Under the pieces are notes generated by a model, which worked only from the letters and a program-made list of their open reading frames with translations, was not told where the DNA came from and searched no databases. The translations under genes were made by a program, and so were the position numbers. From assembly GCF_020037015.1 (NCBI RefSeq), contig NZ_JAIQDE010000025.1:1-64000 (forward strand): a DNA stretch of 64,000 nt, in the 5' to 3' direction. Below are positions 1-64,000 of the stretch, piece by piece (position 1 is the first letter of the stretch; each line of letters starts with the position of its first letter). The stretch comes from Corallococcus sp. AS-1-6 (lineage in GTDB: Bacteria; Myxococcota; Myxococcia; Myxococcales; Myxococcaceae).

Positions 1-58
1 CACCGCTTTGCGTCCGTCGTGTTGCCTTCCGGACCGCTGCTTCTTCGGTGGGGCGCGG

Positions 59-88
59 CTTCTATCTCTTCGCCGCGCTCGCTGTCAA
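59..88 (-). promoter_or_regulatory. Sigma-70-like promoter, proximal of three (leftward)
   Basis: On the minus strand a perfect -35 TTGACA (83-88) is followed by an 18-base spacer and TAGAAG (59-64). An A-rich stretch (AAGAAAA on the minus strand, about 109-116) lies upstream, like an UP element. The spacer and flanks are nearly the same as in the promoter at 183-212. Transcription would run left out of the window. Confidence 0.6.
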
Positions 89-131
89 CCTGCTCGTTGA
101 CTGCCCTATTTTCTTGTCGGTGCTGCTCTCT

Positions 132-170
132 CCACGAAGTTCCTTCCGCGCCAGTGCGCGGGCTTCGTGG
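132..170 (-). other. Leader hairpin between two promoters
   Basis: Inverted repeat CCACGAAG (132-139) and CTTCGTGG (163-170), with further pairing inside (CGCG/CGCG). It lies just downstream of the middle promoter on the minus strand, so it would form near the 5' end of that transcript. Its role is unknown; a processing or stabilising leader structure is possible. Confidence 0.4.
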
Positions 171-182
171 TGAGGGGCGCGG

Positions 183-212
183 CTTCTACCTCTTCGCCGC
201 GTTCGGGATCAA
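183..212 (-). promoter_or_regulatory. Sigma-70-like promoter, middle of three (leftward)
   Basis: Minus strand TTGATC (207-212), an 18-base spacer, then TAGAAG (183-188). The whole block from -35 to about +10 is a near copy of the one at 59-88. It also has an A-rich AAGAAAA tract upstream (about 227-237). Confidence 0.55.
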
Positions 213-293
213 CAACCTTCGTCGATCCTTTTCTTCCCCCCGCGCTGACTTTCCGAGGGCCTGGGGCCAGCGGGTTCGTCGCGGGGGGTCCAC

Positions 294-322
294 TCTCTAA
301 CGCTTCGGGCCGATGCCGTCAA
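294..322 (-). promoter_or_regulatory. Sigma-70-like promoter, distal of three (leftward)
   Basis: Minus strand TTGACG (317-322), a 17-base spacer, TAGAGA (294-299). It is about 110 bp upstream of the middle promoter. With the other two it makes a regularly spaced tandem array and leaves no room for a gene in 1-423. The short open frames here (19-300, 167-586) look non-coding. Confidence 0.5.
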
Positions 323-423
323 ACCCTCGTTGATGTGGAGCTGATCATTGGCGCTCCGACGAAAGGGGGCCTGAACGCCTGGACGCTGCCGGGGCGGCCG
401 GGCGCTCTGTCCGGAAACGACAA

Positions 424-453
424 GGCCCCCGACCCGGTGACAGGTCGGAGGCC
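424..453. terminator. Bidirectional hairpin terminator
   Basis: GGCCCCCGACC and GGTCGGAGGCC pair around a short loop. A T-rich tail (CCCTTTCTT) lies on the plus side and a shorter one (TTG) on the minus side. It sits just after the stop of the hydrolase at 481-1566, so it probably ends that minus-strand transcript and insulates the tandem promoters. Confidence 0.75.
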
Positions 454-480
454 CTTTCTTCCTACGGATGCCGACTCAGG

Positions 481-1566
481 TCACGGCGTCGCGGGGTCGA
501 ACGTGGAGATGCTCCAGCCCATGCGCTCGTGGCCAAACTTGTTCCAGTCCGGGTTCTTGCCGTTGACGACCTGGGTGTCCGTGTAGGACGGCGCCCCAGA
601 GCCGGAGCCGGAGCCGGAGAAGATGTTCACGCTGATGGTGGAGCCCGTGTACGTCGGGTGCGTGTTGTCCGACTGGATGTAGTCGTAGCTGGTGCTGCTG
701 TTCGCCAGGTGGCCGTTCGCGTCGCGCAGCGTGCCGCGCAGGGTGACGCTGATGCGCTGGACGTAGGCGTCCTCGGTCTCGCCGGCGCGGTACGCGATGG
801 CCTCGGAGTCAATCTGGCCGTCGCCGTTGCGGTCGTAGTCGGAGGCCATCATCTCCGCGAAGGCGTCCGCGCACTTGAAGCCGTACTTCGCCGCCAGGTT
901 ACAGGCGCGCCAGTTGCTGCGCGCCAGCAGCGGCAGGAAGTACTGCTGCTTGTTCACCTTCTGGCCCGTCGTCGCGTCCGTGCAGGAGGTCAGCACGTTG
1001 TCCGCGTCATAGCCGGGGTAATAGATGTTGGAGATGACCTTCACCTTGGCGGTGGTCGCGTACTGGTTGATGGTCTGCATCGCCCGCTCCATGTACGTGG
1101 TGCAGGCGGACAGCGCGTTCTGCAGGCCGCTGTAGTTGCACGTCCCCGTCTGGTCGGTGAACGCGCTGCGGGCCTGCAGGTAGTCGTTGCCGCACATCTC
1201 GAACATCACGACGCGCGTGCGGGTGTCCTGCATGTAGGAGCGCTCGGAGACGATCTTGTTGTTGTAGATGTCGTCCGCCTTCGCGCCGGACTTCGTGCGG
1301 CGGATGACCTCCACGTTGGTGCCCCACTTCTTCGCCGCGTACTCGCCCTCCACCACCGGGGCCGCACGGCGCGCCACGCTGGAGATTCCGCCGTTGTAGC
1401 CGGCGAAGATGGAGTCACCGTAGGCCACCACCCGGTACGTCTGCGACGCCGAGCGGTTGATGGTCCACGACGTGTTCTGGTTGATGGTGCTGGCCATCGC
1501 GCTGCCACCGAGGGTGGTGGCGGCGAGGACGGCGGCGAGGGACAGCCCGCTGCGACGAACGGACAT
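481..1566 (-). CDS. Secreted SGNH/GDSL hydrolase
   Basis: Predicted 361-residue exported esterase/lipase-like hydrolase. The chosen ATG is preceded by AGGAG and begins MSVRRSGLSL, a clean Sec signal peptide ending near SAMAS; a longer upstream reading would bury this signal. SGNH landmarks are visible: the nucleophile block VAYGDSIFAGYNGG (about residue 50), the Gly-Asn-Asp block MFEMCGNDYL (about residue 120), and DNTHPTYTGS near the C-terminus, which supplies the Asp-x-x-His pair. The middle has several Cys residues and a calcium-like loop DRNGDGQID. Substrate is unknown; acyl esters of sugars or lipids are typical of the family. It is a single gene, followed by a strong terminator. Confidence 0.85.
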   Translation of the reverse strand: MSVRRSGLSLAAVLAATTLGGSAMASTINQNTSWTINRSASQTYRVVAYGDSIFAGYNGGISSVARRAAPVVEGEYAAKKWGTNVEVIRRTKSGAKADDIYNNKIVSERSYMQDTRTRVVMFEMCGNDYLQARSAFTDQTGTCNYSGLQNALSACTTYMERAMQTINQYATTAKVKVISNIYYPGYDADNVLTSCTDATTGQKVNKQQYFLPLLARSNWRACNLAAKYGFKCADAFAEMMASDYDRNGDGQIDSEAIAYRAGETEDAYVQRISVTLRGTLRDANGHLANSSTSYDYIQSDNTHPTYTGSTISVNIFSGSGSGSGAPSYTDTQVVNGKNPDWNKFGHERMGWSISTFDPATP

Positions 1567-1793
1567 ACCGGCTCCTGAAGAGGTAGGGGGTTCCCGCCCC
1601 GGCAATGGGGAGAGGCCGCGCACGGTACACCGGTTTGACTCTGGAATCACTCCTCAGACCGGAATTAACTTCGCAATGAGTATTCCATGTTGAACACGAA
1701 TTCCGCCACGGTGCGTCACATTGGCGCCCTCGCGCGCCCTTCACTGACGCGGCGCTTCCTGTTGACGCAATGTTTCACGGTTAGAGTCCAGCC

Positions 1794-3080
1794 ATGAACG
1801 TCTCCGGAGGTGCTCGAGCGCTGGGACAGTGGCTGCTTCTGGGCGCCATCGTGGGGGGCGTGTGCGGCGTGGCGTCCGCGGTGTTCCTGGCGCTGCTGGA
1901 GGAGGCCACGGAGTTCCGGCTGGCGCATGGGTCGCTGGTGTACGCGCTGCCCGTGGCGGGGCTGGTCCTGGGGGCGGTGTACGGCCGGTGGGGCGCATCC
2001 ATCCGGGGCGGCAACAACCTGGTGCTGGACACGGTGCATGAGGGCGACGCGGTGATTCCCCTGCGCATGGCGCCCATGGTGCTGCTGGGCACGGTGCTCA
2101 CGCACCTGTTCGGCGGGAGCGCGGGACGGGAGGGCACCGCGGTGCAGATGGGCGCGAGCCTGGCGGACCAGATTGCGTGGCGCTTCCGTGTATCGCCGGA
2201 CACGCGGCGCGAGCTGCTGGCGGCCGGCATCGCGGGCGGCTTCGGTTCGGTGTTCGGCACGCCGCTGGCGGGCACGGTGTTCGGGCTGGAGGTCGTGTGC
2301 GTGGGCCGGCTGGGCTACGAGGCGCTCCTGCCCGCGCTCACGGCCGCGGTGGTGGGCGACCTGGTGACTCGCGGGCTGGGCATCCATCACACGGTGTATC
2401 CGGTGCCGCAGGCGCTGGCGCTGACGCTGCCCGTGCTGGGCAAGTGGCTGGTGTTCGCGGTGGGCATCGCGGGCGTGGCGGTGGCCTTCATCGAGGGCAC
2501 GCATGGACTGAAGCGGGTCCTGGAGCGCCGTGTGCCCTGGCTCCCCGTGCGCATGGCCCTGGGCGGCCTGGGGGTGGTGGGGCTCTGGAAGCTCGCGGGC
2601 ACCAGCGACTACCTGGGCCTGGGCGTGCCCGGCATCCTTCGCGCGTTCGAGGATGTGTCACTGCCCTGGGGCGCGTTCGCCTGGAAGCTCGTGTTCACGG
2701 TGGTGACGCTGGGCGCGGGGTTCCTGGGGGGTGAGGTGACTCCGCTGTTCTTCATTGGCGCGGCGCTGGGAAATGTCCTCGCCCGGCTGTTGGGGCTGCC
2801 GGTGGACCTGGGCGCGGCGGTGGGCATGGCGGCGCTGTTCGCGGCGGCGGCCAATACGCCGCTCGCGCTGTCGCTGATGGCGGTGGAGCTGGTGGGCGCT
2901 TCCGTGCTGCCTCACGTGGTCATCGTCGCCACGGTGGCGTACCTGCTCACGGGCCACCGGGGCATCTATCCGTCGCAGCGCATCGCCCGGAAGAAGCTGG
3001 GCGGGCCGCTGCTGGACCGCGTCGTCGCGCTGCGCGACGTGCACGAAGCGCCCCGGAAGGGACCCGGGGCGCCTCGTTGA
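1794..3080 (+). CDS. CLC-type antiporter, probably fluoride/proton (EriC-F clade)
   Basis: A 428-residue polytopic membrane protein of the CLC family with about ten hydrophobic helices. It lacks the chloride-clade GSGIP signature and has RGGNNLVL at the matching place (about residue 65). It carries GREGT, with the gating Glu, in the block GGSAGREGTAVQMG (about residue 105), and GGEVTPLFFIGA late in the protein. GNN plus GREGT in place of GSGIP plus GREGP is, as I recall, the hallmark of fluoride-exporting CLC-F antiporters, so fluoride resistance is the best guess. No C-terminal CBS domains. The ATG has only a weak ribosome site. I see no convincing fluoride riboswitch in the 227 bp upstream. 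Confidence 0.8.
   Translation: MNVSGGARALGQWLLLGAIVGGVCGVASAVFLALLEEATEFRLAHGSLVYALPVAGLVLGAVYGRWGASIRGGNNLVLDTVHEGDAVIPLRMAPMVLLGTVLTHLFGGSAGREGTAVQMGASLADQIAWRFRVSPDTRRELLAAGIAGGFGSVFGTPLAGTVFGLEVVCVGRLGYEALLPALTAAVVGDLVTRGLGIHHTVYPVPQALALTLPVLGKWLVFAVGIAGVAVAFIEGTHGLKRVLERRVPWLPVRMALGGLGVVGLWKLAGTSDYLGLGVPGILRAFEDVSLPWGAFAWKLVFTVVTLGAGFLGGEVTPLFFIGAALGNVLARLLGLPVDLGAAVGMAALFAAAANTPLALSLMAVELVGASVLPHVVIVATVAYLLTGHRGIYPSQRIARKKLGGPLLDRVVALRDVHEAPRKGPGAPR
3048..3072 (+). terminator. Hairpin overlapping the end of the CLC gene
   Basis: GCGCCCCGG (3048-3056) and CCGGGGCGC (3064-3072) form a 9-bp stem inside the last codons of the CLC gene, with no clear T-tract. The next feature is convergent, so this may limit read-through. 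Confidence 0.4.
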
Positions 3081-3087
3081 GCGGGCG

Positions 3088-3987
3088 CTACTTGCAGGTG
3101 AATGACCAGCGGCAGGTGCCGGAGGCGCACTCGCGATCGCTGGAGCAGGCCGCGCCCCGGGCTCGCTTGTTCACGCACTTGCCTGAGTTGAGCCCCCAGC
3201 CGCAGAACTGGTTCGCTCCGCAGGGCGAGTCGCTGTCGCAGAGGCAGCTTCCCGTGGGGTTCAGGTAGCAGTCCGCGCTGCAGCGGTCGGTGGTGCACTC
3301 GCGGTCGGACTTGCACGTCTGCCCGTAGGCCTTGGAGCGCGGCGTGTAGCACCAGCCCACCGCGTTGAAGCAGCCTCCGCAGGCTCCGGAGAGGCACTGG
3401 CCGTCACGGCCGCACGACGTGCCGTCCGTCTTGCGGTCCACGCAGTCGTTGTCGCCGGCGTTGCCCGGGATGTCGTTCTGGCAGGCGGGCGTGGTCTTCT
3501 CGTTCTGGGCGAGCTTGTCGTTCATCACCTCGCGGACGATGAGCATGCCCTTGTCCATCATCGCCTGGAGGAGCTGCTGGCCGTCCACGGTGAGGCCCTT
3601 CACGTTGCGGCACTGGGCGTCCACGTCGAAGCCCAGCGTGAAGCCGGAGGCGGTGGCTCCGAAGTCGGTGTCGATGTGGCAGTTCTCCAGGAACTGCGCG
3701 GCCTGGAAGATGACGTTGTGCAGGGCCGCTCCGCCGAAGCGGTTGTCCAGCCGAAGAGCTTGCTGGTCTCGATGGAGAGGACCATGGCGAGCCTGCCCTG
3801 CGAGATGATGCGCCGTGCGTCCGCGGGCGACAGGGTGATCTCCACCCAGTCGTTGGCCGCGTCGAAGGCGTGGGCCATCTGGAGCTGGACCTCCACGTCC
3901 GTCATCTCGTCGCAGGCGCGCTTGCGGTTCCGCGGGGGCAGCTTCAGCCCGGACACCGCGGGCAAGACGCGGTGTCCCAGCGTGTGT
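3088..3987 (-). pseudogene. Decayed peptidase M19-like protein with Cys-rich tail
   Basis: Coding similarity runs through two frames. The upstream part (about 3750-3987) reads LPPRNRKRACDEMTDVEVQL and ends at IETSKLFG. The downstream part continues in another frame with LDNRFGGAALHNVIFQAAQF, then GLTVDGQQLLQAMMDKGMLI, and then jumps into a Cys-rich tail. The first two blocks resemble membrane-dipeptidase-like (M19) secreted proteins, with roughly 20-30 residues missing at the frame change near 3748. After KGMLI the expected Asp-x-x-His region is absent. The N-terminus is also missing: the open frame runs into the end of the CapA-like gene. The tail holds many CxxDxxC-type pairs, Dickkopf-like. 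I read this as a gene remnant with several deletions. The M19 call is by eye only. Confidence 0.6.
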
Positions 3988-5262
3988 TCAGGGCACGGTT
4001 TGAGCCGTCAGCTCCCTTCGCCTCAGCTCCGGGGTGGCCACACGGAACTCCGCGGGCAGCATCCTCAGGATGCGTTCGCGGCGGTAACGGGCGTTGGTCA
4101 GGCGCTGCTCCAGGGCGGCCATCTCGGCCCGGGTCGCCTTGTCGGGTGTCCCGGTGCGCTGGGTGAGCGCGGCCAACCTTCGCGAGACTTCTTCCAGCTC
4201 GCGGTCGATGAGCACGGGCTGGATGTTCCGCTTCGCCTTCGCCTTGCGGCCCTGGGCGTTGTTCTCAATCCAGACCGGCAACACGGAGACCTCGGACAGG
4301 GACACCGGGGCTCCGGGCTCCTCCCGGGTCACTCCGACTCTCAGGAGCAGCGTGTCCCTCTTGTCTCCGTCCTTCCCCAGTTGCCCCTTCACGTGCCGGT
4401 AGAAGCGCGCCTGGTTCGCCACCAGGTTGCCCAGGGAGTAGGCGATGAAACCCCGGCGCCCGGACTTCGTCGTGTAGGCCTCCAGGGGCTGGAGCACGTG
4501 CGGATGGTGCCCGATGACCGCGAAGGCTCCCGCTTCCAGGAAGGACTGCCCCAGGGCCCTGTCCAACGGGTGCGGCGTGTCCGTGTACTCGCGCCCCCAG
4601 TGCCCCATCACGAAGAGCGCGTCGCACTTCGCCGCCGCCGCGCGCACCCGCTCCAGGGCCTCCTCCGGTTTCAGCCCTCTTCTCGAGGCGTGCTCCGGAT
4701 AGGGCAACAGCGCCACGTGCGGCGCGTCCGCTTCCTTCGGGTTGCTGAAGCCGTTCAGGCTCCTGGTGAAGGAGAGGAAGCCCAGCTTGATGCCTCGCAC
4801 CTCCATGAACACCGGCTCCCAGGCCGCGTCTCTTGTCGTCCCCGTGCCCGTGTGGCGCAGGCCCGCCGCGTCCAGGTTTCGCAGCGTCTCCACCAGGCCC
4901 TCCACGCGCTGATCCCTTGCGTGGTTGTTGCCCGTGGACACCACCTTCACTCCGGCGTTCACCAGGGCCTGCGCCATCGCGGGGGGCGCGTTGAAGACCA
5001 GCTCCTTCGTGAAGGCCTTCGTGTTGGCCGTGACGGGCGTCTCCAGGTTCACCACGCCCACGTCCGCCGTCCGCAGCACGTCCGACAGCGGACCGAAGAC
5101 GTGGTCCCAGCCTTCGTGGTTCCCACTGCGCGCGTGGGCCTTCGCCACCGACTTCACCTCGCCGTGCGGAATCACGTCTCCGCCAAAGACGAGTTCCACC
5201 CGCGCGGGCGCGGCCATCCCCCACAGCGGGATGAACACCAGCAGGGCCCCCCACCCTCGCAT
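3988..5262 (-). CDS. CapA-family metallophosphoesterase-like protein
   Basis: A 424-residue protein of the poly-gamma-glutamate CapA superfamily, which has a calcineurin-like fold. The start ATG overlaps the stop of the upstream methyltransferase (TGATG) and gives a signal peptide, MRGWGALLVFIPLWGMAA. Family blocks in order: VFGGDVIPHGEV (N-terminal Asp), VNLETPVTANT, VSTGNNHARDQ, VMGHWGREY, IGHHPHVLQPLE and AYSLGNLVANQ. The C-terminal 100 residues are charged and helical. CapA-type proteins act in capsule polymer synthesis in some bacteria, but most myxobacterial relatives have no known role, and no capB or capC homologue is nearby. It is translationally coupled to the methyltransferase. The pseudogene lies directly after it. 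Confidence 0.8.
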   Translation of the reverse strand: MRGWGALLVFIPLWGMAAPARVELVFGGDVIPHGEVKSVAKAHARSGNHEGWDHVFGPLSDVLRTADVGVVNLETPVTANTKAFTKELVFNAPPAMAQALVNAGVKVVSTGNNHARDQRVEGLVETLRNLDAAGLRHTGTGTTRDAAWEPVFMEVRGIKLGFLSFTRSLNGFSNPKEADAPHVALLPYPEHASRRGLKPEEALERVRAAAAKCDALFVMGHWGREYTDTPHPLDRALGQSFLEAGAFAVIGHHPHVLQPLEAYTTKSGRRGFIAYSLGNLVANQARFYRHVKGQLGKDGDKRDTLLLRVGVTREEPGAPVSLSEVSVLPVWIENNAQGRKAKAKRNIQPVLIDRELEEVSRRLAALTQRTGTPDKATRAEMAALEQRLTNARYRRERILRMLPAEFRVATPELRRRELTAQTVP

Positions 5263-6020
5263 CAGTCCTGCTCCCGCACTCCGATGAAGACTTCCCGGTT
5301 CCAGGGGTCCCTGCGCGTCGTCGCGGGACAGCCGGCCTCTCGCATCCATTCGAGCCAGTCGTCACGCCGGAACAGTCCGAAGCGGTGGCGCTCCTGCGAC
5401 ATGCTCACCGTTCCGTCGGCCTCTCTCAGCAGATAGGCGAACGCGGTCTCGAAGGTCTCGTCGTCCGGATCCGGATCCCACGTCCACATGAGGTAGCGCA
5501 TCCCGCGCCCGTCCGGACCGTCGTGGCCTCCGGACTCGGTGAGGGGCTCGAAGGTCTCACGCACGCAGTCCGGCAACAGCACCACCCGGCCTCCCGGACG
5601 GCAGTGGGCCGCCGCCGTGAGGACCGTGGCGCGCGCTTCCTCGCGCTCCACCGCGTACATGATGGCGTCGTGCACCATCACCCGGTCGAACGTGCGCCCC
5701 AGCCGCAGCGAGCGCATGTCCCCCACGCGGTGCTCGCACTCCGGGTTCACCTTGCGGCTCACCGCCACCATCTCCGGCGAGCGGTCCGTCAGCGTCAGCG
5801 TGAAGTGCTTCTTCAGGTGGAAGGCCAGGCTTCCTCCGCCCGAGCCCAACTCCAACAGCGTGCGCGCCGGGCCCTCCTCCGGATGCAACAGGGGGAGCAG
5901 GTCCTCCGCCTCCTCGCAGTACTCCTCCGGTGGCGAGAACATGGGCCACCAGGAGGCGAGGTCGGTGTAGAGCTGGGGCTCCTCCACGGGAGGCGGGAGC
6001 ACGGTGCGCAGCGACGCCAT
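5262..6020 (-). CDS. Class I SAM-dependent methyltransferase
   Basis: A 252-residue cytoplasmic protein. The SAM-binding motif I is LLELGSGGGSLAFHL (about residue 55), followed by an acidic residue in LTLTDRSPEM and a motif like VGDMRSLRLGRTFDRVMVHD, as expected for a Rossmann-fold methyltransferase. The N-terminal YTDLASWWPMFSPPEEY segment is typical of small class I enzymes that act on small molecules or lipids. The start ATG has GAGGAAG upstream. Its stop overlaps the start of the CapA-like gene by one base, so the two are probably made together. Substrate is unknown. Confidence 0.85.
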   Translation of the reverse strand: MASLRTVLPPPVEEPQLYTDLASWWPMFSPPEEYCEEAEDLLPLLHPEEGPARTLLELGSGGGSLAFHLKKHFTLTLTDRSPEMVAVSRKVNPECEHRVGDMRSLRLGRTFDRVMVHDAIMYAVEREEARATVLTAAAHCRPGGRVVLLPDCVRETFEPLTESGGHDGPDGRGMRYLMWTWDPDPDDETFETAFAYLLREADGTVSMSQERHRFGLFRRDDWLEWMREAGCPATTRRDPWNREVFIGVREQD

Positions 6021-6083
6021 GGATGACTTCCTCGGAGACGAAGCACCGTTCTACCGCCCGGACAACCCGTGCGTCCATGAGGC

Positions 6084-7490
6084 CTAACGGACCTGGATGG
6101 CGTCCGCGACCACGTAGGTCCCCGCCGTCACCCAGCGGCTCAGTTGGACCTTGTTCCACCCCGCCGGGAAGCTCCACGTGCCGAGCGTGTTCCACCTGGC
6201 GCCGTTGAGCGTCTGGTTCACCTTCACGTTCGCCAACTGCGTGCCGGAGGCGTTGGTGACGATGAAGGGCGCGGCCGTGGAGCGGTCGCTCGCCGCCGTC
6301 CACCACGCGTCCACCGTCTTCGTTCCCGCCGCGGACAGGTAGAACCAGAACGTCGCCGGCTCCGACACCGCCGCTCCCGGGGAGACCAGGTAGCTGGTGC
6401 CGTAGTAGCCCGCCACGTTCGTGGAGGACGCCCAGCTCGTGCCCGTGAGCTGGATGTAGCCCTTGGACGGGTCGTTGTTCGCGTTGTTGCTGTCGATGAC
6501 GAGCCCCGTCGACGAACCGCCGCCGGACGTCCACAGGTACGTCACGTCCACCCAGTCGTTGTTCGACATGCCCAGGTCCAGCCAGAACGTCCCGTCCGCG
6601 AGGTCGATGCCCGCGGGGTTCGACGGCCGGCGGCCGAACTGGTCCAACCCGCCGTTGAAGTTGTCCTGGTACGCCGCCTGCGCCTCCGGCTTGCCCTGCG
6701 GCAGCGTCTTCCACATCTCGCGCACGCTGGACGGGTTCCAGTAGTCGTCCTTCGTGTTCCACGGGCCCACGTCCCAGACGGACGTCGTCGCGCACTTGCC
6801 CGTCTTCGAATAACAGACGCGCACCTGGTACTCGGAGCCTCCGTTCGACGCGAGCCCGCGCCGCGACGGCAGCGCCACGAAGCGGTCGTTGGACTTGATG
6901 ACGTGGCCGTTCGCCGTCGTGCCGCCCACCAGGCCTTCACGGGTGGCGTAGACGCGGTAGGTCAGCGGCGCGAGCGTCTGGAGGGTTTCCTCCGTGCCGG
7001 TGCCTTCACGCCAGCCCTCCAGGCCGACCTCCTGGACCACGGGGCCGCGGCCCCGCTCGTCCGCGATGAGCGCGAGGCGCACCTGCACCTCCGTGCCCGC
7101 GCGGGGCAGGCGCGCGGCTTCGTCTTGCGTGGCGGTGCGCCACTCGCTCCAGGCACCTCCGGGGTTTCTCACGCGCACGTCCACTTCGACGCCCTGCCCC
7201 AGGCTCACGGCCGCCTGGACTCGCGGACGGAAGGTGTCCACGGGCTGCTCGAGCGTGCGCGGCGGGAACTCGAAGAGGCCCGTGAGCCGGCTCTGGCCTT
7301 CAGGGCGGCGCATCACGGCGTTGGGTTCGTAGAGCAGCCCGTCCCGCGTGCCCACGAGCTCCGACGTGCCCGTTCCCGTGGAGAGGTTCTCCGTCCAGCG
7401 CTGGGCGCCGGGCTCCGCCGACGCCACGCCTTCCGCGAAGACCGCGCCCAACATCACCGCCATCAGGGTGGACCGCCACGACGCGCGCAT
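6084..7490 (-). CDS. Secreted protein with golvesin C-terminal-like domain
   Basis: A 468-residue exported protein with a signal peptide (MRASWRSTLMAVMLGAVFAEGVASA). The N-terminal half (about 30-250) is beta-rich, with VDVRVRNPGGAWSEWRTAT and VVQEVGLEGWREG, like fibronectin or discoidin-type modules. The C-terminal 130 residues (from about SNNDWVDVTYLWTS, with GYYGTSYLVSP, FWFYLSAAGTKTVDAWWTAA, TYVVADAIQVR) match golvesin C-terminal-like domains, which are carbohydrate- or surface-associated modules in myxobacterial extracellular proteins. No catalytic motif is visible. It is a single gene preceded by an unusual symmetric regulatory element at 7501-7556. Confidence 0.75.
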   Translation of the reverse strand: MRASWRSTLMAVMLGAVFAEGVASAEPGAQRWTENLSTGTGTSELVGTRDGLLYEPNAVMRRPEGQSRLTGLFEFPPRTLEQPVDTFRPRVQAAVSLGQGVEVDVRVRNPGGAWSEWRTATQDEAARLPRAGTEVQVRLALIADERGRGPVVQEVGLEGWREGTGTEETLQTLAPLTYRVYATREGLVGGTTANGHVIKSNDRFVALPSRRGLASNGGSEYQVRVCYSKTGKCATTSVWDVGPWNTKDDYWNPSSVREMWKTLPQGKPEAQAAYQDNFNGGLDQFGRRPSNPAGIDLADGTFWLDLGMSNNDWVDVTYLWTSGGGSSTGLVIDSNNANNDPSKGYIQLTGTSWASSTNVAGYYGTSYLVSPGAAVSEPATFWFYLSAAGTKTVDAWWTAASDRSTAAPFIVTNASGTQLANVKVNQTLNGARWNTLGTWSFPAGWNKVQLSRWVTAGTYVVADAIQVR

Positions 7491-7500
7491 GCCTGGACTC

Positions 7501-7556
7501 CCGGGAAATGGACAAAAACGTTTAGACCGTTCAACGTTTAAATCCGTCTTTCCCGG
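7501..7556 (-). promoter_or_regulatory. Nested operator-like element upstream of the golvesin gene
   Basis: An outer perfect 8-bp inverted repeat, CCGGGAAA (7501-7508) and TTTCCCGG (7549-7556), encloses two direct copies of AACGTTTA (7517-7524 and 7533-7540) spaced 16 bp apart. The whole element lies 11-66 bp upstream of the start codon and is AT-rich for this genome. It looks like a regulator binding site or promoter region. Confidence 0.5.
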
Positions 7557-7660
7557 TTCTCAAGAGCCAAGGCGTGAAACCGCCGTGGCCCGGTGCATCA
7601 CGTCCCGTTGAAGGCCAGGGGTCCGCGTCGTGGGCCTGCCCATCGACCCATCGAGACCCG

Positions 7661-8305
7661 TCAGTCCGCCGACTTCGTGCCGAAGAGGCGGTCTCCCGCG
7701 TCGCCCAGGCCGGGGAGGATGTAGCCGTGCGCGTCCAGCTTCTCGTCGATGGCGGCGGTGAAGACGCGCACGTCGGGGTGGTGCTCGCGCAGGTTCGTCA
7801 GGCCCTCCGGACACGCGAGCAGACACACGAAGCGCAATGAGCCCGGGCGGCTTCGCTTCACCCGCTGGAGCGCCGCCACCGCGGAGTTGCCTGTCGCCAG
7901 CATCGGGTCGCAGACGATGACGTCGCGGTCCTCCAGGTTGGCGGGCACGCGGTAGTAGTACTCCACGGCGCCCAGCGACTCCGGGTCGCGGTAGAGGCCG
8001 ATGTGGCCCACCCGCGCGGAGGGCACCAACTGGAGCAGGCCGTCCAGGATGCCCTGCCCTGCTCTCAGGATGGGCACCAGTACCAGCTTCTTGCCGTCCA
8101 GCGCCCAGCCCGTGGTGCGCGCCATGGGCGTCTCAATCTCCTCCTCGCGCAGCTTCAGGTCCCGCAGCGCCTCGTACCCGAGCAGGAGGGAGATCTCCTC
8201 CAGCAGCGCCCGGAAGGCCGCCGTGCTCGTGTCCGTCCGGCGCATCACCGTCAGCTTGTGCTTCACCAGCGGGTGGTCCACCACCGTGCAGTTCGGGAAG
8301 TCCAT
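7661..8305 (-). CDS. upp: Uracil phosphoribosyltransferase (URC6-type role)
   Basis: A 214-residue cytoplasmic enzyme that joins uracil and PRPP to give UMP and pyrophosphate. Full family length. Hallmarks are [15 protein letters not shown], the PRPP loop [14 protein letters not shown] and the C-terminal uracil-binding block [16 protein letters not shown]. It is the last gene of an operon with mmsA, urc1 and urc4 (27 bp after urc4). In yeast the URC pathway needs a uracil phosphoribosyltransferase (Urc6) together with Urc1 and Urc4. Here it may serve catabolism as well as, or instead of, ordinary salvage. The start ATG has AAGGA upstream. Confidence 0.95.
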
Positions 8306-8332
8306 GCGTCGCCGTCCTTGTCTGTATGGGTT

Positions 8333-9541
8333 TCAGAACACCGTGCCGTCACTGCGGATGCGGATGGGCGGCACGCCCCCGGGGCGCAGCTCCGCCGCCA
8401 CCCGGCGCCCCGCCGTCCACGTGCCGCCCTGGAGCACCTTGGCCAGCGGCAGCTCCTCCGCGCTCAATTCCAGACGCCCTCGCACCAGCGCGGCCACGCG
8501 GTCCAGGAGCGCCACCGTCAGCGCCCGCCACTCCACGATGGGCGGGTCACCCGGGCCGTAGACCTCCGCCGTCAGGCGCGGGTCCTGCGGCACCAGCACG
8601 CCCAGGTCCACGAAGAGGCCGCCGTTGCGGTACTCCGGCAGGCCGGTGAGCGCGTCCAGCTCCGTCACCGTCACGCCGGCCTCCGCCAGCGGCTCCACCA
8701 GCGAGTACGCCAGCCACTGGGACAACTTGTGGAAGGGCACCAGCGCGTCCGCGCTCCCCGGCGGCCCGAGCGCCGGATGCGGCCACACGTCCCCCAGGTT
8801 CACGCCGTCCACCGTCGTGCGCCCCGGCCAGATGGGGCCCAGCACCTCCAGCACCGTGCCCAGCACCTCCGCCGCCCGCACGCTGCGGCGGTGCGCGGCC
8901 AGCATGTCGAACAGCGTGCCCGGCCTGGGCAGCACGCGCGACAGCGCCTGCATCAGGTGCAGCCGCCCCTCCACGCCCAGCAGGGGGTTGGACTCCGACA
9001 CCTGGAAGCCGCGCTCCAACTGCTCGCGCGTCATGCGGCCCAGCGCCTCCGCGTCCGCGCGCAGCGGCCGGTCCGGGTCCGACGAGAAGCCGCCCGCCAT
9101 GAACATGCGCAGCGACGCCACCGCCAGCCCCTCCGAGCGCACGTAGGACGCGCCCCCGGGCTCCTGGTAGCGCCACGTGGGGCCGCTGCCCGCGTCCAGG
9201 AGCACGCTCACCACGCCCAGGTCCACCTTCGCCCGGGCCCGCTCCTCCGGCGGCAGCGGGGCCAGCCTCGCCTCCAACTGCGCGAGCCGGGGCACGCCTC
9301 CCGCGTCGAAGTGCCTCCAGCGGCTGTGCACCGGGATGTCCAGCCGGGGGTACGCCTCGTGCGTCACCGCCAGCACCCGGTCCACCACCGTGGGCAGCCG
9401 GGACGGCTCCACCCGGAAGTACTGCAGCCGGCCGGCGAGCCCCAGGTCCAGCACCTGGTGACAGCGCTCGCGGATGGCCGCCGGGCTGCGCAGCCACGCC
9501 ACCGTGGGGGACACCTCCTGCACCCGGCTCGCGTCAAGCAT
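8333..9541 (-). CDS. URC4/Urg3 family protein (DUF1688), uracil catabolism
   Basis: A 402-residue protein that I recognise as the DUF1688 (URC4/Urg3) family, one of the two defining proteins of the URC route of pyrimidine breakdown first described in Lachancea kluyveri. Conserved-looking stretches are LEARLAPLPPEERARAKVDL, DVGSGPTW-like text (LLDAGSGPTWRYQEPGG), RSEGLAVASLRMFMAGGFSS and LSQWLAYSLVEPLAEAGVTV. The exact reaction is not known to me. The start ATG overlaps the stop of urc1 (ATGCTTGA), which implies tight coupling. Bacterial homologues usually travel with urc1, as here. Confidence 0.85.
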   Translation of the reverse strand: MLDASRVQEVSPTVAWLRSPAAIRERCHQVLDLGLAGRLQYFRVEPSRLPTVVDRVLAVTHEAYPRLDIPVHSRWRHFDAGGVPRLAQLEARLAPLPPEERARAKVDLGVVSVLLDAGSGPTWRYQEPGGASYVRSEGLAVASLRMFMAGGFSSDPDRPLRADAEALGRMTREQLERGFQVSESNPLLGVEGRLHLMQALSRVLPRPGTLFDMLAAHRRSVRAAEVLGTVLEVLGPIWPGRTTVDGVNLGDVWPHPALGPPGSADALVPFHKLSQWLAYSLVEPLAEAGVTVTELDALTGLPEYRNGGLFVDLGVLVPQDPRLTAEVYGPGDPPIVEWRALTVALLDRVAALVRGRLELSAEELPLAKVLQGGTWTAGRRVAAELRPGGVPPIRIRSDGTVF

Positions 9542-10787
9542 CGAGGTCCCGTCCCTTCACCTGCGCCAGCTCCCCCGCGTCCGCCACCGGCCCGCGCGTG
9601 AAGTAGCCCGCGGCCTTCTTCGCCTCCATCTCCACCTTCGCGTCGGCGGGGATGAGCCCGTCCGGGATGGGCACCCGTTCGAGGATTTCAATGCCCGAGC
9701 GCACGATGGCGTCGTGCTTCATGTCGCTCATGGAGATGAAGCGGTGGATGCGCGTGATGCCCAGCCAGTGCAGCACGTCCGGCATCAGCTCCTGGAAGCG
9801 CATGTCCTGCACGCCCGCCACGCACTCCGTGCGGTGGAAGTACGTGGCGGCGGAGTCCCCGCCCTCCTGGCGCTTGCGCGCGTTGTAGACCAGGAACTTG
9901 GTCACCTCGCCCAGCGCGCGGCCCTCCTTGCGGTGGTAGACGATGAGCCCCACCCCGCCCTGCTGCGCCATCCGCACGCATTCTTCAATGCCGTGCACCA
10001 GGTAGGGCCGGCAGGTGCAGATGTCGCTGCCGAAGACGTCCGAGCCGTTGCACTCGTCATGCACGCGCGCCGCCAGCGGCACGTCCCGGTCCGCGAGCGC
10101 GGTGATGTCGCCAAACACATACAGCGACAGCCCGCCGATGGGCGGCAGGAAGACGTGCAGGTCCGGGCGGGTGATGAGCTCCGGGTACATGCCTCCGGTG
10201 TGCTCGAAGAGGCCGCGGCGCAGCGCGCCCTCCGTGAGGCCGAAGCGCTCGGCGATGCCGGGCAGGTACCAGACGGGCTCCACGGCGGCCTTCACGACCT
10301 TCACGTCGCCATTGGCCGCGACCAGGTCCCCGTCCACCTTGAGGCGCCCGGCGGTGATGGCCTCGCGCACCTCCGGCATGTTGATGTGGGCCCGGGTGAC
10401 GGCGATGGTGGGCCGGTAGTCCACGCCCTGCTCGGCGTAGGCGCGGAACACCTGCGAGGCCACGGCGCCCCAGGGGTCCAGCGACACGATGCGCTTGGGG
10501 TCACCCCACGCCGGATAGGGCCCCACCTGCGCCGCGGGCGAGGTGTTGGTCAGGTCCGCCTTGTGGTCCTGCTGCAGCTTGCCCGCGGACACCGCCAGCG
10601 CGCGGTAGATGGAGTACGCGCCCGAGTGTGTGCCGATGACGTTCCGGTTCGCGGGGTCGGAGAGCGTGGCCACCACCGGGCCCCGGCGCAGCGGCTCCGA
10701 CTCGCCCCAGCGCAGGGGGACTCCGGGGGCCTGACCATCGGGATGGGACGTGAGACGGATGTGATTGACCGGCTTCTTGTCAGCCAT
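9534..10787 (-). CDS. URC1, GTP cyclohydrolase II-like uracil catabolism enzyme
   Basis: A 417-residue homologue of RibA (GTP cyclohydrolase II). The C-terminal half has the zinc-binding block HDECNGSDVFGSDICTCRPY and the Arg/Glu block YHRKEGRALGEVTKFLVYN. Ordinary RibA is about 200 residues. The long N-terminal domain (THSGAYSIYRALAVSAGKLQ, SLDPWGAVASQVF) marks the URC1 subfamily, which acts on a uracil nucleotide rather than making riboflavin. I chose ATG at 10787 because GGAGG lies 8 bases upstream; a GTG three codons earlier overlaps that site. The gene follows mmsA by 69 bp and overlaps urc4. Confidence 0.85.
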   Translation of the reverse strand: MADKKPVNHIRLTSHPDGQAPGVPLRWGESEPLRRGPVVATLSDPANRNVIGTHSGAYSIYRALAVSAGKLQQDHKADLTNTSPAAQVGPYPAWGDPKRIVSLDPWGAVASQVFRAYAEQGVDYRPTIAVTRAHINMPEVREAITAGRLKVDGDLVAANGDVKVVKAAVEPVWYLPGIAERFGLTEGALRRGLFEHTGGMYPELITRPDLHVFLPPIGGLSLYVFGDITALADRDVPLAARVHDECNGSDVFGSDICTCRPYLVHGIEECVRMAQQGGVGLIVYHRKEGRALGEVTKFLVYNARKRQEGGDSAATYFHRTECVAGVQDMRFQELMPDVLHWLGITRIHRFISMSDMKHDAIVRSGIEILERVPIPDGLIPADAKVEMEAKKAAGYFTRGPVADAGELAQVKGRDLDA

Positions 10788-10856
10788 GGGGTGCACCCTC
10801 CTCGCGGGGCGCGTGGGAAAAGACAGATGTCTGGGAATGGGGCGAAGCGGCTTGGG

Positions 10857-12347
10857 TCAGCTCATCCAGGAGCCGTCGGTGCGCGCGGACCACTTGCGCG
10901 TCACCTTCTTGAGCTGGCTCCAGAAGTCGAGGCTCGACGGTCCCGTCACGTCCCCGTGGCCGAACTTCGACTCGCCCGTGCCGCCGAAGGAGAAGGGCTC
11001 ACGCGGCACCGGAACGCCCACGTTCACGCCCACCATGCCGGCCCTGGCGCCCTCCACCACCGTCTGCGCCACCGCGCCGCTGGTGGTGAAGATGGACGCC
11101 GCGTTGCCATAGGGCGACGCGTTCTCCACCGCGAGCGCCGCCGACAGCGTGGGCACCCGCACGATGGACAGCACCGGGCCGAACAGCTCGCGCCGCGCGG
11201 CCTCCATGTCCGGGCGTACGTGGTCCAGCACCGTGGGTCCCAGCCAGTGGCCGTTCGCGTAGGCCTCGCCCGCGGGCCGCTTGCCGCGCCCGTCCAGGAG
11301 CAACCGCGCCCCGTCCGCCTGGGCCCTGGCGATGGCCGTCTCCAGCCGGTCCACCGCGCCCCGGTCGATGAGCGCGCCCATGCCCGGGCCGACCTCCAGG
11401 CGTGAGGCCCGCCGGAGGATGTCGTCCACCAGCGGCTGCACGTCCCCCACCGCGAGCATCACGCTGGCCGCCATGCAGCGCTGGCCCGCGCAGCCGGTGA
11501 ACGAGTCCACCACCGCCTGCGGCGTGAGCTCCGGGTCCGCGTCCGGCACGACGATGAGGTGGTTCTTCGCGCCTCCGAGCGCCAGCACGCGTTTGCCGTG
11601 GCGGCTGCCCTCCACGTAGACGTGCCTCGCGACGGGGGACGAGCCCACGAAGGCCAGGGCCTTCACGTCCGGGTGCTCCAACAGCGCGTCCACCGCGGGC
11701 TTCGCGCCATGCACCACGGAGAAGACGCCCGGGGGATAGCCCGCCTCCACCATCAACTCGCCCATGGCGGTCGCGGTGAGCGGCACCTTCTCCGAGGGCT
11801 TGAGGATGAAGGCGTTGCCCACCGTGACGGCGATGGGGAACAGCCACAGGGGCACCATCGCGGGGAAGTTGAACGGCGTGATGCCGGCGACGACGCCCAG
11901 GGGCTCGCGGCGGTATTCGCAGGTGACGCCCCGGCTCACCTCCAGGTGCGCGCCGCTGTCCAGGTTCTGCAGCGACAAGGCGAAATCACAGACCTCCATC
12001 CCCTTGAGCAGGCCCGCGCGGCCCTCCGCCACCGTCTTGCCGGACTCGCTCGCGGCCAGGTGCGCGAGCCTTTCCAGGTGCGTCTCCAGGAGCGCGCGGA
12101 AGCGTTGCAGGAATTGGGTGCGCTCGCGCAGCGGGGTGACGCGCCAGCCTTGCGCGGCGGCCTTCGCCGCCTCCACGGCCTGGGCGACACCGGAGGCGGT
12201 CGTCAGCGGCACCCGGCCGATGAGCGCGCCGGTATAGGGACTGCGGACCTCCTGCGCGGACGCTCCGGCGGGAGAGACCCACTCTCCGCCCACGAGGTTG
12301 CGACAAGAGACGACGCTCTCGGGTAACCGAACAAAGGACACGCGCAC
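10857..12347 (-). CDS. mmsA: CoA-acylating (methyl)malonate-semialdehyde dehydrogenase
   Basis: A 496-residue aldehyde dehydrogenase. The catalytic block is FTGCAGQRCMAASVML (about residue 285), and GGAKNHLIVVPDAD stands where hydrolytic family members carry the general-base Glu; both features mark the methylmalonate-semialdehyde dehydrogenase branch, which uses CoA. Other blocks are GVVAGITPFNFPAMVPLWLF and FGPVLSIVRV. In this operon the likely substrate is malonate semialdehyde from the three-carbon remnant of uracil, giving acetyl-CoA (inference). The start is GTG; two GTGs (12347 and 12341) are possible after a GGGGGG tract. It is the first gene of the URC operon. Confidence 0.85.
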   Translation of the reverse strand: MRVSFVRLPESVVSCRNLVGGEWVSPAGASAQEVRSPYTGALIGRVPLTTASGVAQAVEAAKAAAQGWRVTPLRERTQFLQRFRALLETHLERLAHLAASESGKTVAEGRAGLLKGMEVCDFALSLQNLDSGAHLEVSRGVTCEYRREPLGVVAGITPFNFPAMVPLWLFPIAVTVGNAFILKPSEKVPLTATAMGELMVEAGYPPGVFSVVHGAKPAVDALLEHPDVKALAFVGSSPVARHVYVEGSRHGKRVLALGGAKNHLIVVPDADPELTPQAVVDSFTGCAGQRCMAASVMLAVGDVQPLVDDILRRASRLEVGPGMGALIDRGAVDRLETAIARAQADGARLLLDGRGKRPAGEAYANGHWLGPTVLDHVRPDMEAARRELFGPVLSIVRVPTLSAALAVENASPYGNAASIFTTSGAVAQTVVEGARAGMVGVNVGVPVPREPFSFGGTGESKFGHGDVTGPSSLDFWSQLKKVTRKWSARTDGSWMS

Positions 12348-12521
12348 CCCCCCGGTGTTGCGTGACGAATGGGCGGCAAGGATAGACGCAAACGCGGAAG
12401 CCAGGGCAAGGCGGGGGGCGTCACCGTGTCCTTGCCTGATCGGAAGCGATGGATCTCCCCATGTTGCTGTGTCGCAAACCCGACCGATGCGTGGGTGCGC
12501 GAACGTGCGCGCCGCGCTTCG

Positions 12522-12962
12522 TCAGGCCTGGGAGAGCATCCGCTGGTGCCGCTCCGACAGCGCGGCGGGGTCCGTGAGGGTGCGCAGCTCCGCGATGGCG
12601 GTGGCGTCCTCGGTGTCCGGGTTGAGGCCGAGCGAGATGGCCTCCAGGTACAGCTCCAGCGACAGCAGGAAGCGCGAGTCGGCGGTGAGGGGGTCGCCCT
12701 GTTCGCGCATCAGCTCGCCGTCCTCGCGCACCAGCTTCGCGAGCATGCGCACGCGCGAGGCGGTGCCCAGCAGGCGCGAGGTGGACTCCGCGTCCGCGAG
12801 GGTGAGCGCGCCGTACTCCATGCCCAGCACGGAGAGGGCGGTGTCGTGGATGAGGGCGCGTGCTTCACCGTACCGCTTCTCCTTCCGGGCCTTGAGGATG
12901 CTGGCGATGGCGGCGACGAACTGCTCGACGGCGCGCTCGATGAAGTCCTTGCGGAGGGACAT
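12522..12962 (-). CDS. Small helical protein, DUF6483-like
   Basis: A 146-residue, all-helical, soluble-looking protein beginning MSLRKDFIERAVEQFVAAIA. The N-terminal 'DFIERxxEQF..A...IL' pattern and the later LALADAESTSRLLG-like helix recall DUF6483, but I am not sure. There is no signal peptide, membrane segment or catalytic motif. The ATG at 12962 is preferred over an upstream start because the extra 23 residues are low-complexity Gly/Pro/Ala. It stands alone between the URC operon and a divergent PilZ gene. Confidence 0.6.
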   Translation of the reverse strand: MSLRKDFIERAVEQFVAAIASILKARKEKRYGEARALIHDTALSVLGMEYGALTLADAESTSRLLGTASRVRMLAKLVREDGELMREQGDPLTADSRFLLSLELYLEAISLGLNPDTEDATAIAELRTLTDPAALSERHQRMLSQA

Positions 12963-13233
12963 GGGTTCCGCAGGGTAAGCCCGACCCGGGGCGGCCGCAC
13001 GTTTCCCACCCTGAGGGCACCCTCGTGTCACATGAAACCCAGGAGGTTTCTTGTTTTCAGTGCCTTGGAGGGAAGGAGGAGTGTCCGGCGGACGGACTCC
13101 GGGTCGTTCGAGGCGGCTGGAGGGATTGAACGACCCGACCCGAGGTCTGGTTGCGTATCCCTTTCAAGCGCGGATCCGCGGGAGACCGGGGTGATTCGCG
13201 CGCCCCCGACGTCATTCATCTGGAGAGTCCACC

Positions 13234-14973
13234 GTGGGAGCGCCTTTCGCTCGCGCACAGCCGCGTCCGTTGTCCGAGGCACCGGCCCTGGAATGGGAGC
13301 GCCGGTGGGACATCACCGACGCCGAGCGCATCCGCATCATCCTCGCCACCGCCGCCGCGCTGGGCTCGCCCGCCCTGCTGCGACGGGGAGGCTCGGCGTC
13401 GCCGCTGCGGCTGGAGACGCTGGAGCTGGAAGGCGGAGCGCTCCACTGGTCCGGGCTGACGGTGGATCCGGGCGCTGACGCGTGGGAGGTGGAGGTGTCT
13501 GGCCATGGCTGCGTCTACCGGATGCTCCTGTCCGGCGAGACCGCGGAGCCGGGGACGTGGGTGACGCCGCAGCCGCGTCAGTTGATCCAGGTGCGCCGCC
13601 GGGCACATCGGCGTGCTCCCGCGCCGCCGGACCTGCGCGTGCGCCTGCCGCTGCCGGGATGGCTGGGCCGGGAGCGCGACGCGCTGGAGGTGTCCCCGCA
13701 CGGGATGGCGCTGCGGCTGGGCGCCGGGGAACGCCTTCCGCCGGGCCGGGTGCTCCAGCCCATCGAGCTGCGCACGGCGGCGGGTGACGCCCTGTCGCTG
13801 CGCGGGGAGGTGCGCCATGTGTCGGACCGCGCCGATGGGGAGCTTCTGTGCGGGCTGCTGGTGACGCCGCTGACCCCCGGGGACGCGGAGCAATGGCAGA
13901 CGCTGGTGGCGCGGGCCCTTCACCCGACGACGTGCACCGATGGGGCGCGGGTGGAGGAGCAGTGGCGGCTGTTCATCGACTCCGGCTACTTCAACCTGGC
14001 GGGCAGGGCCGCGGAGGACTTCGAGTCGCGGCGGCGGAGCTTCGTCGAGCTGGGCCGCCGGGCCGGTTCGATGGGCTCGGTCCTCACCGGGGTGGTGTGG
14101 CCTTCCGAGCGCGGCGTGGAGGCGACGCTCTCCGCGATGAAGCCCTACCGCTCCATGTGGATGGTGCACCAGTTGGCGCGGCGCCAGGACGCCACGCGGT
14201 TCGAGCGCCTCAAGGGCCAGATGCTGCGCGAGCTGTACGTGCACTGCGTGGAGCACGCGCAGCGGGACAGCGGGTTCCGGTGGCTCGCGGCGTACATCGA
14301 ATCGACCGTGCCCTTCACGTACCGCTCGCACGTCGGCTTCGCCGAGCGCATGGCCGCGACGGGCCGGACGCTGATGCTGCCGATGCGAATGATTGACGTC
14401 GGGTGTGGCCCTTCCCCTGCCCCGCTGACGCCGGGTCTGGAGTTGGGGCCCGCGACGGAGGCGGAGCGGCGGCTGCTGGTGGAGCGGATCGCCCTCACCC
14501 GGCCCGCCTGCTACGCCGAGGCGTTGGACCTGCGCCTGGAGACGCTGGACCTGCGGGACGCGACGCGGGCCTGGCAGGCGGTGGGCCTGGAGCGTGAGCG
14601 GCACCTGCTGGTCGCTCGCGAGGGCGCGAAGCCGGTGGCGGTGGCCGTCCTGGAGTCGGGGGCTCCCGGGACCAATCCCTTCGGGTTGCTGGACTCCGTG
14701 CGGGTGTTCGCGCTGTCCGCCCGGGCGCGGCGGGCCTATCCGGCGCTGATGGAGGGGGCTCGCCGCTGGTTCGCGGAGCGGGGACGCGATGGGTTCACCT
14801 TCCTGGCCGAGGAGGCTGGCGACGTGGAGGCGGCAGGCCTGCATGACGCGGCCCCGGACGCGAAGCCCTTCCTGTGGCTCATCCCCGCGGACCTCGCTCC
14901 CGAGTTCCTGGAGCACATCCACGAGCAGACGGCTCCCCGTCCGCTCTCCCACCCCCAGAAGGAGCTGTCATGA
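13234..14973 (+). CDS. PilZ domain and acyltransferase-like fusion protein
   Basis: A 579-residue cytoplasmic protein. Residues about 15-110 form a YcgR-N-like beta domain. A PilZ domain follows (about 110-230), with an Arg-rich motif VRRRAHRRAP that fits RxxxR and EVSPHGMAL, close to the (D/N)xSxxG motif but with Glu first. The rest (about 240-570) has DSGYFNLAGRAAEDFESRRR, MWMVHQLARRQDATRFERLK and a late HLLVAREGAKPVAVAVLESG segment, which read like an N-acyltransferase (GNAT or FeeM-like) fold. A c-di-GMP-controlled acyl transfer is a plausible inference. The start is GTG with GGAGAG upstream. The stop overlaps the next gene (ATGA), so the two proteins probably work together. Confidence 0.7.
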   Translation: MGAPFARAQPRPLSEAPALEWERRWDITDAERIRIILATAAALGSPALLRRGGSASPLRLETLELEGGALHWSGLTVDPGADAWEVEVSGHGCVYRMLLSGETAEPGTWVTPQPRQLIQVRRRAHRRAPAPPDLRVRLPLPGWLGRERDALEVSPHGMALRLGAGERLPPGRVLQPIELRTAAGDALSLRGEVRHVSDRADGELLCGLLVTPLTPGDAEQWQTLVARALHPTTCTDGARVEEQWRLFIDSGYFNLAGRAAEDFESRRRSFVELGRRAGSMGSVLTGVVWPSERGVEATLSAMKPYRSMWMVHQLARRQDATRFERLKGQMLRELYVHCVEHAQRDSGFRWLAAYIESTVPFTYRSHVGFAERMAATGRTLMLPMRMIDVGCGPSPAPLTPGLELGPATEAERRLLVERIALTRPACYAEALDLRLETLDLRDATRAWQAVGLERERHLLVAREGAKPVAVAVLESGAPGTNPFGLLDSVRVFALSARARRAYPALMEGARRWFAERGRDGFTFLAEEAGDVEAAGLHDAAPDAKPFLWLIPADLAPEFLEHIHEQTAPRPLSHPQKELS

Positions 14974-15716
14974 GCCTCATCCAGACGCAGTACCTGCCGC
15001 ACGCCCAGCCCACCCGCGCCCGGCTGGAGACGGACCCCGTCGTGCGCACGCTCCTGTCGCCGGACATCGCGCCGGACCTGATGGCGCGCTTCCTCATCGA
15101 GTGGTCCGCCCGGGGCGCGTACATGACCGAGCCCGTGGACGGATGGATCCGCGGCGCCGGTGAGCGCTGCACCGCGCTGGGCCAGGAGAAGGTGGGCCGG
15201 CAGCTCATCACCCACGCGAAGCACGAGGCCGGCCATCACCTGATGACCCTCCAGGACGCGCGTGTGCTGACGGCTCAGTGGAACGCGAGCCACTCGCAGC
15301 AATTGGACGCGGAGGCGCTGGTCGCCCAGGCCCCCACGGCCGCCATGCGCGAGTACCGGCAGGTGCACGACGAGGCCATCACCGGTGACCTGCCGCTGGG
15401 TCAGGCCGCCATCGAGTACGAGGTGGGCTACCTGGCCGTCGTGCTGGTGCCGCGCATCCTGGCGCGCGTGCGTGAGGTGCTGGGACAGGGGACGCTGGAC
15501 ACCCTCACCTTCCTGCGCGAGCACGCGGAGGTGGACGTGGGCCACACCGCGCTCAACGAGCGGATGATGGAGGGGCTCTTGAGCACCCATCCCGAGGAGG
15601 GCCGGCGGCTGGCGTCGTTCGGCTCGCGCGGGCTGGACTGCTACCTGCGCTTCCTGGACGACTGCATGGAGGCGGCGCGCCGGAGCCTGGGCGGCGTCAC
15701 GGCTGCGGCGGCCTGA
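14970..15716 (+). CDS. Heme-oxygenase-like (HDO/TenA fold) iron enzyme candidate
   Basis: A 248-residue all-helical protein. Possible metal ligands lie on separate helices: Glu in FLIEWSARGAYMTEP (about 44), HAKHEAGHHLMTLQD (Glu86, His89/90), AAIEYEVGYLA (Glu149) and EHAEVDVGHTALNE (Glu184/Asp189/His192). This arrangement resembles iron-containing redox enzymes of the heme-oxygenase-like diiron oxidase group or the TenA/PqqC fold. Reaction unknown; relatives cleave or hydroxylate fatty-acid or amino-acid-derived small molecules. The ATG has AAGGAG upstream and overlaps the stop of the PilZ-acyltransferase gene by four bases. A longer upstream start is rejected. Confidence 0.7.
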   Translation: MSLIQTQYLPHAQPTRARLETDPVVRTLLSPDIAPDLMARFLIEWSARGAYMTEPVDGWIRGAGERCTALGQEKVGRQLITHAKHEAGHHLMTLQDARVLTAQWNASHSQQLDAEALVAQAPTAAMREYRQVHDEAITGDLPLGQAAIEYEVGYLAVVLVPRILARVREVLGQGTLDTLTFLREHAEVDVGHTALNERMMEGLLSTHPEEGRRLASFGSRGLDCYLRFLDDCMEAARRSLGGVTAAAA

Positions 15717-15722
15717 GAGGAC

Positions 15723-15746
15723 TCACGGAGCCGCGTGGCTCCGTGA
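15723..15746. terminator. Hairpin between convergent genes
   Basis: Perfect 10-bp stem TCACGGAGCC/GGCTCCGTGA with a GCGT loop. It includes the stop codon and last codons of the kinase-phosphatase gene and lies 6 bp past the stop of the HDO-like gene. There is no T-tract, so termination is likely only in part or through Rho. Confidence 0.5.
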
Positions 15747-16949
15747 CTTCCAGTACTCGCGCTGCGCGGGCACGGAGAGGAGTTCACGCTCCGGATAGCG
15801 CAGCGCGGTCAGCTTGCCTCCGAACACACAGCCGGTGTCCACGCAGACGGTGTTGTTCACCCATTCGGATTCCGGCACGGCGGTGTGGCCGTACACGACC
15901 GTCGCCTGCCCCTGGTAGCCGCGGGCCCAGTCGGCCCGCACCGGCAGGCCGTAGGCATCCGCCTCGCCGGTGGTCTCTCCGTAGAGGGCGAAGTCGCGCA
16001 CCTCCGGGGTGTCCCGGCCGTGCATGGACTCCTTCAGGCCCGCGTGCGCTACCACCAGGTGGCCGCCGTCCAGGACGTAGTGCGGTGAGCGGGCTTCGAT
16101 GAAGTCGGCGACCGCCTGGGAGAATCCGGGCGGCTCACGTTCCAGTTGCTCCAGCGTCATCGCGAGCCCGCGTCCCGCGCGCACGTCCTTGCCTCGCAGC
16201 TTCTTGAGCAGCTTGAACTCGTGATTGCCGGGCACGCACAGCGCGGTGCCCGCATCCACCATCCCCATCACCAGGCGCAGCACGTCCGTCACGCGCGGCC
16301 CCCGGTCGATGAGGTCGCCCAGGAACACGACCTTGCGCCCGTGGGGCGTGCCCACGTCGAAGCCGGGGCCTCCGTCCGCTCTCGGCGCGACCGTGTAGCC
16401 CAGCTCCGTCAGCAGGGCCTTCAGTTCGTCGAAGCAGCCGTGGATGTCTCCGATGATGTCGAAGGGGCCGTGCTCGTCGTGGCGGTGGCTCGGCAGGGGG
16501 CGGTGCTCGAAGGCCACCGCGCCCACCGTCTCCGGCGTGAGTATGTGCACGTGCCGGATGCCTTCCTTCGTCAGCCCCTTCAGCGCGTTCTGGAGCTGCT
16601 GCACCTGGTTGCGCAGGGCCTTGGGACTGGCCGACCCGGAGCGCGTGCGGTTTCGCTCCAGGCAGAGCGCCTCCGGCGTGTCCATGGCCACCGCGACCAG
16701 GGCCACGTGGTGCTCGCGTGCCAGGGTCACGTAGTGACGGCGGGACTCGGCGCTGAGCGGGACGCCGTCGATGACGGTGAGCGTGCCCTTCTCGAGCCTT
16801 CGCGCCACCTCGTCGTGGAGCTTCGTTTCGTTGCCCGTGCCGGGCAGCACGTCCTCTGGGAGGAAGTGCGCGTTCGCGAGGGTGGACTTGCCGGAGCCGG
16901 AGGGGCCCAGGAGCAACACGAGCGACTGCTCGGGGATGGGGATCATCAT
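15723..16949 (-). CDS. Polynucleotide kinase-phosphatase-like protein (Pnkp without ligase)
   Basis: A 408-residue two-domain protein. The N-terminal kinase domain (1-160) has the P-loop LLLGPSGSGKSTLAN and an ERNRTRSG segment. The C-terminal calcineurin-like phosphatase (from about 165) has GDIHGCFDE, GDLIDRGPR, GNHE and VVYGHTAVPE. This is the architecture of the kinase and phosphatase parts of bacterial Pnkp, which heals broken RNA ends (5' kinase, 2',3' phosphatase). The adenylyltransferase/ligase part of full-length Pnkp (about 850 residues) is absent, as is a neighbouring Hen1. A role in nucleic-acid end healing or general phosphatase signalling is inferred. ATGATG start; the second ATG is also possible. 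Confidence 0.8.
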   Translation of the reverse strand: MMIPIPEQSLVLLLGPSGSGKSTLANAHFLPEDVLPGTGNETKLHDEVARRLEKGTLTVIDGVPLSAESRRHYVTLAREHHVALVAVAMDTPEALCLERNRTRSGSASPKALRNQVQQLQNALKGLTKEGIRHVHILTPETVGAVAFEHRPLPSHRHDEHGPFDIIGDIHGCFDELKALLTELGYTVAPRADGGPGFDVGTPHGRKVVFLGDLIDRGPRVTDVLRLVMGMVDAGTALCVPGNHEFKLLKKLRGKDVRAGRGLAMTLEQLEREPPGFSQAVADFIEARSPHYVLDGGHLVVAHAGLKESMHGRDTPEVRDFALYGETTGEADAYGLPVRADWARGYQGQATVVYGHTAVPESEWVNNTVCVDTGCVFGGKLTALRYPERELLSVPAQREYWKSRSHAAP

Positions 16950-17128
16950 GGTGGGAACACCGGGGTGGGGGTCGGCGTACCGACCGGCGCCCCTTCCGGG
17001 GCAGGGCGCACGCCACGACTCCAGCGCGCGATCCCTTCCGGTGCCCGGGTCACGCGAGCGTTCGCGGACCCTCCGGCGTCAGACGGGATGCGCTCACTAC
17101 GGTTGAACGCGTTCCCGCCTGACATGCG

Positions 17129-17653
17129 TCACTTCAGGGGCAGCAGGTACGCCTCCAGGAACACGTCCGGGAGGCGGTCCATGTCGCCTTCGGGCGTACG
17201 CTGGTAGCCGCGGCGCTGATACATGCGCGCGACGCCTACCGCCCCCCGGCGCACATGGAGGGAGATGGCGTCCACGCCCCAGCGCTTCGCGAGGACCTCC
17301 GCCTCCGCCAGCAGCGGCTGGGCCAGGCCCTGGCCGTGATAGCGCACCGAGGTGGCCAGGGCGCGCAGGTCCGCCGTGCGGGGCAGCCAGGCCTCGGTGC
17401 CGGGCGCGCCGGGCGGATACAGGGCCACCGTGCCCGCGACCTCTCCGTCCACGTCCGCCACCAGGATGGTGCACACCTTGCGCCTGGCGGCGACGTCGCG
17501 CAGGAACGCCTTGCGCTCGTCGGAGTAGACGACCTCCGGCAGCTTCTTCGCGTACTGCGTGACGTAGGCGTCCACCAACAGCTCGCCAATCGCCTTGTCG
17601 TCCTCGGGCCGCGCCTCGCGGATGACGGCTCGCTTCACCACGTCCGTGCTCAT
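17129..17653 (-). CDS. GNAT-family N-acetyltransferase
   Basis: A 174-residue cytoplasmic enzyme of the acetyl-CoA-dependent GNAT family. Motifs: IREARPEDDKAIGELLVDAY at the N-terminus, CTILVADVDGEVAGTVALYP (beta 4), LATSVRYHGQGLAQPLLAEA (acetyl-CoA-binding loop, variant of RxxGxG) and GVARMYQRRGYQR near the end. Substrate unknown. The chosen ATG has GAGGG upstream; a longer frame upstream is Arg/Pro-rich and rejected. It is probably monocistronic, with a strong terminator of the previous gene lying upstream of it. Confidence 0.85.
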   Translation of the reverse strand: MSTDVVKRAVIREARPEDDKAIGELLVDAYVTQYAKKLPEVVYSDERKAFLRDVAARRKVCTILVADVDGEVAGTVALYPPGAPGTEAWLPRTADLRALATSVRYHGQGLAQPLLAEAEVLAKRWGVDAISLHVRRGAVGVARMYQRRGYQRTPEGDMDRLPDVFLEAYLLPLK

Positions 17654-17784
17654 GCGCCGCCCTCTAGCATGACGCCCCGGAGCCCGCGCGGCGCATCCGG
17701 GCAGGCATCCAGGGTTGTACCTCCCCCGTCCGACACGGGCCCGACCGGGCGACCAGGACCGGGGGTCCGGGACCCGGCGCTTCA

Positions 17785-17811
17785 AAACCTGTCCGACTGT
17801 CGGACAGGTTT
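17785..17811 (-). terminator. Strong palindromic terminator
   Basis: AAACCTGTCCGAC and GTCGGACAGGTTT form perfect 13-bp arms around a single base. On the minus strand the second arm runs into TTTTG, so this is a good intrinsic terminator for the DUF4091-type gene that ends at 17888. Confidence 0.75.
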
Positions 17812-17887
17812 GTTCGGTGTGCCTCCGGCGGGGGGAGCACGGTCCTGGCGCGTTGCGGCAGGCGCGCTTCGCCTGCCCTCTCCGCGC

Positions 17888-19855
17888 CTACCTCCTGCGG
17901 GCGGGCACGGTTACGCGAGCGTGACGACGACGCATCCCGCCGAGCGCCCAGGCCGCGAACACCAGGCCTCCCGCGACCGCCGCCGTTCCGCCTCCACCCG
18001 TGGTGCAGCCTCCTGCCTGGGCGTCATCGAGCGCGTCCAGCGTCACGTCTGAAGTGGAGCCAGGTGTTCCCTTCGAGGGGCCTCCCGCGGCTTCTTCCGG
18101 CATGGGCTCCTTGCCTCCGTCCGTCGGCTGCTGCGTGCCTGCGTCCGGCTGCTGCGTTCCCGCGTCCGGCGTCTGGGTCGCGGTCAGCTCCTCGTAACGC
18201 TGGATGAGCTTCAGCCTTGCCGCGTCGAAGGCGGCTCCGTCGTCGGTTACTCGCGACGCGGCTGGGATCAGGTCCCGGGCCACCTTGCGCGCGAAGCCCG
18301 GGTCTCCCGCGTCAGCCACCGCCTTGAGCCACTCGTAGTCCTGCATGCCCTGACGGATGAGCTTGAGCCTCAGCGATGCCACCGGCACGTCCGTCCTGCC
18401 TCCGATGGCCTCCGGCGTGCCCGGGTAGAAGAGCGTCCCGTCCCCGTTGCCGTTGAAGCGGTACTGGTCCCTCCACGCCGTGGAGAGCATGCCCACCGTC
18501 TGGTAGTAGAGCTCGCCCGTCGCCCCCTGCAGGAACGTCACCCACTCCATCGCGCGCGCCTTCGCCGCGGACCGGTCCAGCATGTACGACGGCCAGCCCG
18601 CGCCCGGCTTGTTCTCCGGCGCGTTGGTCCCATACGCACAGCCGTGGCTCATGCAGCTCTGATACATCCACAACGCTGCTCCCGGACGCTCCAGGAAGTG
18701 CGTGTACGTCCCCCGCTGGTCGCCCCGGAAGTTCGCGTCCGTGCCGTCCAGGTGGTTCACCAGCGGCACCGCCGTGTCCACTGCGTCCTCCAAGCCGTGG
18801 GCCTTCAGCTCGCGCGAGTTCGTCGTCAGCATCGTGCGCAGCCCGGGCGCCGCCTTGCGCACCAACTCTCCCGTCGCGTGCACCTGCTCGAAGGACGTGC
18901 CGTAGGGCGGCTCGTCCCCCAACTGCACGTAGGCCCGGTCCAGCCAGCCCTTCTGCTTCATGTGCGCCGTGAAGTCCTTCAGGTTCGCCGCGTCGAGCGG
19001 TCCCACGTACTCCAGGCTCGTCATCCTCGCGCCTTGCAGCCGGTTGGGCGCGGTGCCCTCCAGGTACGGTCCCCACGTCGCGTCGAAGTTGCTCCACTCC
19101 GGCGGCCACGGCTTGCGCGGAAAGAGGCTGGAGAGCGTGAAGCGGTGCTCCAACGCCATGCGCTGGTAGCGCGTGAGCAACGGCTGCAATTCCTCCGGCG
19201 TGCAGTCTTCGCGGCCCGTGTGCGCGCGGCACACGTGCGGCGGCCAGAGCAGGAACGCGGACGACAGCGAGGACGTGCTCGGCAACACCGCGTCCACCAC
19301 CGTCAGCCTCGCCGTCACCTGCCGCTGGAAGCCTCCGTCCGCTTCCACCGTCACAGTGCCCGTGTAGTCCCCGGGCGGCGCGTCCTCCGGCACGTGCACG
19401 TCCACCCAGAGGGCCCGCGCCTCCTTCGCCGGCACGTCGAAGGGGAAGGCCCTTCGCGTCTCACCGGCGATTTCGTCCGTGTCCGGCACCAGCCCGTCCG
19501 GCCACGCCCCCACCGGCTCTCCCGCCACCGACGCCTGCTTCGTGGTGACCAGCGCCTGCCGGTACAGCGTCACGTCCGGCCCCGTCAGCGCCGTGGAGCC
19601 CGGGCCCTCCAGCGCGGGCAGCTTCGCGCGCACGCCCTTCAGCCCCGCGTCGCCGCCGTGCAGCGCGACCTGGAAGGAGACGAACTCGTTGCGCGCGGCG
19701 GTGAGTCGCACCTCGGTGGCGCTCCGGGCTGCGGTCCCCGGCCGCACCTTCACCATCATCCCCTCGCTCCATACGGTGGGCCCGGCCGCGTACACCGGCA
19801 GGGCCACGGTCAGCGACAACAGGGCGGCGGCTCGGAACGGTCGAATCGAAGGCAT
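17888..19855 (-). CDS. Cell-surface glycoside hydrolase-like protein (DUF4091) with MYXO-CTERM tail
   Basis: A 655-residue secreted protein with a signal peptide (MPSIRPFRAAALLSLTVALPVYAA). Residues about 30-200 form a beta-sandwich (PPGDYTGTVTVEADG). The middle and C-terminal parts have the look of DUF4091 TIM-barrel glycoside hydrolases (LDRAYVQLGDEPPYGTSF, GELYYQTVGML, LRLKLIRQGMQDYEWLKAV). A Pro/Asp/Thr linker with repeated PDAGTQQ leads to a C-terminal sorting tag: GGCTTGGGG, a hydrophobic helix, then RRRHAR, as in MYXO-CTERM proteins anchored on the surface. Substrate unknown. The start at 19855 follows the signal peptide; about 80 upstream in-frame residues look non-coding. Confidence 0.8.
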   Translation of the reverse strand: MPSIRPFRAAALLSLTVALPVYAAGPTVWSEGMMVKVRPGTAARSATEVRLTAARNEFVSFQVALHGGDAGLKGVRAKLPALEGPGSTALTGPDVTLYRQALVTTKQASVAGEPVGAWPDGLVPDTDEIAGETRRAFPFDVPAKEARALWVDVHVPEDAPPGDYTGTVTVEADGGFQRQVTARLTVVDAVLPSTSSLSSAFLLWPPHVCRAHTGREDCTPEELQPLLTRYQRMALEHRFTLSSLFPRKPWPPEWSNFDATWGPYLEGTAPNRLQGARMTSLEYVGPLDAANLKDFTAHMKQKGWLDRAYVQLGDEPPYGTSFEQVHATGELVRKAAPGLRTMLTTNSRELKAHGLEDAVDTAVPLVNHLDGTDANFRGDQRGTYTHFLERPGAALWMYQSCMSHGCAYGTNAPENKPGAGWPSYMLDRSAAKARAMEWVTFLQGATGELYYQTVGMLSTAWRDQYRFNGNGDGTLFYPGTPEAIGGRTDVPVASLRLKLIRQGMQDYEWLKAVADAGDPGFARKVARDLIPAASRVTDDGAAFDAARLKLIQRYEELTATQTPDAGTQQPDAGTQQPTDGGKEPMPEEAAGGPSKGTPGSTSDVTLDALDDAQAGGCTTGGGGTAAVAGGLVFAAWALGGMRRRHARVTVPARRR

Positions 19856-19987
19856 GAAGAGACCAACGCGACCCGGCCCTGCCTGCCTTCCCGCACCGCG
19901 CGCCCCTGTCAGCCTGTCAGGCAGCCGGGCAGAAGCCGGGCGCTGGCTTGCTCCCACGTTGAGCCCGGTGAGACGCTTTCCGGCTTC

Positions 19988-20524
19988 ATGGCCTGGTTCG
20001 AAGACCTCACCCCGTGTTCCGACCCCGGCGAGGGCGGTAGGCCCGTGCTCGCGGCCGGGTGGATCGACCACCTGCATCCGTATCCGCGCGGCCATGTGTC
20101 ACGGCGCTTCGTGATGCGGCTGGTGGAGCTGCTGGAGGACCCGTGGCAGCCCCGGCGTTCGCTCGGGTGGCACGCCTGCGGCCTGTGCCGGTTCACGGAG
20201 GGGCCCCGCACCTTCGAGATGGAAGAGGGCTCTCGCGTGAAGCTGGGCACCAGCAACCTCTTCGTCCCCGCGGATGACCGGCTCTACATCGCCCCGTCGA
20301 TGATGGTGCACTCCGTGGATGCGCACGGCTACGCGCCACCCGAGGAGTTCGTGAAGGCGGTGCTGGTGTGCCCGCCCATGCGCTCTCCCGCGTACCTGGC
20401 CGCGCTGCGCGACGTGGCGCCGCCTTGGCTCCTGGAAGCGGGTCCCCTGCCCCGCATGTCCGCGGGCGCCCGGCTGCGGGTCCGTTCGCGCCGCACGCGT
20501 CAGCTCATAGGAAGTCGCCGATGA
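19988..20524 (+). CDS. DUF7919-like protein
   Basis: A 178-residue soluble protein beginning MAWFEDLTPCSDPGE. The pattern FEDLTP, GWIDHLHPYPRG, a Cys pair in HACGLCRFTEGPRTF, LGTSNLFVPADDRLYIAPSM and MVHSVDAHGYAPPEEFVKAV matches what I remember of DUF7919, a family common in myxobacteria and near polymorphic toxins, with no known activity. The His/Cys residues could bind metal. Its 3' end overlaps the convergent phospholipase gene by 20 bp. The ribosome site is weak. Confidence 0.7.
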   Translation: MAWFEDLTPCSDPGEGGRPVLAAGWIDHLHPYPRGHVSRRFVMRLVELLEDPWQPRRSLGWHACGLCRFTEGPRTFEMEEGSRVKLGTSNLFVPADDRLYIAPSMMVHSVDAHGYAPPEEFVKAVLVCPPMRSPAYLAALRDVAPPWLLEAGPLPRMSAGARLRVRSRRTRQLIGSRR

Positions 20525-21785
20525 GCCACGGCAACTGCTCTCCCAGCCGCTGAAGCAGGCCCCGCCGCTTCCAGCCCTGCCAGTGGACCTCCGCCGAGTG
20601 CGTGAGGTCCACCTCGAAGGACTTCGCCAGCTCCTCCGCCAGCACCGGGTCCTCCACCATCACCGAGGCCTCGTCGGTGTGGCTGAGCGCCAGCGGATCC
20701 AGGTTGGTGGAGCCCACGACGCTCAGCGTGTCGTCCGCGACCAGCGTCTTGGAGTGCATCATCGAGATTTCATACTCGTAGATGCGCACGCCGGCCTCCA
20801 GGAGCCGCGCGTAGGACGCCCGCTGCGCGTTGAGCACGGGCTTCACGTCGTGGTAGCGGCCCGGCACCAGCACTCGCACGTCCACGCCCTCGCGCGCCTT
20901 GAGGATGAGCATGTCGCTGATGGCCTCCGACGGGATGAAGTACGAGTTGGCGATCCACAGCCGGTGCTTCGCGGACGCGATGGACAGCAGCCACATCTTC
21001 GTGGCTTCCGACAGGAAGCGGTGCCCGGTGCTGGCCACGAAGAGGGCCCTCGCGTTGCCCGCGGGCGCGAGCTCCGGGAAGGACTCCGGGGGCAGGAAGG
21101 GGCCGCCGGACTCCTGCCAGTTCTGCGCGAAGGCGAGCTGCATGCCTCGCACGACGGGGCCTCGCACGCGGATGTTGGTGTCGCGCCAGGTCTCCGCCGC
21201 GTCGCCGTTGCCCAGCCAACTGCGCCAGATGCCGAAGCCGCCGGTCAGCGCGACCTCGCCGTCGCGGATGACCATCTTCCGGTGCATGCGCGCGCGGATC
21301 CGCACCGCGTCCAGGGACGTCACCGCGCCCTGATAGGGACGGTAGATGCGCACGTCACAGCCGGCGTCCGCGAGCACCGGGGCCACGACCTCGAAGTTCA
21401 CGCTGCCCAGCGGATCCACGATGATCCGGCACTGCACGCCCGGGGCCCGCTCTCGCAGCGCGATGAGGAGCCGGTCCGACGGGATGCCCGGACGCCAGAT
21501 GTAGCTGGCGATGTGGATGCTGGAGCGCGCGGCGCGGATCTCCTCCTCGATGACGTCGAAGACCTGGCCGTTCTGCACCAGCTCCACGCCGTTGCCGGGC
21601 TCCATCGGGACGCCCATCGTCTGCTCGATGGCGAGTTCCCTCGATGCCGGGTCCTCCGGCAACGCGCGCAGGCGCAGGTCCTGTCGGTGGTTCGGGTAGG
21701 TGCACCCCGCGGCGAGCAGGGTGAGCAGGATGGGCCAGACCAGCCGCACGGCACGGAAGCTAGGGCAGCCCCCGCCCTTCCGCAT
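20505..21785 (-). CDS. Phospholipase D/cardiolipin synthase-like lipoprotein
   Basis: A 426-residue PLD-superfamily protein with two HKD motifs: HRKMVIRDGEVALTGGFG (about residue 180) and MHSKTLVADDTLSVVGSTN (about residue 335). The N-terminus ends in LLAAGC, a lipobox, so it is probably an envelope-anchored lipoprotein rather than a classic polytopic cardiolipin synthase. The reaction would be phosphatidyl transfer or hydrolysis, giving cardiolipin or cutting phospholipids. The start (MRKGGGCPSF) gives a proper lipoprotein signal; an upstream ATG at 21827 is possible but makes the signal too long. Confidence 0.85.
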   Translation of the reverse strand: MRKGGGCPSFRAVRLVWPILLTLLAAGCTYPNHRQDLRLRALPEDPASRELAIEQTMGVPMEPGNGVELVQNGQVFDVIEEEIRAARSSIHIASYIWRPGIPSDRLLIALRERAPGVQCRIIVDPLGSVNFEVVAPVLADAGCDVRIYRPYQGAVTSLDAVRIRARMHRKMVIRDGEVALTGGFGIWRSWLGNGDAAETWRDTNIRVRGPVVRGMQLAFAQNWQESGGPFLPPESFPELAPAGNARALFVASTGHRFLSEATKMWLLSIASAKHRLWIANSYFIPSEAISDMLILKAREGVDVRVLVPGRYHDVKPVLNAQRASYARLLEAGVRIYEYEISMMHSKTLVADDTLSVVGSTNLDPLALSHTDEASVMVEDPVLAEELAKSFEVDLTHSAEVHWQGWKRRGLLQRLGEQLPWLIGDFL

Positions 21786-21944
21786 CCGCCGTGTGTCTCC
21801 GAGTGGCGGAAGCGTGTGGATGGACATGGACACCGTCCACCCGCTGACGGTTGGGCCCCGTGACACCCAAGGCCGGTGGTGCTGGATGCGCCGCATGCGC
21901 ACTGCTGGGGCTCACGGCGAACACACCGGGAGCGCGGACACGGC

Positions 21945-22769
21945 ATGGGGCGACGGGGGATGGCGGCAACGCGCGGGGCGCTCCTGTCATGGGTCCTGCT
22001 GGGGGCATCGGCCGGGGCCACCCCGATGGGACCGCGAGAGGTTCCTCCCGATGGGGAGGTTCCATCCGCGCCTCGCGCGGACGCGCCCGCGTCCTCCGCT
22101 TCGCCCTCGGAGCCTCCTGAGTCCTCCGCGCCGGAGCCTGCTCCGCCTCCGCTGAGGCCCACTGTCCTGGATGCGCCGTTGCTGGACGCGGATCCTCCGC
22201 CTCCTGCCTTGGCGCCGCGCCCGCTGCGGCCCTTCATTCCGCACGGCGAGCCCTACACGGAGGCCCCTTTGTCCGCTGGCACCTGGGCCGCTCATGGCGC
22301 GGTCACGCTGCTGCCCCTGGGCTCCGTCTGGGCCGCGACCCGCGTGGGCGGTGACACCCGCCTGGGCGCCACCGCCGCCGAGGCCGCCGCGGGCACCCTG
22401 CTCGCGTCGCTCCCGGGACGCTTCCTCTTCGTGCATCCCTCCTATCCGCAAGGACGGTGGATGGAGCTGGAGGTGGGCGCGTTCGGCGCCGCCATGGTCG
22501 TCACTCCGCCCGTCGCCGCGCTCGGCTCCTGGGGCATGGGTGAAATCGCGTTCGGTGACAGCGAGGATCGCGGCCGCGCGTACCTGGGCGCGCTCGGCGG
22601 CGCGACCGTGGGAATGCTGCTGGGGCTCGCCGCGCATGAAGGCCTGCGCCACCTGGCCGGCTCCAGCGAACGGCTGGAGTTCCTGCGCAGCTACCTCGCG
22701 TTCTCGCTCATCGGCAGCGGCGCGACGGTGGGCTATCAGTGGAGTCGCACCCCTACTCCCAGGCGTTGA
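21945..22769 (+). CDS. Hypothetical exported/membrane protein with Pro-rich linker
   Basis: A 274-residue protein. A signal-like segment (GALLSWVLLGASAGATP) is followed by about 70 residues of Pro/Ala/Ser-rich linker. A C-terminal domain has several weakly hydrophobic Gly/Ala helices (AAEAAAGTLLASLPGRFLF, LGALGGATVGMLLGLAAHEG, LAFSLIGSGATVGYQW), which recall Gly-zipper outer-membrane-associated proteins of myxobacteria. No family recognised. ATG at 21945 is used; ATG at 21960 is also possible. It is divergent from the phospholipase gene. Confidence 0.6.
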   Translation: MGRRGMAATRGALLSWVLLGASAGATPMGPREVPPDGEVPSAPRADAPASSASPSEPPESSAPEPAPPPLRPTVLDAPLLDADPPPPALAPRPLRPFIPHGEPYTEAPLSAGTWAAHGAVTLLPLGSVWAATRVGGDTRLGATAAEAAAGTLLASLPGRFLFVHPSYPQGRWMELEVGAFGAAMVVTPPVAALGSWGMGEIAFGDSEDRGRAYLGALGGATVGMLLGLAAHEGLRHLAGSSERLEFLRSYLAFSLIGSGATVGYQWSRTPTPRR

Positions 22770-22936
22770 CGCGTTGTTTCGCCGCATCGGAGTTTCAATT
22801 TTCTTCCCGCGTGCGGCGCCTCGGCACCCCGCCCTCCGCGCGTGCACGCGTGACTGCAATCTCGCCAGTGGCGTTGTCAGCCCCGGTCCCTAGAGTGCTC
22901 CGTGCAGCGCCAACACCACAGCAGGGAGACGACACC

Positions 22937-23110
22937 ATGCAGGCTCGCAAGAACGTCCGTCGCATCGCCTTCGTCCTCGCCGCCGCCGCCACCGTGATGG
23001 GCCTGGGCATCGCCGCCACGCCGTCCTCCGCCGATGCGCAGGACTGCACGCCCACGTGTTTCAAGAACCCCATCACCGGGCAGATCACCTGTTCGTACCC
23101 CTGCCCGTAG
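22937..23110 (+). CDS. Small secreted Cys-rich peptide
   Basis: A 57-residue precursor with Sec signal MQARKNVRRIAFVLAAAATV and a cut site near SSADA. The mature peptide is only about 21 residues, with four Cys (CTPTC...TCSYPCP), suggesting two disulfides. AGGGAG lies 7 bases before the ATG and a clear terminator follows, so this is probably a real, separately expressed gene. Function unknown; a signal, structural or antimicrobial peptide are all possible. Confidence 0.7.
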   Translation: MQARKNVRRIAFVLAAAATVMGLGIAATPSSADAQDCTPTCFKNPITGQITCSYPCP

Positions 23111-23139
23111 TCCCAGGCAGGCCACGACCGTGATGAAAA

Positions 23140-23174
23140 AAGGCCCCACCCGCTTCATGCCGGGTCGGGGCCTT
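23140..23174. terminator. Bidirectional terminator
   Basis: GGCCCC and GGGGCC arms with additional CCCG/CGGG pairing, flanked by AAAAAA on the left and TTCTTC on the right. It lies between the small peptide gene and the convergent permease gene and can serve both. Confidence 0.75.
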
Positions 23175-23199
23175 CTTCATGCGCGAAGCGGCGCGCGTG

Positions 23200-24426
23200 C
23201 TACTCCGTGCGCATCGCCTCCACGGGGTCCAGCTTCGCCGCGCGCGCCGCCGGGTAGATGCCGAACCCCAGGCCCACCCCGCAGCTCATCACCAGCGACA
23301 CCACGACGGACCACATGGGGACCTCCGTGGGCAGGTTGATCATCCAGCGCGCCAGGTGCGCCAGGCCCACGCCCAGCGCCACGCCCACCGCGCCGCCCAC
23401 CAGCGACAGCACCACCGCCTCCAGCGCGAACTGCGCGAGGATGCGGTAGCGCTTGGCCCCCAGCGCCTTGCGGATGCCAATCTCCCGCGTCCGCTCCGTC
23501 ACGGCGACCAGCATGATGTTCAGGATGCCGATGCCGCCCACCAGCAGCGACAGGATGCACACGCCGAAGCTGGCCGCGGACACCGCCGCGGAGAGGCTGT
23601 TGAACATCTGCGTGGCGGACGCATTGTTGTAGAGGAAGAAGTCGTCCGGTTCGTCCGGCTTGAGCCCGTGGCGGCGGCGCATGAGCAGCGTCACCTCGTC
23701 CTGGGCCCGCTGGAGCACCTCCGGGGACTTCGCCTGGATGCTGATGCGGAAGTCGCGCACGCCGAACATGGACGCGAAGGTGGACAGCGGAATCATGGCC
23801 TGGTTGTCCTGGCTGCCGCCGCCCAGGAACCCGCCCCGGCGCTTGAGCGTGCCCACCACCTGGAAGGTGCGGCCCAGGAGGCGGAACTCGCGGTTCAGCG
23901 GGTCCAGCCCGGGCCACAGCGTGTCCGCCAGGTCCTGGCCAATCACCGCCACGCGCCGGCCGTCCACGAACTCCGCGTCCGTGAAGGGCCGCCCCGTCGC
24001 GAGGCTCACCGAGTTGGTGTTGAAGTACTCCGCCGTGCCCGCCCAGACGTTCACGTTGGGGCGCGACTCGCGGTCGGCGGTGGAGGCCTTCTGGCCGCCC
24101 TTGGAGTCCTCGCCGGCGGCCTGCGAGATGGAGGGCTGCGTGCGGATGGCGTCCAGGTCCGCGTAGGTGAAGCGCGGCCGGCGCGCGAGCTCCGCGACGG
24201 ACAGCTCGCCCTGGCCGAAGGGCAGCCGCTGCACCTGGAAGCAGTCGCTGCCCAGCTCCGACATCTGGTCGTTCACCTGGTTCCTCAGGCCCTCGATGAG
24301 GGCCATCATGGACACCACGGTGGTGACGCCGATGACGATGCCCAGGAGCGTGAGGAAGGAGCGCAGGGGGTTGGAACGGAACGTGCCGAACGCCAGCCGC
24401 ACCGTGTCCCAGAAAGCCATCCACAT
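23200..24426 (-). CDS. MacB/FtsX-type ABC transporter permease (second of pair)
   Basis: A 408-residue permease with the classic layout of MacB_PCD plus FtsX domains: first membrane helix at 20-45 (SFLTLLGIVIGVTTVVSMMA), a periplasmic domain of about 230 residues, then three helices (SLLVGGIGILNIMLVAVTERTREIGIRKALGA is the typical FtsX loop). It lacks the ATPase domain of MacB. It lies 21 bp after a paralogous permease of the same length, so the two probably pair. No ATPase gene is in this neighbourhood. Substrate unknown; lipoproteins, peptides or macrolides are exported by relatives. Confidence 0.9.
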   Translation of the reverse strand: MWMAFWDTVRLAFGTFRSNPLRSFLTLLGIVIGVTTVVSMMALIEGLRNQVNDQMSELGSDCFQVQRLPFGQGELSVAELARRPRFTYADLDAIRTQPSISQAAGEDSKGGQKASTADRESRPNVNVWAGTAEYFNTNSVSLATGRPFTDAEFVDGRRVAVIGQDLADTLWPGLDPLNREFRLLGRTFQVVGTLKRRGGFLGGGSQDNQAMIPLSTFASMFGVRDFRISIQAKSPEVLQRAQDEVTLLMRRRHGLKPDEPDDFFLYNNASATQMFNSLSAAVSAASFGVCILSLLVGGIGILNIMLVAVTERTREIGIRKALGAKRYRILAQFALEAVVLSLVGGAVGVALGVGLAHLARWMINLPTEVPMWSVVVSLVMSCGVGLGFGIYPAARAAKLDPVEAMRTE

Positions 24427-24447
24427 GGTCAGGTCTCCCGCGCTCGC

Positions 24448-25674
24448 CTAGTCGTGGCGGAGCGCTTCCACGGGGTCCAGGTTCGCGGCGCGCGCCGCCG
24501 GCCAGATGCCGAACAGCAGGCCCACCACCGCGGAGAAGCCCACGCCCAGCACCACCGTCATGGGCTGCACCGCCGCCGCCAGGGGCGTGAGGTAGTTCAC
24601 CAGCCACGCGAGCCCCATGCCCACCGCGGTGCCCATGGCGCCGCCCACCGCGGACACGCTGGCGGCCTCCATGAGGAACTGGAGGATGATGGTGTGCTTG
24701 CGCGCGCCCAGCGCCCGCCGCACGCCAATCTCACGGGTCCGCTCGCGCACGGACACCAGCATGATGTTCATGATGCCGATGCCGCCCACCAAGAGCGTGA
24801 TGAGCCCGACGCCGGTGGCCGCGCCGTAGAGCGCGCCGGTGAGCTGCGCGTACATGTTGGCCAGTTGGTCCGGCCGGTTGATGGCGAAGTCGTCCGGCGT
24901 GCCGGGCTTGGTGTTGCGCTCGCGGCGCAGCGTCTCCGTGAGCCGGTCCTGCACGCGGGGGACGTTCTCCTGCTGGTCCACCGCGAGCACCAGGGTCACG
25001 TCGCGCTGGGTGCCGAAGTGCCCCTGGAACGCGGTGTACGGCAGCATCACCACCAGGTCCACGTTCTGCCCCAGCAGCGTGCCGCGCTCCACGATGACGC
25101 CCGCGACGCGGTAGGGGCGGCGGTCCACGAGGATGCGGTGGCCCACCGGGTTGATGCCCGGGAAGAGCACCTTGCCCACCTCCGCGCCAATCACCGCGAC
25201 GGCGGAGCGGTTGTCCACGTCCGCCTGCGTGAGGAAGCGCCCCTGCCCCATCTCCACGGAGGACGTCATCGCGTAGTCGGGGCTGGTGCCCATGGTCTGC
25301 ACGGAGGCGAGCTTCCGGTTCTGGAAGGCCACCTCCGCGTTGACGAACATCATGGGGGCCACCGCGATCACGTGCTCGGAGGCGGCGCGCATGGGCTCCA
25401 CCAGGTCCAGCGAGAGCTTCTTGCGGTTGCGGTACGCCCACCAGTCCCCGTTCATCACCCAGGGGAACTTGGACACCTGCAGCGTGTTGGAGCCAATCTT
25501 GCTGAGCTGGTCCGCGAACGAGCTGTTCAGCCCCTGGATGATGCCGACGATGGCCAGCAGGGTGCACACGCCCACGCCGATGCCCACCGTGGTGAGCACC
25601 GTCCGCAGCCGGTTGGAGCGCAGCGAGGTCAGCGCGATGCGCGCGCCCTCCCACACGTCGACCCGGAAGTTCAC
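24448..25674 (-). CDS. MacB/FtsX-type ABC transporter permease (first of pair)
   Basis: A 408-residue paralogue of the downstream gene: first helix LRTVLTTVGIGVGVCTLLAI, a large periplasmic domain, then LLVGGIGIMNIMLVSVRERTREIGVRRALGARKHTI and two more helices. The conserved C-terminus (LFGIWPAARAANLDPVEALRHD) matches the other permease almost word for word. The start is GTG. The upstream neighbour is the lysyl-oxidase gene, 152 bp away and probably separate. A heterodimeric membrane unit with an ATPase encoded elsewhere is the likely form. Confidence 0.9.
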   Translation of the reverse strand: MNFRVDVWEGARIALTSLRSNRLRTVLTTVGIGVGVCTLLAIVGIIQGLNSSFADQLSKIGSNTLQVSKFPWVMNGDWWAYRNRKKLSLDLVEPMRAASEHVIAVAPMMFVNAEVAFQNRKLASVQTMGTSPDYAMTSSVEMGQGRFLTQADVDNRSAVAVIGAEVGKVLFPGINPVGHRILVDRRPYRVAGVIVERGTLLGQNVDLVVMLPYTAFQGHFGTQRDVTLVLAVDQQENVPRVQDRLTETLRRERNTKPGTPDDFAINRPDQLANMYAQLTGALYGAATGVGLITLLVGGIGIMNIMLVSVRERTREIGVRRALGARKHTIILQFLMEAASVSAVGGAMGTAVGMGLAWLVNYLTPLAAAVQPMTVVLGVGFSAVVGLLFGIWPAARAANLDPVEALRHD

Positions 25675-25826
25675 GAAACCACCCCTTCACGCTGGAAGCC
25701 GCGCGGCCTGGCGCACACCGGGAGGGTCCCCGGCGGACGGGCCGCGTCAGGCACTCTACGCCCAGGAGGGCCGCCCATTGCACGCGGCCTTCACCGGACG
25801 GCCTCCCGCGGCGGGATTTTCCCGTT

Positions 25827-27854
25827 TCAGGGCAGCACGGTCACCGAGTCCCCCGTCAGGCGCACCTTGACGGTGACCTCGTTGGGGAGCACGCCGGCCT
25901 CGTCCACGATGTGGTTCTCGTCCACGCCCACGCGTACGGTGTACTCGCCGTCCGGGGCGTCGGTGACGTCCAGCCACTGGCAGGGCAGGTTCGCGCTGTA
26001 GACGTCCGACCAGCCGGGCGTGATGCCCTGCCGCGGGTCGTACCAACTGTACGGCTCCCCGTCCGCGCAGTACTGGGTGAAGTCGAGCATGAAGAAGCCC
26101 TGCTTGCGCCCCACCGACGTGACGTTGCCCGCCGCGTCCTTCAGGTCGTAGCCGGCGAAGTCCGTCAGGTGGTGGTGCTGGTGGCACTCGTCGTAGACGT
26201 AGAGCTCCGGCCGCTCCTCCGGTGAAGGCACCACCAGCGGGCCCGAGCCCATGTTCATGATGGAGGTGGAGAAGCGCAGCAGGCGCCGCTCGCCGCCCGC
26301 GGGCACGCAGCCCTCGCGCACCTCGCACGCGTCCGCCGTGAAGGAGCGCCGGTCGATGTAGAGCGTGCGCGCGAGGACGTCCCGGTCCACCGTCAGGTCC
26401 GGCTTGCCGTTGACCGGATCCACCTGGAGGCCGCACGTCCGCGTGGGCGCCAGCGCGGGCGCGGGCTCCGGCGAGTCCGGCACCGCGCCACCGCCGAACA
26501 CCATCACCCGGCCCAGGGTGGAGTCGCTGCTTCCTCCCGTGGGCGCGCCCGCGGGTGTGCCGCCGAGTGCCCGGGACACGCCCACCACCAGGTCGTCGTA
26601 CCCGTCCCCGTCCAGGTCGCCCGCGGAGGCCATGCCCAGGTAGTCGGTGCCGAGCGACGTGCGGGGGTCGAGCCGGTTGGCGCGCGGCCACGCCCACGCC
26701 GGCTCCAGCGGGCCGGACACGTTCGCGGTGGGGCGGAAGAGGTACACGCGGCCGACAGCGCCGATGGCGAAGTCGCGGCCGGTGCCGCCCTCCACCATGG
26801 AGCCCACGGGGACGACGGTCTTGCTGAAGGTGATGAAGGCCTGTCCGAAGAGGGGGAATGCCGCGTCGTCCATGGGCTGCCAGGTGGCCCGCGGCGCGTA
26901 GCCCGGGCCCGCGGCGTCGGACAGGTGCAGGCGCTGGCTGCCGTCCACCAGCAGCAGCGCCTCCGAGCGGCCGTCGCCGTTCAGGTCGGGCAGCGCGGCG
27001 AACAACTCGGCCTGGCCCGTCCACACGGGCTGGACCGTGAGCGGCCCTTCACAGACATGGGGGCTGCCCGCCTTGCAGCCCAGGAAGAGCTCCACCGTGA
27101 AGTCGTCGTGGGTCACGGCCAGGTCCTGGACCCCGTCCCCGTCGGCGTCGCCCGCGGGGTTGGGGACGCCGGTCAGCGTGCGCACGGCGGTGAAGGCGCC
27201 CTCGGGTGCTCCCGGCGTCGCCCGGTACACGGTGAGGCTTCCTTCGAGCGTGGAGACGGCGAGTTCGTCCTTGCCGTCCCCGTCCAGGTCCAGCAGCCGC
27301 GCGGAGGTGAAGCGCAGGGTGGCGGAGTCCGGCGCGCGGAACACCGGCTGCGTCAGCACCTGGGACAGGTCCGGCCCGCCCCGGAAGACGCTGACGCCGA
27401 AGCCGGTGGCGACGAGCACGTCCGCGTACGCGTCCCCGTCGATGTCGCCCGTGCTCACCGTCATCTTGGAGCTGGAGGCGCGGGGGCTGGGGTGCACCCA
27501 CGTCAGCGTCGTGGTGACGGGCGTCTTCGAGAAGTCGCGCGCCTCGCCCGCGTACACCATCACGCGGCCGGGCTCCGTCTGGAGGCTGGAGCAGGGCGCG
27601 GACGTCACCAGCAGGTCCTTGCGCCCGTCGCCGTTGACGTCGCCCAGCGCCACGGTGCGGCCGAAGCACTCGCGGGGGTTCAGGCCGTCGCCGGTCACCT
27701 GCCAGCGCGGCGACTCGGAGAGGGTGGGACCGGCGGAGGTGCCGCCGTCATCCCCCGGGCCCGCGTCCGGCTGGGGCTTCGGGCCGTCATCCTTGCAGCC
27801 CGTCAGGGCCACGAGTCCCACCACCGCGCAGGACCGCGCGAATCGCATCCACAT
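25827..27854 (-). CDS. FG-GAP repeat and lysyl oxidase-domain lipoprotein (copy 2)
   Basis: A 675-residue lipoprotein (lipobox LVALTGC, then a Pro/Asp/Gly linker). Residues about 50-430 hold FG-GAP/VCBS propeller blades with calcium loops such as DVNGDGRKD, DIDGDAYAD, DLDGDGKDE, DLNGDGRSE and DLDGDGYDD. The last 220 residues form a lysyl oxidase domain: copper site YDECHQHHHL (about residue 556), a Lys in VGRKQGFFMLDF and a Tyr in GWSDVYSANLPCQW that match the residues making the quinone cofactor in animal enzymes. Predicted to oxidise Lys side chains in the matrix or cell wall. GGGGAG lies 8 bases before the ATG. It is a tandem paralogue of 27954-29939. Confidence 0.85.
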   Translation of the reverse strand: MWMRFARSCAVVGLVALTGCKDDGPKPQPDAGPGDDGGTSAGPTLSESPRWQVTGDGLNPRECFGRTVALGDVNGDGRKDLLVTSAPCSSLQTEPGRVMVYAGEARDFSKTPVTTTLTWVHPSPRASSSKMTVSTGDIDGDAYADVLVATGFGVSVFRGGPDLSQVLTQPVFRAPDSATLRFTSARLLDLDGDGKDELAVSTLEGSLTVYRATPGAPEGAFTAVRTLTGVPNPAGDADGDGVQDLAVTHDDFTVELFLGCKAGSPHVCEGPLTVQPVWTGQAELFAALPDLNGDGRSEALLLVDGSQRLHLSDAAGPGYAPRATWQPMDDAAFPLFGQAFITFSKTVVPVGSMVEGGTGRDFAIGAVGRVYLFRPTANVSGPLEPAWAWPRANRLDPRTSLGTDYLGMASAGDLDGDGYDDLVVGVSRALGGTPAGAPTGGSSDSTLGRVMVFGGGAVPDSPEPAPALAPTRTCGLQVDPVNGKPDLTVDRDVLARTLYIDRRSFTADACEVREGCVPAGGERRLLRFSTSIMNMGSGPLVVPSPEERPELYVYDECHQHHHLTDFAGYDLKDAAGNVTSVGRKQGFFMLDFTQYCADGEPYSWYDPRQGITPGWSDVYSANLPCQWLDVTDAPDGEYTVRVGVDENHIVDEAGVLPNEVTVKVRLTGDSVTVLP

Positions 27855-27953
27855 CGTGTCGCTCCCCCGGGAATGGGCTGGCGGGCCTTCCACCGGCCCT
27901 GTCTCCAGGAGCCCCTTCGCGGAGAAACGATGCGCGCGGCCCGCCCCTTGACG

Positions 27954-29939
27954 TCAGGGCAGCACGGTCACGGTGTCCCCCTCCAGGCGCACCCTGACGG
28001 TGGCCTCGTTGGGGAGCACGTCGGCCTCGTCGAGGATGTGGTTCTCGTCCACGCCCACGCGCACGGTGTATTCGCCGTCCGGGGTGTCCGTGACGTCCAG
28101 CCACTGGCAGGTGGTGTCCGCCGTGTAGACGTCCGACCAGCCCGGCGAGATGCCCGTGCCCGGGTCGTACCAGGCGAACGGCGTGCCGTCCGCGCAGTAC
28201 TGCGTGAAGTCCACCATGTAGAAGCCCTGCTTGCGCCCCACGGACAGGGAGGTGCCGGAGGCGTCCTTCAGGTCGTAGCCGGCGAAGTCCACCAGGTGGT
28301 GGTGCTGGTGGCACTCGTCGTAGACGAAGAGGTCCGGCCGCTCCTCCGGTGAGGGCACCACCGCGGGCGCGGTGCCCATGTTCATGATGGAGGTGGTGAA
28401 GCGCAAGAGGCGCCGCTCCCCGCCCGCGGGCACGCAGCCCTCACGCACCTCGCACGCGTCCGCCGCGAAGGAGCGCCGCTCGATGTAGAGCGTGCGCGCG
28501 ATGACGTCCCGGTCCACCGTCAGGTCCGGCTTGCCGTTGACCGGATCCACCTGGAGGCCGCACGTCTTCATGGGCATCAGCGCGGGCGCCGGCTCCGGCG
28601 AGTCCGGCACCGCGCCGCCGCCGTACACCCGCACCCGGCCCGGGGCGCGCGTGCCGTCGTTCTCCTGCGAGAGCCCCACCACCAGGTCGTCATAGCCGTC
28701 CCCATCCAGGTCGCCGGGGCGCGCCACGCCGGGCAGGGTGAAGCCCAGCATCGTCTGGGGCAGGAGGCGGTTGGCGCGCGGCCACGACCACACCGGCTCC
28801 AGCGGACCGGACACGTCCTGCGTGGGGCGGAAGAGGTACACGCGCCCCAGCGAGGTGAGCACGAAGTCCTGGCCCCTGCTCCCCTCCGCCATGGCGCCCA
28901 CGGCGAGGCTCTGCGCGGCCACGCTGGGGAAGGCCGGGTCGTCCATCAGCGTCCACACGGGCGTGGCGGAGTAGCCCTGGACGGAGGCGTCGGACAGGTG
29001 CACGCGCACGCTGCCCCGGAGCGCCGCGAGCAGCTCCGGACGGCCATCCCCGCTCAGGTCCGGAATCCCTCTCACGCTCTCCGCCGTGCCCCTCCACACC
29101 GGCTGCGTGGTGAGCGGTCCATCACAGACGCGCGTGCTGTCCGCCTTGCAGCCCAGGAAGAGCCCCTGGCTGTTCTCCGCGTCGAACAGGGTGATGAGCA
29201 GGTCCTGGGCGCCGTCCCCGTCCGTGTCCCCCGCGGGCTGCGCGTAGCCGGACAGCACGCGCACGTTGGTGAAGGGGCCTTCCGCTCCCCCCGGTGTCGC
29301 CCGGTAGAGGGTGGTGCTGCCGTTGAAGGTGGAGACGACGAGGTCGTCCAGCCCGTCCCCATCCATGTCCAGCAGCCGCGCGCTGCCGAAGCGCGTGGTC
29401 GTGGTGTCCGGCACGCGGAACACCGGCTGCGCGAACACCTGGGACAGGTCCGGCCCGCCCTGGAAGACGCTGACGCCGTAGTAGCTCTTCACCACCACGT
29501 CCGTGTAGGCGTCCCCGTCCACGTCGCCCGTGCCCACCGTCATCTGGTAGCCGGACGTGCGCGGGCTGGGGTGCACCCACGACAGCCTGGAGGTGACGGG
29601 CGTCTTGGAGAAGTAGGGCGCGTCTCCGGGGTACACCATCACGCGGCCCGGGTTGGTGGGGCCGCTGGTGCACGGCGGTGAAATCACCACCAGGTCCTGG
29701 CGGTCATCGCCGTTGAGGTCGCCCAGCGCCACGCCCCGGCCGAAGCACTCCTTCGGGTCCAGGCCATCGCCCTCCACTTCCCAGCGTGGCGTCTCGGAGA
29801 GGGTGGGCCCGGAGGTGCCCGCGTCGTCCTGGGGGCCCGCGTCCGGGACCCCCGCGTCGGGCTGGGGCTTCGGGTCGCCCTTGCAGCCCGCCGTCAGGAA
29901 CATCATCACGGCGCAGGCGAGCGCTCCACGGATCCGCAT
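27954..29939 (-). CDS. FG-GAP repeat and lysyl oxidase-domain lipoprotein (copy 1)
   Basis: A 661-residue lipoprotein with lipobox FLTAGC and a PDAG-type linker, then propeller repeats (DLNGDDRQD, DVDGDAYTD, DMDGDGLDD, DLDGDGYDD) and a C-terminal lysyl oxidase domain with YDECHQHHHL, VGRKQGFYMVDF and WSDVYTADTTCQW. All the residues expected for copper and for the Lys-Tyr quinone appear kept. CAGGAG lies before the ATG. The gene lies 99 bp upstream of its paralogue with the same orientation and may share a promoter. Linker and propeller parts differ far more than the oxidase part. An open frame upstream to 30353 is not credible as coding. Confidence 0.85.
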   Translation of the reverse strand: MRIRGALACAVMMFLTAGCKGDPKPQPDAGVPDAGPQDDAGTSGPTLSETPRWEVEGDGLDPKECFGRGVALGDLNGDDRQDLVVISPPCTSGPTNPGRVMVYPGDAPYFSKTPVTSRLSWVHPSPRTSGYQMTVGTGDVDGDAYTDVVVKSYYGVSVFQGGPDLSQVFAQPVFRVPDTTTTRFGSARLLDMDGDGLDDLVVSTFNGSTTLYRATPGGAEGPFTNVRVLSGYAQPAGDTDGDGAQDLLITLFDAENSQGLFLGCKADSTRVCDGPLTTQPVWRGTAESVRGIPDLSGDGRPELLAALRGSVRVHLSDASVQGYSATPVWTLMDDPAFPSVAAQSLAVGAMAEGSRGQDFVLTSLGRVYLFRPTQDVSGPLEPVWSWPRANRLLPQTMLGFTLPGVARPGDLDGDGYDDLVVGLSQENDGTRAPGRVRVYGGGAVPDSPEPAPALMPMKTCGLQVDPVNGKPDLTVDRDVIARTLYIERRSFAADACEVREGCVPAGGERRLLRFTTSIMNMGTAPAVVPSPEERPDLFVYDECHQHHHLVDFAGYDLKDASGTSLSVGRKQGFYMVDFTQYCADGTPFAWYDPGTGISPGWSDVYTADTTCQWLDVTDTPDGEYTVRVGVDENHILDEADVLPNEATVRVRLEGDTVTVLP

Positions 29940-30174
29940 GTTCACTCCTGGGCAGGACGCGTCCCCGGTGCGTTCGACGTCCGGCATGAAGGGGCGCGCA
30001 GGATAGGTCCGCGCGCCCCGTTCCCCGAAAGGCCCTTGCCGGATGAACGGTACATCCGATGGCTGCCCGACGGCGCGCTGCCTTCCGGACGGAGAGCAGC
30101 CGGGCAGGCGGACGTGGCCAGCCCCCGCCGCCGTTCCCAGATTCGCGCGAACGCACGCGCCGCGTGCCCGAGCC

Positions 30175-31935
30175 ATGGCCGACACCGCCGCCGACACCGC
30201 CCCGGACCCCCGCGCCGCCCCGGCGTCCGAGCGGTTCAGCCGTTCCCAGAAGGCCTTCACGCTGGCGGGCGCGCTGCTGGGGCTGCTGCTGGCGGCGTTG
30301 GACCAGACCATCGTGGCCACGGCGGGGCCCACCATCCAGGCGGACCTCCACATCGCGCCGGAGCACTACCCGTGGCTCACCACCGCGTACCTGGTGGCGT
30401 CCACGATGATGGTGCCCGTGTGGGGCAAGCTGTCCGACCTGCTGGGCCGCCGCGCGGTGCTGGTGGCGGGCATCGCCGTGTTCCTCACCGGCAGCTTCCT
30501 GTGCGGCGCGTCCCGCTCCACGCTCACGCTCATCCTGTGCCGCGCGGTGCAAGGGCTGGGCAGCGCGGCGCTCTTCACCGGCGCGCTGGCGGTGGTGGCG
30601 GACCTGTTCCCGCCGCGCGAGCGGGGCAAGTACCAGGGCCTGTTCGGCGCGGTGTTCGGCCTGTCCAGCGTCATTGGCCCGCTGGCCGGCGGCTTCATCA
30701 CCGACGCGCTGGGCTGGCACTGGGTGTTCTTCATCAACCTGCCGGTGGGCGCGCTCGCGCTGGCGCTCATCCTCCTGCGCATGCCGCCGCTCAAGCCGGA
30801 GGGCGTGCACGGCGGGAAGCTGGACGTGTGGGGGGCGGTGGCGCTGGCGGTGGGCGTGGTGCCGCTGCTGCTCGCGCTCAGCCTGGGGCACGGCGCGGCG
30901 GCGCCCCGGGCGGGCGGGTTCGCGTGGGGCTCCGCGCCCATCATTGGACTGTTCGCGCTGTCCGCGGTGGGGCTGGGGCTCTTCGTGTGGCGGGAGCGCC
31001 GCGCGAAGGAGCCGCTGCTGGAGCCGTCGCTGTTCCGCGTGCGCGCGTTCACCGCGGGCAACGCGGCGGTGTTCATCATTGGCGCGGTGTTCCTGGCGTC
31101 CGTCACCTTCCTGCCGCTGTTCATGGTGAACGTGGTGGGGCTGTCCGCGACGCACTCCGGGCTGACGCTGACGCCGCTGACGCTGGGCGTGGTGGCGGGC
31201 AACGTGCTGTCCGGGCAGTGGGTGTCCCGGATGGGCCGCTACAAGGCGCTGATGGTGGGCGCGCTCCTGTTCCTCATGGGCGGCTTCGCGGTGATGGCCT
31301 TCACGCTGACGCCCGACTCCAGCCAGGCCGAGGTCACGGTGAAGATGGTGCTGGTGGGCCTGGGCCTGGGCCCGTCCATCCCGCTCTACACCGTGGCCGT
31401 GCAGAACTCCGTGCCGCCCCAGCGCATCGGCGTGGCCACGTCAGCGACGACGTTCTTCCGGCAGTTGGGCATGACGGTGGGCGTGGCGCTGCTGGGCACG
31501 GTGTTCGCGGGCACGCTGGGCCGGGAGATGCTCGCGCGCACGCAGCAGGCCACGCGCGGGCTGCCTCCGGACGTGCGACGGGAGCTGCACGCGTCCGCGC
31601 CCGCGGGCCCGGGCGGAGGAGAGGGCGCGCCGCAGGGGCAGCAGTTCCAGCCGGAGCAGGTGAAGGCGAAGCTGCGGGAGGGCTTCGCCGAGGAGCGGCG
31701 GCAGGCCCTGGCGGAAGGGCCCGAGGCCCGCGCCCGCGTGGACGCGGACGAGGCCCGCGCGCTGTCCACCGTGGACCGCGTGGAGCGCGCGCTGAAGGAG
31801 TCCTTCACCCGCGCGACGACGGCCGTGTACCGCTTCGCCATCTTCGTCACGCTGGCGGCCCTGCTCGTCACGCTGCTCCTGCCGGAGCTGCCGCTGCGCA
31901 AGGGCGGTCCGCGCAAGGCCCCGGCGGAGGCCTGA
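30175..31935 (+). CDS. MFS multidrug efflux transporter, DHA2 (EmrB/QacA) family
   Basis: A 586-residue polytopic inner-membrane exporter. The N-terminal LAALDQTIVATAGPTI is motif D1-like, GKLSDLLGRRAVL is motif A, and LCRAVQGLGSAAL with FGLSSVIGPLAGGFITD is motif C of the drug/proton antiporters. About 14 helices fit DHA2. A hydrophilic, Glu/Arg-rich insert of about 100 residues lies between the last two helices (QQFQPEQVKAKLREGFAEER), as in some actinobacterial and myxobacterial members. No adjacent regulator or membrane-fusion gene is seen. The ATG at 30175 starts a short hydrophilic N-terminus; it is divergent from the lysyl oxidase genes. Confidence 0.9.
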   Translation: MADTAADTAPDPRAAPASERFSRSQKAFTLAGALLGLLLAALDQTIVATAGPTIQADLHIAPEHYPWLTTAYLVASTMMVPVWGKLSDLLGRRAVLVAGIAVFLTGSFLCGASRSTLTLILCRAVQGLGSAALFTGALAVVADLFPPRERGKYQGLFGAVFGLSSVIGPLAGGFITDALGWHWVFFINLPVGALALALILLRMPPLKPEGVHGGKLDVWGAVALAVGVVPLLLALSLGHGAAAPRAGGFAWGSAPIIGLFALSAVGLGLFVWRERRAKEPLLEPSLFRVRAFTAGNAAVFIIGAVFLASVTFLPLFMVNVVGLSATHSGLTLTPLTLGVVAGNVLSGQWVSRMGRYKALMVGALLFLMGGFAVMAFTLTPDSSQAEVTVKMVLVGLGLGPSIPLYTVAVQNSVPPQRIGVATSATTFFRQLGMTVGVALLGTVFAGTLGREMLARTQQATRGLPPDVRRELHASAPAGPGGGEGAPQGQQFQPEQVKAKLREGFAEERRQALAEGPEARARVDADEARALSTVDRVERALKESFTRATTAVYRFAIFVTLAALLVTLLLPELPLRKGGPRKAPAEA

Positions 31936-31943
31936 GCCGCGGC

Positions 31944-33455
31944 CTACTTCTTGGGCGGCGGCGGCAGGTCCGACTCCGGCGCGGTGGGGCGCGCGAGCAC
32001 GCCGGGCGACTCCGCCAGCGCGTACGCCATCCACGTCACCGCGGCGGTGCTGCGCGCCAGGTCCTGGGGGTCCACCTTGTCCAGCGTGTCCGCCATGGAG
32101 TGGTGCACGTCGAAGTAGCGGCTGCTGTCCACCCGCACGCCCACGAAGGGCACGTGCGCGGGCTCCATGGGGCTCAGGTCCGCGCCCGTCGCGTGCCCCA
32201 CCAGGAACTTCGCCGCGCCCAGCCCCTCCAGCGGCGCCAGCCAGGGCCCCAGCAATGTCTCACCGCCCGGCCCCGCGTGCAGGCTCACGCCCAGGGGCCG
32301 CCCTCCGCCCGCGTCCATCTCGATGGCGGCCACGTGCCGGGGCAGCTCCTTCGCGTGCGCCTCCGCGTACGCGCGGGCGCCGCGCAGCCCGTTCTCCTCG
32401 TTCATGAACAGCACCACGCGCACCGTGCGCCGGGGGGCCTGGGGCAGCTTCGCGATGAGCCGCGCGGCCTCCATCACCATCACCACGCCCGCGCCGTCGT
32501 CGTGCGCGCCCGTGCCCACGTCCCACGAGTCCAGGTGCGCGCCCAGGAGCACCACCTCGTCCGGCTTCTCGCGGCCCCGCACCTCCGCCACCACGTTGGC
32601 CGAGTCCGCGTCCGGCAGCTCCGAGCACCCCAGCACCAGCCGCACCTTCACCGCCCCGCCCTGGAGCATCCGGTGCAGCGTGAGCGCGTCCTCCACCGAC
32701 ACCGCCGCCGCGGGCAGGCGCGGGCCGCCTTCCTCGAAGCGCGTGGACCCCGTGTGCGGCGAGCTCAGCGACGCCGTGGCCAGCGAGCGCACCAGCGCGG
32801 CCACCGCGCCCTGCTTCGCCGCCGCCGCCGGACCCCGGCCGCGCAGCCCCGCGAAGCGGCCGTAGTCGGAGGGCTCCGCCATGGTGTGGTTGAAGAACAC
32901 GATGCGGCCCTTCACCGTGTCACCCAGCGCCGCCAGCTCCTCCAGCGAGCCCACCTCCACCACCTCCGCCGTGATGCCCTCCGGCGGCGTGGGCGCGCTG
33001 CCGCCCAGGGCCAGCAGCGTCAGCGGCAGGCCGCGCGTGCGCGCGGAGGCGAGGATTTCGCCGTGCTCCTCGCCCCGCACCCAGCGCGGCACCTTCACCG
33101 GCTCCTTCCACGCCTTCACCCCATCCGCCTGGAACGAGCGCAAGGCCCACTGCACCGCGGCCTCCGCGGACTCGGAGCCGGACAGGCGCGGCCCGATGCC
33201 GTCCGTCAGCTCCGCCAGCCGCGCGTACGCATGGCCTTCCGCGAGCGCGGGACCCACCAGCTTCGCCGCCGTGGCCTGCTGCGCGGCGCTCAGCCTGGAC
33301 ACGGCCGGGGGCGTGGCCTTCACCGACGAGGTGGCCGGGGACTTCGGCGCGGGCTCCTGGGAGGGCGCGGTCGCCGTGTTCTGGGGGGAAGGCGACGCCG
33401 AGGTGAGCAGCCGCAGGGCCAGCGAGAGGGGCAGGACGAAGGTGGACGTGGACAC
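31944..33455 (-). CDS. Secreted M28-family zinc aminopeptidase with PA domain
   Basis: A 503-residue exported peptidase. A signal peptide (VSTSTFVLPLSLALRLLTSA) is followed by a Ser/Pro linker. A PA-like insert lies at about 140-260 (GDTVKGRIVFFNHT). The M28 zinc core follows: GAHLDSWDVGTGAHDDGAG (His and Asp ligands), LFMNEENGLRGARAY (catalytic Glu and ligand Glu), AIEMDAGGG and a late FDVHHSMADTLDKV (His ligand). The enzyme removes N-terminal residues from peptides outside the cell, useful to a predatory or proteolytic organism. The start is GTG with GAGG upstream; an earlier in-frame extension is Arg/Pro-rich and rejected. Confidence 0.85.
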   Translation of the reverse strand: MSTSTFVLPLSLALRLLTSASPSPQNTATAPSQEPAPKSPATSSVKATPPAVSRLSAAQQATAAKLVGPALAEGHAYARLAELTDGIGPRLSGSESAEAAVQWALRSFQADGVKAWKEPVKVPRWVRGEEHGEILASARTRGLPLTLLALGGSAPTPPEGITAEVVEVGSLEELAALGDTVKGRIVFFNHTMAEPSDYGRFAGLRGRGPAAAAKQGAVAALVRSLATASLSSPHTGSTRFEEGGPRLPAAAVSVEDALTLHRMLQGGAVKVRLVLGCSELPDADSANVVAEVRGREKPDEVVLLGAHLDSWDVGTGAHDDGAGVVMVMEAARLIAKLPQAPRRTVRVVLFMNEENGLRGARAYAEAHAKELPRHVAAIEMDAGGGRPLGVSLHAGPGGETLLGPWLAPLEGLGAAKFLVGHATGADLSPMEPAHVPFVGVRVDSSRYFDVHHSMADTLDKVDPQDLARSTAAVTWMAYALAESPGVLARPTAPESDLPPPPKK

Positions 33456-34082
33456 TCGAATCCTCGAAGGGACCTGATGAGTGGTGAGAGGCGGGGTGGA
33501 AGTCCCAGGGGCCACCGCGCGCCGAGAGGGGGAACGCGGCGCGCGGGGCTCAACTGGGACGTCACGCACCGGTTCCGCGGTTGGGGAACGCGAGGCCCGG
33601 TACATACGCCATCTTCCAAGAAGAAGAGGACGTGCGTGCATTCTTTAAAGAAATTCCTGGCAGCGTCAAGGCGGGAAGTGAGCATTGCGACCCGCGGGTG
33701 ATGTGAGTGTTCACGATCCTCCGCGACGCGGGACGTCCCATGGCGCGCACCGTGCCTGGGTAACCCGTGACGTCCGCCCGTTTCCGGAGCCCCTGGACAC
33801 GCCGCCGGGCGCTGTATTCCCAGGCCTTGGGCACCCCGGGCGCCCTGGCTGCCCTGCGTCAAGGCGACGGGACGGAGGGGCTCGCGCGCTGGCACGACGG
33901 ACTGGCGGCGAGCCCTCGGGTGTTGCTGCGGGACCGGACGGGAACGGACGCCAACACCGGGGAGGATGCTCCGGTTCCGGAGGAATGACTCCTTCGGAAT
34001 TCTCCGTTGCCCGCCCCGGAGGACCCGGGCGACAGTGCCACGGCTGGAGGTCGTCCCCCCGACCCGCGGTCCCCCCCCGCTC
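33456..34082. other. 627-bp intergenic region
   Basis: It contains promoters for the divergent peptidase and histidine kinase genes, which I cannot pinpoint. A perfect 12-bp palindrome TTCTTTAAAGAA lies at 33641-33652 in an AT-rich patch. One 73-codon frame (33767-33988, GTG start, high third-position GC) might be a small gene but has no recognisable family or ribosome site. Confidence 0.4.
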
Positions 34083-37000
34083 ATGAGCGCGCCCCCTTCC
34101 GAAACGGAACAGGCCTTGAGGGCCGAGGTCGAACGTCTGCGACTCCGGCTGCGCGCCGCGGGCCTGGATGACGGTGCTGACACGAACCCCGCTCCGGCGT
34201 CTTCGGGTGGGGACGCCGGCCTCGTGGGCATCCCCGATCGCCACCAGGCCGACGAGGCCTTGCGCGAGGCGAACGAGCGCGTGCAGTTGGCGCTGAACGC
34301 CGAGGCCATGATTGGCACCTGGGTGTGGGACGTGCCCGGCAACCGCGTCGTCGCGGACGAGCGCTTCGCGCACTCCTTCTCACTGGACCCCGCGCGGGCG
34401 CGCGAAGGGCTGCCCCTCTCCCAGTTCGTGGCCGCCATCCACCCGGAGGACCGGCCCGGGGTGGAGGGCCGCATCGCCCGCGTGCTGGAGACGGGCGGTG
34501 CGTACCGCGCCGAGTACCGCGTGCGCCGCGCCGACGGCGAGTACCGGTGGGTGGAGGCCAGCGGCCACTGCCACCTCTCCGCTGGGGGCGCGCCGCTGCG
34601 GTTTCCCGGCGTGCTGGTGGACATCGACGCGCGCAAGCGGGCGGAGCTGCGGCAGACGGCGCTGCTGGAGATGGCGGACCGGCTGCGCGAGGCCCCGTCC
34701 CCGGACGCCGCCGCGCAGCTCGCCATGGAGGTGGTGGGGCGGCTGCTGGACGTGGCGCGCGCGGGCTACGGCACGGTGGACGCGGCGCACGCGCGGGTGC
34801 TGATGCACCCGAACTGGGTGGCCTCGCCGGACGTGGCGCGCGTGGAGGGCGTGCACCGCTTCCACGACTACGGCGTCTTCCTGGAGGACCTGCTGAAGGG
34901 CGAGGTCGTGGCCATCCCGGACGTGCGGACGGACCCGCGCACGGCGCCCCACGCGGACACGCTGGAGCAGGTGGGCATCCGGGCGCTGTTCAACATCCCG
35001 CTCCTGGAGCACGGCCGGTTCGTGGCGGTGCTGTTCCTGCACGACGTGCAGCCGCGCACGTGGACGGCGGAGGAGCTCGAGCTGACGCGCAACGTGGCCG
35101 ACCGCGTGTGGGCGACGCTGTCCCGGCTCAAGGCGGTGTCGGACCTGAAGCAGGCCAACGAGACGCTGGAGCAGCGCGTGGCGCAGCGCACGCGGGAGCG
35201 GGACCGCGTGTGGAACGTGTCCCAGGACCTGCTGGTGGTGGGGAGCCTGTCGGAGGGGAGGTTCCTCAGCGTCAACCCGGCCTGGACGCGCATGCTGGGG
35301 TGGACGGAGGAGGAGCTGCTGGGCCGCACGTCGGAGTGGCTGGAGCGCCCGGAGGACTACGCGCGCACGCGCGACGAGGTGTCCCGCCTGGCGGGAGGCC
35401 AGCCCACGCTGAACTTCGAGAGCGCCTACCGGTGCAAGCACGGCGGCTACCGGCGCATCGCCTGGACGGCGGTGCCGGTGCCGGAGGACGGCGTGCTGTA
35501 CGCCAGCGGGCGCGACGTCACCGAGCAGCGGCAGACGGAGGAGCAGCTCCGGCAGGCGCAGAAGCTGGAGGCGGTGGGCAAGCTCACGGGCGGCGTGGCG
35601 CACGACTTCAACAACCTGCTCCAGGTGGTGGGCGGCAACCTGCAACTGCTCCAGCGCGACGTGGCGGGCAACGAGCGGGGCTTGAGCCGGGTCCGGTCCG
35701 CGCTGAGCGCGGTGGAGCGCGGGGCCCGGCTGTCCGGGCAGTTGCTGGCGTTCTCGCGGCGGCAGCCGCTGGAGCCGCGCTCCCTGAGCCTGGGCCGGCT
35801 GGTGCGCGGCATGGACGACCTCTTGCGCCGCGCGCTGGGCGAGGACGTGGAGGTGGAGACGGTCATCGGCGGCGGGCTGTGGAACACGCTGGCGGATCCG
35901 CACCAGTTGGAGAACGTCATCCTCAACCTGGCCATCAACGCGCGCGACGCGATGCGGGGCGCCGGGAAGCTGACGCTGGAGCTGAGCAACGCGTCGCTGG
36001 ACGACCACTACGCGCAGGCGCACCCGGAGGTGATGGCCGGGGCGTACGTGCTGCTGGCGGTGTCGGACACGGGCGGGGGCATGACGCAGGAGGTGCTGGA
36101 GCGCGCGTTCGAGCCCTTCTTCACCACGAAGCCGGAGGGCCGGGGCACGGGCCTGGGGCTGAGCATGGTGTACGGCTTCGTGAAGCAGTCCGGCGGGCAC
36201 GTGAAGCTCTACAGCGAGCTGGGGCACGGCACGACGGTGAAGGTGTACCTGCCGCGCGCCTTCCAGCCGGAGGCGCCGGTGACGGAGGTGGTGGTGGGGC
36301 CGGTGGAGGGCGGGAAGGAGACCATCCTCGCGGTGGAGGACGACGCGGAGGTGCGCGCCACGGTGGTGGAGATGCTGACGGAGCTGGGCTACCGCGTGCT
36401 GCGCGCGGTGGACGGGCAGAGCGCGCTCTCCATCCTGAAGAGCGGCGTGGCGGTGGACCTGCTCTTCACGGACGTGGTGATGCCGGGGCCGGTGCGCAGC
36501 CCGGAGCTGGCGCGGCAGGCGAAGGCGCTGCAGCCGGACATCGAGGTGCTCTTCACGTCCGGATACACGGAGAACGCCATCGTGCACGGCGGCCGGTTGG
36601 ACCCGGGCGTGAGCCTGTTGTCCAAGCCGTACCGGCGCGAGGACCTGGCGCGCAAGCTGCGGGCGCTGCTGGACCCGCGGCAGCAGCGGATGGCGACGCC
36701 GAAGCTCCAGTGGCCGGAGCGCGCCGTGGAGCCGCCCGCGGCGACGCAGGAGGCCGCGCGGCGGATGCACGTGCTGCTGGTGGAGGACGACGAGGACATC
36801 CGCGCTTCCGCCAGCGAGCTGCTGGGCCTGCTGGGGCACGCGGTGATGCCGGTGTCGAGCGCGGAGGAGGCGCGGGTGGCGCTGGCGGCGGAGCGCTTCG
36901 ACGTGCTCTTCACGGACGTGACGCTGCCGGGCATGTCCGGCGTGGACCTGGCGCGCGAGGTGGCGCTGCGCAGGCCCGCCATGCGCATCATCATCGCGTC

Positions 37001-37127
37001 CGGTCACGGCCGCGCGGCGCTGGATGGAGACCCGCAGCAGTGGTTGGGTGTGGTGGTGTTGCCCAAGCCCTACGCGCTGCCGCAGATACAACAGGCCCTG
37101 GCCCAGGTGGCCGCGACGGCCCGCTGA
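34083..37127 (+). CDS. Cytoplasmic hybrid histidine kinase (PAS-GAF-PAS-HK-REC-REC)
   Basis: A 1014-residue soluble sensor. Order: short coiled coil (1-30), PAS (about 50-190, with ADGEYRWVEASGH), GAF (about 205-360), coiled coil, PAS (about 375-490), HisKA with GGVAHDFNNLLQ (His about 505), HATPase_c (N box ENVILNLAINARDAM, G boxes SDTGGGM and GRGTGLGLSMV), then two receiver domains with phospho-acceptor Asp in LLFTDVVMPG (about 796) and VLFTDVTLPGM (about 943). No membrane segment or DNA-binding output, so it probably signals through phosphotransfer to another protein. The start at 34083 is chosen because upstream residues are disordered and Arg/Pro-rich. Confidence 0.9.
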   Translation: MSAPPSETEQALRAEVERLRLRLRAAGLDDGADTNPAPASSGGDAGLVGIPDRHQADEALREANERVQLALNAEAMIGTWVWDVPGNRVVADERFAHSFSLDPARAREGLPLSQFVAAIHPEDRPGVEGRIARVLETGGAYRAEYRVRRADGEYRWVEASGHCHLSAGGAPLRFPGVLVDIDARKRAELRQTALLEMADRLREAPSPDAAAQLAMEVVGRLLDVARAGYGTVDAAHARVLMHPNWVASPDVARVEGVHRFHDYGVFLEDLLKGEVVAIPDVRTDPRTAPHADTLEQVGIRALFNIPLLEHGRFVAVLFLHDVQPRTWTAEELELTRNVADRVWATLSRLKAVSDLKQANETLEQRVAQRTRERDRVWNVSQDLLVVGSLSEGRFLSVNPAWTRMLGWTEEELLGRTSEWLERPEDYARTRDEVSRLAGGQPTLNFESAYRCKHGGYRRIAWTAVPVPEDGVLYASGRDVTEQRQTEEQLRQAQKLEAVGKLTGGVAHDFNNLLQVVGGNLQLLQRDVAGNERGLSRVRSALSAVERGARLSGQLLAFSRRQPLEPRSLSLGRLVRGMDDLLRRALGEDVEVETVIGGGLWNTLADPHQLENVILNLAINARDAMRGAGKLTLELSNASLDDHYAQAHPEVMAGAYVLLAVSDTGGGMTQEVLERAFEPFFTTKPEGRGTGLGLSMVYGFVKQSGGHVKLYSELGHGTTVKVYLPRAFQPEAPVTEVVVGPVEGGKETILAVEDDAEVRATVVEMLTELGYRVLRAVDGQSALSILKSGVAVDLLFTDVVMPGPVRSPELARQAKALQPDIEVLFTSGYTENAIVHGGRLDPGVSLLSKPYRREDLARKLRALLDPRQQRMATPKLQWPERAVEPPAATQEAARRMHVLLVEDDEDIRASASELLGLLGHAVMPVSSAEEARVALAAERFDVLFTDVTLPGMSGVDLAREVALRRPAMRIIIASGHGRAALDGDPQQWLGVVVLPKPYALPQIQQALAQVAATAR

Positions 37128-37131
37128 GGGC

Positions 37132-37599
37132 TCAGCGGCGCTGGCGCTCCAGGAAGGCCAGCAGGCCTTCCGTGTTGCGGCGCTCGTGGTCGTCCAGGGT
37201 GGGCAGGTACTCGCGGACCTCCGCGAGCATGGCCTCCGCGGCGGGCAGGTCCTTGGGGGAGACCTTGAGCGCCCACTGCCAGTACTCCGCGGCCGTGTAC
37301 GAGTACATCATCGTCTCCAGGGGATGCCTCAGGAGTTCACGCAACGCGCCTCGCACGACCCGAGGCGTTTGCCCCCAATGCGCCCCACAGAAGAAAGCGG
37401 TCTTGGCAATGTATCGATGAAGAGGGGCCGCAGGCACCCGTCCCTCATGGCGTCGCTCTACCTGCTTGAGGCCCGCGCGGAACCGGGGCCAGTCCCTGGG
37501 TGCGAGGCCACTCACTTCCGATACATCTTCACTGAAAGCACTCCAGGCCGGATCCCGAAAGGACGGATCCGGGAACGCTCTCTTCATTTTCGTGAGCAT
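37132..37599 (-). CDS. Hypothetical 155-residue protein, possible immunity partner
   Basis: A soluble helical protein (MLTKMKRAFPDPSFRDPAWS) with repeated helices such as EYWQWALKVSPKDLPAAEAM. No family recognised. It overlaps the 3' end of the upstream Cys-rich lipoprotein gene by 16 bp, so the two are coupled. GGAAGG lies 7 bases before the ATG. Parts of it use less GC-rich codons than neighbouring genes. By layout (lipoprotein first, small cytosolic protein second, overlap) it could be the immunity protein of a SitA/SitI-like pair, but the sequence itself does not prove this. Confidence 0.65.
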   Translation of the reverse strand: MLTKMKRAFPDPSFRDPAWSAFSEDVSEVSGLAPRDWPRFRAGLKQVERRHEGRVPAAPLHRYIAKTAFFCGAHWGQTPRVVRGALRELLRHPLETMMYSYTAAEYWQWALKVSPKDLPAAEAMLAEVREYLPTLDDHERRNTEGLLAFLERQRR

Positions 37600-38018
37600 G
37601 GCAGCGCCTTCCCATCCCAAGTGTAAACAGCGTCAGGCCAGAACCCGTTGGCCATACAGTAAGACCGACAAGAGTCACAAAGGCTTTCTCCCCTCACGCG
37701 TCCGGGCTTGCTGTCTCCGCCTGTATCAGCACAGCGAACGTAATCGTCGGTGCAGGACTTCCTGACACGCTCGGATTCCTCCTTCCGCGTCTCCTCCCCC
37801 GCTCCAGGTGGAGGCAGCGGGTTCGGCTTCCGGGGCCGGGGCGGCTTCATCAACTCCACCTGCTCGCACGCCGCCGCCGAGCCGCGCTTGCATTGGCAAT
37901 CCACCGTGCTGACGCAGCCCGGCCCGGGCCCAGGGCCCAGGGATTGACGGAGCTGTCGCGGGCCGCCTGCGCAGCCCGCGAGCGCTCCGCACAACGACAG
38001 CGCGAGGCCTAATCGCAG
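37584..38018 (-). CDS. Cys-rich lipoprotein, candidate SitA-like effector, CTG start
   Basis: About 144 residues. No ATG, GTG or suitable TTG gives a full signal peptide: TTG at 37994 leaves only LCGALAGC. A CTG at 38018 with GGAG just upstream yields MRLGLALSLCGALAGC, a perfect lipoprotein signal, and this is my preferred start. The mature part has GPGPGCVSTVDCQCKRG, a Pro-rich linker (PPRPRKPNPLPPPGAGEE) and a Cys-rich tail (CTDDYVRC, LCDSCRSYC, then NGFWPDAVYTWDGKALPC). The tail could be a toxin domain (inference). It overlaps the stop of the amidohydrolase gene upstream and the small protein downstream. Confidence 0.6.
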   Translation of the reverse strand: MRLGLALSLCGALAGCAGGPRQLRQSLGPGPGPGCVSTVDCQCKRGSAAACEQVELMKPPRPRKPNPLPPPGAGEETRKEESERVRKSCTDDYVRCADTGGDSKPGRVRGESLCDSCRSYCMANGFWPDAVYTWDGKALPCSRK

Positions 38019-41000
38019 ACCTGCTCCGTGGCGTGCGTGGTGGCGCGGGGGCTCCAGCCCTCGTTGCCGTCCTTCTCGAAGTAGAACTTCGCGCGCGTGC
38101 GCTGCCGCGTGCCCACTTCGTTCAGCGTGTTCGCGTCGTACAGCCGGCCGTTCACCATCGTGTAGCGCACCGTGCGGCTGTTCGAGATGTCCTCCAGCGG
38201 GTTCCTGTCCAGCACCACCAGGTCCGCCAGCTTCCCCACCTCCAGCGAGCCCAGGTCCTTGTCCATGCCCAGGTGGCGCGCGCCGTTGAGCGTGCCCACG
38301 CGCAAGGCCTGCATCGGCGTCATGCCGCCCTGCACGAACATCGCCAGCTCCCAGTGCGCCGCCAGGCCCTCCCGCTGACCGTGCGCGCCCAACTGCACGC
38401 TCACCCCCAGGTCGTTCAGCTCCTTCGCCGCGCGAGCCACGTTCTGGTGGTTGAACTCCTCGTCCGGAATCATCACGCGGCGCCGGGAGCGCCCGTCCAC
38501 CACGCGCCGGGGCACGAATGACAGCAGGCGCGTGTCCTCCCAGACGTTCGTCTTCTGGTACCAGTAGTTCTCCCCCATGAGCCCGCCGTAGGCCACGCCC
38601 AGCGTCGGCGTGTAGTCCACCTGCGTGCCCTTCCAGAGCTGGCGCACGTCGTCGTAGATGCGCGCCACCGGCAGCGAGTGCTCCAGCCCCGTGTGGCCGT
38701 CCACCACCATGGTCAGGTTGTGCTGGAGCAGCGAGCCGCCCTCGGGCACCACCAGCATGTCCAGCTCGCGCGCCGCCTGGAGCACCTTCTGCCGCTGGTC
38801 GCGCCGGGGCTGGTTGTAGCTCTTCACGCTGAACGCGCCCAACGCCTTCATCCGCCGCAGGTGCCGGCGCGCGTCGTCCAGCGTGTCGATCTCCACGTGC
38901 GCGTCCGCGCTCGCCGCGCCGTACAAGATGGTGCCCGTGGAGAAGATGCGCGGCGACGTCAGCATCCCCGCCTTGCCCAGCTCGCTGGCGGCGAAGATGG
39001 TCTCCGAGTGGTTGGACGGGTCGTGCAGCGTCGTCACCCCGAACGCCAGCGACGCCGCCTGCACCCAGCTCTGCTCCGGCATCAGCCCGTCCACGCCCAT
39101 GGGCCCGTGCCAGTGCACGTCAATCAGGCCCGGCATCAGCGTCTTGCCCTTCACGTCCACCACCTTCGCGGACGCGGGCACGTTCACCTTCCCCACCGGG
39201 CCCAGCGCCACGATGCGGTTGCCCTTCACCACCACCACGCCCTCCTCCACCACCTGCTCGCCCTTCATCGTGACCAGCCGCCCGCCCACCAGCGCCAGCG
39301 TCCCCTCCGGCACGTCCGACTTCTGGGAGAACGCCACGTCCACCCCGTCCGCCTCCGGCGGCGGCAGCGCCTTTGGAGAGCCGTCCATGAACGTGAACGC
39401 GTCCTTCAGCGCCCGCGTGTAGAGCCTGGACCCCAGCGCCCAGTGCAGCGACAGCCGCGCGTCCGTACCGGACCAGTGCAGGTACTCGCCCGCGTCACGG
39501 CTCACCTGCGTCACCGGCATCGCCTTGGTGGACGGCCCCACCCGCGCCTCCTTCGCGCCACGCACGAAGGGCGTCACGTAGGCGTTGAAGTCCTCGCGGA
39601 AGGCCACCCACCGGTCGTCCGGCGACACGCGCATCTCCAGCGCGCCGCCGCTCGTCAGGTGCGTGCGCGGCTCGCCCCCGTCCAGCCCGATGCTGCGCAG
39701 CGTGCGCACGTCCTCCACGTCCTTGGACTCCACATGCAGGAAGTACACGCGGTCCGACTTCGCGCCGAAGTGCGGCTGCTCCCCGTCCCGCGTCAGCTTG
39801 CGCGCCACGCCCCCGCCGGTGGACGGCACCACGAACAGCCCCGTCTCCCGGCTCCACGTGCCCGGCATCAGGTAGCCGTCGCCCGTGGTCCGGTACACCA
39901 CCCACCTGCCATCCGGGCTGAGCGCGGGCTCCACGTAGAAGCCCGGCTGCGCCGTCACCACGCGGCCCTCGCCGCCCGTGGCCGCCACCACGCGCACAGC
40001 GCCCAGCGCGTCGTCGTCCCACGTCGTGTAGACGATGGAGCGCCCGTCCCGGGAGAACGATGGGTAGAACTCCAGGTGCTCGTTCTGCCGCGTCAGCCGC
40101 CGCGGCGTCCCGGACGGCAGGTCCTTCACGTACAGCTTGCCCAGCGCCTGGTACACCAGCCTCCTGCCATCCGGTGACACCTGCATCCAGCGCAGCATCT
40201 TCACGTCGAAGCGGTCCGGCGCCACGGACCGCGTGCCCTTCACCGCCGCGAACACCGTGCGCTCGCCCTTCACGTGGAAGGGGATGGGCGTCACCTTCTT
40301 CGTCGCCACGTCGATGCGGTGCAGCGTCCCGCCCGCCCAGAACACCAGCGACTTGTTGTCCGGCGTCCACGCCATCACCGGGGAGACGCCGTGGATGGCC
40401 CACGTCTCCTGCATGTCCCGGTCGAGCCCGTCATACAACGGCCGCTCCGCGCCGGACTTCACGTCCGCCACGTACAGCACGCTCTTGCCGCGCACGCGCC
40501 GCACGAACGCCAACTGCTTGCCGTCCCGCGACGGCGTGGGCCGGATGGAGCCGCCCGGGCCGGTGACGAAGGGCTCCACCTCCTTCGTGTCCAGGTCCAG
40601 CCGCTGGATGGCGTAGAGCTCCTTGTTCGGGTCCTTGTCGTACTCGAACGACTTGCCCGGCGTGACGTCCTGGCTGAAGTAGACGTAGCGGCCGTCCGGG
40701 GAGAACGCGGGTTCGCCCAGGTCCTTCTGGTCGTTGGCGCGCTCGGTGAGCTTCACGCCTTCGCCGCCCGCGCGGTGGTACATCCACACCTCGCCCGCGC
40801 CCAGCGAGCGCCGGCCGGTGAAGTGCTTTCGCGCCACCAGGAACTGCCCGTCCGGGCTCCACGCCGGGCTGTTGAGCAGGCGGAACTTCTCCTGCGTCAC
40901 CGCGCGCGGGTTCCCGCCGTCGCGGTCCATCACCCAGACGTTGTCCCCACCGCCCCGGTCGCTGGTGAACGCGATGGACCTCCCGTCCGGGCTGTAGCGC

Positions 41001-41452
41001 GGCTGCATGTCCCACGCGGCGCCGGACGTCAGCGCGCGCGCCTCGCCGCCCGCGATGGGCAGCGCGTAGAGGTCGCCCAACAGGTCGAAGACGATTTCGT
41101 CCCCGCGCGGGCTCACGTCCACGTTCATCCACGTGCCCTCGCGCACGTCGATGGGCACCTGGCTGCTGGCCACGCCCGGGGGCGCGTCCACCTTCCACGC
41201 GTCCTTCTTCGCGTCCGGCGGCTCCGGGGTGGCGACGGGGGCCAGGGTGCCGCCGTCGCCCTCGCTCGCCCGGGCGGCCTCGCGCGCGGTGTCCTTGGGG
41301 GCAGGCGGCCTGGGCGGTTCCTGCGGGGGCGCTTCGCCCTGCCCTGGGGGTGCGGGCACGGGCGCACCGGCGGGCTTGGGCAGGGGCTGCGCCGCCAGGA
41401 GCAGGCCTGGGACGAGCAGCGCGAAGCAGAGGGAGGAGAGGGGTCGGTTCAC
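38009..41452 (-). CDS. Secreted TolB-like propeller plus amidohydrolase protein
   Basis: A 1147-residue exported protein. Signal peptide NRPLSSLCFALLVPGLLLAA, Pro-rich linker to about 100, then WD40-like/TolB propeller repeats (YSPDGRSIAFTSDR, WSPDGQFLVARK, FSPDGRYVYFSQD, VSPDGRRLVYQ, LSPDGRWVVYRT). The C-terminal 420 residues are an amidohydrolase TIM barrel: GLIDVHWHG supplies the metal-binding HxH, then HGQREGLAAHWELAM, MQALRVGTLNGARHLG and VGKLADLVVLDRNPLEDI. Substrate unknown; relatives are imidazolonepropionase-like or dipeptide hydrolases. I prefer GTG at 41452 with GAGG upstream; ATG at 41488 adds 12 residues. Confidence 0.85.
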   Translation of the reverse strand: MNRPLSSLCFALLVPGLLLAAQPLPKPAGAPVPAPPGQGEAPPQEPPRPPAPKDTAREAARASEGDGGTLAPVATPEPPDAKKDAWKVDAPPGVASSQVPIDVREGTWMNVDVSPRGDEIVFDLLGDLYALPIAGGEARALTSGAAWDMQPRYSPDGRSIAFTSDRGGGDNVWVMDRDGGNPRAVTQEKFRLLNSPAWSPDGQFLVARKHFTGRRSLGAGEVWMYHRAGGEGVKLTERANDQKDLGEPAFSPDGRYVYFSQDVTPGKSFEYDKDPNKELYAIQRLDLDTKEVEPFVTGPGGSIRPTPSRDGKQLAFVRRVRGKSVLYVADVKSGAERPLYDGLDRDMQETWAIHGVSPVMAWTPDNKSLVFWAGGTLHRIDVATKKVTPIPFHVKGERTVFAAVKGTRSVAPDRFDVKMLRWMQVSPDGRRLVYQALGKLYVKDLPSGTPRRLTRQNEHLEFYPSFSRDGRSIVYTTWDDDALGAVRVVAATGGEGRVVTAQPGFYVEPALSPDGRWVVYRTTGDGYLMPGTWSRETGLFVVPSTGGGVARKLTRDGEQPHFGAKSDRVYFLHVESKDVEDVRTLRSIGLDGGEPRTHLTSGGALEMRVSPDDRWVAFREDFNAYVTPFVRGAKEARVGPSTKAMPVTQVSRDAGEYLHWSGTDARLSLHWALGSRLYTRALKDAFTFMDGSPKALPPPEADGVDVAFSQKSDVPEGTLALVGGRLVTMKGEQVVEEGVVVVKGNRIVALGPVGKVNVPASAKVVDVKGKTLMPGLIDVHWHGPMGVDGLMPEQSWVQAASLAFGVTTLHDPSNHSETIFAASELGKAGMLTSPRIFSTGTILYGAASADAHVEIDTLDDARRHLRRMKALGAFSVKSYNQPRRDQRQKVLQAARELDMLVVPEGGSLLQHNLTMVVDGHTGLEHSLPVARIYDDVRQLWKGTQVDYTPTLGVAYGGLMGENYWYQKTNVWEDTRLLSFVPRRVVDGRSRRRVMIPDEEFNHQNVARAAKELNDLGVSVQLGAHGQREGLAAHWELAMFVQGGMTPMQALRVGTLNGARHLGMDKDLGSLEVGKLADLVVLDRNPLEDISNSRTVRYTMVNGRLYDANTLNEVGTRQRTRAKFYFEKDGNEGWSPRATTHATEQVCD

Positions 41453-41612
41453 CGGAAGTGTCCTCGGGGAAGACGCGGGGCGCGGCATCCTGCCAGGATG
41501 CGCGGGCTCGCAGGGCGCCCGTGAACTCGCGGCCGGGCAGGCGTGTTCCTGGGCGCGGCGTGCCGCGGTGCGTTCCCCCAGCGCGGTCCGAATCTGCTAC
41601 TGCCTCCAGCCC

Positions 41613-42062
41613 ATGTCGGACTTCAGTCTTCCCATGGATCCAGAGGGGCGGCGCGAGACGCTCTCCGTGCTGTTCACCGAGGCAGTGCCCCACAACCACG
41701 CGCTCGGGCTGCGGCTGGAGGCGGTGGGGGCCACGGACGCGACGGTGGTGATGCCCTACGCGGACGTGCTCGTCGGCAACCCGGAGACGGGGGTGGTGGC
41801 GGGCGGCGCGGTGACCACGCTCATCGACGCGGCGAGCGGCGCGGCGGTGATGGCGGCGCTGAACGCGTTCGCGGCCATCGTCACGCTGGACCTGAGAATC
41901 GACTACCTGCGCCCCGCGCGCCCGGGCCTGCCGCTGACCGCGCAGGCCGAGTGCTACAAGGTCACCCGCATGGTCGCCTTCGTGCGCGCGCGGGTGCACC
42001 AGGGCGACCCGGCGACGCCGGTGGCCTCGTCGCAGGGCACCTTCATGCGGGTGGAGGGCTGA
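41613..42062 (+). CDS. PaaI-like hotdog thioesterase (first of pair)
   Basis: A 149-residue hotdog-fold protein. The family pattern is HNHALGLRLEAVGATDATVVMPY, GVVAGGAVTTLIDAASGAAVMAAL and the later LRIDYLRPARPGLPLTAQAE. Members hydrolyse acyl-CoA or aryl-CoA thioesters. The stop overlaps the next thioesterase start (TGATG), suggesting a heteromeric enzyme or a two-gene unit. No catabolic genes nearby point to the substrate. Confidence 0.85.
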   Translation: MSDFSLPMDPEGRRETLSVLFTEAVPHNHALGLRLEAVGATDATVVMPYADVLVGNPETGVVAGGAVTTLIDAASGAAVMAALNAFAAIVTLDLRIDYLRPARPGLPLTAQAECYKVTRMVAFVRARVHQGDPATPVASSQGTFMRVEG

Positions 42063-42514
42063 TGAGCACGCCTTCGCTTCCCCTCGCGGACCTGGTGCGC
42101 CAGGTGCGCCAGTCGCGCGAGTACCCGCGCCTCACGGACGCCATCCCCTACACGCGCTTCATGGGCATTGGGGTGGAGAACCTGGCCGGCGAGATGCTCT
42201 GCCGCATGCGCTACGCGCCGCACCTCATCGGCAACAGCATCCTGCCCGCGCTGCACGGCGGCACGCTGGGGGCGCTCCTGGAGTCGAGCGCCATCTTCGA
42301 GCTGCTGCTCCAGACGGACACCGAGCGCGTGCCCAAGGTCATCTCCACCACGGTGGACTTCCTGCGCTCGGGCAAGGCGCAGGACACCTTCGCGAAGGCG
42401 TTCATCACGCGGCAGGGGCGGCGCGTGGCCAACGTGCGCATGGAGGCCTGGCAGGACGACCGCACGCGGCCCATCGCCAGCGCGCACGCGCTGTTCCTGC
42501 TGTCGGAGCCGTGA
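42062..42514 (+). CDS. PaaI-like hotdog thioesterase (second of pair)
   Basis: A 150-residue hotdog protein: YTRFMGIGVENLAGEMLCRM, then LPALHGGTLGALLESSAIFELL (matches the HGG-type catalytic helix) and VISTTVDFLRSGKAQDTFAKA. It differs from the upstream protein in having the HGG motif where the partner has AGG. The start overlaps the stop of the first gene by one base. A hetero-oligomer is plausible. Confidence 0.85.
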   Translation: MSTPSLPLADLVRQVRQSREYPRLTDAIPYTRFMGIGVENLAGEMLCRMRYAPHLIGNSILPALHGGTLGALLESSAIFELLLQTDTERVPKVISTTVDFLRSGKAQDTFAKAFITRQGRRVANVRMEAWQDDRTRPIASAHALFLLSEP

Positions 42515-42536
42515 GGCCGCGGGGCCTGGGGGGACG

Positions 42537-42863
42537 CTAACCGTCCACCACGATGCGGTACGTGCGGCGCTTGCCGTCGCCGCCCCAGATGATGAGCGTG
42601 GTGGTCCCCTTCGCCAGCGCGGAGACCTCCACGCCGTCCTTCCCGGTCGTCTTCACGTCCGCGACGGACGGGTCGCCCAGCGCCACGCGGCTCATCCCCG
42701 GCACCGTGAGCACCTGCTTCGCGCCCTTCTTCAGGGTGAGCGTCTCGTCCGCGGCAGGAAGCTCCTTCGCGTCCGCGGCGCGAGCCGCCGGCTCCCTGGC
42801 CCCCGCGGGCAGGGCGCTGAGCAGCAGGGTTCCCAACGTCAGGGTCACGAAGCGTGAAGCCAT
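42537..42863 (-). CDS. Exported protein with T2SS/T3SS/pilus secretin N-terminal-like domain
   Basis: A 108-residue secreted protein: signal peptide MASRFVTLTLGTLLLSALPAGA, then a single small domain, LTLKKGAKQVLTVPGMSRVALGDPSVADVKTTGKDG..., close to the N-terminal domain of CpaC/RcpA-type secretins (Pilus formation N-terminal region). No secretin body is present, and no pilus genes are nearby. CGGAGG lies 7 bases before the ATG. It may be a stand-alone periplasmic accessory or a diverged remnant. It is convergent with the thioesterase pair. Confidence 0.8.
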   Translation of the reverse strand: MASRFVTLTLGTLLLSALPAGAREPAARAADAKELPAADETLTLKKGAKQVLTVPGMSRVALGDPSVADVKTTGKDGVEVSALAKGTTTLIIWGGDGKRRTYRIVVDG

Positions 42864-43186
42864 GGATGCGACCTCCGGGCGACTCCGGGGAGCCGGAGCT
42901 GTCCCACTGTCCCATGCGTGGGCATCCGACGTCTCCTGAGAGCCCCCGCGCTGCGGCCACAGACGTTGTTACAGCGTGGTTCCCATTTCTACAGGGTCCC
43001 TGACGGGTCCATCAGTGGACAGCGTGCACGGGGACACGGTGGATTGCCTTGGGGTCCGCCGGGTGGAGGACAGGGGTTCCCGTCCGGGGTCGCGGTGGGG
43101 GCGCGGCAGTGAACGCGAGCGCGCGTCACGGGGGAGCGGCACGTCGCCTGCTAGCTCACGGGAGCGAGACCGACGCGGAGACCCCC
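42864..43186. other. 323-bp intergenic region
   Basis: A divergent promoter region between the secretin-domain gene (minus) and the TPR gene (plus). TTGTTA (about 42966) with CTACAG 17 bases later could be a weak plus-strand promoter. Otherwise I see nothing in it. Confidence 0.3.
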
Positions 43187-44296
43187 ATGAGCGAGCGCGA
43201 GTCGATGAAGCTGCGGGAGCTGAAGGAAGTCGCCCATGCGCTGTACCAGCGGGGGAGGTACGCGCAGTGCGTGGAAACGTACGCGCAGCTCGCCAAGCGG
43301 CTGCCACGCGACGCGAATGTGCGCGTCCGGCTGGCGGAGGCGTGCCGCCGCGCGGGGCAGAAGGCGCAAGCGATCGCCGCCTACCGTGAAGCCGCGCAGG
43401 TGCTGTTGTCACTGGGTTGCGAGTCCCGCGCGCGGGGCGCGCTGAAGGCCGCGCTGGAGTTGGACCCACGAGACCCGACGTTGCAGTTGGAGGTGGTGCG
43501 GATGGGACAGGGCGCGGTGACGCCGACGGCGATGGAGGACGAGGAGCTCTACCGCTTCGACCGGCTGCCTCCGCCGACGCCGCCGCCCGCGCGGATGCGC
43601 AGCGTGCCGCCGCCTCCGCCGCCGCCCTTCGTGCTCAACGCCGCGCAGGAGACGGACGCATCGCGAGGTCTTCCGGTGGCGCCCCCCATCGCGCCGGTGA
43701 ACGTGCGTGGAGCGCCGGGAGTGATGCCGGGGCCGGGACGGCAGGCGGTGCTGCCCCATCCGCGCCCTGTCGCACCGGCGCGGGACTCCGCGACGGAGAC
43801 GATGTCGCGCTCGATGTCGCAGGTGGCGTCGCGCGCGCCGGAGGCCGAGCCGTTGCCGAAGGTCATCGTGTCGATGTCCGCGTTCGGGGATCCGCCGGCG
43901 GCTGGCGCCGCGCGGCCGGCAGGCCCTACGCCTCCGGGCATCACGCCGGTCGCGGTGGAAAGGAACGTGCCCCAGAAGGCCCTGCCGGCCGTGCCGCTGG
44001 GCCTGCCCGCGCTGCCGCGGAGTCCTCCGCGCGTGCCGCCCACGGTGAGTCCTGCACTGACTCCGGAGCGCCCCACGGTGAAGGTCATCGCGCTGCTGAA
44101 CCGCGCGTCCGAGCCCCAGCCGACGCCGCCTCCGGCCGCGGTGATGCCCTACAAGCCGGAGATGCGCCGCCTGGCGCCGAACGTGGTGGCCCTGCGCGTG
44201 TCGCCGCAGGCACGCTGGGTCATCATCCGTTCGCAGAGCGACCTGGAGGTGAGCCGTTCGGAGGAGCTTCCTGGCGAGCCCGCCGCCGCGCATTGA
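43187..44296 (+). CDS. TPR protein with long Pro-rich tail
   Basis: A 369-residue cytoplasmic protein. The first 110 residues hold about two to three TPR-like helix pairs (LKEVAHALYQRGRYAQCVET, ANVRVRLAEACRRAGQKAQA, ESRARGALKAALELDPRDPT). The rest is a Pro/Ala-rich disordered region with long PPPPPP runs, ending in a short beta-like segment (APNVVALRVSPQARWVIIRS). TPRs suggest protein-protein contact; no partner is evident. ATG at 43187 is preferred because the upstream frame is Arg/Gly-rich. Confidence 0.75.
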   Translation: MSERESMKLRELKEVAHALYQRGRYAQCVETYAQLAKRLPRDANVRVRLAEACRRAGQKAQAIAAYREAAQVLLSLGCESRARGALKAALELDPRDPTLQLEVVRMGQGAVTPTAMEDEELYRFDRLPPPTPPPARMRSVPPPPPPPFVLNAAQETDASRGLPVAPPIAPVNVRGAPGVMPGPGRQAVLPHPRPVAPARDSATETMSRSMSQVASRAPEAEPLPKVIVSMSAFGDPPAAGAARPAGPTPPGITPVAVERNVPQKALPAVPLGLPALPRSPPRVPPTVSPALTPERPTVKVIALLNRASEPQPTPPPAAVMPYKPEMRRLAPNVVALRVSPQARWVIIRSQSDLEVSRSEELPGEPAAAH

Positions 44297-44399
44297 GGCG
44301 TGGGTGGGTGGGCGGCCATCCCGCGCCTCCGCCTTTGTCTGACATTGCATGCTCAAATGACTCTCACGGGGCGTCCCAGACTCCGGAGAGGGCTTCCGC

Positions 44400-44939
44400 A
44401 TGCAACGCTGGTGGTTGATTCCGTTGGGGGTCGTGCTGCTGACGGGCTGTGGCGGCGTCACGCGAGCGGTGCGTCTGGAAACAGGCAGGGGTGCACCCAT
44501 CGTGGTCACTCCTTCCTCGGGCGGCACGCCGGTGGAAGTGGACGAGGAGGACTTCGAGGAAGCCGTCGCGGTGCTGGCCCAGGCCGTGCGTCCGGCTCCG
44601 CGGCCTCAGGATGCGGCACGGCGTCTCTGGCAGGTGGAGCCGCGCAGTGGTTCGTATCTCCATGACCCGCGCGGCCGCAAGGATTGGCACCACATCGTCG
44701 AGCAGACCCCGGGCAACGTGCAGCGGTTCGGCCCCCAGGCCCTTCACAACACCGAGAACGTCATCCCGCTGGACAAGCGCCTGCACACGGATGTCAGTGG
44801 CCTCTACTCCTCGATTCGCCGTGCGATCACACAGTCGAATCTACAAACCGTGCGACAGTGGTTGAGCACGCAGTCCTACGAGGCCCAACGCGAGTTCGGC
44901 CTGATCGCCATCGAGAACGTGCGGAAGGGAGTCTGGTGA
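44400..44939 (+). CDS. Lipoprotein nuclease toxin, SitA-like (WHH/HNH type)
   Basis: A 179-residue lipoprotein with lipobox LLTGC, then a linker with an acidic helix (VEVDEEDFEEAVAVLAQAVR) like those of Myxococcus SitA outer-membrane-exchange toxins. The C-terminal 90 residues hold a likely HNH/EndoVII-type nuclease: DWHHIVEQ, then NTENVIPLDKRLHTDVSGLY, giving paired His, Asn and His. The toxin would reach kin by lipoprotein transfer and cut nucleic acid unless the recipient has the immunity gene (inference from SitA biology). The stop overlaps the DUF2019 gene (TGATG), the expected toxin-immunity arrangement. Confidence 0.75.
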   Translation: MQRWWLIPLGVVLLTGCGGVTRAVRLETGRGAPIVVTPSSGGTPVEVDEEDFEEAVAVLAQAVRPAPRPQDAARRLWQVEPRSGSYLHDPRGRKDWHHIVEQTPGNVQRFGPQALHNTENVIPLDKRLHTDVSGLYSSIRRAITQSNLQTVRQWLSTQSYEAQREFGLIAIENVRKGVW

Positions 44940-45289
44940 TGACGTTGCAGGAGCTGGTCGAGCAGGTCGCGAAGCACGTCGCCGCGCAGACCGACGCCAT
45001 CCACCGAGGCGACCCCAGGACCGGAAACAAGCACGCCAGGAAGTACGGGGCCGCGCTCGATCAACTCATGGCCCATGGCGATGCCGGGCGGGACGCGCTC
45101 CTGGTGCTGTTCAAGCACGAGCGCACGGATGTCCGTGCCGCGGCAGCGGCCCAACTGCTCCGCTACCGGACGGAGGAAGCCACCGCCGTCCTGGAGATGG
45201 CAGCGAAAGAGGGAGGCATCGGCGCTATCGACGCCATCATGGCCCTCAAGCACTGGAGGGAAGGCACCTGGTCCCTGGACCCGGCATAG
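44939..45289 (+). CDS. DUF2019 protein, probable immunity partner
   Basis: A 116-residue helical protein (MTLQELVEQVAKHVAAQTDA), with the later NKHARKYGAALDQLMAHGDAGRDALLVLFKHERTDVRAAAAAQLLR that I recognise as DUF2019. HEAT-like helices suit a binding and neutralising role. It overlaps the nuclease toxin gene by one base. DUF2019 proteins are common next to polymorphic lipoprotein toxins in myxobacteria, so a SitI-like immunity role is inferred. Confidence 0.75.
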   Translation: MTLQELVEQVAKHVAAQTDAIHRGDPRTGNKHARKYGAALDQLMAHGDAGRDALLVLFKHERTDVRAAAAAQLLRYRTEEATAVLEMAAKEGGIGAIDAIMALKHWREGTWSLDPA

Positions 45290-45296
45290 CCCTGGC

Positions 45297-45578
45297 CTAC
45301 ATGGACACGGACTTGGCCGGGTCGATGAGGCTCTGGAGCGGATCCGTGGCCTCCGCGGTCTCCTGCTCCACGTCCGGCTCGGAGGCGCGGACCTGCGCCT
45401 CGCAGTGGTTGCTCTTCCGGTTCTGATGGCAGTGGCGGATGCCGTACACGTGATGGCACCCGCAAGGATCCACGCGCTTCTTGGCGCACAGCGACGGATT
45501 GAACACCGGAGCCGCCGTCATCTCCACCGGCCCCGCCTGCAACGCCACCGCCAGCACCATCCCCGTCAAAAACCCCAT
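45297..45578 (-). CDS. Small secreted Cys/His-rich protein
   Basis: A 93-residue precursor with a signal peptide (MGFLTGMVLAVALQAGPVEM). The mature part has a compact CGCHHVYGIRHCHQNRKSNHC cluster, rich in Cys and His, plus one further Cys upstream, which suggests metal binding or disulfides. The C-terminal 35 residues are acidic. AAGGGGG lies before the ATG. Function unknown. It is convergent with the DUF2019 gene and divergent from rtcB. Confidence 0.6.
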   Translation of the reverse strand: MGFLTGMVLAVALQAGPVEMTAAPVFNPSLCAKKRVDPCGCHHVYGIRHCHQNRKSNHCEAQVRASEPDVEQETAEATDPLQSLIDPAKSVSM

Positions 45579-45813
45579 CGCCCACCCCCTTGATGCACGC
45601 TGCAGAAATGGGAATGCCGATCCGCCGCCGCAACCCCCAGGCTTGTCTGAATGCCACTCCGTGCACTCCCGGCCGTTCCTTGCGTCCACCCCACGGGGTT
45701 TGCGCTCGACGCGCGCCAGGCAGGCAGCCAATCGTGTGTCCGGAAACCGGCACCGTCAGGGATGCAGGAGGGCTTCGTCCCTGCCGCGGGTTCACCCACC
45801 TGGGGGATTCACC

Positions 45814-47172
45814 ATGAGCTGGAAGCAACACCTGGAAAAGGTCTCCGAGGCCCACTACGTCCTGCCGCGCACCAAGACCATGCGCGTGCACGCGGACCTG
45901 TTCCTCTCCGACAAGCTCCTCTGGGGGGAGGAAGGCAACCCGGAAGCCCCCCCGCTGGAAGACGCCGTCTTCGATCAGGTCGTCAACGCCGCCACCTTCC
46001 CCGGCGTCACCCGCGTCGCCGTCACGCCCGACTGTCACGTGGGCTATGGCGTCCCCATCGGCACCATCGTGGAGACGGACGGCACCCTGCTGCCCACCGC
46101 CGCCGGCTACGACATCGGCTGCGGCATGGTCCAGCTTCAGACCTCCCTCACCATGGAGGACGTCGCCGACCCCGCGAAGCGCCGCCAGTGGATCGACGAG
46201 GTGACCGACCGCATCGCCGTGGGCGTGGGCGCCACCCGGGCGCGCAAGCAGCGCCGGCTCAGCGAACCCACCCTCAGGGAGGTCCTGCGCCACGGCGCCA
46301 AGGCCCTGGGCCGCAGCCGCTCCGTCACCGAGCGCGACTTCATCCCCGTGGAGGACACCGGCGTGTCCATCCCCGAGCGCGCCTTCGACAAGCGCGGGCA
46401 GTTGGGCAGCCTGGGCGGCGGCAACCACTTCACCGAGATGCAGGTGGATGAGACGGGCCGCGTCTGGGTGATGCTCCACACCGGCAGCCGGGGCTTCGGC
46501 TGGAACATCGCGAAGCACTTCTTCGTGGCGGGCGCCGCGCAGTTGGGCCTCAAGAGCCACAGCGAGGACTTCGTCTGGCTGGACGCGGACAGCGCCCTGG
46601 GCCGCAGCTACTGGAACCTGCACAACATGGCGGCCAACTTCGCCGTGGCCAACCGGCTGCTCATCGGCGAGGCCGTGTGCGAGGCGCTCGAGGACGTGTT
46701 CGGCGGCACCGCGAACATCTACTACGAGATCAGCCACAACCTCATCCAGCGCGAGGGCGGCAGGTTCGTCGCGCGCAAGGGCGCCACGCGGGCCTTCCCC
46801 GCCGGCCACCCGGCCCTCAAGGGCACGACGTGGGAGGCCACCGGGCACCCCATCCTCATCCCGGGCTCCATGGAGACGGGCAGCGCCATCCTCTTCGCGC
46901 AAGCGGGGGCGGAGCAGTCCATCTACTCGGTGAACCACGGCGCCGGCCGGCGGATGTCCCGCGCCGCCGCGCGCCGGCAGCTCCAGCAGGAGGAGACGGA
47001 CCGGCGCATGGCGGAGGCCGGCATCCTGCTCAACACCCGCACCACGCCGCTGGACGAGTCCGGGCCCTGCTACAAGAACCTGGATGATGTCCTGGAGACG
47101 GTGGAGCAGGCCGGACTCGCCCGGGTGGCCCACCGCCTCAAGCCGGTGGCCTGCATCAAGGGCGCGGACTGA
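45814..47172 (+). CDS. rtcB: RtcB-type RNA-splicing/repair ligase
   Basis: A 452-residue enzyme that joins RNA 2',3'-cyclic phosphate or 3'-phosphate ends to 5'-OH ends using GTP and Mn. Landmarks: VTPDCHVGYGVPIG, YDIGCGM (Cys ligand, about residue 100), SLGGGNHFTE, HTGSRGFG (His about 222) and YSVNHGAGRRMSR, whose His is guanylated (about 374). Full family length. No Archease or rtcA/rtcR is seen nearby. The Pnkp-like gene at 15723-16949 is the only other end-processing enzyme in the window. Confidence 0.9.
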   Translation: MSWKQHLEKVSEAHYVLPRTKTMRVHADLFLSDKLLWGEEGNPEAPPLEDAVFDQVVNAATFPGVTRVAVTPDCHVGYGVPIGTIVETDGTLLPTAAGYDIGCGMVQLQTSLTMEDVADPAKRRQWIDEVTDRIAVGVGATRARKQRRLSEPTLREVLRHGAKALGRSRSVTERDFIPVEDTGVSIPERAFDKRGQLGSLGGGNHFTEMQVDETGRVWVMLHTGSRGFGWNIAKHFFVAGAAQLGLKSHSEDFVWLDADSALGRSYWNLHNMAANFAVANRLLIGEAVCEALEDVFGGTANIYYEISHNLIQREGGRFVARKGATRAFPAGHPALKGTTWEATGHPILIPGSMETGSAILFAQAGAEQSIYSVNHGAGRRMSRAAARRQLQQEETDRRMAEAGILLNTRTTPLDESGPCYKNLDDVLETVEQAGLARVAHRLKPVACIKGAD

Positions 47173-47236
47173 CGGGGTAGGACTCGTGGGGGAGGCCGGG
47201 CGGCGCTAGAGTGGGCGCCAGCCTGGAGCCCCACCC

Positions 47237-48169
47237 ATGCCCCCGTCCCCCACCCCCTCCCGGGAAGCCGAACTGGCGCGCGCCGAAGCCGACATGGCCC
47301 GGCTGGAAGCACAGCTCGCCGAACAGGTGGCCCGCGCCGCCGCTGAAGCCGCCGCGTTGAGCGAGCGGCTCGTCCGCATGCGCCAGGCCCTGGCCCGGCC
47401 GGAGCATGCCGGGGACTCGCGCCTGTCCCAGTGGGCCCTGCGCCTGGAGGACACCGAGTCCCCCGAGCCGTCCCCGGAGCTCGCGCGCCTGCGGGAGAAG
47501 GCCCTGGACGCGCGCGAGGCCGCGCTGGACACGCGCCGCCAGGCCGGGCTGGACCTCCAGTCCGCGCTGCGCGTGCAGCAGGAGGACGCCGCCCGGGTGG
47601 AGAAGGCGCTGACGTCCGCCGAGTCCGACCTGAAGCGCGTGGAGGACGCCGCCAAGGCCCGAGCGGAGGCCGAGGCGAAGGCCCGCCGCGCGGCGGAGGC
47701 GGAGACCCAGAAGGTCGTCCCGCCCGCGGCCCTGCGGCCGTCCCAGGAGAAGCTGCCGACCGAGGCGCCGACGCGCGCGGAGCGGCTCCCGGCGCGCGCG
47801 CCCGTGGCCGTCACTCCGGCGAAGAGCGACGCGCGCAAGGCGGGCCGGGTGCGGATGCACACGACCATCGACACGCGCAGTGACTCCAACTTCTTCACCG
47901 GCTTCTCGATGGACATCAGCGAGGGCGGCATCTTCATCGCCACGGTGGAGGCGGTGCCGCGCGGCACGCCGGTGGAGCTGGACTTCACGCTGCCGGGGGG
48001 CCGGCCGCTGACGGTGAACGGCGTGGTGCGCTGGGCGCGCGACGGCAACGACCGCACCCCGGACCTGATGCCGGGCGTGGGCGTGCAGTTCACCACGCTG
48101 CCGCCGGAGGTGGCGCACGCCATCTCGTCGTTCGTGGCGACGCGCGACCCGATGTTCTACCCGGACTGA
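47237..48169 (+). CDS. Coiled-coil and PilZ-like protein (TIGR02266 type)
   Basis: A 310-residue cytoplasmic protein. Residues 1-150 are a long Ala/Glu/Arg coiled coil. A linker leads to a PilZ-like domain at about 210-305: RVRMHTTIDTRSDSNFFTGF, MDISEGGIFIATVEAVPRG (the DxSxxG motif), then VNGVVRWARDG. This resembles TIGR02266, a PilZ-like family typical of myxobacteria, in which the RxxxR motif is usually lost, so c-di-GMP binding is uncertain. It follows rtcB by 64 bp and could be cotranscribed. Confidence 0.8.
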   Translation: MPPSPTPSREAELARAEADMARLEAQLAEQVARAAAEAAALSERLVRMRQALARPEHAGDSRLSQWALRLEDTESPEPSPELARLREKALDAREAALDTRRQAGLDLQSALRVQQEDAARVEKALTSAESDLKRVEDAAKARAEAEAKARRAAEAETQKVVPPAALRPSQEKLPTEAPTRAERLPARAPVAVTPAKSDARKAGRVRMHTTIDTRSDSNFFTGFSMDISEGGIFIATVEAVPRGTPVELDFTLPGGRPLTVNGVVRWARDGNDRTPDLMPGVGVQFTTLPPEVAHAISSFVATRDPMFYPD

Positions 48170-48311
48170 GGGGCCCGGGTGCCCCAGGGGCGCAGGGGCG
48201 TGAGGAGCACGACCAGCAATCCCCACACGATCGGCCCCTGTAACACGCGTGACACTCGTCGACAGGTGCCTTCTCCGGCCCTTCGGCCAATGCTATGCGC
48301 ATCCCAGTAAT

Positions 48312-48335
48312 TCAATTTTAACTTGTAAAAATTGA
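48312..48335. promoter_or_regulatory. AT-rich inverted repeat upstream of the metallophosphatase gene
   Basis: TCAATTTT (48312-48319) and AAAATTGA (48328-48335) around AACTTGTA. It lies about 20-40 bp before the TTG start and is far more AT-rich than its surroundings. It likely contains the promoter or a regulator site. Confidence 0.5.
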
Positions 48336-48353
48336 CTTCACTGGGAGCACATC

Positions 48354-49790
48354 TTGAAGCCTTCTTCCCTCCTCGTGTCCCTGGCCCTGGCCGGCGTGCT
48401 GTCCGCCTGCGGTCCTGGCGAGGTGCCTGAACCCCAGCATCTGGGAAGCACCACGGCGGCCCTGGACTGCGCCGCGCTCAGCAAGCCCGTGTATCACCGG
48501 GTGCGGCCGTCCACGGGCGACGGCCTCCTCACCCTCAACGCGAACGAGGCCGCCAACGCGGCCACCACCTACGGCTACACCGACGACCTGGGCACGCCCT
48601 TCAAGGCCGCGAGCTCCTCCGGCACCGGCCTGTCCCCCGTCTACCGGCTCTACAGCCCCAGCCGCCTCGAGCACATCGTCACCATCGACGCGACCGAGCG
48701 CTCGAACCTCATCGCCTCCGGCTTCACCACCGACGAGGGCGTTGGCTTCTATGCGTCCAAGACGGCGGACGCGTGCCTCGTGCCCGTCTACCGCTTCGAC
48801 AACCCGGGCCTGAAGAAACACCGCCACGCCGTCACCCAGGCGGAGCGCGACGCGCTCACCGCCGCGGGCTGGACCAACGAGGGCATCCAGTTCTACGCCG
48901 CGCCCACCACGGTGGACACGAAGTTCACCTTCGTCGTCATCCCCGACACCCAGCAGGAGACGGTCTACGCCCCCACCCGGCTCACCCAGCGCATGCAGTG
49001 GATCGCCGACAACAAGACGGCCCAGGACATCCGCTTCGTGATGCACACCGGAGACCTGCTGGACTGGGACACGCCCGACCACCTCCACTACCAGCGCGCC
49101 AGTGATTCGTATCAGGTGCTCGACGCCGCGCAGATTCCCTACGCCATCGCCCTGGGCAACCACGACACGGCGGCCGTGTGCCAGGGCGGCAGCGCGTGCC
49201 CCGGCGACGTCAACGCCAACCTGCGCAACACCACCACCTTCAACACCTACTTCCCGCTGTCCCGCTTCAAGGCCCTGGGCGGCGTGTTCGAGTCCGGCAA
49301 GTGTGACAACGCCTACCACACGTTCAACGCGGGCGGCCTGAACTGGCTGGTGTTGAACCTGGAGCTGTGGGCCCGCACGAACGCCGTGAACTGGGCGAAG
49401 ACCGTGCTGGCCCAGTACCCCCGGCACAACGTCATCATCATCACCCACTCGCACCTGAACAGCAGCGGCGGCATCGAGCAGTCCAACGGCGGCTACGGCA
49501 ACAACAGCCCCCAGTACGTGTTCGACAACCTCATCAAGCAGTACGCCAACGTGCGCTTCGTCTTCTCCGGCCACGTGGGCAACGCCGCCTACCGCACCGA
49601 CACCGGCGTGAACGGCAACACCGTCTACCAGATGCTCAACACGTTCCACGACGGCACCACCAATCCGACGCGGCTCGTGGAGGTGGACACCGCCGCCAAC
49701 ACCATCAGCACGCGCGTCTACGCGCCGCTGACGAACACGGAGCGGGCGGACGGCGTGAAGGCGTACAGCAACGTGAACTGGGTGCGCTGA
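48354..49790 (+). CDS. Secreted lipoprotein metallophosphatase with DUF5648-like N-terminus
   Basis: A 478-residue lipoprotein with lipobox GVLSAC. TTG start, supported by GGGAG 8 bases upstream. Residues about 40-185 hold beta-propeller-like DUF5648 repeats (PVYRLYSPSRLEHIVTIDAT, VPVYRFDNPGLKKHRHAV). The C-terminal 290 residues are a calcineurin-like phosphoesterase: VVIPDTQQE, FVMHTGDLLDWDTP, IALGNHDTAAV, IIITHSHLNSSGG and FVFSGHVGNAA hold the metal ligands. Predicted extracellular phosphatase or nuclease for phosphate scavenging. A terminator hairpin follows (49815-49845). Confidence 0.85.
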   Translation: MKPSSLLVSLALAGVLSACGPGEVPEPQHLGSTTAALDCAALSKPVYHRVRPSTGDGLLTLNANEAANAATTYGYTDDLGTPFKAASSSGTGLSPVYRLYSPSRLEHIVTIDATERSNLIASGFTTDEGVGFYASKTADACLVPVYRFDNPGLKKHRHAVTQAERDALTAAGWTNEGIQFYAAPTTVDTKFTFVVIPDTQQETVYAPTRLTQRMQWIADNKTAQDIRFVMHTGDLLDWDTPDHLHYQRASDSYQVLDAAQIPYAIALGNHDTAAVCQGGSACPGDVNANLRNTTTFNTYFPLSRFKALGGVFESGKCDNAYHTFNAGGLNWLVLNLELWARTNAVNWAKTVLAQYPRHNVIIITHSHLNSSGGIEQSNGGYGNNSPQYVFDNLIKQYANVRFVFSGHVGNAAYRTDTGVNGNTVYQMLNTFHDGTTNPTRLVEVDTAANTISTRVYAPLTNTERADGVKAYSNVNWVR

Positions 49791-50136
49791 ACAGGCACCC
49801 CGGATGAGACACGCGAGCCCGCTTCCCCGTCGGAGAAGCGGGCTCCGTCACCTGACCACATCCGTGGGGACACGTCAGACGCGGACCTGGACCTGTCAGA
49901 GCCCGCTGGCCAGCCGCCCCCCGGGGCCGCCATTCGTCACCCGGGTGGGGTCCCTGGCGGTGGACATCCGGGCTTCCGGCATGCCGGCGGGGCAATCCCT
50001 ATCTTACCGGCGCCATCCGTCGGATACCGGACCGGCCCCCGTGGCAGGGGGTGAAACACGGGTCCTGTCTCTGGCAGGAAGCAAGACAACCCATGAGGGG
50101 GTGGGACCGCGTCCCCCCTGAAGGAGTCCCTGTCAC
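49791..50136 (+). other. 346-bp intergenic region with several hairpins
   Basis: GAGCCCGCTTC (49815-49825) and GAAGCGGGCTC (49835-49845) form an 11-bp stem, the likely terminator of the metallophosphatase gene, though without a T-run. A perfect 12-bp palindrome CCGGCATGCCGG lies near 49977. A GGGAC/GTCCC hairpin sits just before the cupin's AAGGAG site (about 50104-50116). No gene seen. Confidence 0.45.
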
Positions 50137-50571
50137 ATGAGCACCATCCTCCGGACCCCACCCCTCGCCGGGGGCCGTCCCCCTCGCTGGGATTCACGCC
50201 GCCGCGCCCCGGCGGCCTCCGCGGCCCTTCCCCCCGTGGAGAAGGTCAACCTGGCCCACGCCTCCACCGACCTGCCGGCGCCTGGCATTGCCCGGCCCGT
50301 GGGCATGCTCCACGGCCAGCCCGTGCACCTGGTGCGGCTGACGGGCACCGGCCCCTGGTGCCGGCACGTCACCGGCGATGCCCTGTTCTTCGTCACCCGG
50401 GGCACCCTGCGCGTGGAGCTGCGCGAGCGCACCGTGGACCTGGAGGAAGGCGAGCTGCTCATCGTCCCCCGCGGCGTCGAGCACCGCCCCGTCGCTGACG
50501 CGGAGGCGCTGGTGCTGATGTCCGCTCCACCGCTCGCGGGTGACGCGGACGGGCGGCCTCCCGCTCCCTGA
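50137..50571 (+). CDS. Cupin-domain protein
   Basis: A 144-residue small protein with a cupin barrel in the last 95 residues. The pattern is HLVRLTGTGPWCRHVTGDALFFVTRGTLRVELRE, then LEEGELLIVPRGVEHRPVADA, which matches the two cupin motifs. The first (HxH) is mostly replaced, with His only in WCRHVTGD, while the second keeps PxGVEH. A small-molecule-binding or isomerase-like role is possible. AAGGAG lies before the ATG. The 35 N-terminal residues are Arg/Pro-rich. Confidence 0.8.
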   Translation: MSTILRTPPLAGGRPPRWDSRRRAPAASAALPPVEKVNLAHASTDLPAPGIARPVGMLHGQPVHLVRLTGTGPWCRHVTGDALFFVTRGTLRVELRERTVDLEEGELLIVPRGVEHRPVADAEALVLMSAPPLAGDADGRPPAP

Positions 50572-50742
50572 GGGGTGTCCCGCCGCCCCCCGGGCGGGCG
50601 AGCCCTCGTCCTGGCCGGGCGCGGTGATTCCTCCCAGCGAGCCCACGGCGCACTTTTGCCCTGAACGAACGGAAGGAGGCTTCCCGCGTCGGTCCAACCG
50701 CCGCCGGACGGCCGCCGCCTTTCACGAGGAGCAGGAGCCGCC

Positions 50743-51642
50743 ATGCGCATCCACCACCTGAACTGCACCACGATGTGCCCGCCCGGCCGGCGGCTCATGG
50801 ATGGACGGCGCGGCTTCACCGGCCCGGCGGCGCTCACCTGCCACTGTCTGGCGTTGGAGACGCCGCGCGGCCTGGTGCTGGTGGACACCGGCTTTGGTCT
50901 CCATGACGTGTACGCGCCCCGCGTGCGGCTCAACAGCCTGTTCCGCGACGTGCTCTGCCGCCCCGCCCTGGCGGAGGAATCCACCGCCATCCGCCAGCTC
51001 GAACGCCTGGGCTTCCAGGCCAGCGACGTGCGCGACATCGTCCTCACGCACCTGGACTTCGACCATGCGGGCGGCCTGGATGACTTCCCCCACGCGCGCG
51101 TGCACGTGCTGGCGGAGGAGTACCGCGTGGCCACCGCGCAGCGGACCTGGCTGGACCGCGCGCGCTTCCGCCCGCAGCAGTGGTCCCAGGAGACGCGCTG
51201 GGAGACCTACGTCCCGAACCGGGGCGAAGGCTGGTTCGGCTTCGACTGCGTGCGCGAGCTCACCGGGCTGCCGCCGGAAATCCTGCTGGTGCCGCTCGTG
51301 GGCCACACGCTGGGACACGCGGGCGTGGCCATCGACACCGGGGACCGGTGGCTGCTGCACGCGGGCGACGCGTACTTCTACCACGGCGAGATGGACCTGG
51401 ACCGCTACCGGTGCACCTCCGGCCTGCGCGCCTACCAGAAGCTGATGCAGAAGGACGGGTGGATGCGCTGGTACAACCTGCGCCGGCTGCGCGAGCTGGT
51501 GCAGCGCCACGGCGAACAGGTGACGGTGTTCTGCGCGCACGACTCGCTGGAGTTCGAGCGGCTGGAGGAGCGCGAGAAGCTGCCCGCGGACTTCCCCATC
51601 CAGCCCGGCCTCGTCGCCCCCGTGCCTTCGCTGCACCTGTAG
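50743..51642 (+). CDS. Metallo-beta-lactamase-fold hydrolase (lactonase-like)
   Basis: A 299-residue cytoplasmic enzyme. Zinc-site motifs are THLDFDHAGGLDDF (HxDxDH variant of HxHxDH), LVGHTLGHAGVAI, LLHAGDAYFYHG and VFCAHDSLEF. N-terminal VLVDTGFGLHDVY is typical. This layout resembles AHL-lactonase and related hydrolases, but the second His of the first motif is Asp, so substrate is open. CAGGAG lies before the ATG. It is convergent with the membrane histidine kinase (6 bp apart). Confidence 0.85.
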   Translation: MRIHHLNCTTMCPPGRRLMDGRRGFTGPAALTCHCLALETPRGLVLVDTGFGLHDVYAPRVRLNSLFRDVLCRPALAEESTAIRQLERLGFQASDVRDIVLTHLDFDHAGGLDDFPHARVHVLAEEYRVATAQRTWLDRARFRPQQWSQETRWETYVPNRGEGWFGFDCVRELTGLPPEILLVPLVGHTLGHAGVAIDTGDRWLLHAGDAYFYHGEMDLDRYRCTSGLRAYQKLMQKDGWMRWYNLRRLRELVQRHGEQVTVFCAHDSLEFERLEEREKLPADFPIQPGLVAPVPSLHL

Positions 51643-51648
51643 CGGGCG

Positions 51649-53919
51649 TCACCGAGGGAGCGGATGCGACCGCGCCACCGGCGCCTCCTCCACCGGCCGG
51701 GGCACGCGCGGCAGGTCCACCGTGAAGGTGGCGCCCCGCCCCGGCACGCTCTCCAGGCGGATGACGCCGCCGTGCGCCTCCACCAACTGGCGGGCGATGT
51801 AGAGCCCCAGCCCGTAGCCGGCCTTCGTCCGCGCGGCGCGCTCCCGCTCGAAGCGCTCGAAGACGCGGCGCTGGGCCTCCGGCGGGATGCCCACGCCCTC
51901 GTCGCGCACCCGCAGCCGCGAGTGGTCCGCGTCCAGCGCCGACACCGTCACCGTCACCGGGTGGCCCCGGCCGAACTTCAGCGCGTTGGACAGGAGGTTG
52001 GTCACCACCCGGTCCAGGCGGATGCGGTCCCACTGCCCCACCTGCCCCTCCTCCACCTCCAGCCGCAGGTCGCAGCCCGCCTCCACCGCGGCCTCCGCGA
52101 AGCGCTCCACCACCTCGCGCGCCAGCTCCCCCAGGTCCATGGGCGCCGCGTCCAGCAGCCGCTTGCCGGAGGACAGCCGGGACAAATCCAGCAGGTTGTG
52201 CAGCAGTTGGCCCAGCCGCTGCGCCTGCCCGCGCGCCACCACCAACCCCTGACGCACCGCCTCGCCGTTTCCAGCCGCCTGCGAGCGCTGCACCTTGCTG
52301 AGCAGCAATTGCAGCGCTTGCAAGGGATTGCCCAGGTCATGCGCGGTGACGGCGATGAGGTCCACCGCCTCGCGCGCCTCGCGCAGGAGCCGCGTGTTCT
52401 CCAGGGCCAGCGCCGCGCGGCCCGCCAACTCCTCCACCAGCACCTGGTCCACCTGCGTGAAGCGGCGGTGGCCCCGGGCCGTCAGCAGCACGAAGGCGCC
52501 CAGCGTGTCGCTGCCCGCGCGCAGGGGCACCACCATGGAGGACCCGATGGCGACGCGCTCGATGAGCAGCCGGTGCTCGTCCGTCTCCGCGGAGGCCGCC
52601 AGGTCGTCCGTCTCCACGTCCACGTCCATCCGCGAGCGCCCGGTGCGCATCACCTCCCAGACGACCGGCGGCATGCCCGGGCGGGGCGGGAACCGCCGCA
52701 GGGCCTCCCACAGGCTCGCCTCGCGCTCGGGCTGCACGTGCGTCACCGCCCGGGGCCGCAGCTCGCCCGCGGGCGTGAGCAGGTAGAGGATGCAGCCGTC
52801 CGCCACCTCCGGCACCAGCAGCCGCGCCACCTCCGCCGCCGTCAGGTCCGGGTCCAGCGACTGGTGGAAGACGCGGCCGGCCTCCGCGAGCAGCTCCTGC
52901 ACCCGCTCCTGGCGCCGCTGCTCGGTGATGTCGCGCGTCACCACGGAGAAGCCCTGGGGCTCGCCGTCCTCGCCGTGCAGCGCGGTGAAGGACACCTCCG
53001 CCCAGAAGCGCGAGCCGTCCTTGCGCTGCCGCCAGCCCTCCGTGCGCAGCCGCCCCTCCTGGAGGGCCCGCGACAGGTCCCGCTCCGGCCTGCCCGCCGC
53101 CGCCTCCTCGGACGTGTAGAAGACGGAGTGGGGCCGGCCCAGGATCTCCATCTCCCCCCAGCCCTTGATGCGCTCGGCGCCCGGGTTCCAACTGGCCACC
53201 CGCCCGCGCGTGTCCAGCAGCACCAGGGCGTAGTCACGCACGCCCTCCACCAGCGCCTGGAAGCGGTGCGCGCTGGCCGCCGCCTCGCGCCGCAGCGGGT
53301 GGAGCCGGCGGTGGAGCACCCACGCCAGCACCCCCGCCACCGTCAGCCCCAGCAGGGAGGCCAGCAGCAGCAGCGCCGTCTCCCACCGGTCCACCCGCGC
53401 CGCGGACCGGTTCTCCACGGCCAGCCGCTCCTGCACCTTGCGCTCCAGGTGAGCCTGCGCCTCGCGCACCTCCCCATGGGCCCGGGCGAGCCGCTCGTGC
53501 GCCAGCCTCTGCTCCTGGGGCGTGGAGGCGGCCACGAGCGCGCGCAGGGCCGCCTCGTGCGCCTGCTCCGCGGTGCGCACCTCCCACACCAGCGCCTCGT
53601 CCTCGGGCGTATCCAGCCGCGCGGCCAGCCGGTCCGCGGTGTCCAGGAAGCGCCGCCGCGCCGGGGCCGTGTCCCGGGAGAGCGACTGCCCTCCCGCCAG
53701 CAGCGCGCTGTTGGCCAGGGACACCTTGTCGCCGAAGGCCCGCCCCAGAAGCCCCACCTCCTGCAGGTCCAGGGAGCGCTCCATCACCCGCGACCGCACG
53801 GAGGCGCGCGTGAGCAGGAGCGTCCCCACGGCCAGGACCAGCAGGACGAGCGCCACCAGGAGGCTCGCCCCGAGCCCCCACCCGTTCTCCTGTCGCGCGC
53901 GCCTGGGACCTGCCGCCAT
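51649..53919 (-). CDS. Membrane histidine kinase (CHASE3-like, PAS, GAF, HK)
   Basis: A 756-residue sensor. Two membrane helices (LLVALVLLVLAVGTLLL near 20, and LLLLASLLGLTVAGVLAWVL near 190) flank a helical periplasmic domain, CHASE3/4-helix bundle-like. A PAS domain follows (about 215-330: VEGVRDYALVLLDTRGRVAS, RKDGSRFWAEVSF), then a GAF domain (about 345-510), HisKA with VTAHDLGNPLQAL (His about 526) and HATPase_c (TNLLSNALKFGRG, RDEGVGIP, GYGLGLYIARQ). No receiver domain. GGGAAGGGA lies before the ATG. No cognate regulator is adjacent, as usual for orphan kinases here. Confidence 0.9.
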   Translation of the reverse strand: MAAGPRRARQENGWGLGASLLVALVLLVLAVGTLLLTRASVRSRVMERSLDLQEVGLLGRAFGDKVSLANSALLAGGQSLSRDTAPARRRFLDTADRLAARLDTPEDEALVWEVRTAEQAHEAALRALVAASTPQEQRLAHERLARAHGEVREAQAHLERKVQERLAVENRSAARVDRWETALLLLASLLGLTVAGVLAWVLHRRLHPLRREAAASAHRFQALVEGVRDYALVLLDTRGRVASWNPGAERIKGWGEMEILGRPHSVFYTSEEAAAGRPERDLSRALQEGRLRTEGWRQRKDGSRFWAEVSFTALHGEDGEPQGFSVVTRDITEQRRQERVQELLAEAGRVFHQSLDPDLTAAEVARLLVPEVADGCILYLLTPAGELRPRAVTHVQPEREASLWEALRRFPPRPGMPPVVWEVMRTGRSRMDVDVETDDLAASAETDEHRLLIERVAIGSSMVVPLRAGSDTLGAFVLLTARGHRRFTQVDQVLVEELAGRAALALENTRLLREAREAVDLIAVTAHDLGNPLQALQLLLSKVQRSQAAGNGEAVRQGLVVARGQAQRLGQLLHNLLDLSRLSSGKRLLDAAPMDLGELAREVVERFAEAAVEAGCDLRLEVEEGQVGQWDRIRLDRVVTNLLSNALKFGRGHPVTVTVSALDADHSRLRVRDEGVGIPPEAQRRVFERFERERAARTKAGYGLGLYIARQLVEAHGGVIRLESVPGRGATFTVDLPRVPRPVEEAPVARSHPLPR

Positions 53920-54187
53920 GCGTCCCTTCCCCGCTGGACGCACTCCATTCGCGCCTCCGCGTCCGTTCACGGTGGGGCCCTCCCTTCCTCGCGCCCACCC
54001 CCCTCCCCGGCCCGTCCGGTGTCCACCAGTGCGCGCCTCGCCGGCGGACAGGGTGGGACAGTGACGCCTTTCCGACCGCGGGAGGCCCACCAGGGCGTGC
54101 CGCCGCTTCGCGGGGAGAGGGCCGCTCCCCACCCTTGCCCCCAGGTCCGGGGACAGGTGGGGCCTTCACGGGCGGCGGGAACGGGGC

Positions 54188-56422
54188 ATGGGGCGGACGG
54201 GCGGGTGGCTGGGGTGGCTGTGGCTCCTGGGGCTGTGGGCGGCGTGCGGCCGGACGCTGCCGGAGGAAACAACCCCCTCCCGCCTGGCCTGGCGGCCCCC
54301 GCCCCTCTGCGTGCCCATGACGTGCGAGTCCCAGGGGCTGGACTGCGGCTACGCCATCGACGGGTGCGGCGGCACGCTCCACTGCGGCGAGTGCTCCGAG
54401 GACCAGGCCTGCGGCGGGGGCGGCGTGCCCAACGTCTGCGGCCCCCGGCCCTGCGTCCCCAGCACCTGCGCGGCGCGGGGCGCCACCTGCGGGCCGCTCC
54501 CGGATGGCTGCGGCGGCGTGCTCGACTGCGGCACCTGCGCGACCCCGGAGGTCTGCGGCGGCGCCGGGGTGCCCAACGCCTGCGGGCCTCCGGCGTGCGT
54601 CCCCACCACCTGCGAGGCGCTGGGCAAGGACTGCGGCCAGGTGGCGGACGGCTGCGGCGGCGTCCTGGACTGTGGCGCCTGCGGGCCGGACGAGACGTGC
54701 GGCGGAGGCGGCACCGCCAACGTGTGCGGCCGCGCGCCGTGCGTCCCCACCACCTGCGAGGCGCTGGGCAAGGACTGCGGCGCCGTGTCCGACGGCTGCG
54801 GCGGCGTCCTGGAGTGCGGCGCCTGCGGCGAGGGGCGCACCTGCGGCGCGGGCGGCGTGGCCAACGTGTGCGCCGCGTCGCCGTGCCAGCCGGGCACCTG
54901 CGCCGCGCTGGGGAAGAGCTGCGGCGAGGTGCTGGACGGCTGCGGCGGCGTCCTGGAGTGCGGCGCCTGCCAGGCCGACGCGACGTGCGGCGGCGCGGGG
55001 GAGGCCAACGTCTGCGGCGCCGGCACCTGCGTGCCCACGACCTGCGCGGCCCAGGGCGCGAACTGCGGCCGCGTGTCGGACGGCTGCGGCGCGGTGCTGG
55101 AGTGCGGCGGCTGCCTCGCGTCCGAGACCTGCGGCGGCGCGGGCGTGCCCCACGTCTGCGGCAAGGCCGCGTGCACGCCGGCCACCTGCGAGGCGCTGGG
55201 CAGGGACTGCGGCCGGGTCGCGGACGGCTGCGGCGGCACCCTGGAGTGCGGCGCGTGCGGCGAGGGGCTCACCTGCGGCGGGGGCGGCGTGCCCAACGTC
55301 TGCGCGGTCCCGGGGTGCCGGCCGGCCACCTGCGGCTTCCTGGGCGCGACGTGCGGCGCGGTGGCGGACGGCTGCGGCGGCACGCTCGACTGCGGCGCGT
55401 GCGCGGCGCCGGAGACCTGCGGCGGCACGGGCGTCCCGAACGTCTGCGCGCCTCCGGAGCCCGTCTGCGTGGACCGGGACCTGGGCAGCGCGCTGCCGGT
55501 GTCGCTGAAGGGCTCCACCGTGGAGGCCCGGGACGACCACGCCGCCTCCTGCGGGGGCGCGGGCGCTCCGGACCGGGGCTACCTGTGGACGGCGCCCCGG
55601 GCCGGCACCTTCACCTTCGACACGGCCCGCTCCGCGGTGCGGTCCGTCATCGCCGTGTACGCGGACGGCTGCGGCGGCGAGGAGCTGGCGTGCGCCACCG
55701 GCGGCATCAGCTACGGCGGCGGGGCCCGGGTGGCGGTGACGCTGACGCAGGACCAGCGGGTCCTGGTGACGGTGGACGCCGTCGCTGGCGACGCCTTCAC
55801 CCAGGGCTCCTTCGAGCTGCACATCGACGAGCTGCGCGCCACCGAGGCCGGCGCCTGCTTCGACGGCATGGACAACGACGGGGACCGCTGGGTGGACTGC
55901 GCGGACACCGAGTGCCGCGACGAGCCCCGCTGCAAGGGCCAGGGCTGCGCCCACCACGACCTGGGCAGCGCCCTGCCCGTCACCTTCCAGGGAGAGACGG
56001 CCCTCTCCGGCGACGGCTTCCAGGGCACCTGCGGCGCGCTGCTCCAGCAGGACCGCGCCCACCTGTGGACGGCGCCCCGGGCCGGCACCTTCGTCTTCGA
56101 CACCTCGCCCGGCAACGACCCGGACGCGGGCGGCCACGCCCTGTACCTCCTCACCGGCTGCCGGGGCACGGAGCTGGGCTGCTCCGCGCACCCACACCCC
56201 ACCACAAAGGGCGCCCCGGCGCTGAAGCTCACCCTGGCCCAGGGGCAGTCCGTGCTGGTGGTGGTGGACGGCATGGCCCGGCCGGACCAGGACACCCCCA
56301 TCCGCTACACCCTCCACGTCAGCGAGTGGGTGTCCTCCGAGGCCGGCCACTGCCACGACGGCGCGGACAACGACGCGGATGGCCGGGCGGACGACGCGGA
56401 CCCCGACTGCGGCGGACGTTGA
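54188..56422 (+). CDS. Lipoprotein with eight Cys-rich repeats and two PPC-like domains
   Basis: A 744-residue lipoprotein (lipobox LWAAC). From about residue 41 to 424 it has eight tandem 48-residue repeats with the pattern C-x4-TC-x3-G-x2-CG-x3-DGCGG-x-L-x-CG-x-C and a closing CGG-x-G-x-x-N-x-CG. Two similar beta-domains follow (DLGSALPV..., ending in LWTAPRAGTFTFDT and LWTAPRAGTFVFDT), each closed by a CFDGMDNDGDRWVDCADTEC or CHDGADNDADGRADDADPDC block like MopE-type metal-binding repeats. Surface or matrix role is inferred; no enzyme motif is visible. The many antisense frames across it are by-products of the repeats and GC content. Confidence 0.85.
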   Translation: MGRTGGWLGWLWLLGLWAACGRTLPEETTPSRLAWRPPPLCVPMTCESQGLDCGYAIDGCGGTLHCGECSEDQACGGGGVPNVCGPRPCVPSTCAARGATCGPLPDGCGGVLDCGTCATPEVCGGAGVPNACGPPACVPTTCEALGKDCGQVADGCGGVLDCGACGPDETCGGGGTANVCGRAPCVPTTCEALGKDCGAVSDGCGGVLECGACGEGRTCGAGGVANVCAASPCQPGTCAALGKSCGEVLDGCGGVLECGACQADATCGGAGEANVCGAGTCVPTTCAAQGANCGRVSDGCGAVLECGGCLASETCGGAGVPHVCGKAACTPATCEALGRDCGRVADGCGGTLECGACGEGLTCGGGGVPNVCAVPGCRPATCGFLGATCGAVADGCGGTLDCGACAAPETCGGTGVPNVCAPPEPVCVDRDLGSALPVSLKGSTVEARDDHAASCGGAGAPDRGYLWTAPRAGTFTFDTARSAVRSVIAVYADGCGGEELACATGGISYGGGARVAVTLTQDQRVLVTVDAVAGDAFTQGSFELHIDELRATEAGACFDGMDNDGDRWVDCADTECRDEPRCKGQGCAHHDLGSALPVTFQGETALSGDGFQGTCGALLQQDRAHLWTAPRAGTFVFDTSPGNDPDAGGHALYLLTGCRGTELGCSAHPHPTTKGAPALKLTLAQGQSVLVVVDGMARPDQDTPIRYTLHVSEWVSSEAGHCHDGADNDADGRADDADPDCGGR
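54308..55459 (+). repeat. Eight tandem 144-bp coding repeats
   Basis: Eight direct repeats of 144 bp, each one protein repeat, in the lipoprotein gene. Repeats 3 and 4 are the most alike (both CVPTTCEALGKDCG...). Divergence among copies is mostly in the loop residues, not the Cys. Confidence 0.8.
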
Positions 56423-56569
56423 CGCGTCGTGCCACAACCGGCGCTCCACACCCACCTTCTCAGTCCATGTGAGGTGCTACGCAACTGATCGACGGCCGTT
56501 GCGATAATCCCGGCAAGTCGTTCGCAGCCCCTTTCCTTCATTCCTCGAACTCCGACGAGGGAGCCCCAC

Positions 56570-57583
56570 ATGAGCTTCATCGACCGCGCCCGCAGTGCCG
56601 TCACCAACACCCTCCGCCACGTCCAGCAGGACCCCATCAAGGCGGCGAAGGACATCGGGACGCAGGCGAAGAAGGGCTACGACACCTTCACGAAGGTGAA
56701 GACGGCCGTGAAGGACGGCTTCGACAACGTCAAGAGCCTGAAGACGGACGGCTTCAAGGCGACGCTGAAGGGCAACGTCGACAAGATGGTCTCCAAGGCC
56801 ATGGACCCGAAGACCAAGCTCGACCTCAAGGGCAAGCTGGGCATCGCGGGCAAGGCCTTCGGCACCATCACCAGCGCCGCGAAGCTGGTGGGCCAGGCGG
56901 GCACGGCCATCAGCGACGTGCGCAACGCCGTGCGCTCCGGCAGCAGCGAGGACTGGAACAAGGCGCTGGGCTCCGTCGCCACCGCGGGCAAGACCGCGGT
57001 CAGCACCGTCAAGGGCGGCCTGGAGATTGCCCGCGACGTGAACAAGTTCGGCAGCGCGTACAAGGCCGCCAGCAGCGCCTTCAAGGCCGCGGTCCCGGGC
57101 GCCGGCCCCAAGCTGGCCCGCGCCGCCGCCGGTGCCGCCGCCAAGGCCGCCTTCGAGGGTGGCGCTTCCTCCGCCATCAAGAGCGGCGTGCGCTCCGCGC
57201 TGAAGACCGCCGTCAGCGAGAGCGGCGTGGCCCTGAAGGCCGTCACCGGCACCGCGACCCGCGCCGCCGCCAAGGCCGCGCTGGCCGAGGGTGGCAAGGC
57301 CGCCGCCAAGGCCGGTGCGACCGCCGCCGCCCGCGCCGCCGGGGGCACCCTGGCCAAGGCCGCCGGCCGCTTCGCCCCGGGCGCGAACATCGCCATCGCC
57401 GCCTTCGACACGGCGAACGCGGTCTCCACCCTGCGCGACCCGAACGCCAGCACCACCGCGAAGGTCACGGGCGTCATCACCGCCGTGGGCTCCATCGCCG
57501 CCGCCACCAACATCCCGGTGGTCAGCCAGGTGGGCGCCGCCGTCTCCGCCGTCTCCAGCTTCGTCGGCGGCCTGTTCGGCTAG
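56570..57583 (+). CDS. Ala/Lys-rich helical protein with glycine-zipper-like C-terminus
   Basis: A 337-residue protein of unknown family. N-terminal 120 residues are Lys-rich amphipathic helices (HVQQDPIKAAKDIGTQAKKG, TKLDLKGKLGIAGKAFGTI). The middle is Ala/Lys-rich. The last 80 residues are apolar (FAPGANIAIAAFDTANAV, TAKVTGVITAVGSIAAATN, AAVSAVSSFVGGLFG) and could insert in membranes. No signal peptide. It resembles pore-forming or secreted-effector proteins only in composition. GAGGGAG precedes the ATG and a strong terminator follows, so it is well expressed alone. Confidence 0.6.
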   Translation: MSFIDRARSAVTNTLRHVQQDPIKAAKDIGTQAKKGYDTFTKVKTAVKDGFDNVKSLKTDGFKATLKGNVDKMVSKAMDPKTKLDLKGKLGIAGKAFGTITSAAKLVGQAGTAISDVRNAVRSGSSEDWNKALGSVATAGKTAVSTVKGGLEIARDVNKFGSAYKAASSAFKAAVPGAGPKLARAAAGAAAKAAFEGGASSAIKSGVRSALKTAVSESGVALKAVTGTATRAAAKAALAEGGKAAAKAGATAAARAAGGTLAKAAGRFAPGANIAIAAFDTANAVSTLRDPNASTTAKVTGVITAVGSIAAATNIPVVSQVGAAVSAVSSFVGGLFG

Positions 57584-57606
57584 AAGCCGGTGAAGTGACG
57601 CAACGG

Positions 57607-57629
57607 CCCCGGGCGGAGAACGCCCGGGG
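57607..57629 (+). terminator. Intrinsic terminator after the helical protein gene
   Basis: CCCCGGGCG and CGCCCGGGG around GAGAA, followed by a second GGGGATGTCCCC hairpin and TTTT (57647-57650). Confidence 0.7.
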
Positions 57630-57733
57630 ATGTCCCCGGGGGGTCCTTTTCTGGTAGGCACCGTGGCCGTGTGAGACGCGCACGCTTCAATCCCCTCTGG
57701 GACCACGGTCGCTACCTGCCAGGAGGCCCTCCG

Positions 57734-58942
57734 GTGGCCACGAAGAAGACCCCCCCCGCGAAGCCCGCCGCCCCCGCCGCCAAGGCGCCCGGCACGGCCC
57801 CCGCCCCGGCGAAGCCGGCGAAGTCCGCCGCCGCCCCATCCCAGTCCCCGGCCACTCCCAAGCCCCCGGAAGCGCCCGCCGCCCCGGCGCAGGCCCCCGT
57901 GCACCAGTTGGTGCAGCGGCTGCCGGTGGCGCCCGGCCTGGGCCACCAGGCGGACCTGCCGGAGGTGAAGGCCCCGTCGCTGGAGAACCTGAACATCCGC
58001 GTGCCCCAGGGCGAGGACCTCACGGAGGAGGACCTGCTGGAGCGCTTCCACGAGCTGGCCCGCGCGAAGGCGCAGGTCCGCGAGCGCGCGGAGGGCGAGG
58101 CGCTGGCCATGGGCGACGACGTCCGGCTGGACATCCTGGGCTACGCCAACGGCCGCCTCATCCCGCTGAGCACCCGCATGGGCTACTGGATGGAGCTGGC
58201 CCCCCAGGTGATGCTGCCCGGCTTCGCGGAGGTCATCGCGGAGGCCAGCGTGGGTGACAGCGTGGAGGTGGGGCTGGTGCTGCCGGACAACTACCCGGCG
58301 GAGCAGCTCCGCGGCATGCCGGCGCGCTTCCTGGTGGACGTGCGCGCCGCGCGCGAGGTGCGCATGCCCGACACGGAGTCGGACGCGTTCCTCCAGCAGT
58401 TGGGCCGCGGCTCCACCCACGAGGAGGTCATGAGCTCCATCGTGGAGGAGCTGGAGGGCGAGATGGCCGACATGCTCTGGGTGGACGCGCGCAACCGGGC
58501 GCTGGACGAAATCGTCGCCCGCGCCGGCGTCACCGTGCCCAAGCCGCTGGTGGACGAGGAGATCCGCCGCCGCTGGCACCAGGCGGAGGGCGAGGTGCTG
58601 GCCCAGAAGTTCTTCAGCCTGGAGGAGCAGCAGGAGGCGCTGGACGGCTGGCTGCACCACCCGGGCATCCGCGACGACGTGGAGCGCCGCCTCAAGATCG
58701 CCCTGGTGCTCCGCGCCATCGCGCAGCGGGACAAGCTCCAGCTCACGCCGCAGTACGCGCTGGAGCTGCTCAAGGAGTCCTCGGAGCCCTTCGGCATCAC
58801 CGAGGCCCAACTGCGCGAGTCCATGCTGGACCCGGCCGCGTCCGCGCAGATGATGGACGTCGCGTGGCACCTGCTCGCCGTGGAGCACGTGATGACGCAG
58901 GCGAAGGTCACCTTCGAGGGCGCCGAGGCGGCGCTCGCCTGA
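57734..58942 (+). CDS. Trigger factor-like chaperone without ribosome-binding domain
   Basis: A 402-residue protein. GTG start chosen for AGGAGG 7 bases before. Residues 1-75 are Lys/Ala/Pro-rich and disordered. A trigger-factor-like PPIase domain follows at about 130-210 (GDDVRLDILGYANGRLIPLS, LPGFAEVIAEASVGDSVEVG, LPDNYPAEQLRGMPARFLVD), then a C-terminal helical chaperone domain (LLERFHELARAKAQ nearby, RRRWHQAEGEVLAQ, LKESSEPFGITEAQL). The N-terminal ribosome-docking domain and its GFRxGxxP motif are missing, so it probably does not act at the ribosome tunnel. It may be a free cytosolic or specialised chaperone. Ordinary trigger factor is presumably elsewhere. Confidence 0.75.
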   Translation: MATKKTPPAKPAAPAAKAPGTAPAPAKPAKSAAAPSQSPATPKPPEAPAAPAQAPVHQLVQRLPVAPGLGHQADLPEVKAPSLENLNIRVPQGEDLTEEDLLERFHELARAKAQVRERAEGEALAMGDDVRLDILGYANGRLIPLSTRMGYWMELAPQVMLPGFAEVIAEASVGDSVEVGLVLPDNYPAEQLRGMPARFLVDVRAAREVRMPDTESDAFLQQLGRGSTHEEVMSSIVEELEGEMADMLWVDARNRALDEIVARAGVTVPKPLVDEEIRRRWHQAEGEVLAQKFFSLEEQQEALDGWLHHPGIRDDVERRLKIALVLRAIAQRDKLQLTPQYALELLKESSEPFGITEAQLRESMLDPAASAQMMDVAWHLLAVEHVMTQAKVTFEGAEAALA

Positions 58943-58951
58943 GGGGCCCGG

Positions 58952-59452
58952 CTACCCCGCCGGGTTCTTGGGCGCGGGCTGCGGCTGCCCGGGCGCGATG
59001 AAGGCCCCGGTCGCGGGGTCGACCTGCCAGGCCGAGTACTGGTGCGTGAGCACGTCGCGCACCTGCCCCTGCTCGTAGCAGACCGAGTACACGACGAAGA
59101 CCTCGTTGATGAAGTTGGGCCGGCCGTAGCGGTAGCAGTCCTGGTCGCCCTTCTTCTGGAGCGTGAGCGGGTGGCCCAGCAGGCCCCCCACCTCCTGGGT
59201 CGTCATCCCCGCGCGCAGCACCTTGATGCCGTGCGGCGTGACGACGGAGAAGGACGTCCCGTTGGCGCGCCAGAGGCCCACGAAGCCCAGGGCCAGCACC
59301 ACCGGCACCGCCGCAGCCACGAACCAGGTGAAGGTGAAGCGGTGGGACTTCTTCTGGGACCCTTCGCGGAAGGCCGTGAACAGGGCGTCCGGGGACGTGT
59401 CCGCCGGGGCGCCGTCCGGGGTGACCGGGAAGGGGGGGTTGGGAGTGCTCAC
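58952..59452 (-). CDS. Hypothetical single-pass membrane protein, BamE/SmpA-like
   Basis: About 166 residues: a disordered 40-residue N-terminus, one membrane helix (FTWFVAAAVPVVLALGFVGL), and a small beta domain with VLRAGMTTQEVGGLLGHPLTL, which resembles the SmpA/OmlA (BamE) fold start 'GMTxxxVxxLLGxP', and two Cys. No lipobox. The GTG start overlaps an AAGAAGG tract, so the exact start is uncertain. It is convergent with the trigger-factor-like gene. Confidence 0.6.
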   Translation of the reverse strand: MSTPNPPFPVTPDGAPADTSPDALFTAFREGSQKKSHRFTFTWFVAAAVPVVLALGFVGLWRANGTSFSVVTPHGIKVLRAGMTTQEVGGLLGHPLTLQKKGDQDCYRYGRPNFINEVFVVYSVCYEQGQVRDVLTHQYSAWQVDPATGAFIAPGQPQPAPKNPAG

Positions 59453-59664
59453 CCTTCTTGAATGCCGTCACTGCCCGCCGGATTCAAGCGATGGACTGCC
59501 GGGGAGTCCACAGCCCGCACGCCTCGCCGGCCACTGACGGGGTCGTCCAGGGTGGGATACGCCCGGATGTCCGGTTCCGGTCCAGACGTGCGAGTTCACA
59601 ATCCGCGCGGTGCGGGGCTGCTAGAGGGCACACCCTGAGAAACACCTCGGAGGAGTCACACATC

Positions 59665-61830
59665 ATGGCGAAGCGCGCCGCCGCCAAAGGCACCCCCCAG
59701 AAGGCCGTGGACCGGGACGTCGTCCCCCCGGGCACGGAGGTGCCGGACAGCGACCTGTTCTTCAACCGGGAGCTGTCGTGGCTGGCCTTCAACGACCGGG
59801 TGCTGCAGTTGTCCGAGTCGCCGGAGGTGCCGCTGATGGAGCGGCTGAAGTTCATCTCCATCTACGCGCGCAACCTGGACGAGTTCTTCATGATCCGCGT
59901 GGCGCGGCTGCACGAGCAGATCGCCGCGCGCGTGGGCCGCCTGGTGCCGGACGGCGCGTCCCCGGGCGACACGCTGGACAAGCTGCACACGGGCATCCTG
60001 GAGCAGGGCCGGCGCCACGCGGACTGCTTCGAGAAGGTCCTGCGCCCCGCGCTGGCGGAGAAGGGCCTGCGCATCCTGTCCATGAAGGAGCTGGACGCGG
60101 ACCAGCGCGCGCAGGTGGAGCAGCGCTTCCGCGAGCAGATCTTCCCCGTGCTCACGCCGCTGGCCATCGGGCTGGGGCGGCACTTCCCGTACATCTCCAA
60201 CCTGTCCCTGAGCCTCGCGGTGCTCCTGCGCGACCCGGTGGCGGAGGAGGAGAGCGTGGCGCGGGTGAAGGTGCCCAAGGAGATATTGCCCCGCTTCGTG
60301 CCGCTCAAGGGGGGCGCGCTCTTCGTGCCGCTGGAGGAGATCATCGCGCAGCACCTGGGGGACCTGTTCCCCGGGATGGAGGTCCTCAACTGGAGCCTGT
60401 TCCGCGTCACGCGCGACGCGGACTACACCGTGTCCGAGGACGCGGAGGACCTGCTCAAGGCGGTGGAGACGGAGCTCAGCCAGCGCCGCTTCGGGGACGT
60501 CATCCGCCTGGAAATCCAGGCGGGGATGAACGCGAAGCTGCTGGAGCCGCTGGTGGAGGCGCTGACGCTGGAGCCGCGGCAGGTGTACGAGGAGCACGGC
60601 CTCTTGGACCTGGCGGACGTGATGTCGCTGGCGATGACGCCGGGCTTCTCCGAGCAGCGCGACCCGCCGTGGACGCCGGTGACGCAGGCGCGGCTGCGCA
60701 CGGACACCGACTCCCCGGACGGCGGGGGCACGGTGATGTCCGCCATGCGCCGGGGCGACCTCTTGGTGCACCACCCCTACGAGTCCTTCGCCTCCTCCGT
60801 GGAGCGCTTCGTGAGCGAGGCGGTGGAGGACCCGGACGTGCTGGCGCTGAAGCAGACGGTGTACCGCACCTCGGACAGCTCCCCGCTGGTGCCCGCGCTC
60901 ATCCGCGCGACGGAGCACGGCAAGCAGGCGGTGTGCATGGTGGAGCTGAAGGCGAGATTCGACGAGCGCACCAACATCCGCTGGGCGAACGCGCTGGAAG
61001 AGGCGGGCGTGCACGTCGTGTATGGGATTCCCAGCCTGAAGACGCACGCGAAGGCCATCCTCATCGTGCGGCGCGAGGGCGAGCGGGTGCGGCACTACGT
61101 GCACATCGGCACGGGCAACTACAACCCGAAGACGGCGCGGCTCTACACGGACCTGGGGCTGTTCACCACGGACCCGGACATCGGCGCGGACGTGGCGGAC
61201 GTCTTCAACTTCCTCACCGGCTTCGGCCGGCCGCGCTCGTTCCGCAAGCTGCTGGTGGCGCCGCTCACCATGCGCGAGGGGCTGCTGGAGGAGATCAAGA
61301 AGACCCAGGCGGCGCACACGCCGGAGACGCCCGCGCGCATCCTGATGAAGATGAACGCGCTGGTGGACCCCGGCATCATCCGCGCGCTCTACGACGCGTC
61401 CCGCGCGGGCGTGCGCGTGGACCTCAACGTGCGCGGCATCTGCTGCCTGAGGCCGGGCGTGCCGGGCGTGTCGGAGCACATCCGGGTGGTGTCCAACCTG
61501 GGCCGCTTCCTGGAGCACCCGCGCATCTACGCCTTCGAGCGGGGCGCGACGTCGCGGTGCTACATCGGGTCCGCGGACATGATGCCGCGCAACCTGGACC
61601 ACCGCGTGGAGATACTGGCGCCGGTGGAGGACCCCACCCTGGCCGCGCAGGTGAAGGACGTGGTGGAGCGCTGCATGGTGGACACCAGCGGCGCGTGGGA
61701 GCTGGGCTCGGACGGCACGTGGCGGCGGCGCACCGCCGCCACGCCCCAGGACAAGCGCTCCGCCCAGGGGGAGCTCATGGAGCGCGCCATCCGCATGGTG
61801 CATGTGCAGAGCGGGCGCCCCGTGGGCTGA
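59665..61830 (+). CDS. ppk1: Polyphosphate kinase 1
   Basis: A 721-residue enzyme that makes polyphosphate from ATP and the reverse. N domain starts FFNRELSWLAFNDRVLQLSE, followed by SIYARNLDEFFMIRVARL. The first catalytic His lies in RHYVHIGTGNYNPKTA (about 478) and the second in MMPRNLDHRVEIL (about 640). The RGICCLRPGVPGVSE block is also typical. CGGAGGAG lies before the ATG. Polyphosphate supports stress survival and development in myxobacteria. No ppx or ppk2 is adjacent. Confidence 0.95.
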   Translation: MAKRAAAKGTPQKAVDRDVVPPGTEVPDSDLFFNRELSWLAFNDRVLQLSESPEVPLMERLKFISIYARNLDEFFMIRVARLHEQIAARVGRLVPDGASPGDTLDKLHTGILEQGRRHADCFEKVLRPALAEKGLRILSMKELDADQRAQVEQRFREQIFPVLTPLAIGLGRHFPYISNLSLSLAVLLRDPVAEEESVARVKVPKEILPRFVPLKGGALFVPLEEIIAQHLGDLFPGMEVLNWSLFRVTRDADYTVSEDAEDLLKAVETELSQRRFGDVIRLEIQAGMNAKLLEPLVEALTLEPRQVYEEHGLLDLADVMSLAMTPGFSEQRDPPWTPVTQARLRTDTDSPDGGGTVMSAMRRGDLLVHHPYESFASSVERFVSEAVEDPDVLALKQTVYRTSDSSPLVPALIRATEHGKQAVCMVELKARFDERTNIRWANALEEAGVHVVYGIPSLKTHAKAILIVRREGERVRHYVHIGTGNYNPKTARLYTDLGLFTTDPDIGADVADVFNFLTGFGRPRSFRKLLVAPLTMREGLLEEIKKTQAAHTPETPARILMKMNALVDPGIIRALYDASRAGVRVDLNVRGICCLRPGVPGVSEHIRVVSNLGRFLEHPRIYAFERGATSRCYIGSADMMPRNLDHRVEILAPVEDPTLAAQVKDVVERCMVDTSGAWELGSDGTWRRRTAATPQDKRSAQGELMERAIRMVHVQSGRPVG

Positions 61831-61858
61831 GGCCCCCCGAGGCTCCCACCGGAACTCT

Positions 61859-63001
61859 TCAGCCCCGCTCGCCCAGGGCGCTGCGCGCGGCGTCCTCGCG
61901 GCGGTGGGCCTCCACCTCCGGGACCTCCTCCCAGCGGATCCACCCGGCGCGCGCCGCGTGCCGCGCGGCGGCCACGGTGTCGTCCACGACGACCAGCTCA
62001 CTGCCCGCGTCCTGGATGTCCTTCGCGATGGCGGCCATCTCCTCGCCGCGCTTGGAGCGCCCCGGCACGTTGCGGATGTAGACGCAGCGGATGCGGCCCG
62101 GGTACTCGCGCACGATGGTGCGGTAGTGCTCCGCGTCCTCCTGGCCGCTGTCCCCAATCAGCACGAAGGGCAGGTGCGCCAGCGTCTCCAGCACGCCGCG
62201 GATCTTGTCCAGCTTGTGCCCGTGTCCCCCGCCCGGCGCGAAGCCGTGCCGCGACAGGCCCCAGTCGCGCAACAGCAGCGGGCCAATGGGGATGCGGTGG
62301 ATGGCGAGGAACTCGTCCAGGTGCTCGTAGAGGTTCCACGGGCTGCTGGACACGTAGAAGATGGGGTTGTCCGCCCCGCCGCTCGCGCCCGCCTGGAGCG
62401 CCGCGTAGAACGCGTCCACGCCCGGGAAGGGCAGCCGCACGCGGTGCTCCGTGAGGAACAGCGCCCACGCGCGCTTGAGCGGATCCGTCACCCCCGTGGC
62501 GATGACCGTGTCGTCGATGTCGCTGATGACGCCCAGCTCCGCGCTCGTGCCCGCCACCCGCACCGGCGCGGACACGCGCGGCACGCCCTCCGCCTCCGGG
62601 GACAGCAGCTCCAGCTCCACCATGTGCCAGCCGGAGCGCACGCCTTCAGGGGGCGGCACCCACAGCTCCAGGAAGCCCTCCTCGTCCGTCACGCCCTCCC
62701 AGCGCTTGTCCCCCCAGCGCACCGCCACGTGCGCGCTGGAGATTTCGCGCGTCATGTAGCGCTTGTAGGAGGCCACGGCGCTGCTCCACAGCGTGTGGCG
62801 CTGGCGCTGGGGCGTCACCTTGCGCTCCTCCAGCACGCGCGCCTTGATGACCACGCGCTCCGGGGTTCCGTAGCCCCGGTACGGCAGGATGCGCAGCGGC
62901 GGGGCGATGCCCAACCCCTTGCGCACGCGGCGGCTCAGCACGTCGTAGTGGGCATCCGCCTTGACGGCGAAGCGGAACAGCAGCGGGTACAGGTCGGGCA
63001 T
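61859..63001 (-). CDS. App1-type phosphatase (DUF2183)
   Basis: A 380-residue protein with an N-terminal beta-domain (about 30-150) and a C-terminal HAD-like App1 catalytic domain: GVISDIDDTVIATGV (DxDxT nucleophile, about residue 160), IFYVSSSPWNLYEHLDEFLA, LDKIRGVLETL and FVLIGDSGQEDAEHYRTIVR. Yeast App1 is a phosphatidate phosphatase; bacterial members are uncharacterised. It follows the GH15 gene by 31 bp and is probably cotranscribed with it. No membrane helix. Confidence 0.85.
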   Translation of the reverse strand: MPDLYPLLFRFAVKADAHYDVLSRRVRKGLGIAPPLRILPYRGYGTPERVVIKARVLEERKVTPQRQRHTLWSSAVASYKRYMTREISSAHVAVRWGDKRWEGVTDEEGFLELWVPPPEGVRSGWHMVELELLSPEAEGVPRVSAPVRVAGTSAELGVISDIDDTVIATGVTDPLKRAWALFLTEHRVRLPFPGVDAFYAALQAGASGGADNPIFYVSSSPWNLYEHLDEFLAIHRIPIGPLLLRDWGLSRHGFAPGGGHGHKLDKIRGVLETLAHLPFVLIGDSGQEDAEHYRTIVREYPGRIRCVYIRNVPGRSKRGEEMAAIAKDIQDAGSELVVVDDTVAAARHAARAGWIRWEEVPEVEAHRREDAARSALGERG

Positions 63002-63032
63002 GGCGGGTGCGCGCGAGTCTACCGTCCCCCCG

Positions 63033-64000
63033 TCAATCGTGGCGGCCCAACGTCCGGTCCAGGTTGTACGCGGCGCTGATGAGCGACAGGTGCGTGAGCG
63101 CCTGCGGGAAGTTGCCCATCGCCTCGCCGGACATGCCCGTCTGCTCCGCGTACAGCCCCACGTGGTTCGCGTAGCCCTGCATCCGCTCGAAGATGAGCCG
63201 CGCCTCGTCCAGCAGGTCCGGCCGCACGGTGCTCGCGCGCGTCATCGCCTCCACCAGCCAGAAGCTGCACAGGTTGAAGGTGCCTTCGCTGCCCTCAATC
63301 CCATCCAGCTTCTCGTCCGCCTCGTAGCGGAACACCAGGCCGTCCGACGTGAGGCCCCCCTCCTTCGGCGCCTTGCGGATGACGTCCAGCGTGGAGAGCA
63401 TCCGCGGATCCACCGGGGACAGGAAGAACACCAGCGGCATCAGGAGGTTCGCCGCGTCCAGCGCCTCGTGCCCGTAGGCCTGGATGAAGGCGCCCTTCTT
63501 CTGGCACCAGCCCTTCTCCATGATCTCCTCGAAGATGGCGTCGCGCGTCTTCAGCCACTTGGCCCGGTCCGCCGGCAGGCTGCGCTTGTCCGCCAGCCGG
63601 ATGGCCCGGTCCACCGCCACCCAGCACATCAGCTTCGAATACACGAAGTGCCGGCGCGAGCCGCGGATCTCCCAGATGCCCTCGTCCTCGGTGTGCCAAT
63701 GGTCGCAGACCCAGTCCACCAGCCGCCGCAGGTGCCTCCAGAAGTCATACGAGATGGGCGCGGCGTACTTGTTGGACAGGTACACGGAGTCCATCAGCTC
63801 CCCGTAGATGTCCAACTGGAGCTGGTGCGCCGCCGCGTTGCCGATGCGCACCGGCCGCGCGCCGCCGTAGCCGCGCAGGTGCTGGAGCTCCTCCTCCTTG
63901 GGCACCGGGCTGCCGTCCAGGCGGAACATCAGGGGCAGCGGCCCGTCCCCGTTCTCCGCGCAGCGCTTCTCCACCCAGCGCATGAACGCGGCGGCCTCCT
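63033..64000 (-). CDS. GH15 glucoamylase/trehalase-like hydrolase (partial, right edge)
   Basis: Only the C-terminal 322 residues lie in the window; the gene continues past 64000. GH15 features: [70 protein letters not shown] and [20 protein letters not shown], which contains the likely catalytic Glu. Close relatives are acid trehalases or glucoamylases; the TEDEGIWE form is common in bacterial trehalases. It probably forms an operon with the App1-type phosphatase. Confidence 0.85.

Follow-up and report, generated by a model that had tools for sequence, protein, structure and literature searches.

A PilZ/double-GNAT protein and a candidate heme-oxygenase-like diiron oxidase encoded by overlapping genes in Corallococcus: a possible c-di-GMP-gated acylation and oxidation pair

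Closest described systems

PixB (MXAN_2604) of Myxococcus xanthus, described in 2021, is a PilZ-acetyltransferase fusion and a c-di-GMP-binding regulator (PMC8316039; for this and all other papers cited, statements refer to excerpts of the text). PixB needs its acetyltransferase domain, through which it regulates reversals and development, and that domain alone is sufficient for motility; the authors do not decide between a protein and some other molecule as its substrate (PMC8316039). We analysed a 64,000-nucleotide stretch of the Corallococcus sp. AS-1-6 genome (the window) in which the gene for a PixB-related protein overlaps that for a candidate heme-oxygenase-like diiron oxidase (HDO; Table 1). 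Like PixB, the first protein joins RxxxR-bearing PilZ sequence to a GNAT-type region at its C terminus. PixB, however, has two PilZ domains and a second motif without Ser (PMC8316039), whereas the window protein combines a single PilZ domain with a YcgR-N-like barrel, lacks the first PilZ domain of PixB and has an HDO partner; with one PilZ domain instead of two, it is a paralogue of PixB rather than PixB itself. A profile (A4) from which M. xanthus PixB had been left out recovered PixB at E 1.3e-114. PixB was identified in M. xanthus strain AM003 (L194) by R121 and R331, and its counterpart in the Corallococcus genome by R122 and R333 and by two co-directional genes downstream of it, as reported (PMC8316039). 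Assignment of the window gene as PixB was rejected, because R121 and R331 fit L194 and its counterpart.

The pair was not known to the initial annotation as a described system. For the fusion this does not stand, since PixB had already been described; an HDO partner was not found in open-licence PMC papers. Searches of that literature for PilZ with acyltransferase and heme oxygenase-like, for N-acyl amino acid synthase with heme oxygenase-like, and for heme oxygenase-like with diiron, N-acyltransferase and gene cluster found no paper on these combinations, and further searches listed related reports but none directly on the subject. In the excerpts of PMC11072679, an exosortase-type N-acyl amino acid synthase and a heme oxygenase appear only as separate regulated genes.

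Other described proteins resemble parts of the pair. YcgR and MrkH have, like the window protein, a YcgR-N-like barrel followed by PilZ. Their outputs are flagellar-brake and DNA-binding functions, whereas the output half of the window protein has a GNAT-type fold. Human NAT16 (HisAT) and the N-myristoyltransferases have the double-GNAT architecture in common with the window protein, but at just 11-12% identity in fold alignments. HisAT N-acylates free histidine and is still active with myristoyl- and palmitoyl-CoA (PMC12219266); its first GNAT domain is the one that retains the residues binding Ac-CoA (PMC12219266), whereas in the window protein the CoA loop motif is not intact. The reaction proposed for the pair is analogous to that of FeeM and the exosortase-associated (TIGR03694) N-acyl amino acid synthases, a member of which adjoins an HDO homologue in one cyanobacterial locus (L204), although the acyltransferase of the window has a double-GNAT fold and matches no FeeM model. 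Finally, the HDOs UndA, CADD, HrmI, BesC and PolF (PMC13108848) share the fold and the 3-His/3-carboxylate set of the window HDO, which differs in forming a sequence-distinct subfamily with an acyltransferase partner.

Table 1. Coordinates of the gene pair and its predicted features in the window
Feature	Position	Strand	Basis or remark
PilZ/double-GNAT protein gene	13234..14973	+	579 aa, GTG start, TGA stop 14971-14973
YcgR-N-like beta barrel, residues 23-121	13300..13596	+	Model and fold matches; limits by eye from strands
PilZ domain, residues 122-226	13597..13911	+	Pfam PF07238; RxxxR = R123-R127, EVSPHG = 152-157
First GNAT domain (predicted), residues 237-390	13942..14403	+	Model, fold matches to double-GNAT enzymes; limits by eye
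Second GNAT domain (predicted), residues 402-566	14437..14931	+	Model, fold matches; limits by eye
ATGA start/stop overlap of both genes	14970..14973	+	ORF limits
HDO candidate gene	14970..15716	+	248 aa, ATG start; Pfam, model, fold matches
HDO ligand candidates E86-x2-H89	15225..15236	+	E and H in 18/18 (A1) and 8/8 (A7) proteins
HDO ligand candidates E149/E151	15414..15422	+	18/18 (A1), 8/8 (A7)
HDO ligand candidates H185-x3-D189-x2-H192	15522..15545	+	18/18 (A1), 8/8 (A7)

Predicted folds and motifs of the two proteins

Both ORFs, and the four-base overlap between them, are as initially annotated. The ATGA overlap recurs in 12 of 12 named loci of the copy 1 type whose frames were read, and the PilZ/GNAT protein of one relative (L048) aligns with the window protein from the same first residues. 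The window protein contains a single RxxxR-bearing PilZ domain, whose Pfam match reached 24.5 bits, barely above the cut-off of 22.5; the window copy was absent from the matches listed in a whole-genome PilZ search. RxxxR is retained, with R123 and R127 invariant among 17 aligned proteins, and the positions of the second motif, EVSPHG, bear out the earlier remark that Glu replaces Asp. Comparison of the model with solved structures matched the N-terminal barrel to YcgR-N (5y6h, Z 13.6) and MrkH (Z 15.9), and the PilZ half to c-di-GMP complexes of MrkH (Z 15.2), PP4397 (Z 14.3) and YcgR (Z 13.9). Judged from its sequence, the window copy may be controlled by c-di-GMP.

Both PilZ motifs are present in 35 of the 38 myxobacterial-type loci described below. 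The PilZ domain is missing from two named, otherwise intact loci (L153 and L155) that keep the acyltransferase and the HDO, and in four genomes (G100, G103, G107 and G108) the acyltransferase match does not begin until the end of the PilZ domain or beyond it. These exceptions were counted against our preferred explanation, as were the Glu in the second motif and the low PilZ score of the window copy.

The C-terminal part of the first protein was modelled as a double GNAT fold (pLDDT 88.7 and pTM 0.88 for the whole protein). Its fold matches were a histidine acetyltransferase (9emd, Z 15.1 over 267 residues at 4.2 A), the same kind of structure with N-myristoyl-histidine (9emp, Z 14.7), VipF, a clavulanate-pathway tandem GNAT and an N-myristoyltransferase, GNAT folds being common and adjacent Z values tied. 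In none of the 17 aligned members did the C-terminal 345 residues match a Pfam family at E<=1, the acyltransferase half of the window protein matched no NCBIfam family, the FeeM, Acetyltransf_5 and TIGR03694 models were unmatched (Pfam on the 17 members, NCBIfam on the window protein), and comparison with PDB sequences gave no credible match; only fold comparison pointed to the identity of this half. PDB sequence matches to a Rab protein and a xanthan lyase (E 0.15-1.2) were taken as chance. The CoA loop, Q/R-x-x-G-x-G/A, was found in the first GNAT domain of 1 and the second of 3 among 30 aligned proteins, and since the motif is not intact, a GNAT fold may not mean activity. In double GNATs just one domain stays active (PMC12219266). 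The model thus assigns a GNAT fold to the first protein, which we regard as a putative active acyltransferase.

The second protein had been noted for spaced Glu and His residues like the ligands of diiron oxidases. All six candidates of a 3-His/3-carboxylate set, the ligand rule given for HDOs in a review (PMC13108848), are in fact present: E86, H89, E149/E151, H185, D189 and H192. They are conserved in both alignments examined (Table 1), of which A7 comprises four cyanobacterial proteins, one acidobacterial fragment and three proteins already in A1, and in the model they fall within, or at the termini of, helices 73-86, 89-107, 144-158, 180-188 and 190-206. The model (pLDDT 91.6) matched solved heme-oxygenase-like proteins, with Z 16.7-22.3 among the best 50 listed; these include 3dde (Z 22.3, 2.9 A, 225 residues), CADD (CT610; Z 20.0), UndA (Z 19.2) and HrmI (Z 18.9). 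The only credible PDB sequence match was again 3dde (E 0.0044), titled as a domain of unknown function. The match to Haem_oxygenas_2 fell below the Pfam cut-off (18.8 against 28.9 bits), a shortfall in library score rather than a structural feature, and that family was matched at E<=1 in 16 of 18 HDO members, at best with 1e-6. The modelled fold and ligand set are consistent with a diiron, O2-activating HDO candidate.

Conservation of the pair and its neighbourhoods

A scan of public genomes, started from two short peptide patterns and limited by them, matched 72 stretches and yielded 45 loci, 38 of them myxobacterial-type. The acyltransferase gene lies directly upstream of the HDO gene on the same strand in all 38, counting one locus with a C-terminal acyltransferase remnant only (L149) and one with a split frame (L148). 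Acyltransferase and HDO distances were strongly correlated across 37 loci (Mantel r 0.921, a value reached in 0 of 2000 permutations). Within the order, HDO was found in 58 of 145 genomes and the acyltransferase in 66; every one of the 58 also carries the acyltransferase, adjacent in the loci that were read. The pairing is well supported and, being kept throughout the myxobacterial-type loci, is not due to chance. The checks set beforehand, fold prediction and conservation of pairing, thus both came out in favour of the initial annotation.

The pair occurs as two paralogous versions, copy 1 and copy 2. A search of the Corallococcus genome located HDO in two places only, beside acyltransferase copies 1 and 2, while copy 3 and the PixB orthologue have no HDO neighbour. 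M. xanthus AM003 has one pair of this kind, copy 2 (L180). By eye, copy 1 has no conserved third gene, its flanks varying between genera; both genes flanking copy 2, on the opposite strand, are common to L158, L171 and L180 (Corallococcus and Myxococcus). The convergent downstream gene, also present in L069, we take from its sequence features to be FAD monooxygenase-like.

Homologues of the HDO were also found outside the myxobacteria: 6 of 195 Nostoc-order genomes carry the subfamily, and 1 of 396 acidobacterial genomes, as a partial locus at a contig end (L191) with no readable upstream neighbour. A GNAT gene lies directly upstream of the HDO homologue in 6 of 6 cyanobacterial loci, all aromatic (phenylalanine) ammonia-lyase/CoA-ligase clusters and such close relatives that they count as one case. 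Another single case is L204, in which a FeeM-like exosortase-type acyltransferase (TIGR03694, 227.7 bits against a cut-off of 111.95; Pfam FeeM, 44.2 bits against 27) stands head to head with the HDO homologue. The Nostoc-order search added four HDO loci; in the cluster around three of them, the more distant homologues L205-L207, no GNAT was recognised. Seven of the ten cyanobacterial HDO neighbourhoods thus fit, independently, a sequence of acylation and then oxidation. Homology between myxobacterial and cyanobacterial GNATs was not supported (hhalign probability 0.1), and in the absence of profile similarity these clusters support the role of the HDO, not that of the window acyltransferase.

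Competing explanations and significance

The pairing, together with the HDO relatives beside other acyltransferases in cyanobacteria, suggests that the two proteins probably build a single small molecule and subsequently oxidise it. Our preferred explanation, to which we give a probability of about 0.5, is that the genes form a single translationally coupled unit encoding a c-di-GMP-gated N-acyltransferase of the PixB family and an HDO that oxidises its N-acylated product. Binding of c-di-GMP to the PilZ/YcgR-N half would allow the double-GNAT half to take an acyl group from a thioester of CoA (or of a carrier) and attach it to a small molecule at its amino group, an amino acid or amine being the likeliest acceptor. 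The O2-dependent diiron HDO would then oxidise the product, with desaturation, decarboxylation and N-oxygenation as possible examples, and the oxidised compound could act inside or outside the cell at times of rising c-di-GMP, in surface life or development. Acyl transfer, an N-acyl amino acid product, the oxidation step and c-di-GMP control are all what we infer. The initial annotation had likewise proposed that an acylated small molecule is made and oxidised under c-di-GMP control, an idea that gains from the folds, the pairing and the cyanobacterial neighbourhoods; only the fusion proved to be known already.

It is also conceivable, though unlikely, that the first protein is a c-di-GMP-gated protein acetyltransferase whose targets may include the HDO, acetylation setting a separate small-molecule chemistry of that enzyme. 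Translational coupling through ATGA suits partners that form a complex, and PixB works through an acetyltransferase domain whose kind of substrate is left open (PMC8316039), but it would then be unexplained why HDO homologues adjoin other GNATs in cyanobacterial small-molecule clusters, and the lack of an HDO neighbour at copy 3 and the PixB orthologue also speaks against it. Lack of an intact CoA loop in both GNAT domains, and the parallel divergence of acyltransferase and HDO, would suit a catalytically dead double-GNAT half that responds to c-di-GMP and serves the HDO as a scaffold or as a subunit for binding substrate. We consider this improbable: the residues of that half invariant in the wider 17-protein family include W309, R454, R456 and E474, which suggests a kept active site, and PixB, with no HDO beside its orthologue here, needs nothing beyond its acetyltransferase domain for motility (PMC8316039).

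There is little to recommend a stand-alone HDO unrelated to acylation, for instance one that makes p-aminobenzoate as CADD does or one that processes fatty acids, with the acyltransferase merely co-transcribed. CADD and UndA are among the closest folds listed, and we take the H-x3-D-x2-H spacing to be common to CADD; however, the acyltransferase accompanies the HDO in every HDO genome of the order, and presence in only 58 of 145 genomes would be odd for a vitamin step.

More broadly, and tentatively, the preferred coupling of acylation to oxidation may represent a two-enzyme signalling module, in which c-di-GMP starts synthesis of an N-acyl metabolite and a dedicated diiron oxidase yields the active compound, the HDO being a reusable 'N-acyl-product oxidase' coupled three times to differing acyltransferases (PilZ double GNAT, phenylalanine ammonia-lyase-cluster GNAT and exosortase-type).

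Which substrate PixB uses in myxobacterial development is left open (PMC8316039). Its paralogues, with their constant oxidase partner, point to a search target, a small N-acylated molecule under c-di-GMP control, and because M. xanthus is genetically tractable and carries the copy 2 pair, the idea is directly testable. If true, it would assign a class of substrates to this uncharacterised HDO subfamily and place in context the cyanobacterial phenylalanine ammonia-lyases, which have close relatives of solved structure. The broader signalling module, if real, would mean that c-di-GMP directly controls the making of a chemical signal by myxobacteria during development.

Organization of the two-gene unit

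Gene 1, encoding the PilZ/double-GNAT acyltransferase candidate, and gene 2, encoding the candidate heme-oxygenase-like diiron oxidase (HDO), overlap by four bases as described in the initial annotation, ATGA forming both the end of gene 1 and the start of gene 2. Because the neighbouring reading frames on either side run on the minus strand, the pair was taken as a two-gene unit. The 9.5 Mb host genome, with Corallococcus as its nearest named relatives (HDO identity of 93% in C. carmarthensis), contains four PilZ-acyltransferases: copy 1, which is gene 1 of the window, copies 2 and 3, and a fourth.

In the product of the right flanking frame, only the kinase-phosphatase half of the bacterial Pnkp profile is matched (TIGR04075, 550 bits over positions 1-420 of 851, under the cut-off of 750). 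Elsewhere in the window, DUF1688, GTP cyclohydrolase II-like and aldehyde dehydrogenase genes adjoin one another in a group that resembles a uracil catabolism (URC) cluster, and a further protein carries a C-terminal PilZ domain (58 bits) after a long charged N-terminal part.

Features of the window and PilZ-acyltransferase copies of the host genome (C-numbered positions are those of the other copies)
Feature	Position	Strand	Product	HDO partner	Remark
Gene 1 (copy 1)	13234-14973	+	579 aa	present	PilZ/double-GNAT candidate
Gene 2	14970-15716	+	248 aa		HDO candidate
Left flanking frame	12522-13031	-
Right flanking frame	15723-16949	-			Pnkp-like
URC-like gene group	8333-12347	-
PilZ protein	47237-48169	+	310 aa
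Copy 2	C1:101545			present
Copy 3	C17:71314			absent
Fourth copy	C22:542954			absent	picked up by a wider profile

Predicted folds and relation to PixB

PilZ was the sole Pfam match in the gene 1 protein (residues 122-226; 24.5 bits against a cut-off of 22.5). A model built on 30 aligned proteins (pLDDT 88.7, pTM 0.88) comprises, from the N-terminus onwards, a beta barrel, the PilZ barrel and a pair of consecutive GNAT domains. Among solved structures, the first half resembles MrkH (Z 15.9, 3.0 A, 211 residues), as well as PP4397 (Z 14.3) and YcgR (Z 13.9), both with c-di-GMP. The second half resembles a histidine acetyltransferase (Z 15.1, 4.2 A, 267 residues), including a structure with N-myristoyl-histidine bound (Z 14.7); VipF, a clavulanate-pathway tandem GNAT and N-myristoyltransferase were further matches, several of them tied in Z, and Foldseek agreed. 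The Pfam match and the predicted double-GNAT fold support the proposed fusion of PilZ with an acyltransferase-like domain. Nine residues are invariant in a 17-protein family alignment, including R123, R127, G157, W309, R454, R456 and E474. Neither GNAT domain retains an intact textbook CoA loop: the motif occurs in 1 of the 30 aligned proteins for the first domain and in 3 of 30 for the second. Because the loop is broken in both domains, acyltransferase activity can be offered only as a prediction from fold and conservation.

The gene 2 model (pLDDT 91.6) is a heme-oxygenase-like bundle, matching 3dde (Z 22.3), CADD (20.0), UndA (19.2) and HrmI (18.9), so that structure prediction recovered the anticipated fold for both proteins. 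By sequence, its Pfam match stays under the cut-off, and the nearest entry was 3dde only (E 0.0044), titled as a domain of unknown function. HDOs are expected to carry a 3-His/3-carboxylate set, according to a published review (PMC13108848). The spaced Glu/His ligands first noticed extend to a complete candidate set (E86, H89, E149 or E151, H185, D189 and H192), kept in 18/18 myxobacterial proteins and in all eight of a mixed set (four cyanobacterial proteins, one acidobacterial fragment and three of the 18). At position 54, 17 of the 18 carry E and all four cyanobacterial proteins carry D.

PixB of Myxococcus xanthus is a PilZ-acetyltransferase regulator that is reported to bind c-di-GMP in vitro; its acetyltransferase domain is sufficient for motility control, and all its domains are required for development (PMC8316039). 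That work, by Kuzmich et al., includes 23 other PilZ deletions, and R121 and R331 are the PixB residues mutated in it (PMC8316039). Our search found three family members in M. xanthus strain AM003, one with RxxxR exactly at R121 and R331; the window protein is accordingly a diverged relative of PixB, without its first PilZ domain. In the fourth host copy the RxxxR motifs lie at R122 and R333, and the two genes that follow it are on the same strand. Compared with ten relatives, PixB-like or wider (L130-L139), the window protein shows 16-22% identity. These PixB-like double-GNAT proteins are spread through the phylum, two (L135, L136) coming from other Myxococcaceae genera and the rest from other families; by eye, several have two PilZ-like stretches and some a receiver-like start.

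Conservation of the pair

An HDO-alignment scan of 84,980 species genomes, seeded from two peptide patterns, yielded 45 loci, 38 of them of myxobacterial type, with several genomes supplying two each. The pairing on which the initial annotation turned held throughout: in 38/38 loci the HDO is immediately preceded, on the same strand, by the acyltransferase, albeit as a C-terminal remnant in L149 and a split frame in L148. In a separate set of 30 loci, whose species may partly overlap, 29 had a long upstream acyltransferase match, in two frames in L016; L018 has a remnant. In these four loci the HDO is intact while the copy 1 acyltransferase is a remnant or split, which may reflect either assembly error or decay; Corallococcus sp. 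CA053C and C. interemptor are named genomes with such reduced or split copies. Two of the 38 loci (L155, L179) are titled Comamonas sp. KCTC 72670 yet are typically myxobacterial, and the title may reflect a mislabelled assembly.

The ATGA overlap recurs in 12/12 copy-1-type loci (L147-L156, L170, L182). Acyltransferase and HDO distances correlate with r 0.921, a value reached by 0 of 2000 permutations (37 loci, L149 excluded) and to which common species history contributes. Across 145 genomes of the order (E<=0.001), all 58 with the HDO fall within the 66 with the acyltransferase. In the phylum, the HDO was matched in 58/179 genomes and 7/83 genera, the matches listed all belonging to the window's own family, and the acyltransferase in 75/195 genomes and 19/90 genera.

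Of the 38 loci, 35 have PilZ with both motifs, RxxxR and DxSxxG; L149, L153 and L155 lack it, the last two retaining acyltransferase and HDO. Reading 12 loci of copies 1 and 2 by eye showed that the flanks of copy 1 change from one genus to another. Around copy 2, the flanking genes, which run on the opposite strand, are common to the three loci from Corallococcus and Myxococcus; those of the Archangium loci differ. Since flanks vary and PilZ is missing from some intact loci, what is conserved is the acyltransferase together with the HDO; PilZ is a regulator that is usually present but can be dispensed with.

Cyanobacterial loci and a possible pathway

In all six loci from Nostoc, Amazonocrinis and Symploca (L184-L189; HDO identity 36-38%), the gene immediately before the HDO encodes a single GNAT of another kind. 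Two of these GNATs were run against Pfam, one scoring above its cut-off, and profiles revealed no similarity between the Nostoc-cluster GNAT and the myxobacterial acyltransferase. The six are closely related (HDO identity to L184 of 66-75% in the four that were aligned) and were counted as one case. Their clusters, lying at about 0.3-12 kb of each locus, combine an aromatic ammonia-lyase with an acyl-CoA ligase; DAHP synthase precedes the ammonia-lyase in five and follows it in L189. Variable members are O-methyltransferase, halogenase-like (L189), tyrosinase-like, and chorismate mutase or prephenate dehydrogenase genes, L187 and L188 having tyrosinase-like and chorismate mutase-like genes. 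Genes were assigned by family searches on examples from L184, L188 and L189 and by eye elsewhere. The L184 ammonia-lyase matches solved enzymes full length (2nyn, 936 bits; Nostoc punctiforme PAL 2nyf, 926 bits). The cluster is a candidate phenylpropanoid-amide pathway, a possible native role for these ammonia-lyases.

A search of the Nostoc order gave HDO matches in 6/195 genomes, four of them new (L204-L207). In L204, the HDO gene and that of an exosortase-associated acyltransferase (TIGR03694, 227.7 bits, cut-off 111.95; Pfam FeeM, 44.2 bits, cut-off 27) are arranged head to head. L205-L207 do not support the rule of an HDO beside an acyltransferase: their HDO is a remoter relative, and a GNAT was not recognised among the genes of the cluster (five L205 proteins searched, the rest by eye). 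Their conserved cluster comprises cupin-like, MAPEG-like, ThiF-like, beta-eliminating lyase, GST-like and PP-loop genes, the last N-acetyl sugar amidotransferase-like; MAPEG, ThiF and GST were named by eye.

In every myxobacterial locus read, and in 7/10 cyanobacterial loci, a member of the HDO subfamily is thus accompanied by an acyltransferase, and these acyltransferases are of several types. In cyanobacteria, one type of partner belongs to a phenylpropanoid-type cluster, and the other is of the N-acyl amino acid synthase type. The initial annotation knew of no described system; the PilZ-acetyltransferase kind is already represented by PixB (PMC8316039), while we found no reports in the open-licence literature of the fixed HDO partner, the two paralogous pair versions or the repeated association with other acyltransferases. 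The stieleriacines, which are N-acyl dehydrotyrosines, show that N-acyl amino acids in oxidised form occur; a putative oxidoreductase was proposed for one step there (PMC7293339).

The predicted folds, the ligand set and the pairing are established here. From the company that the HDO keeps with different acyltransferases, we infer acylation, oxidation and substrate, the simplest reading being that the acyltransferase would make an N-acyl compound that the HDO would then oxidise. By analogy with PixB, c-di-GMP may gate the first, acylating step in the myxobacterial version.
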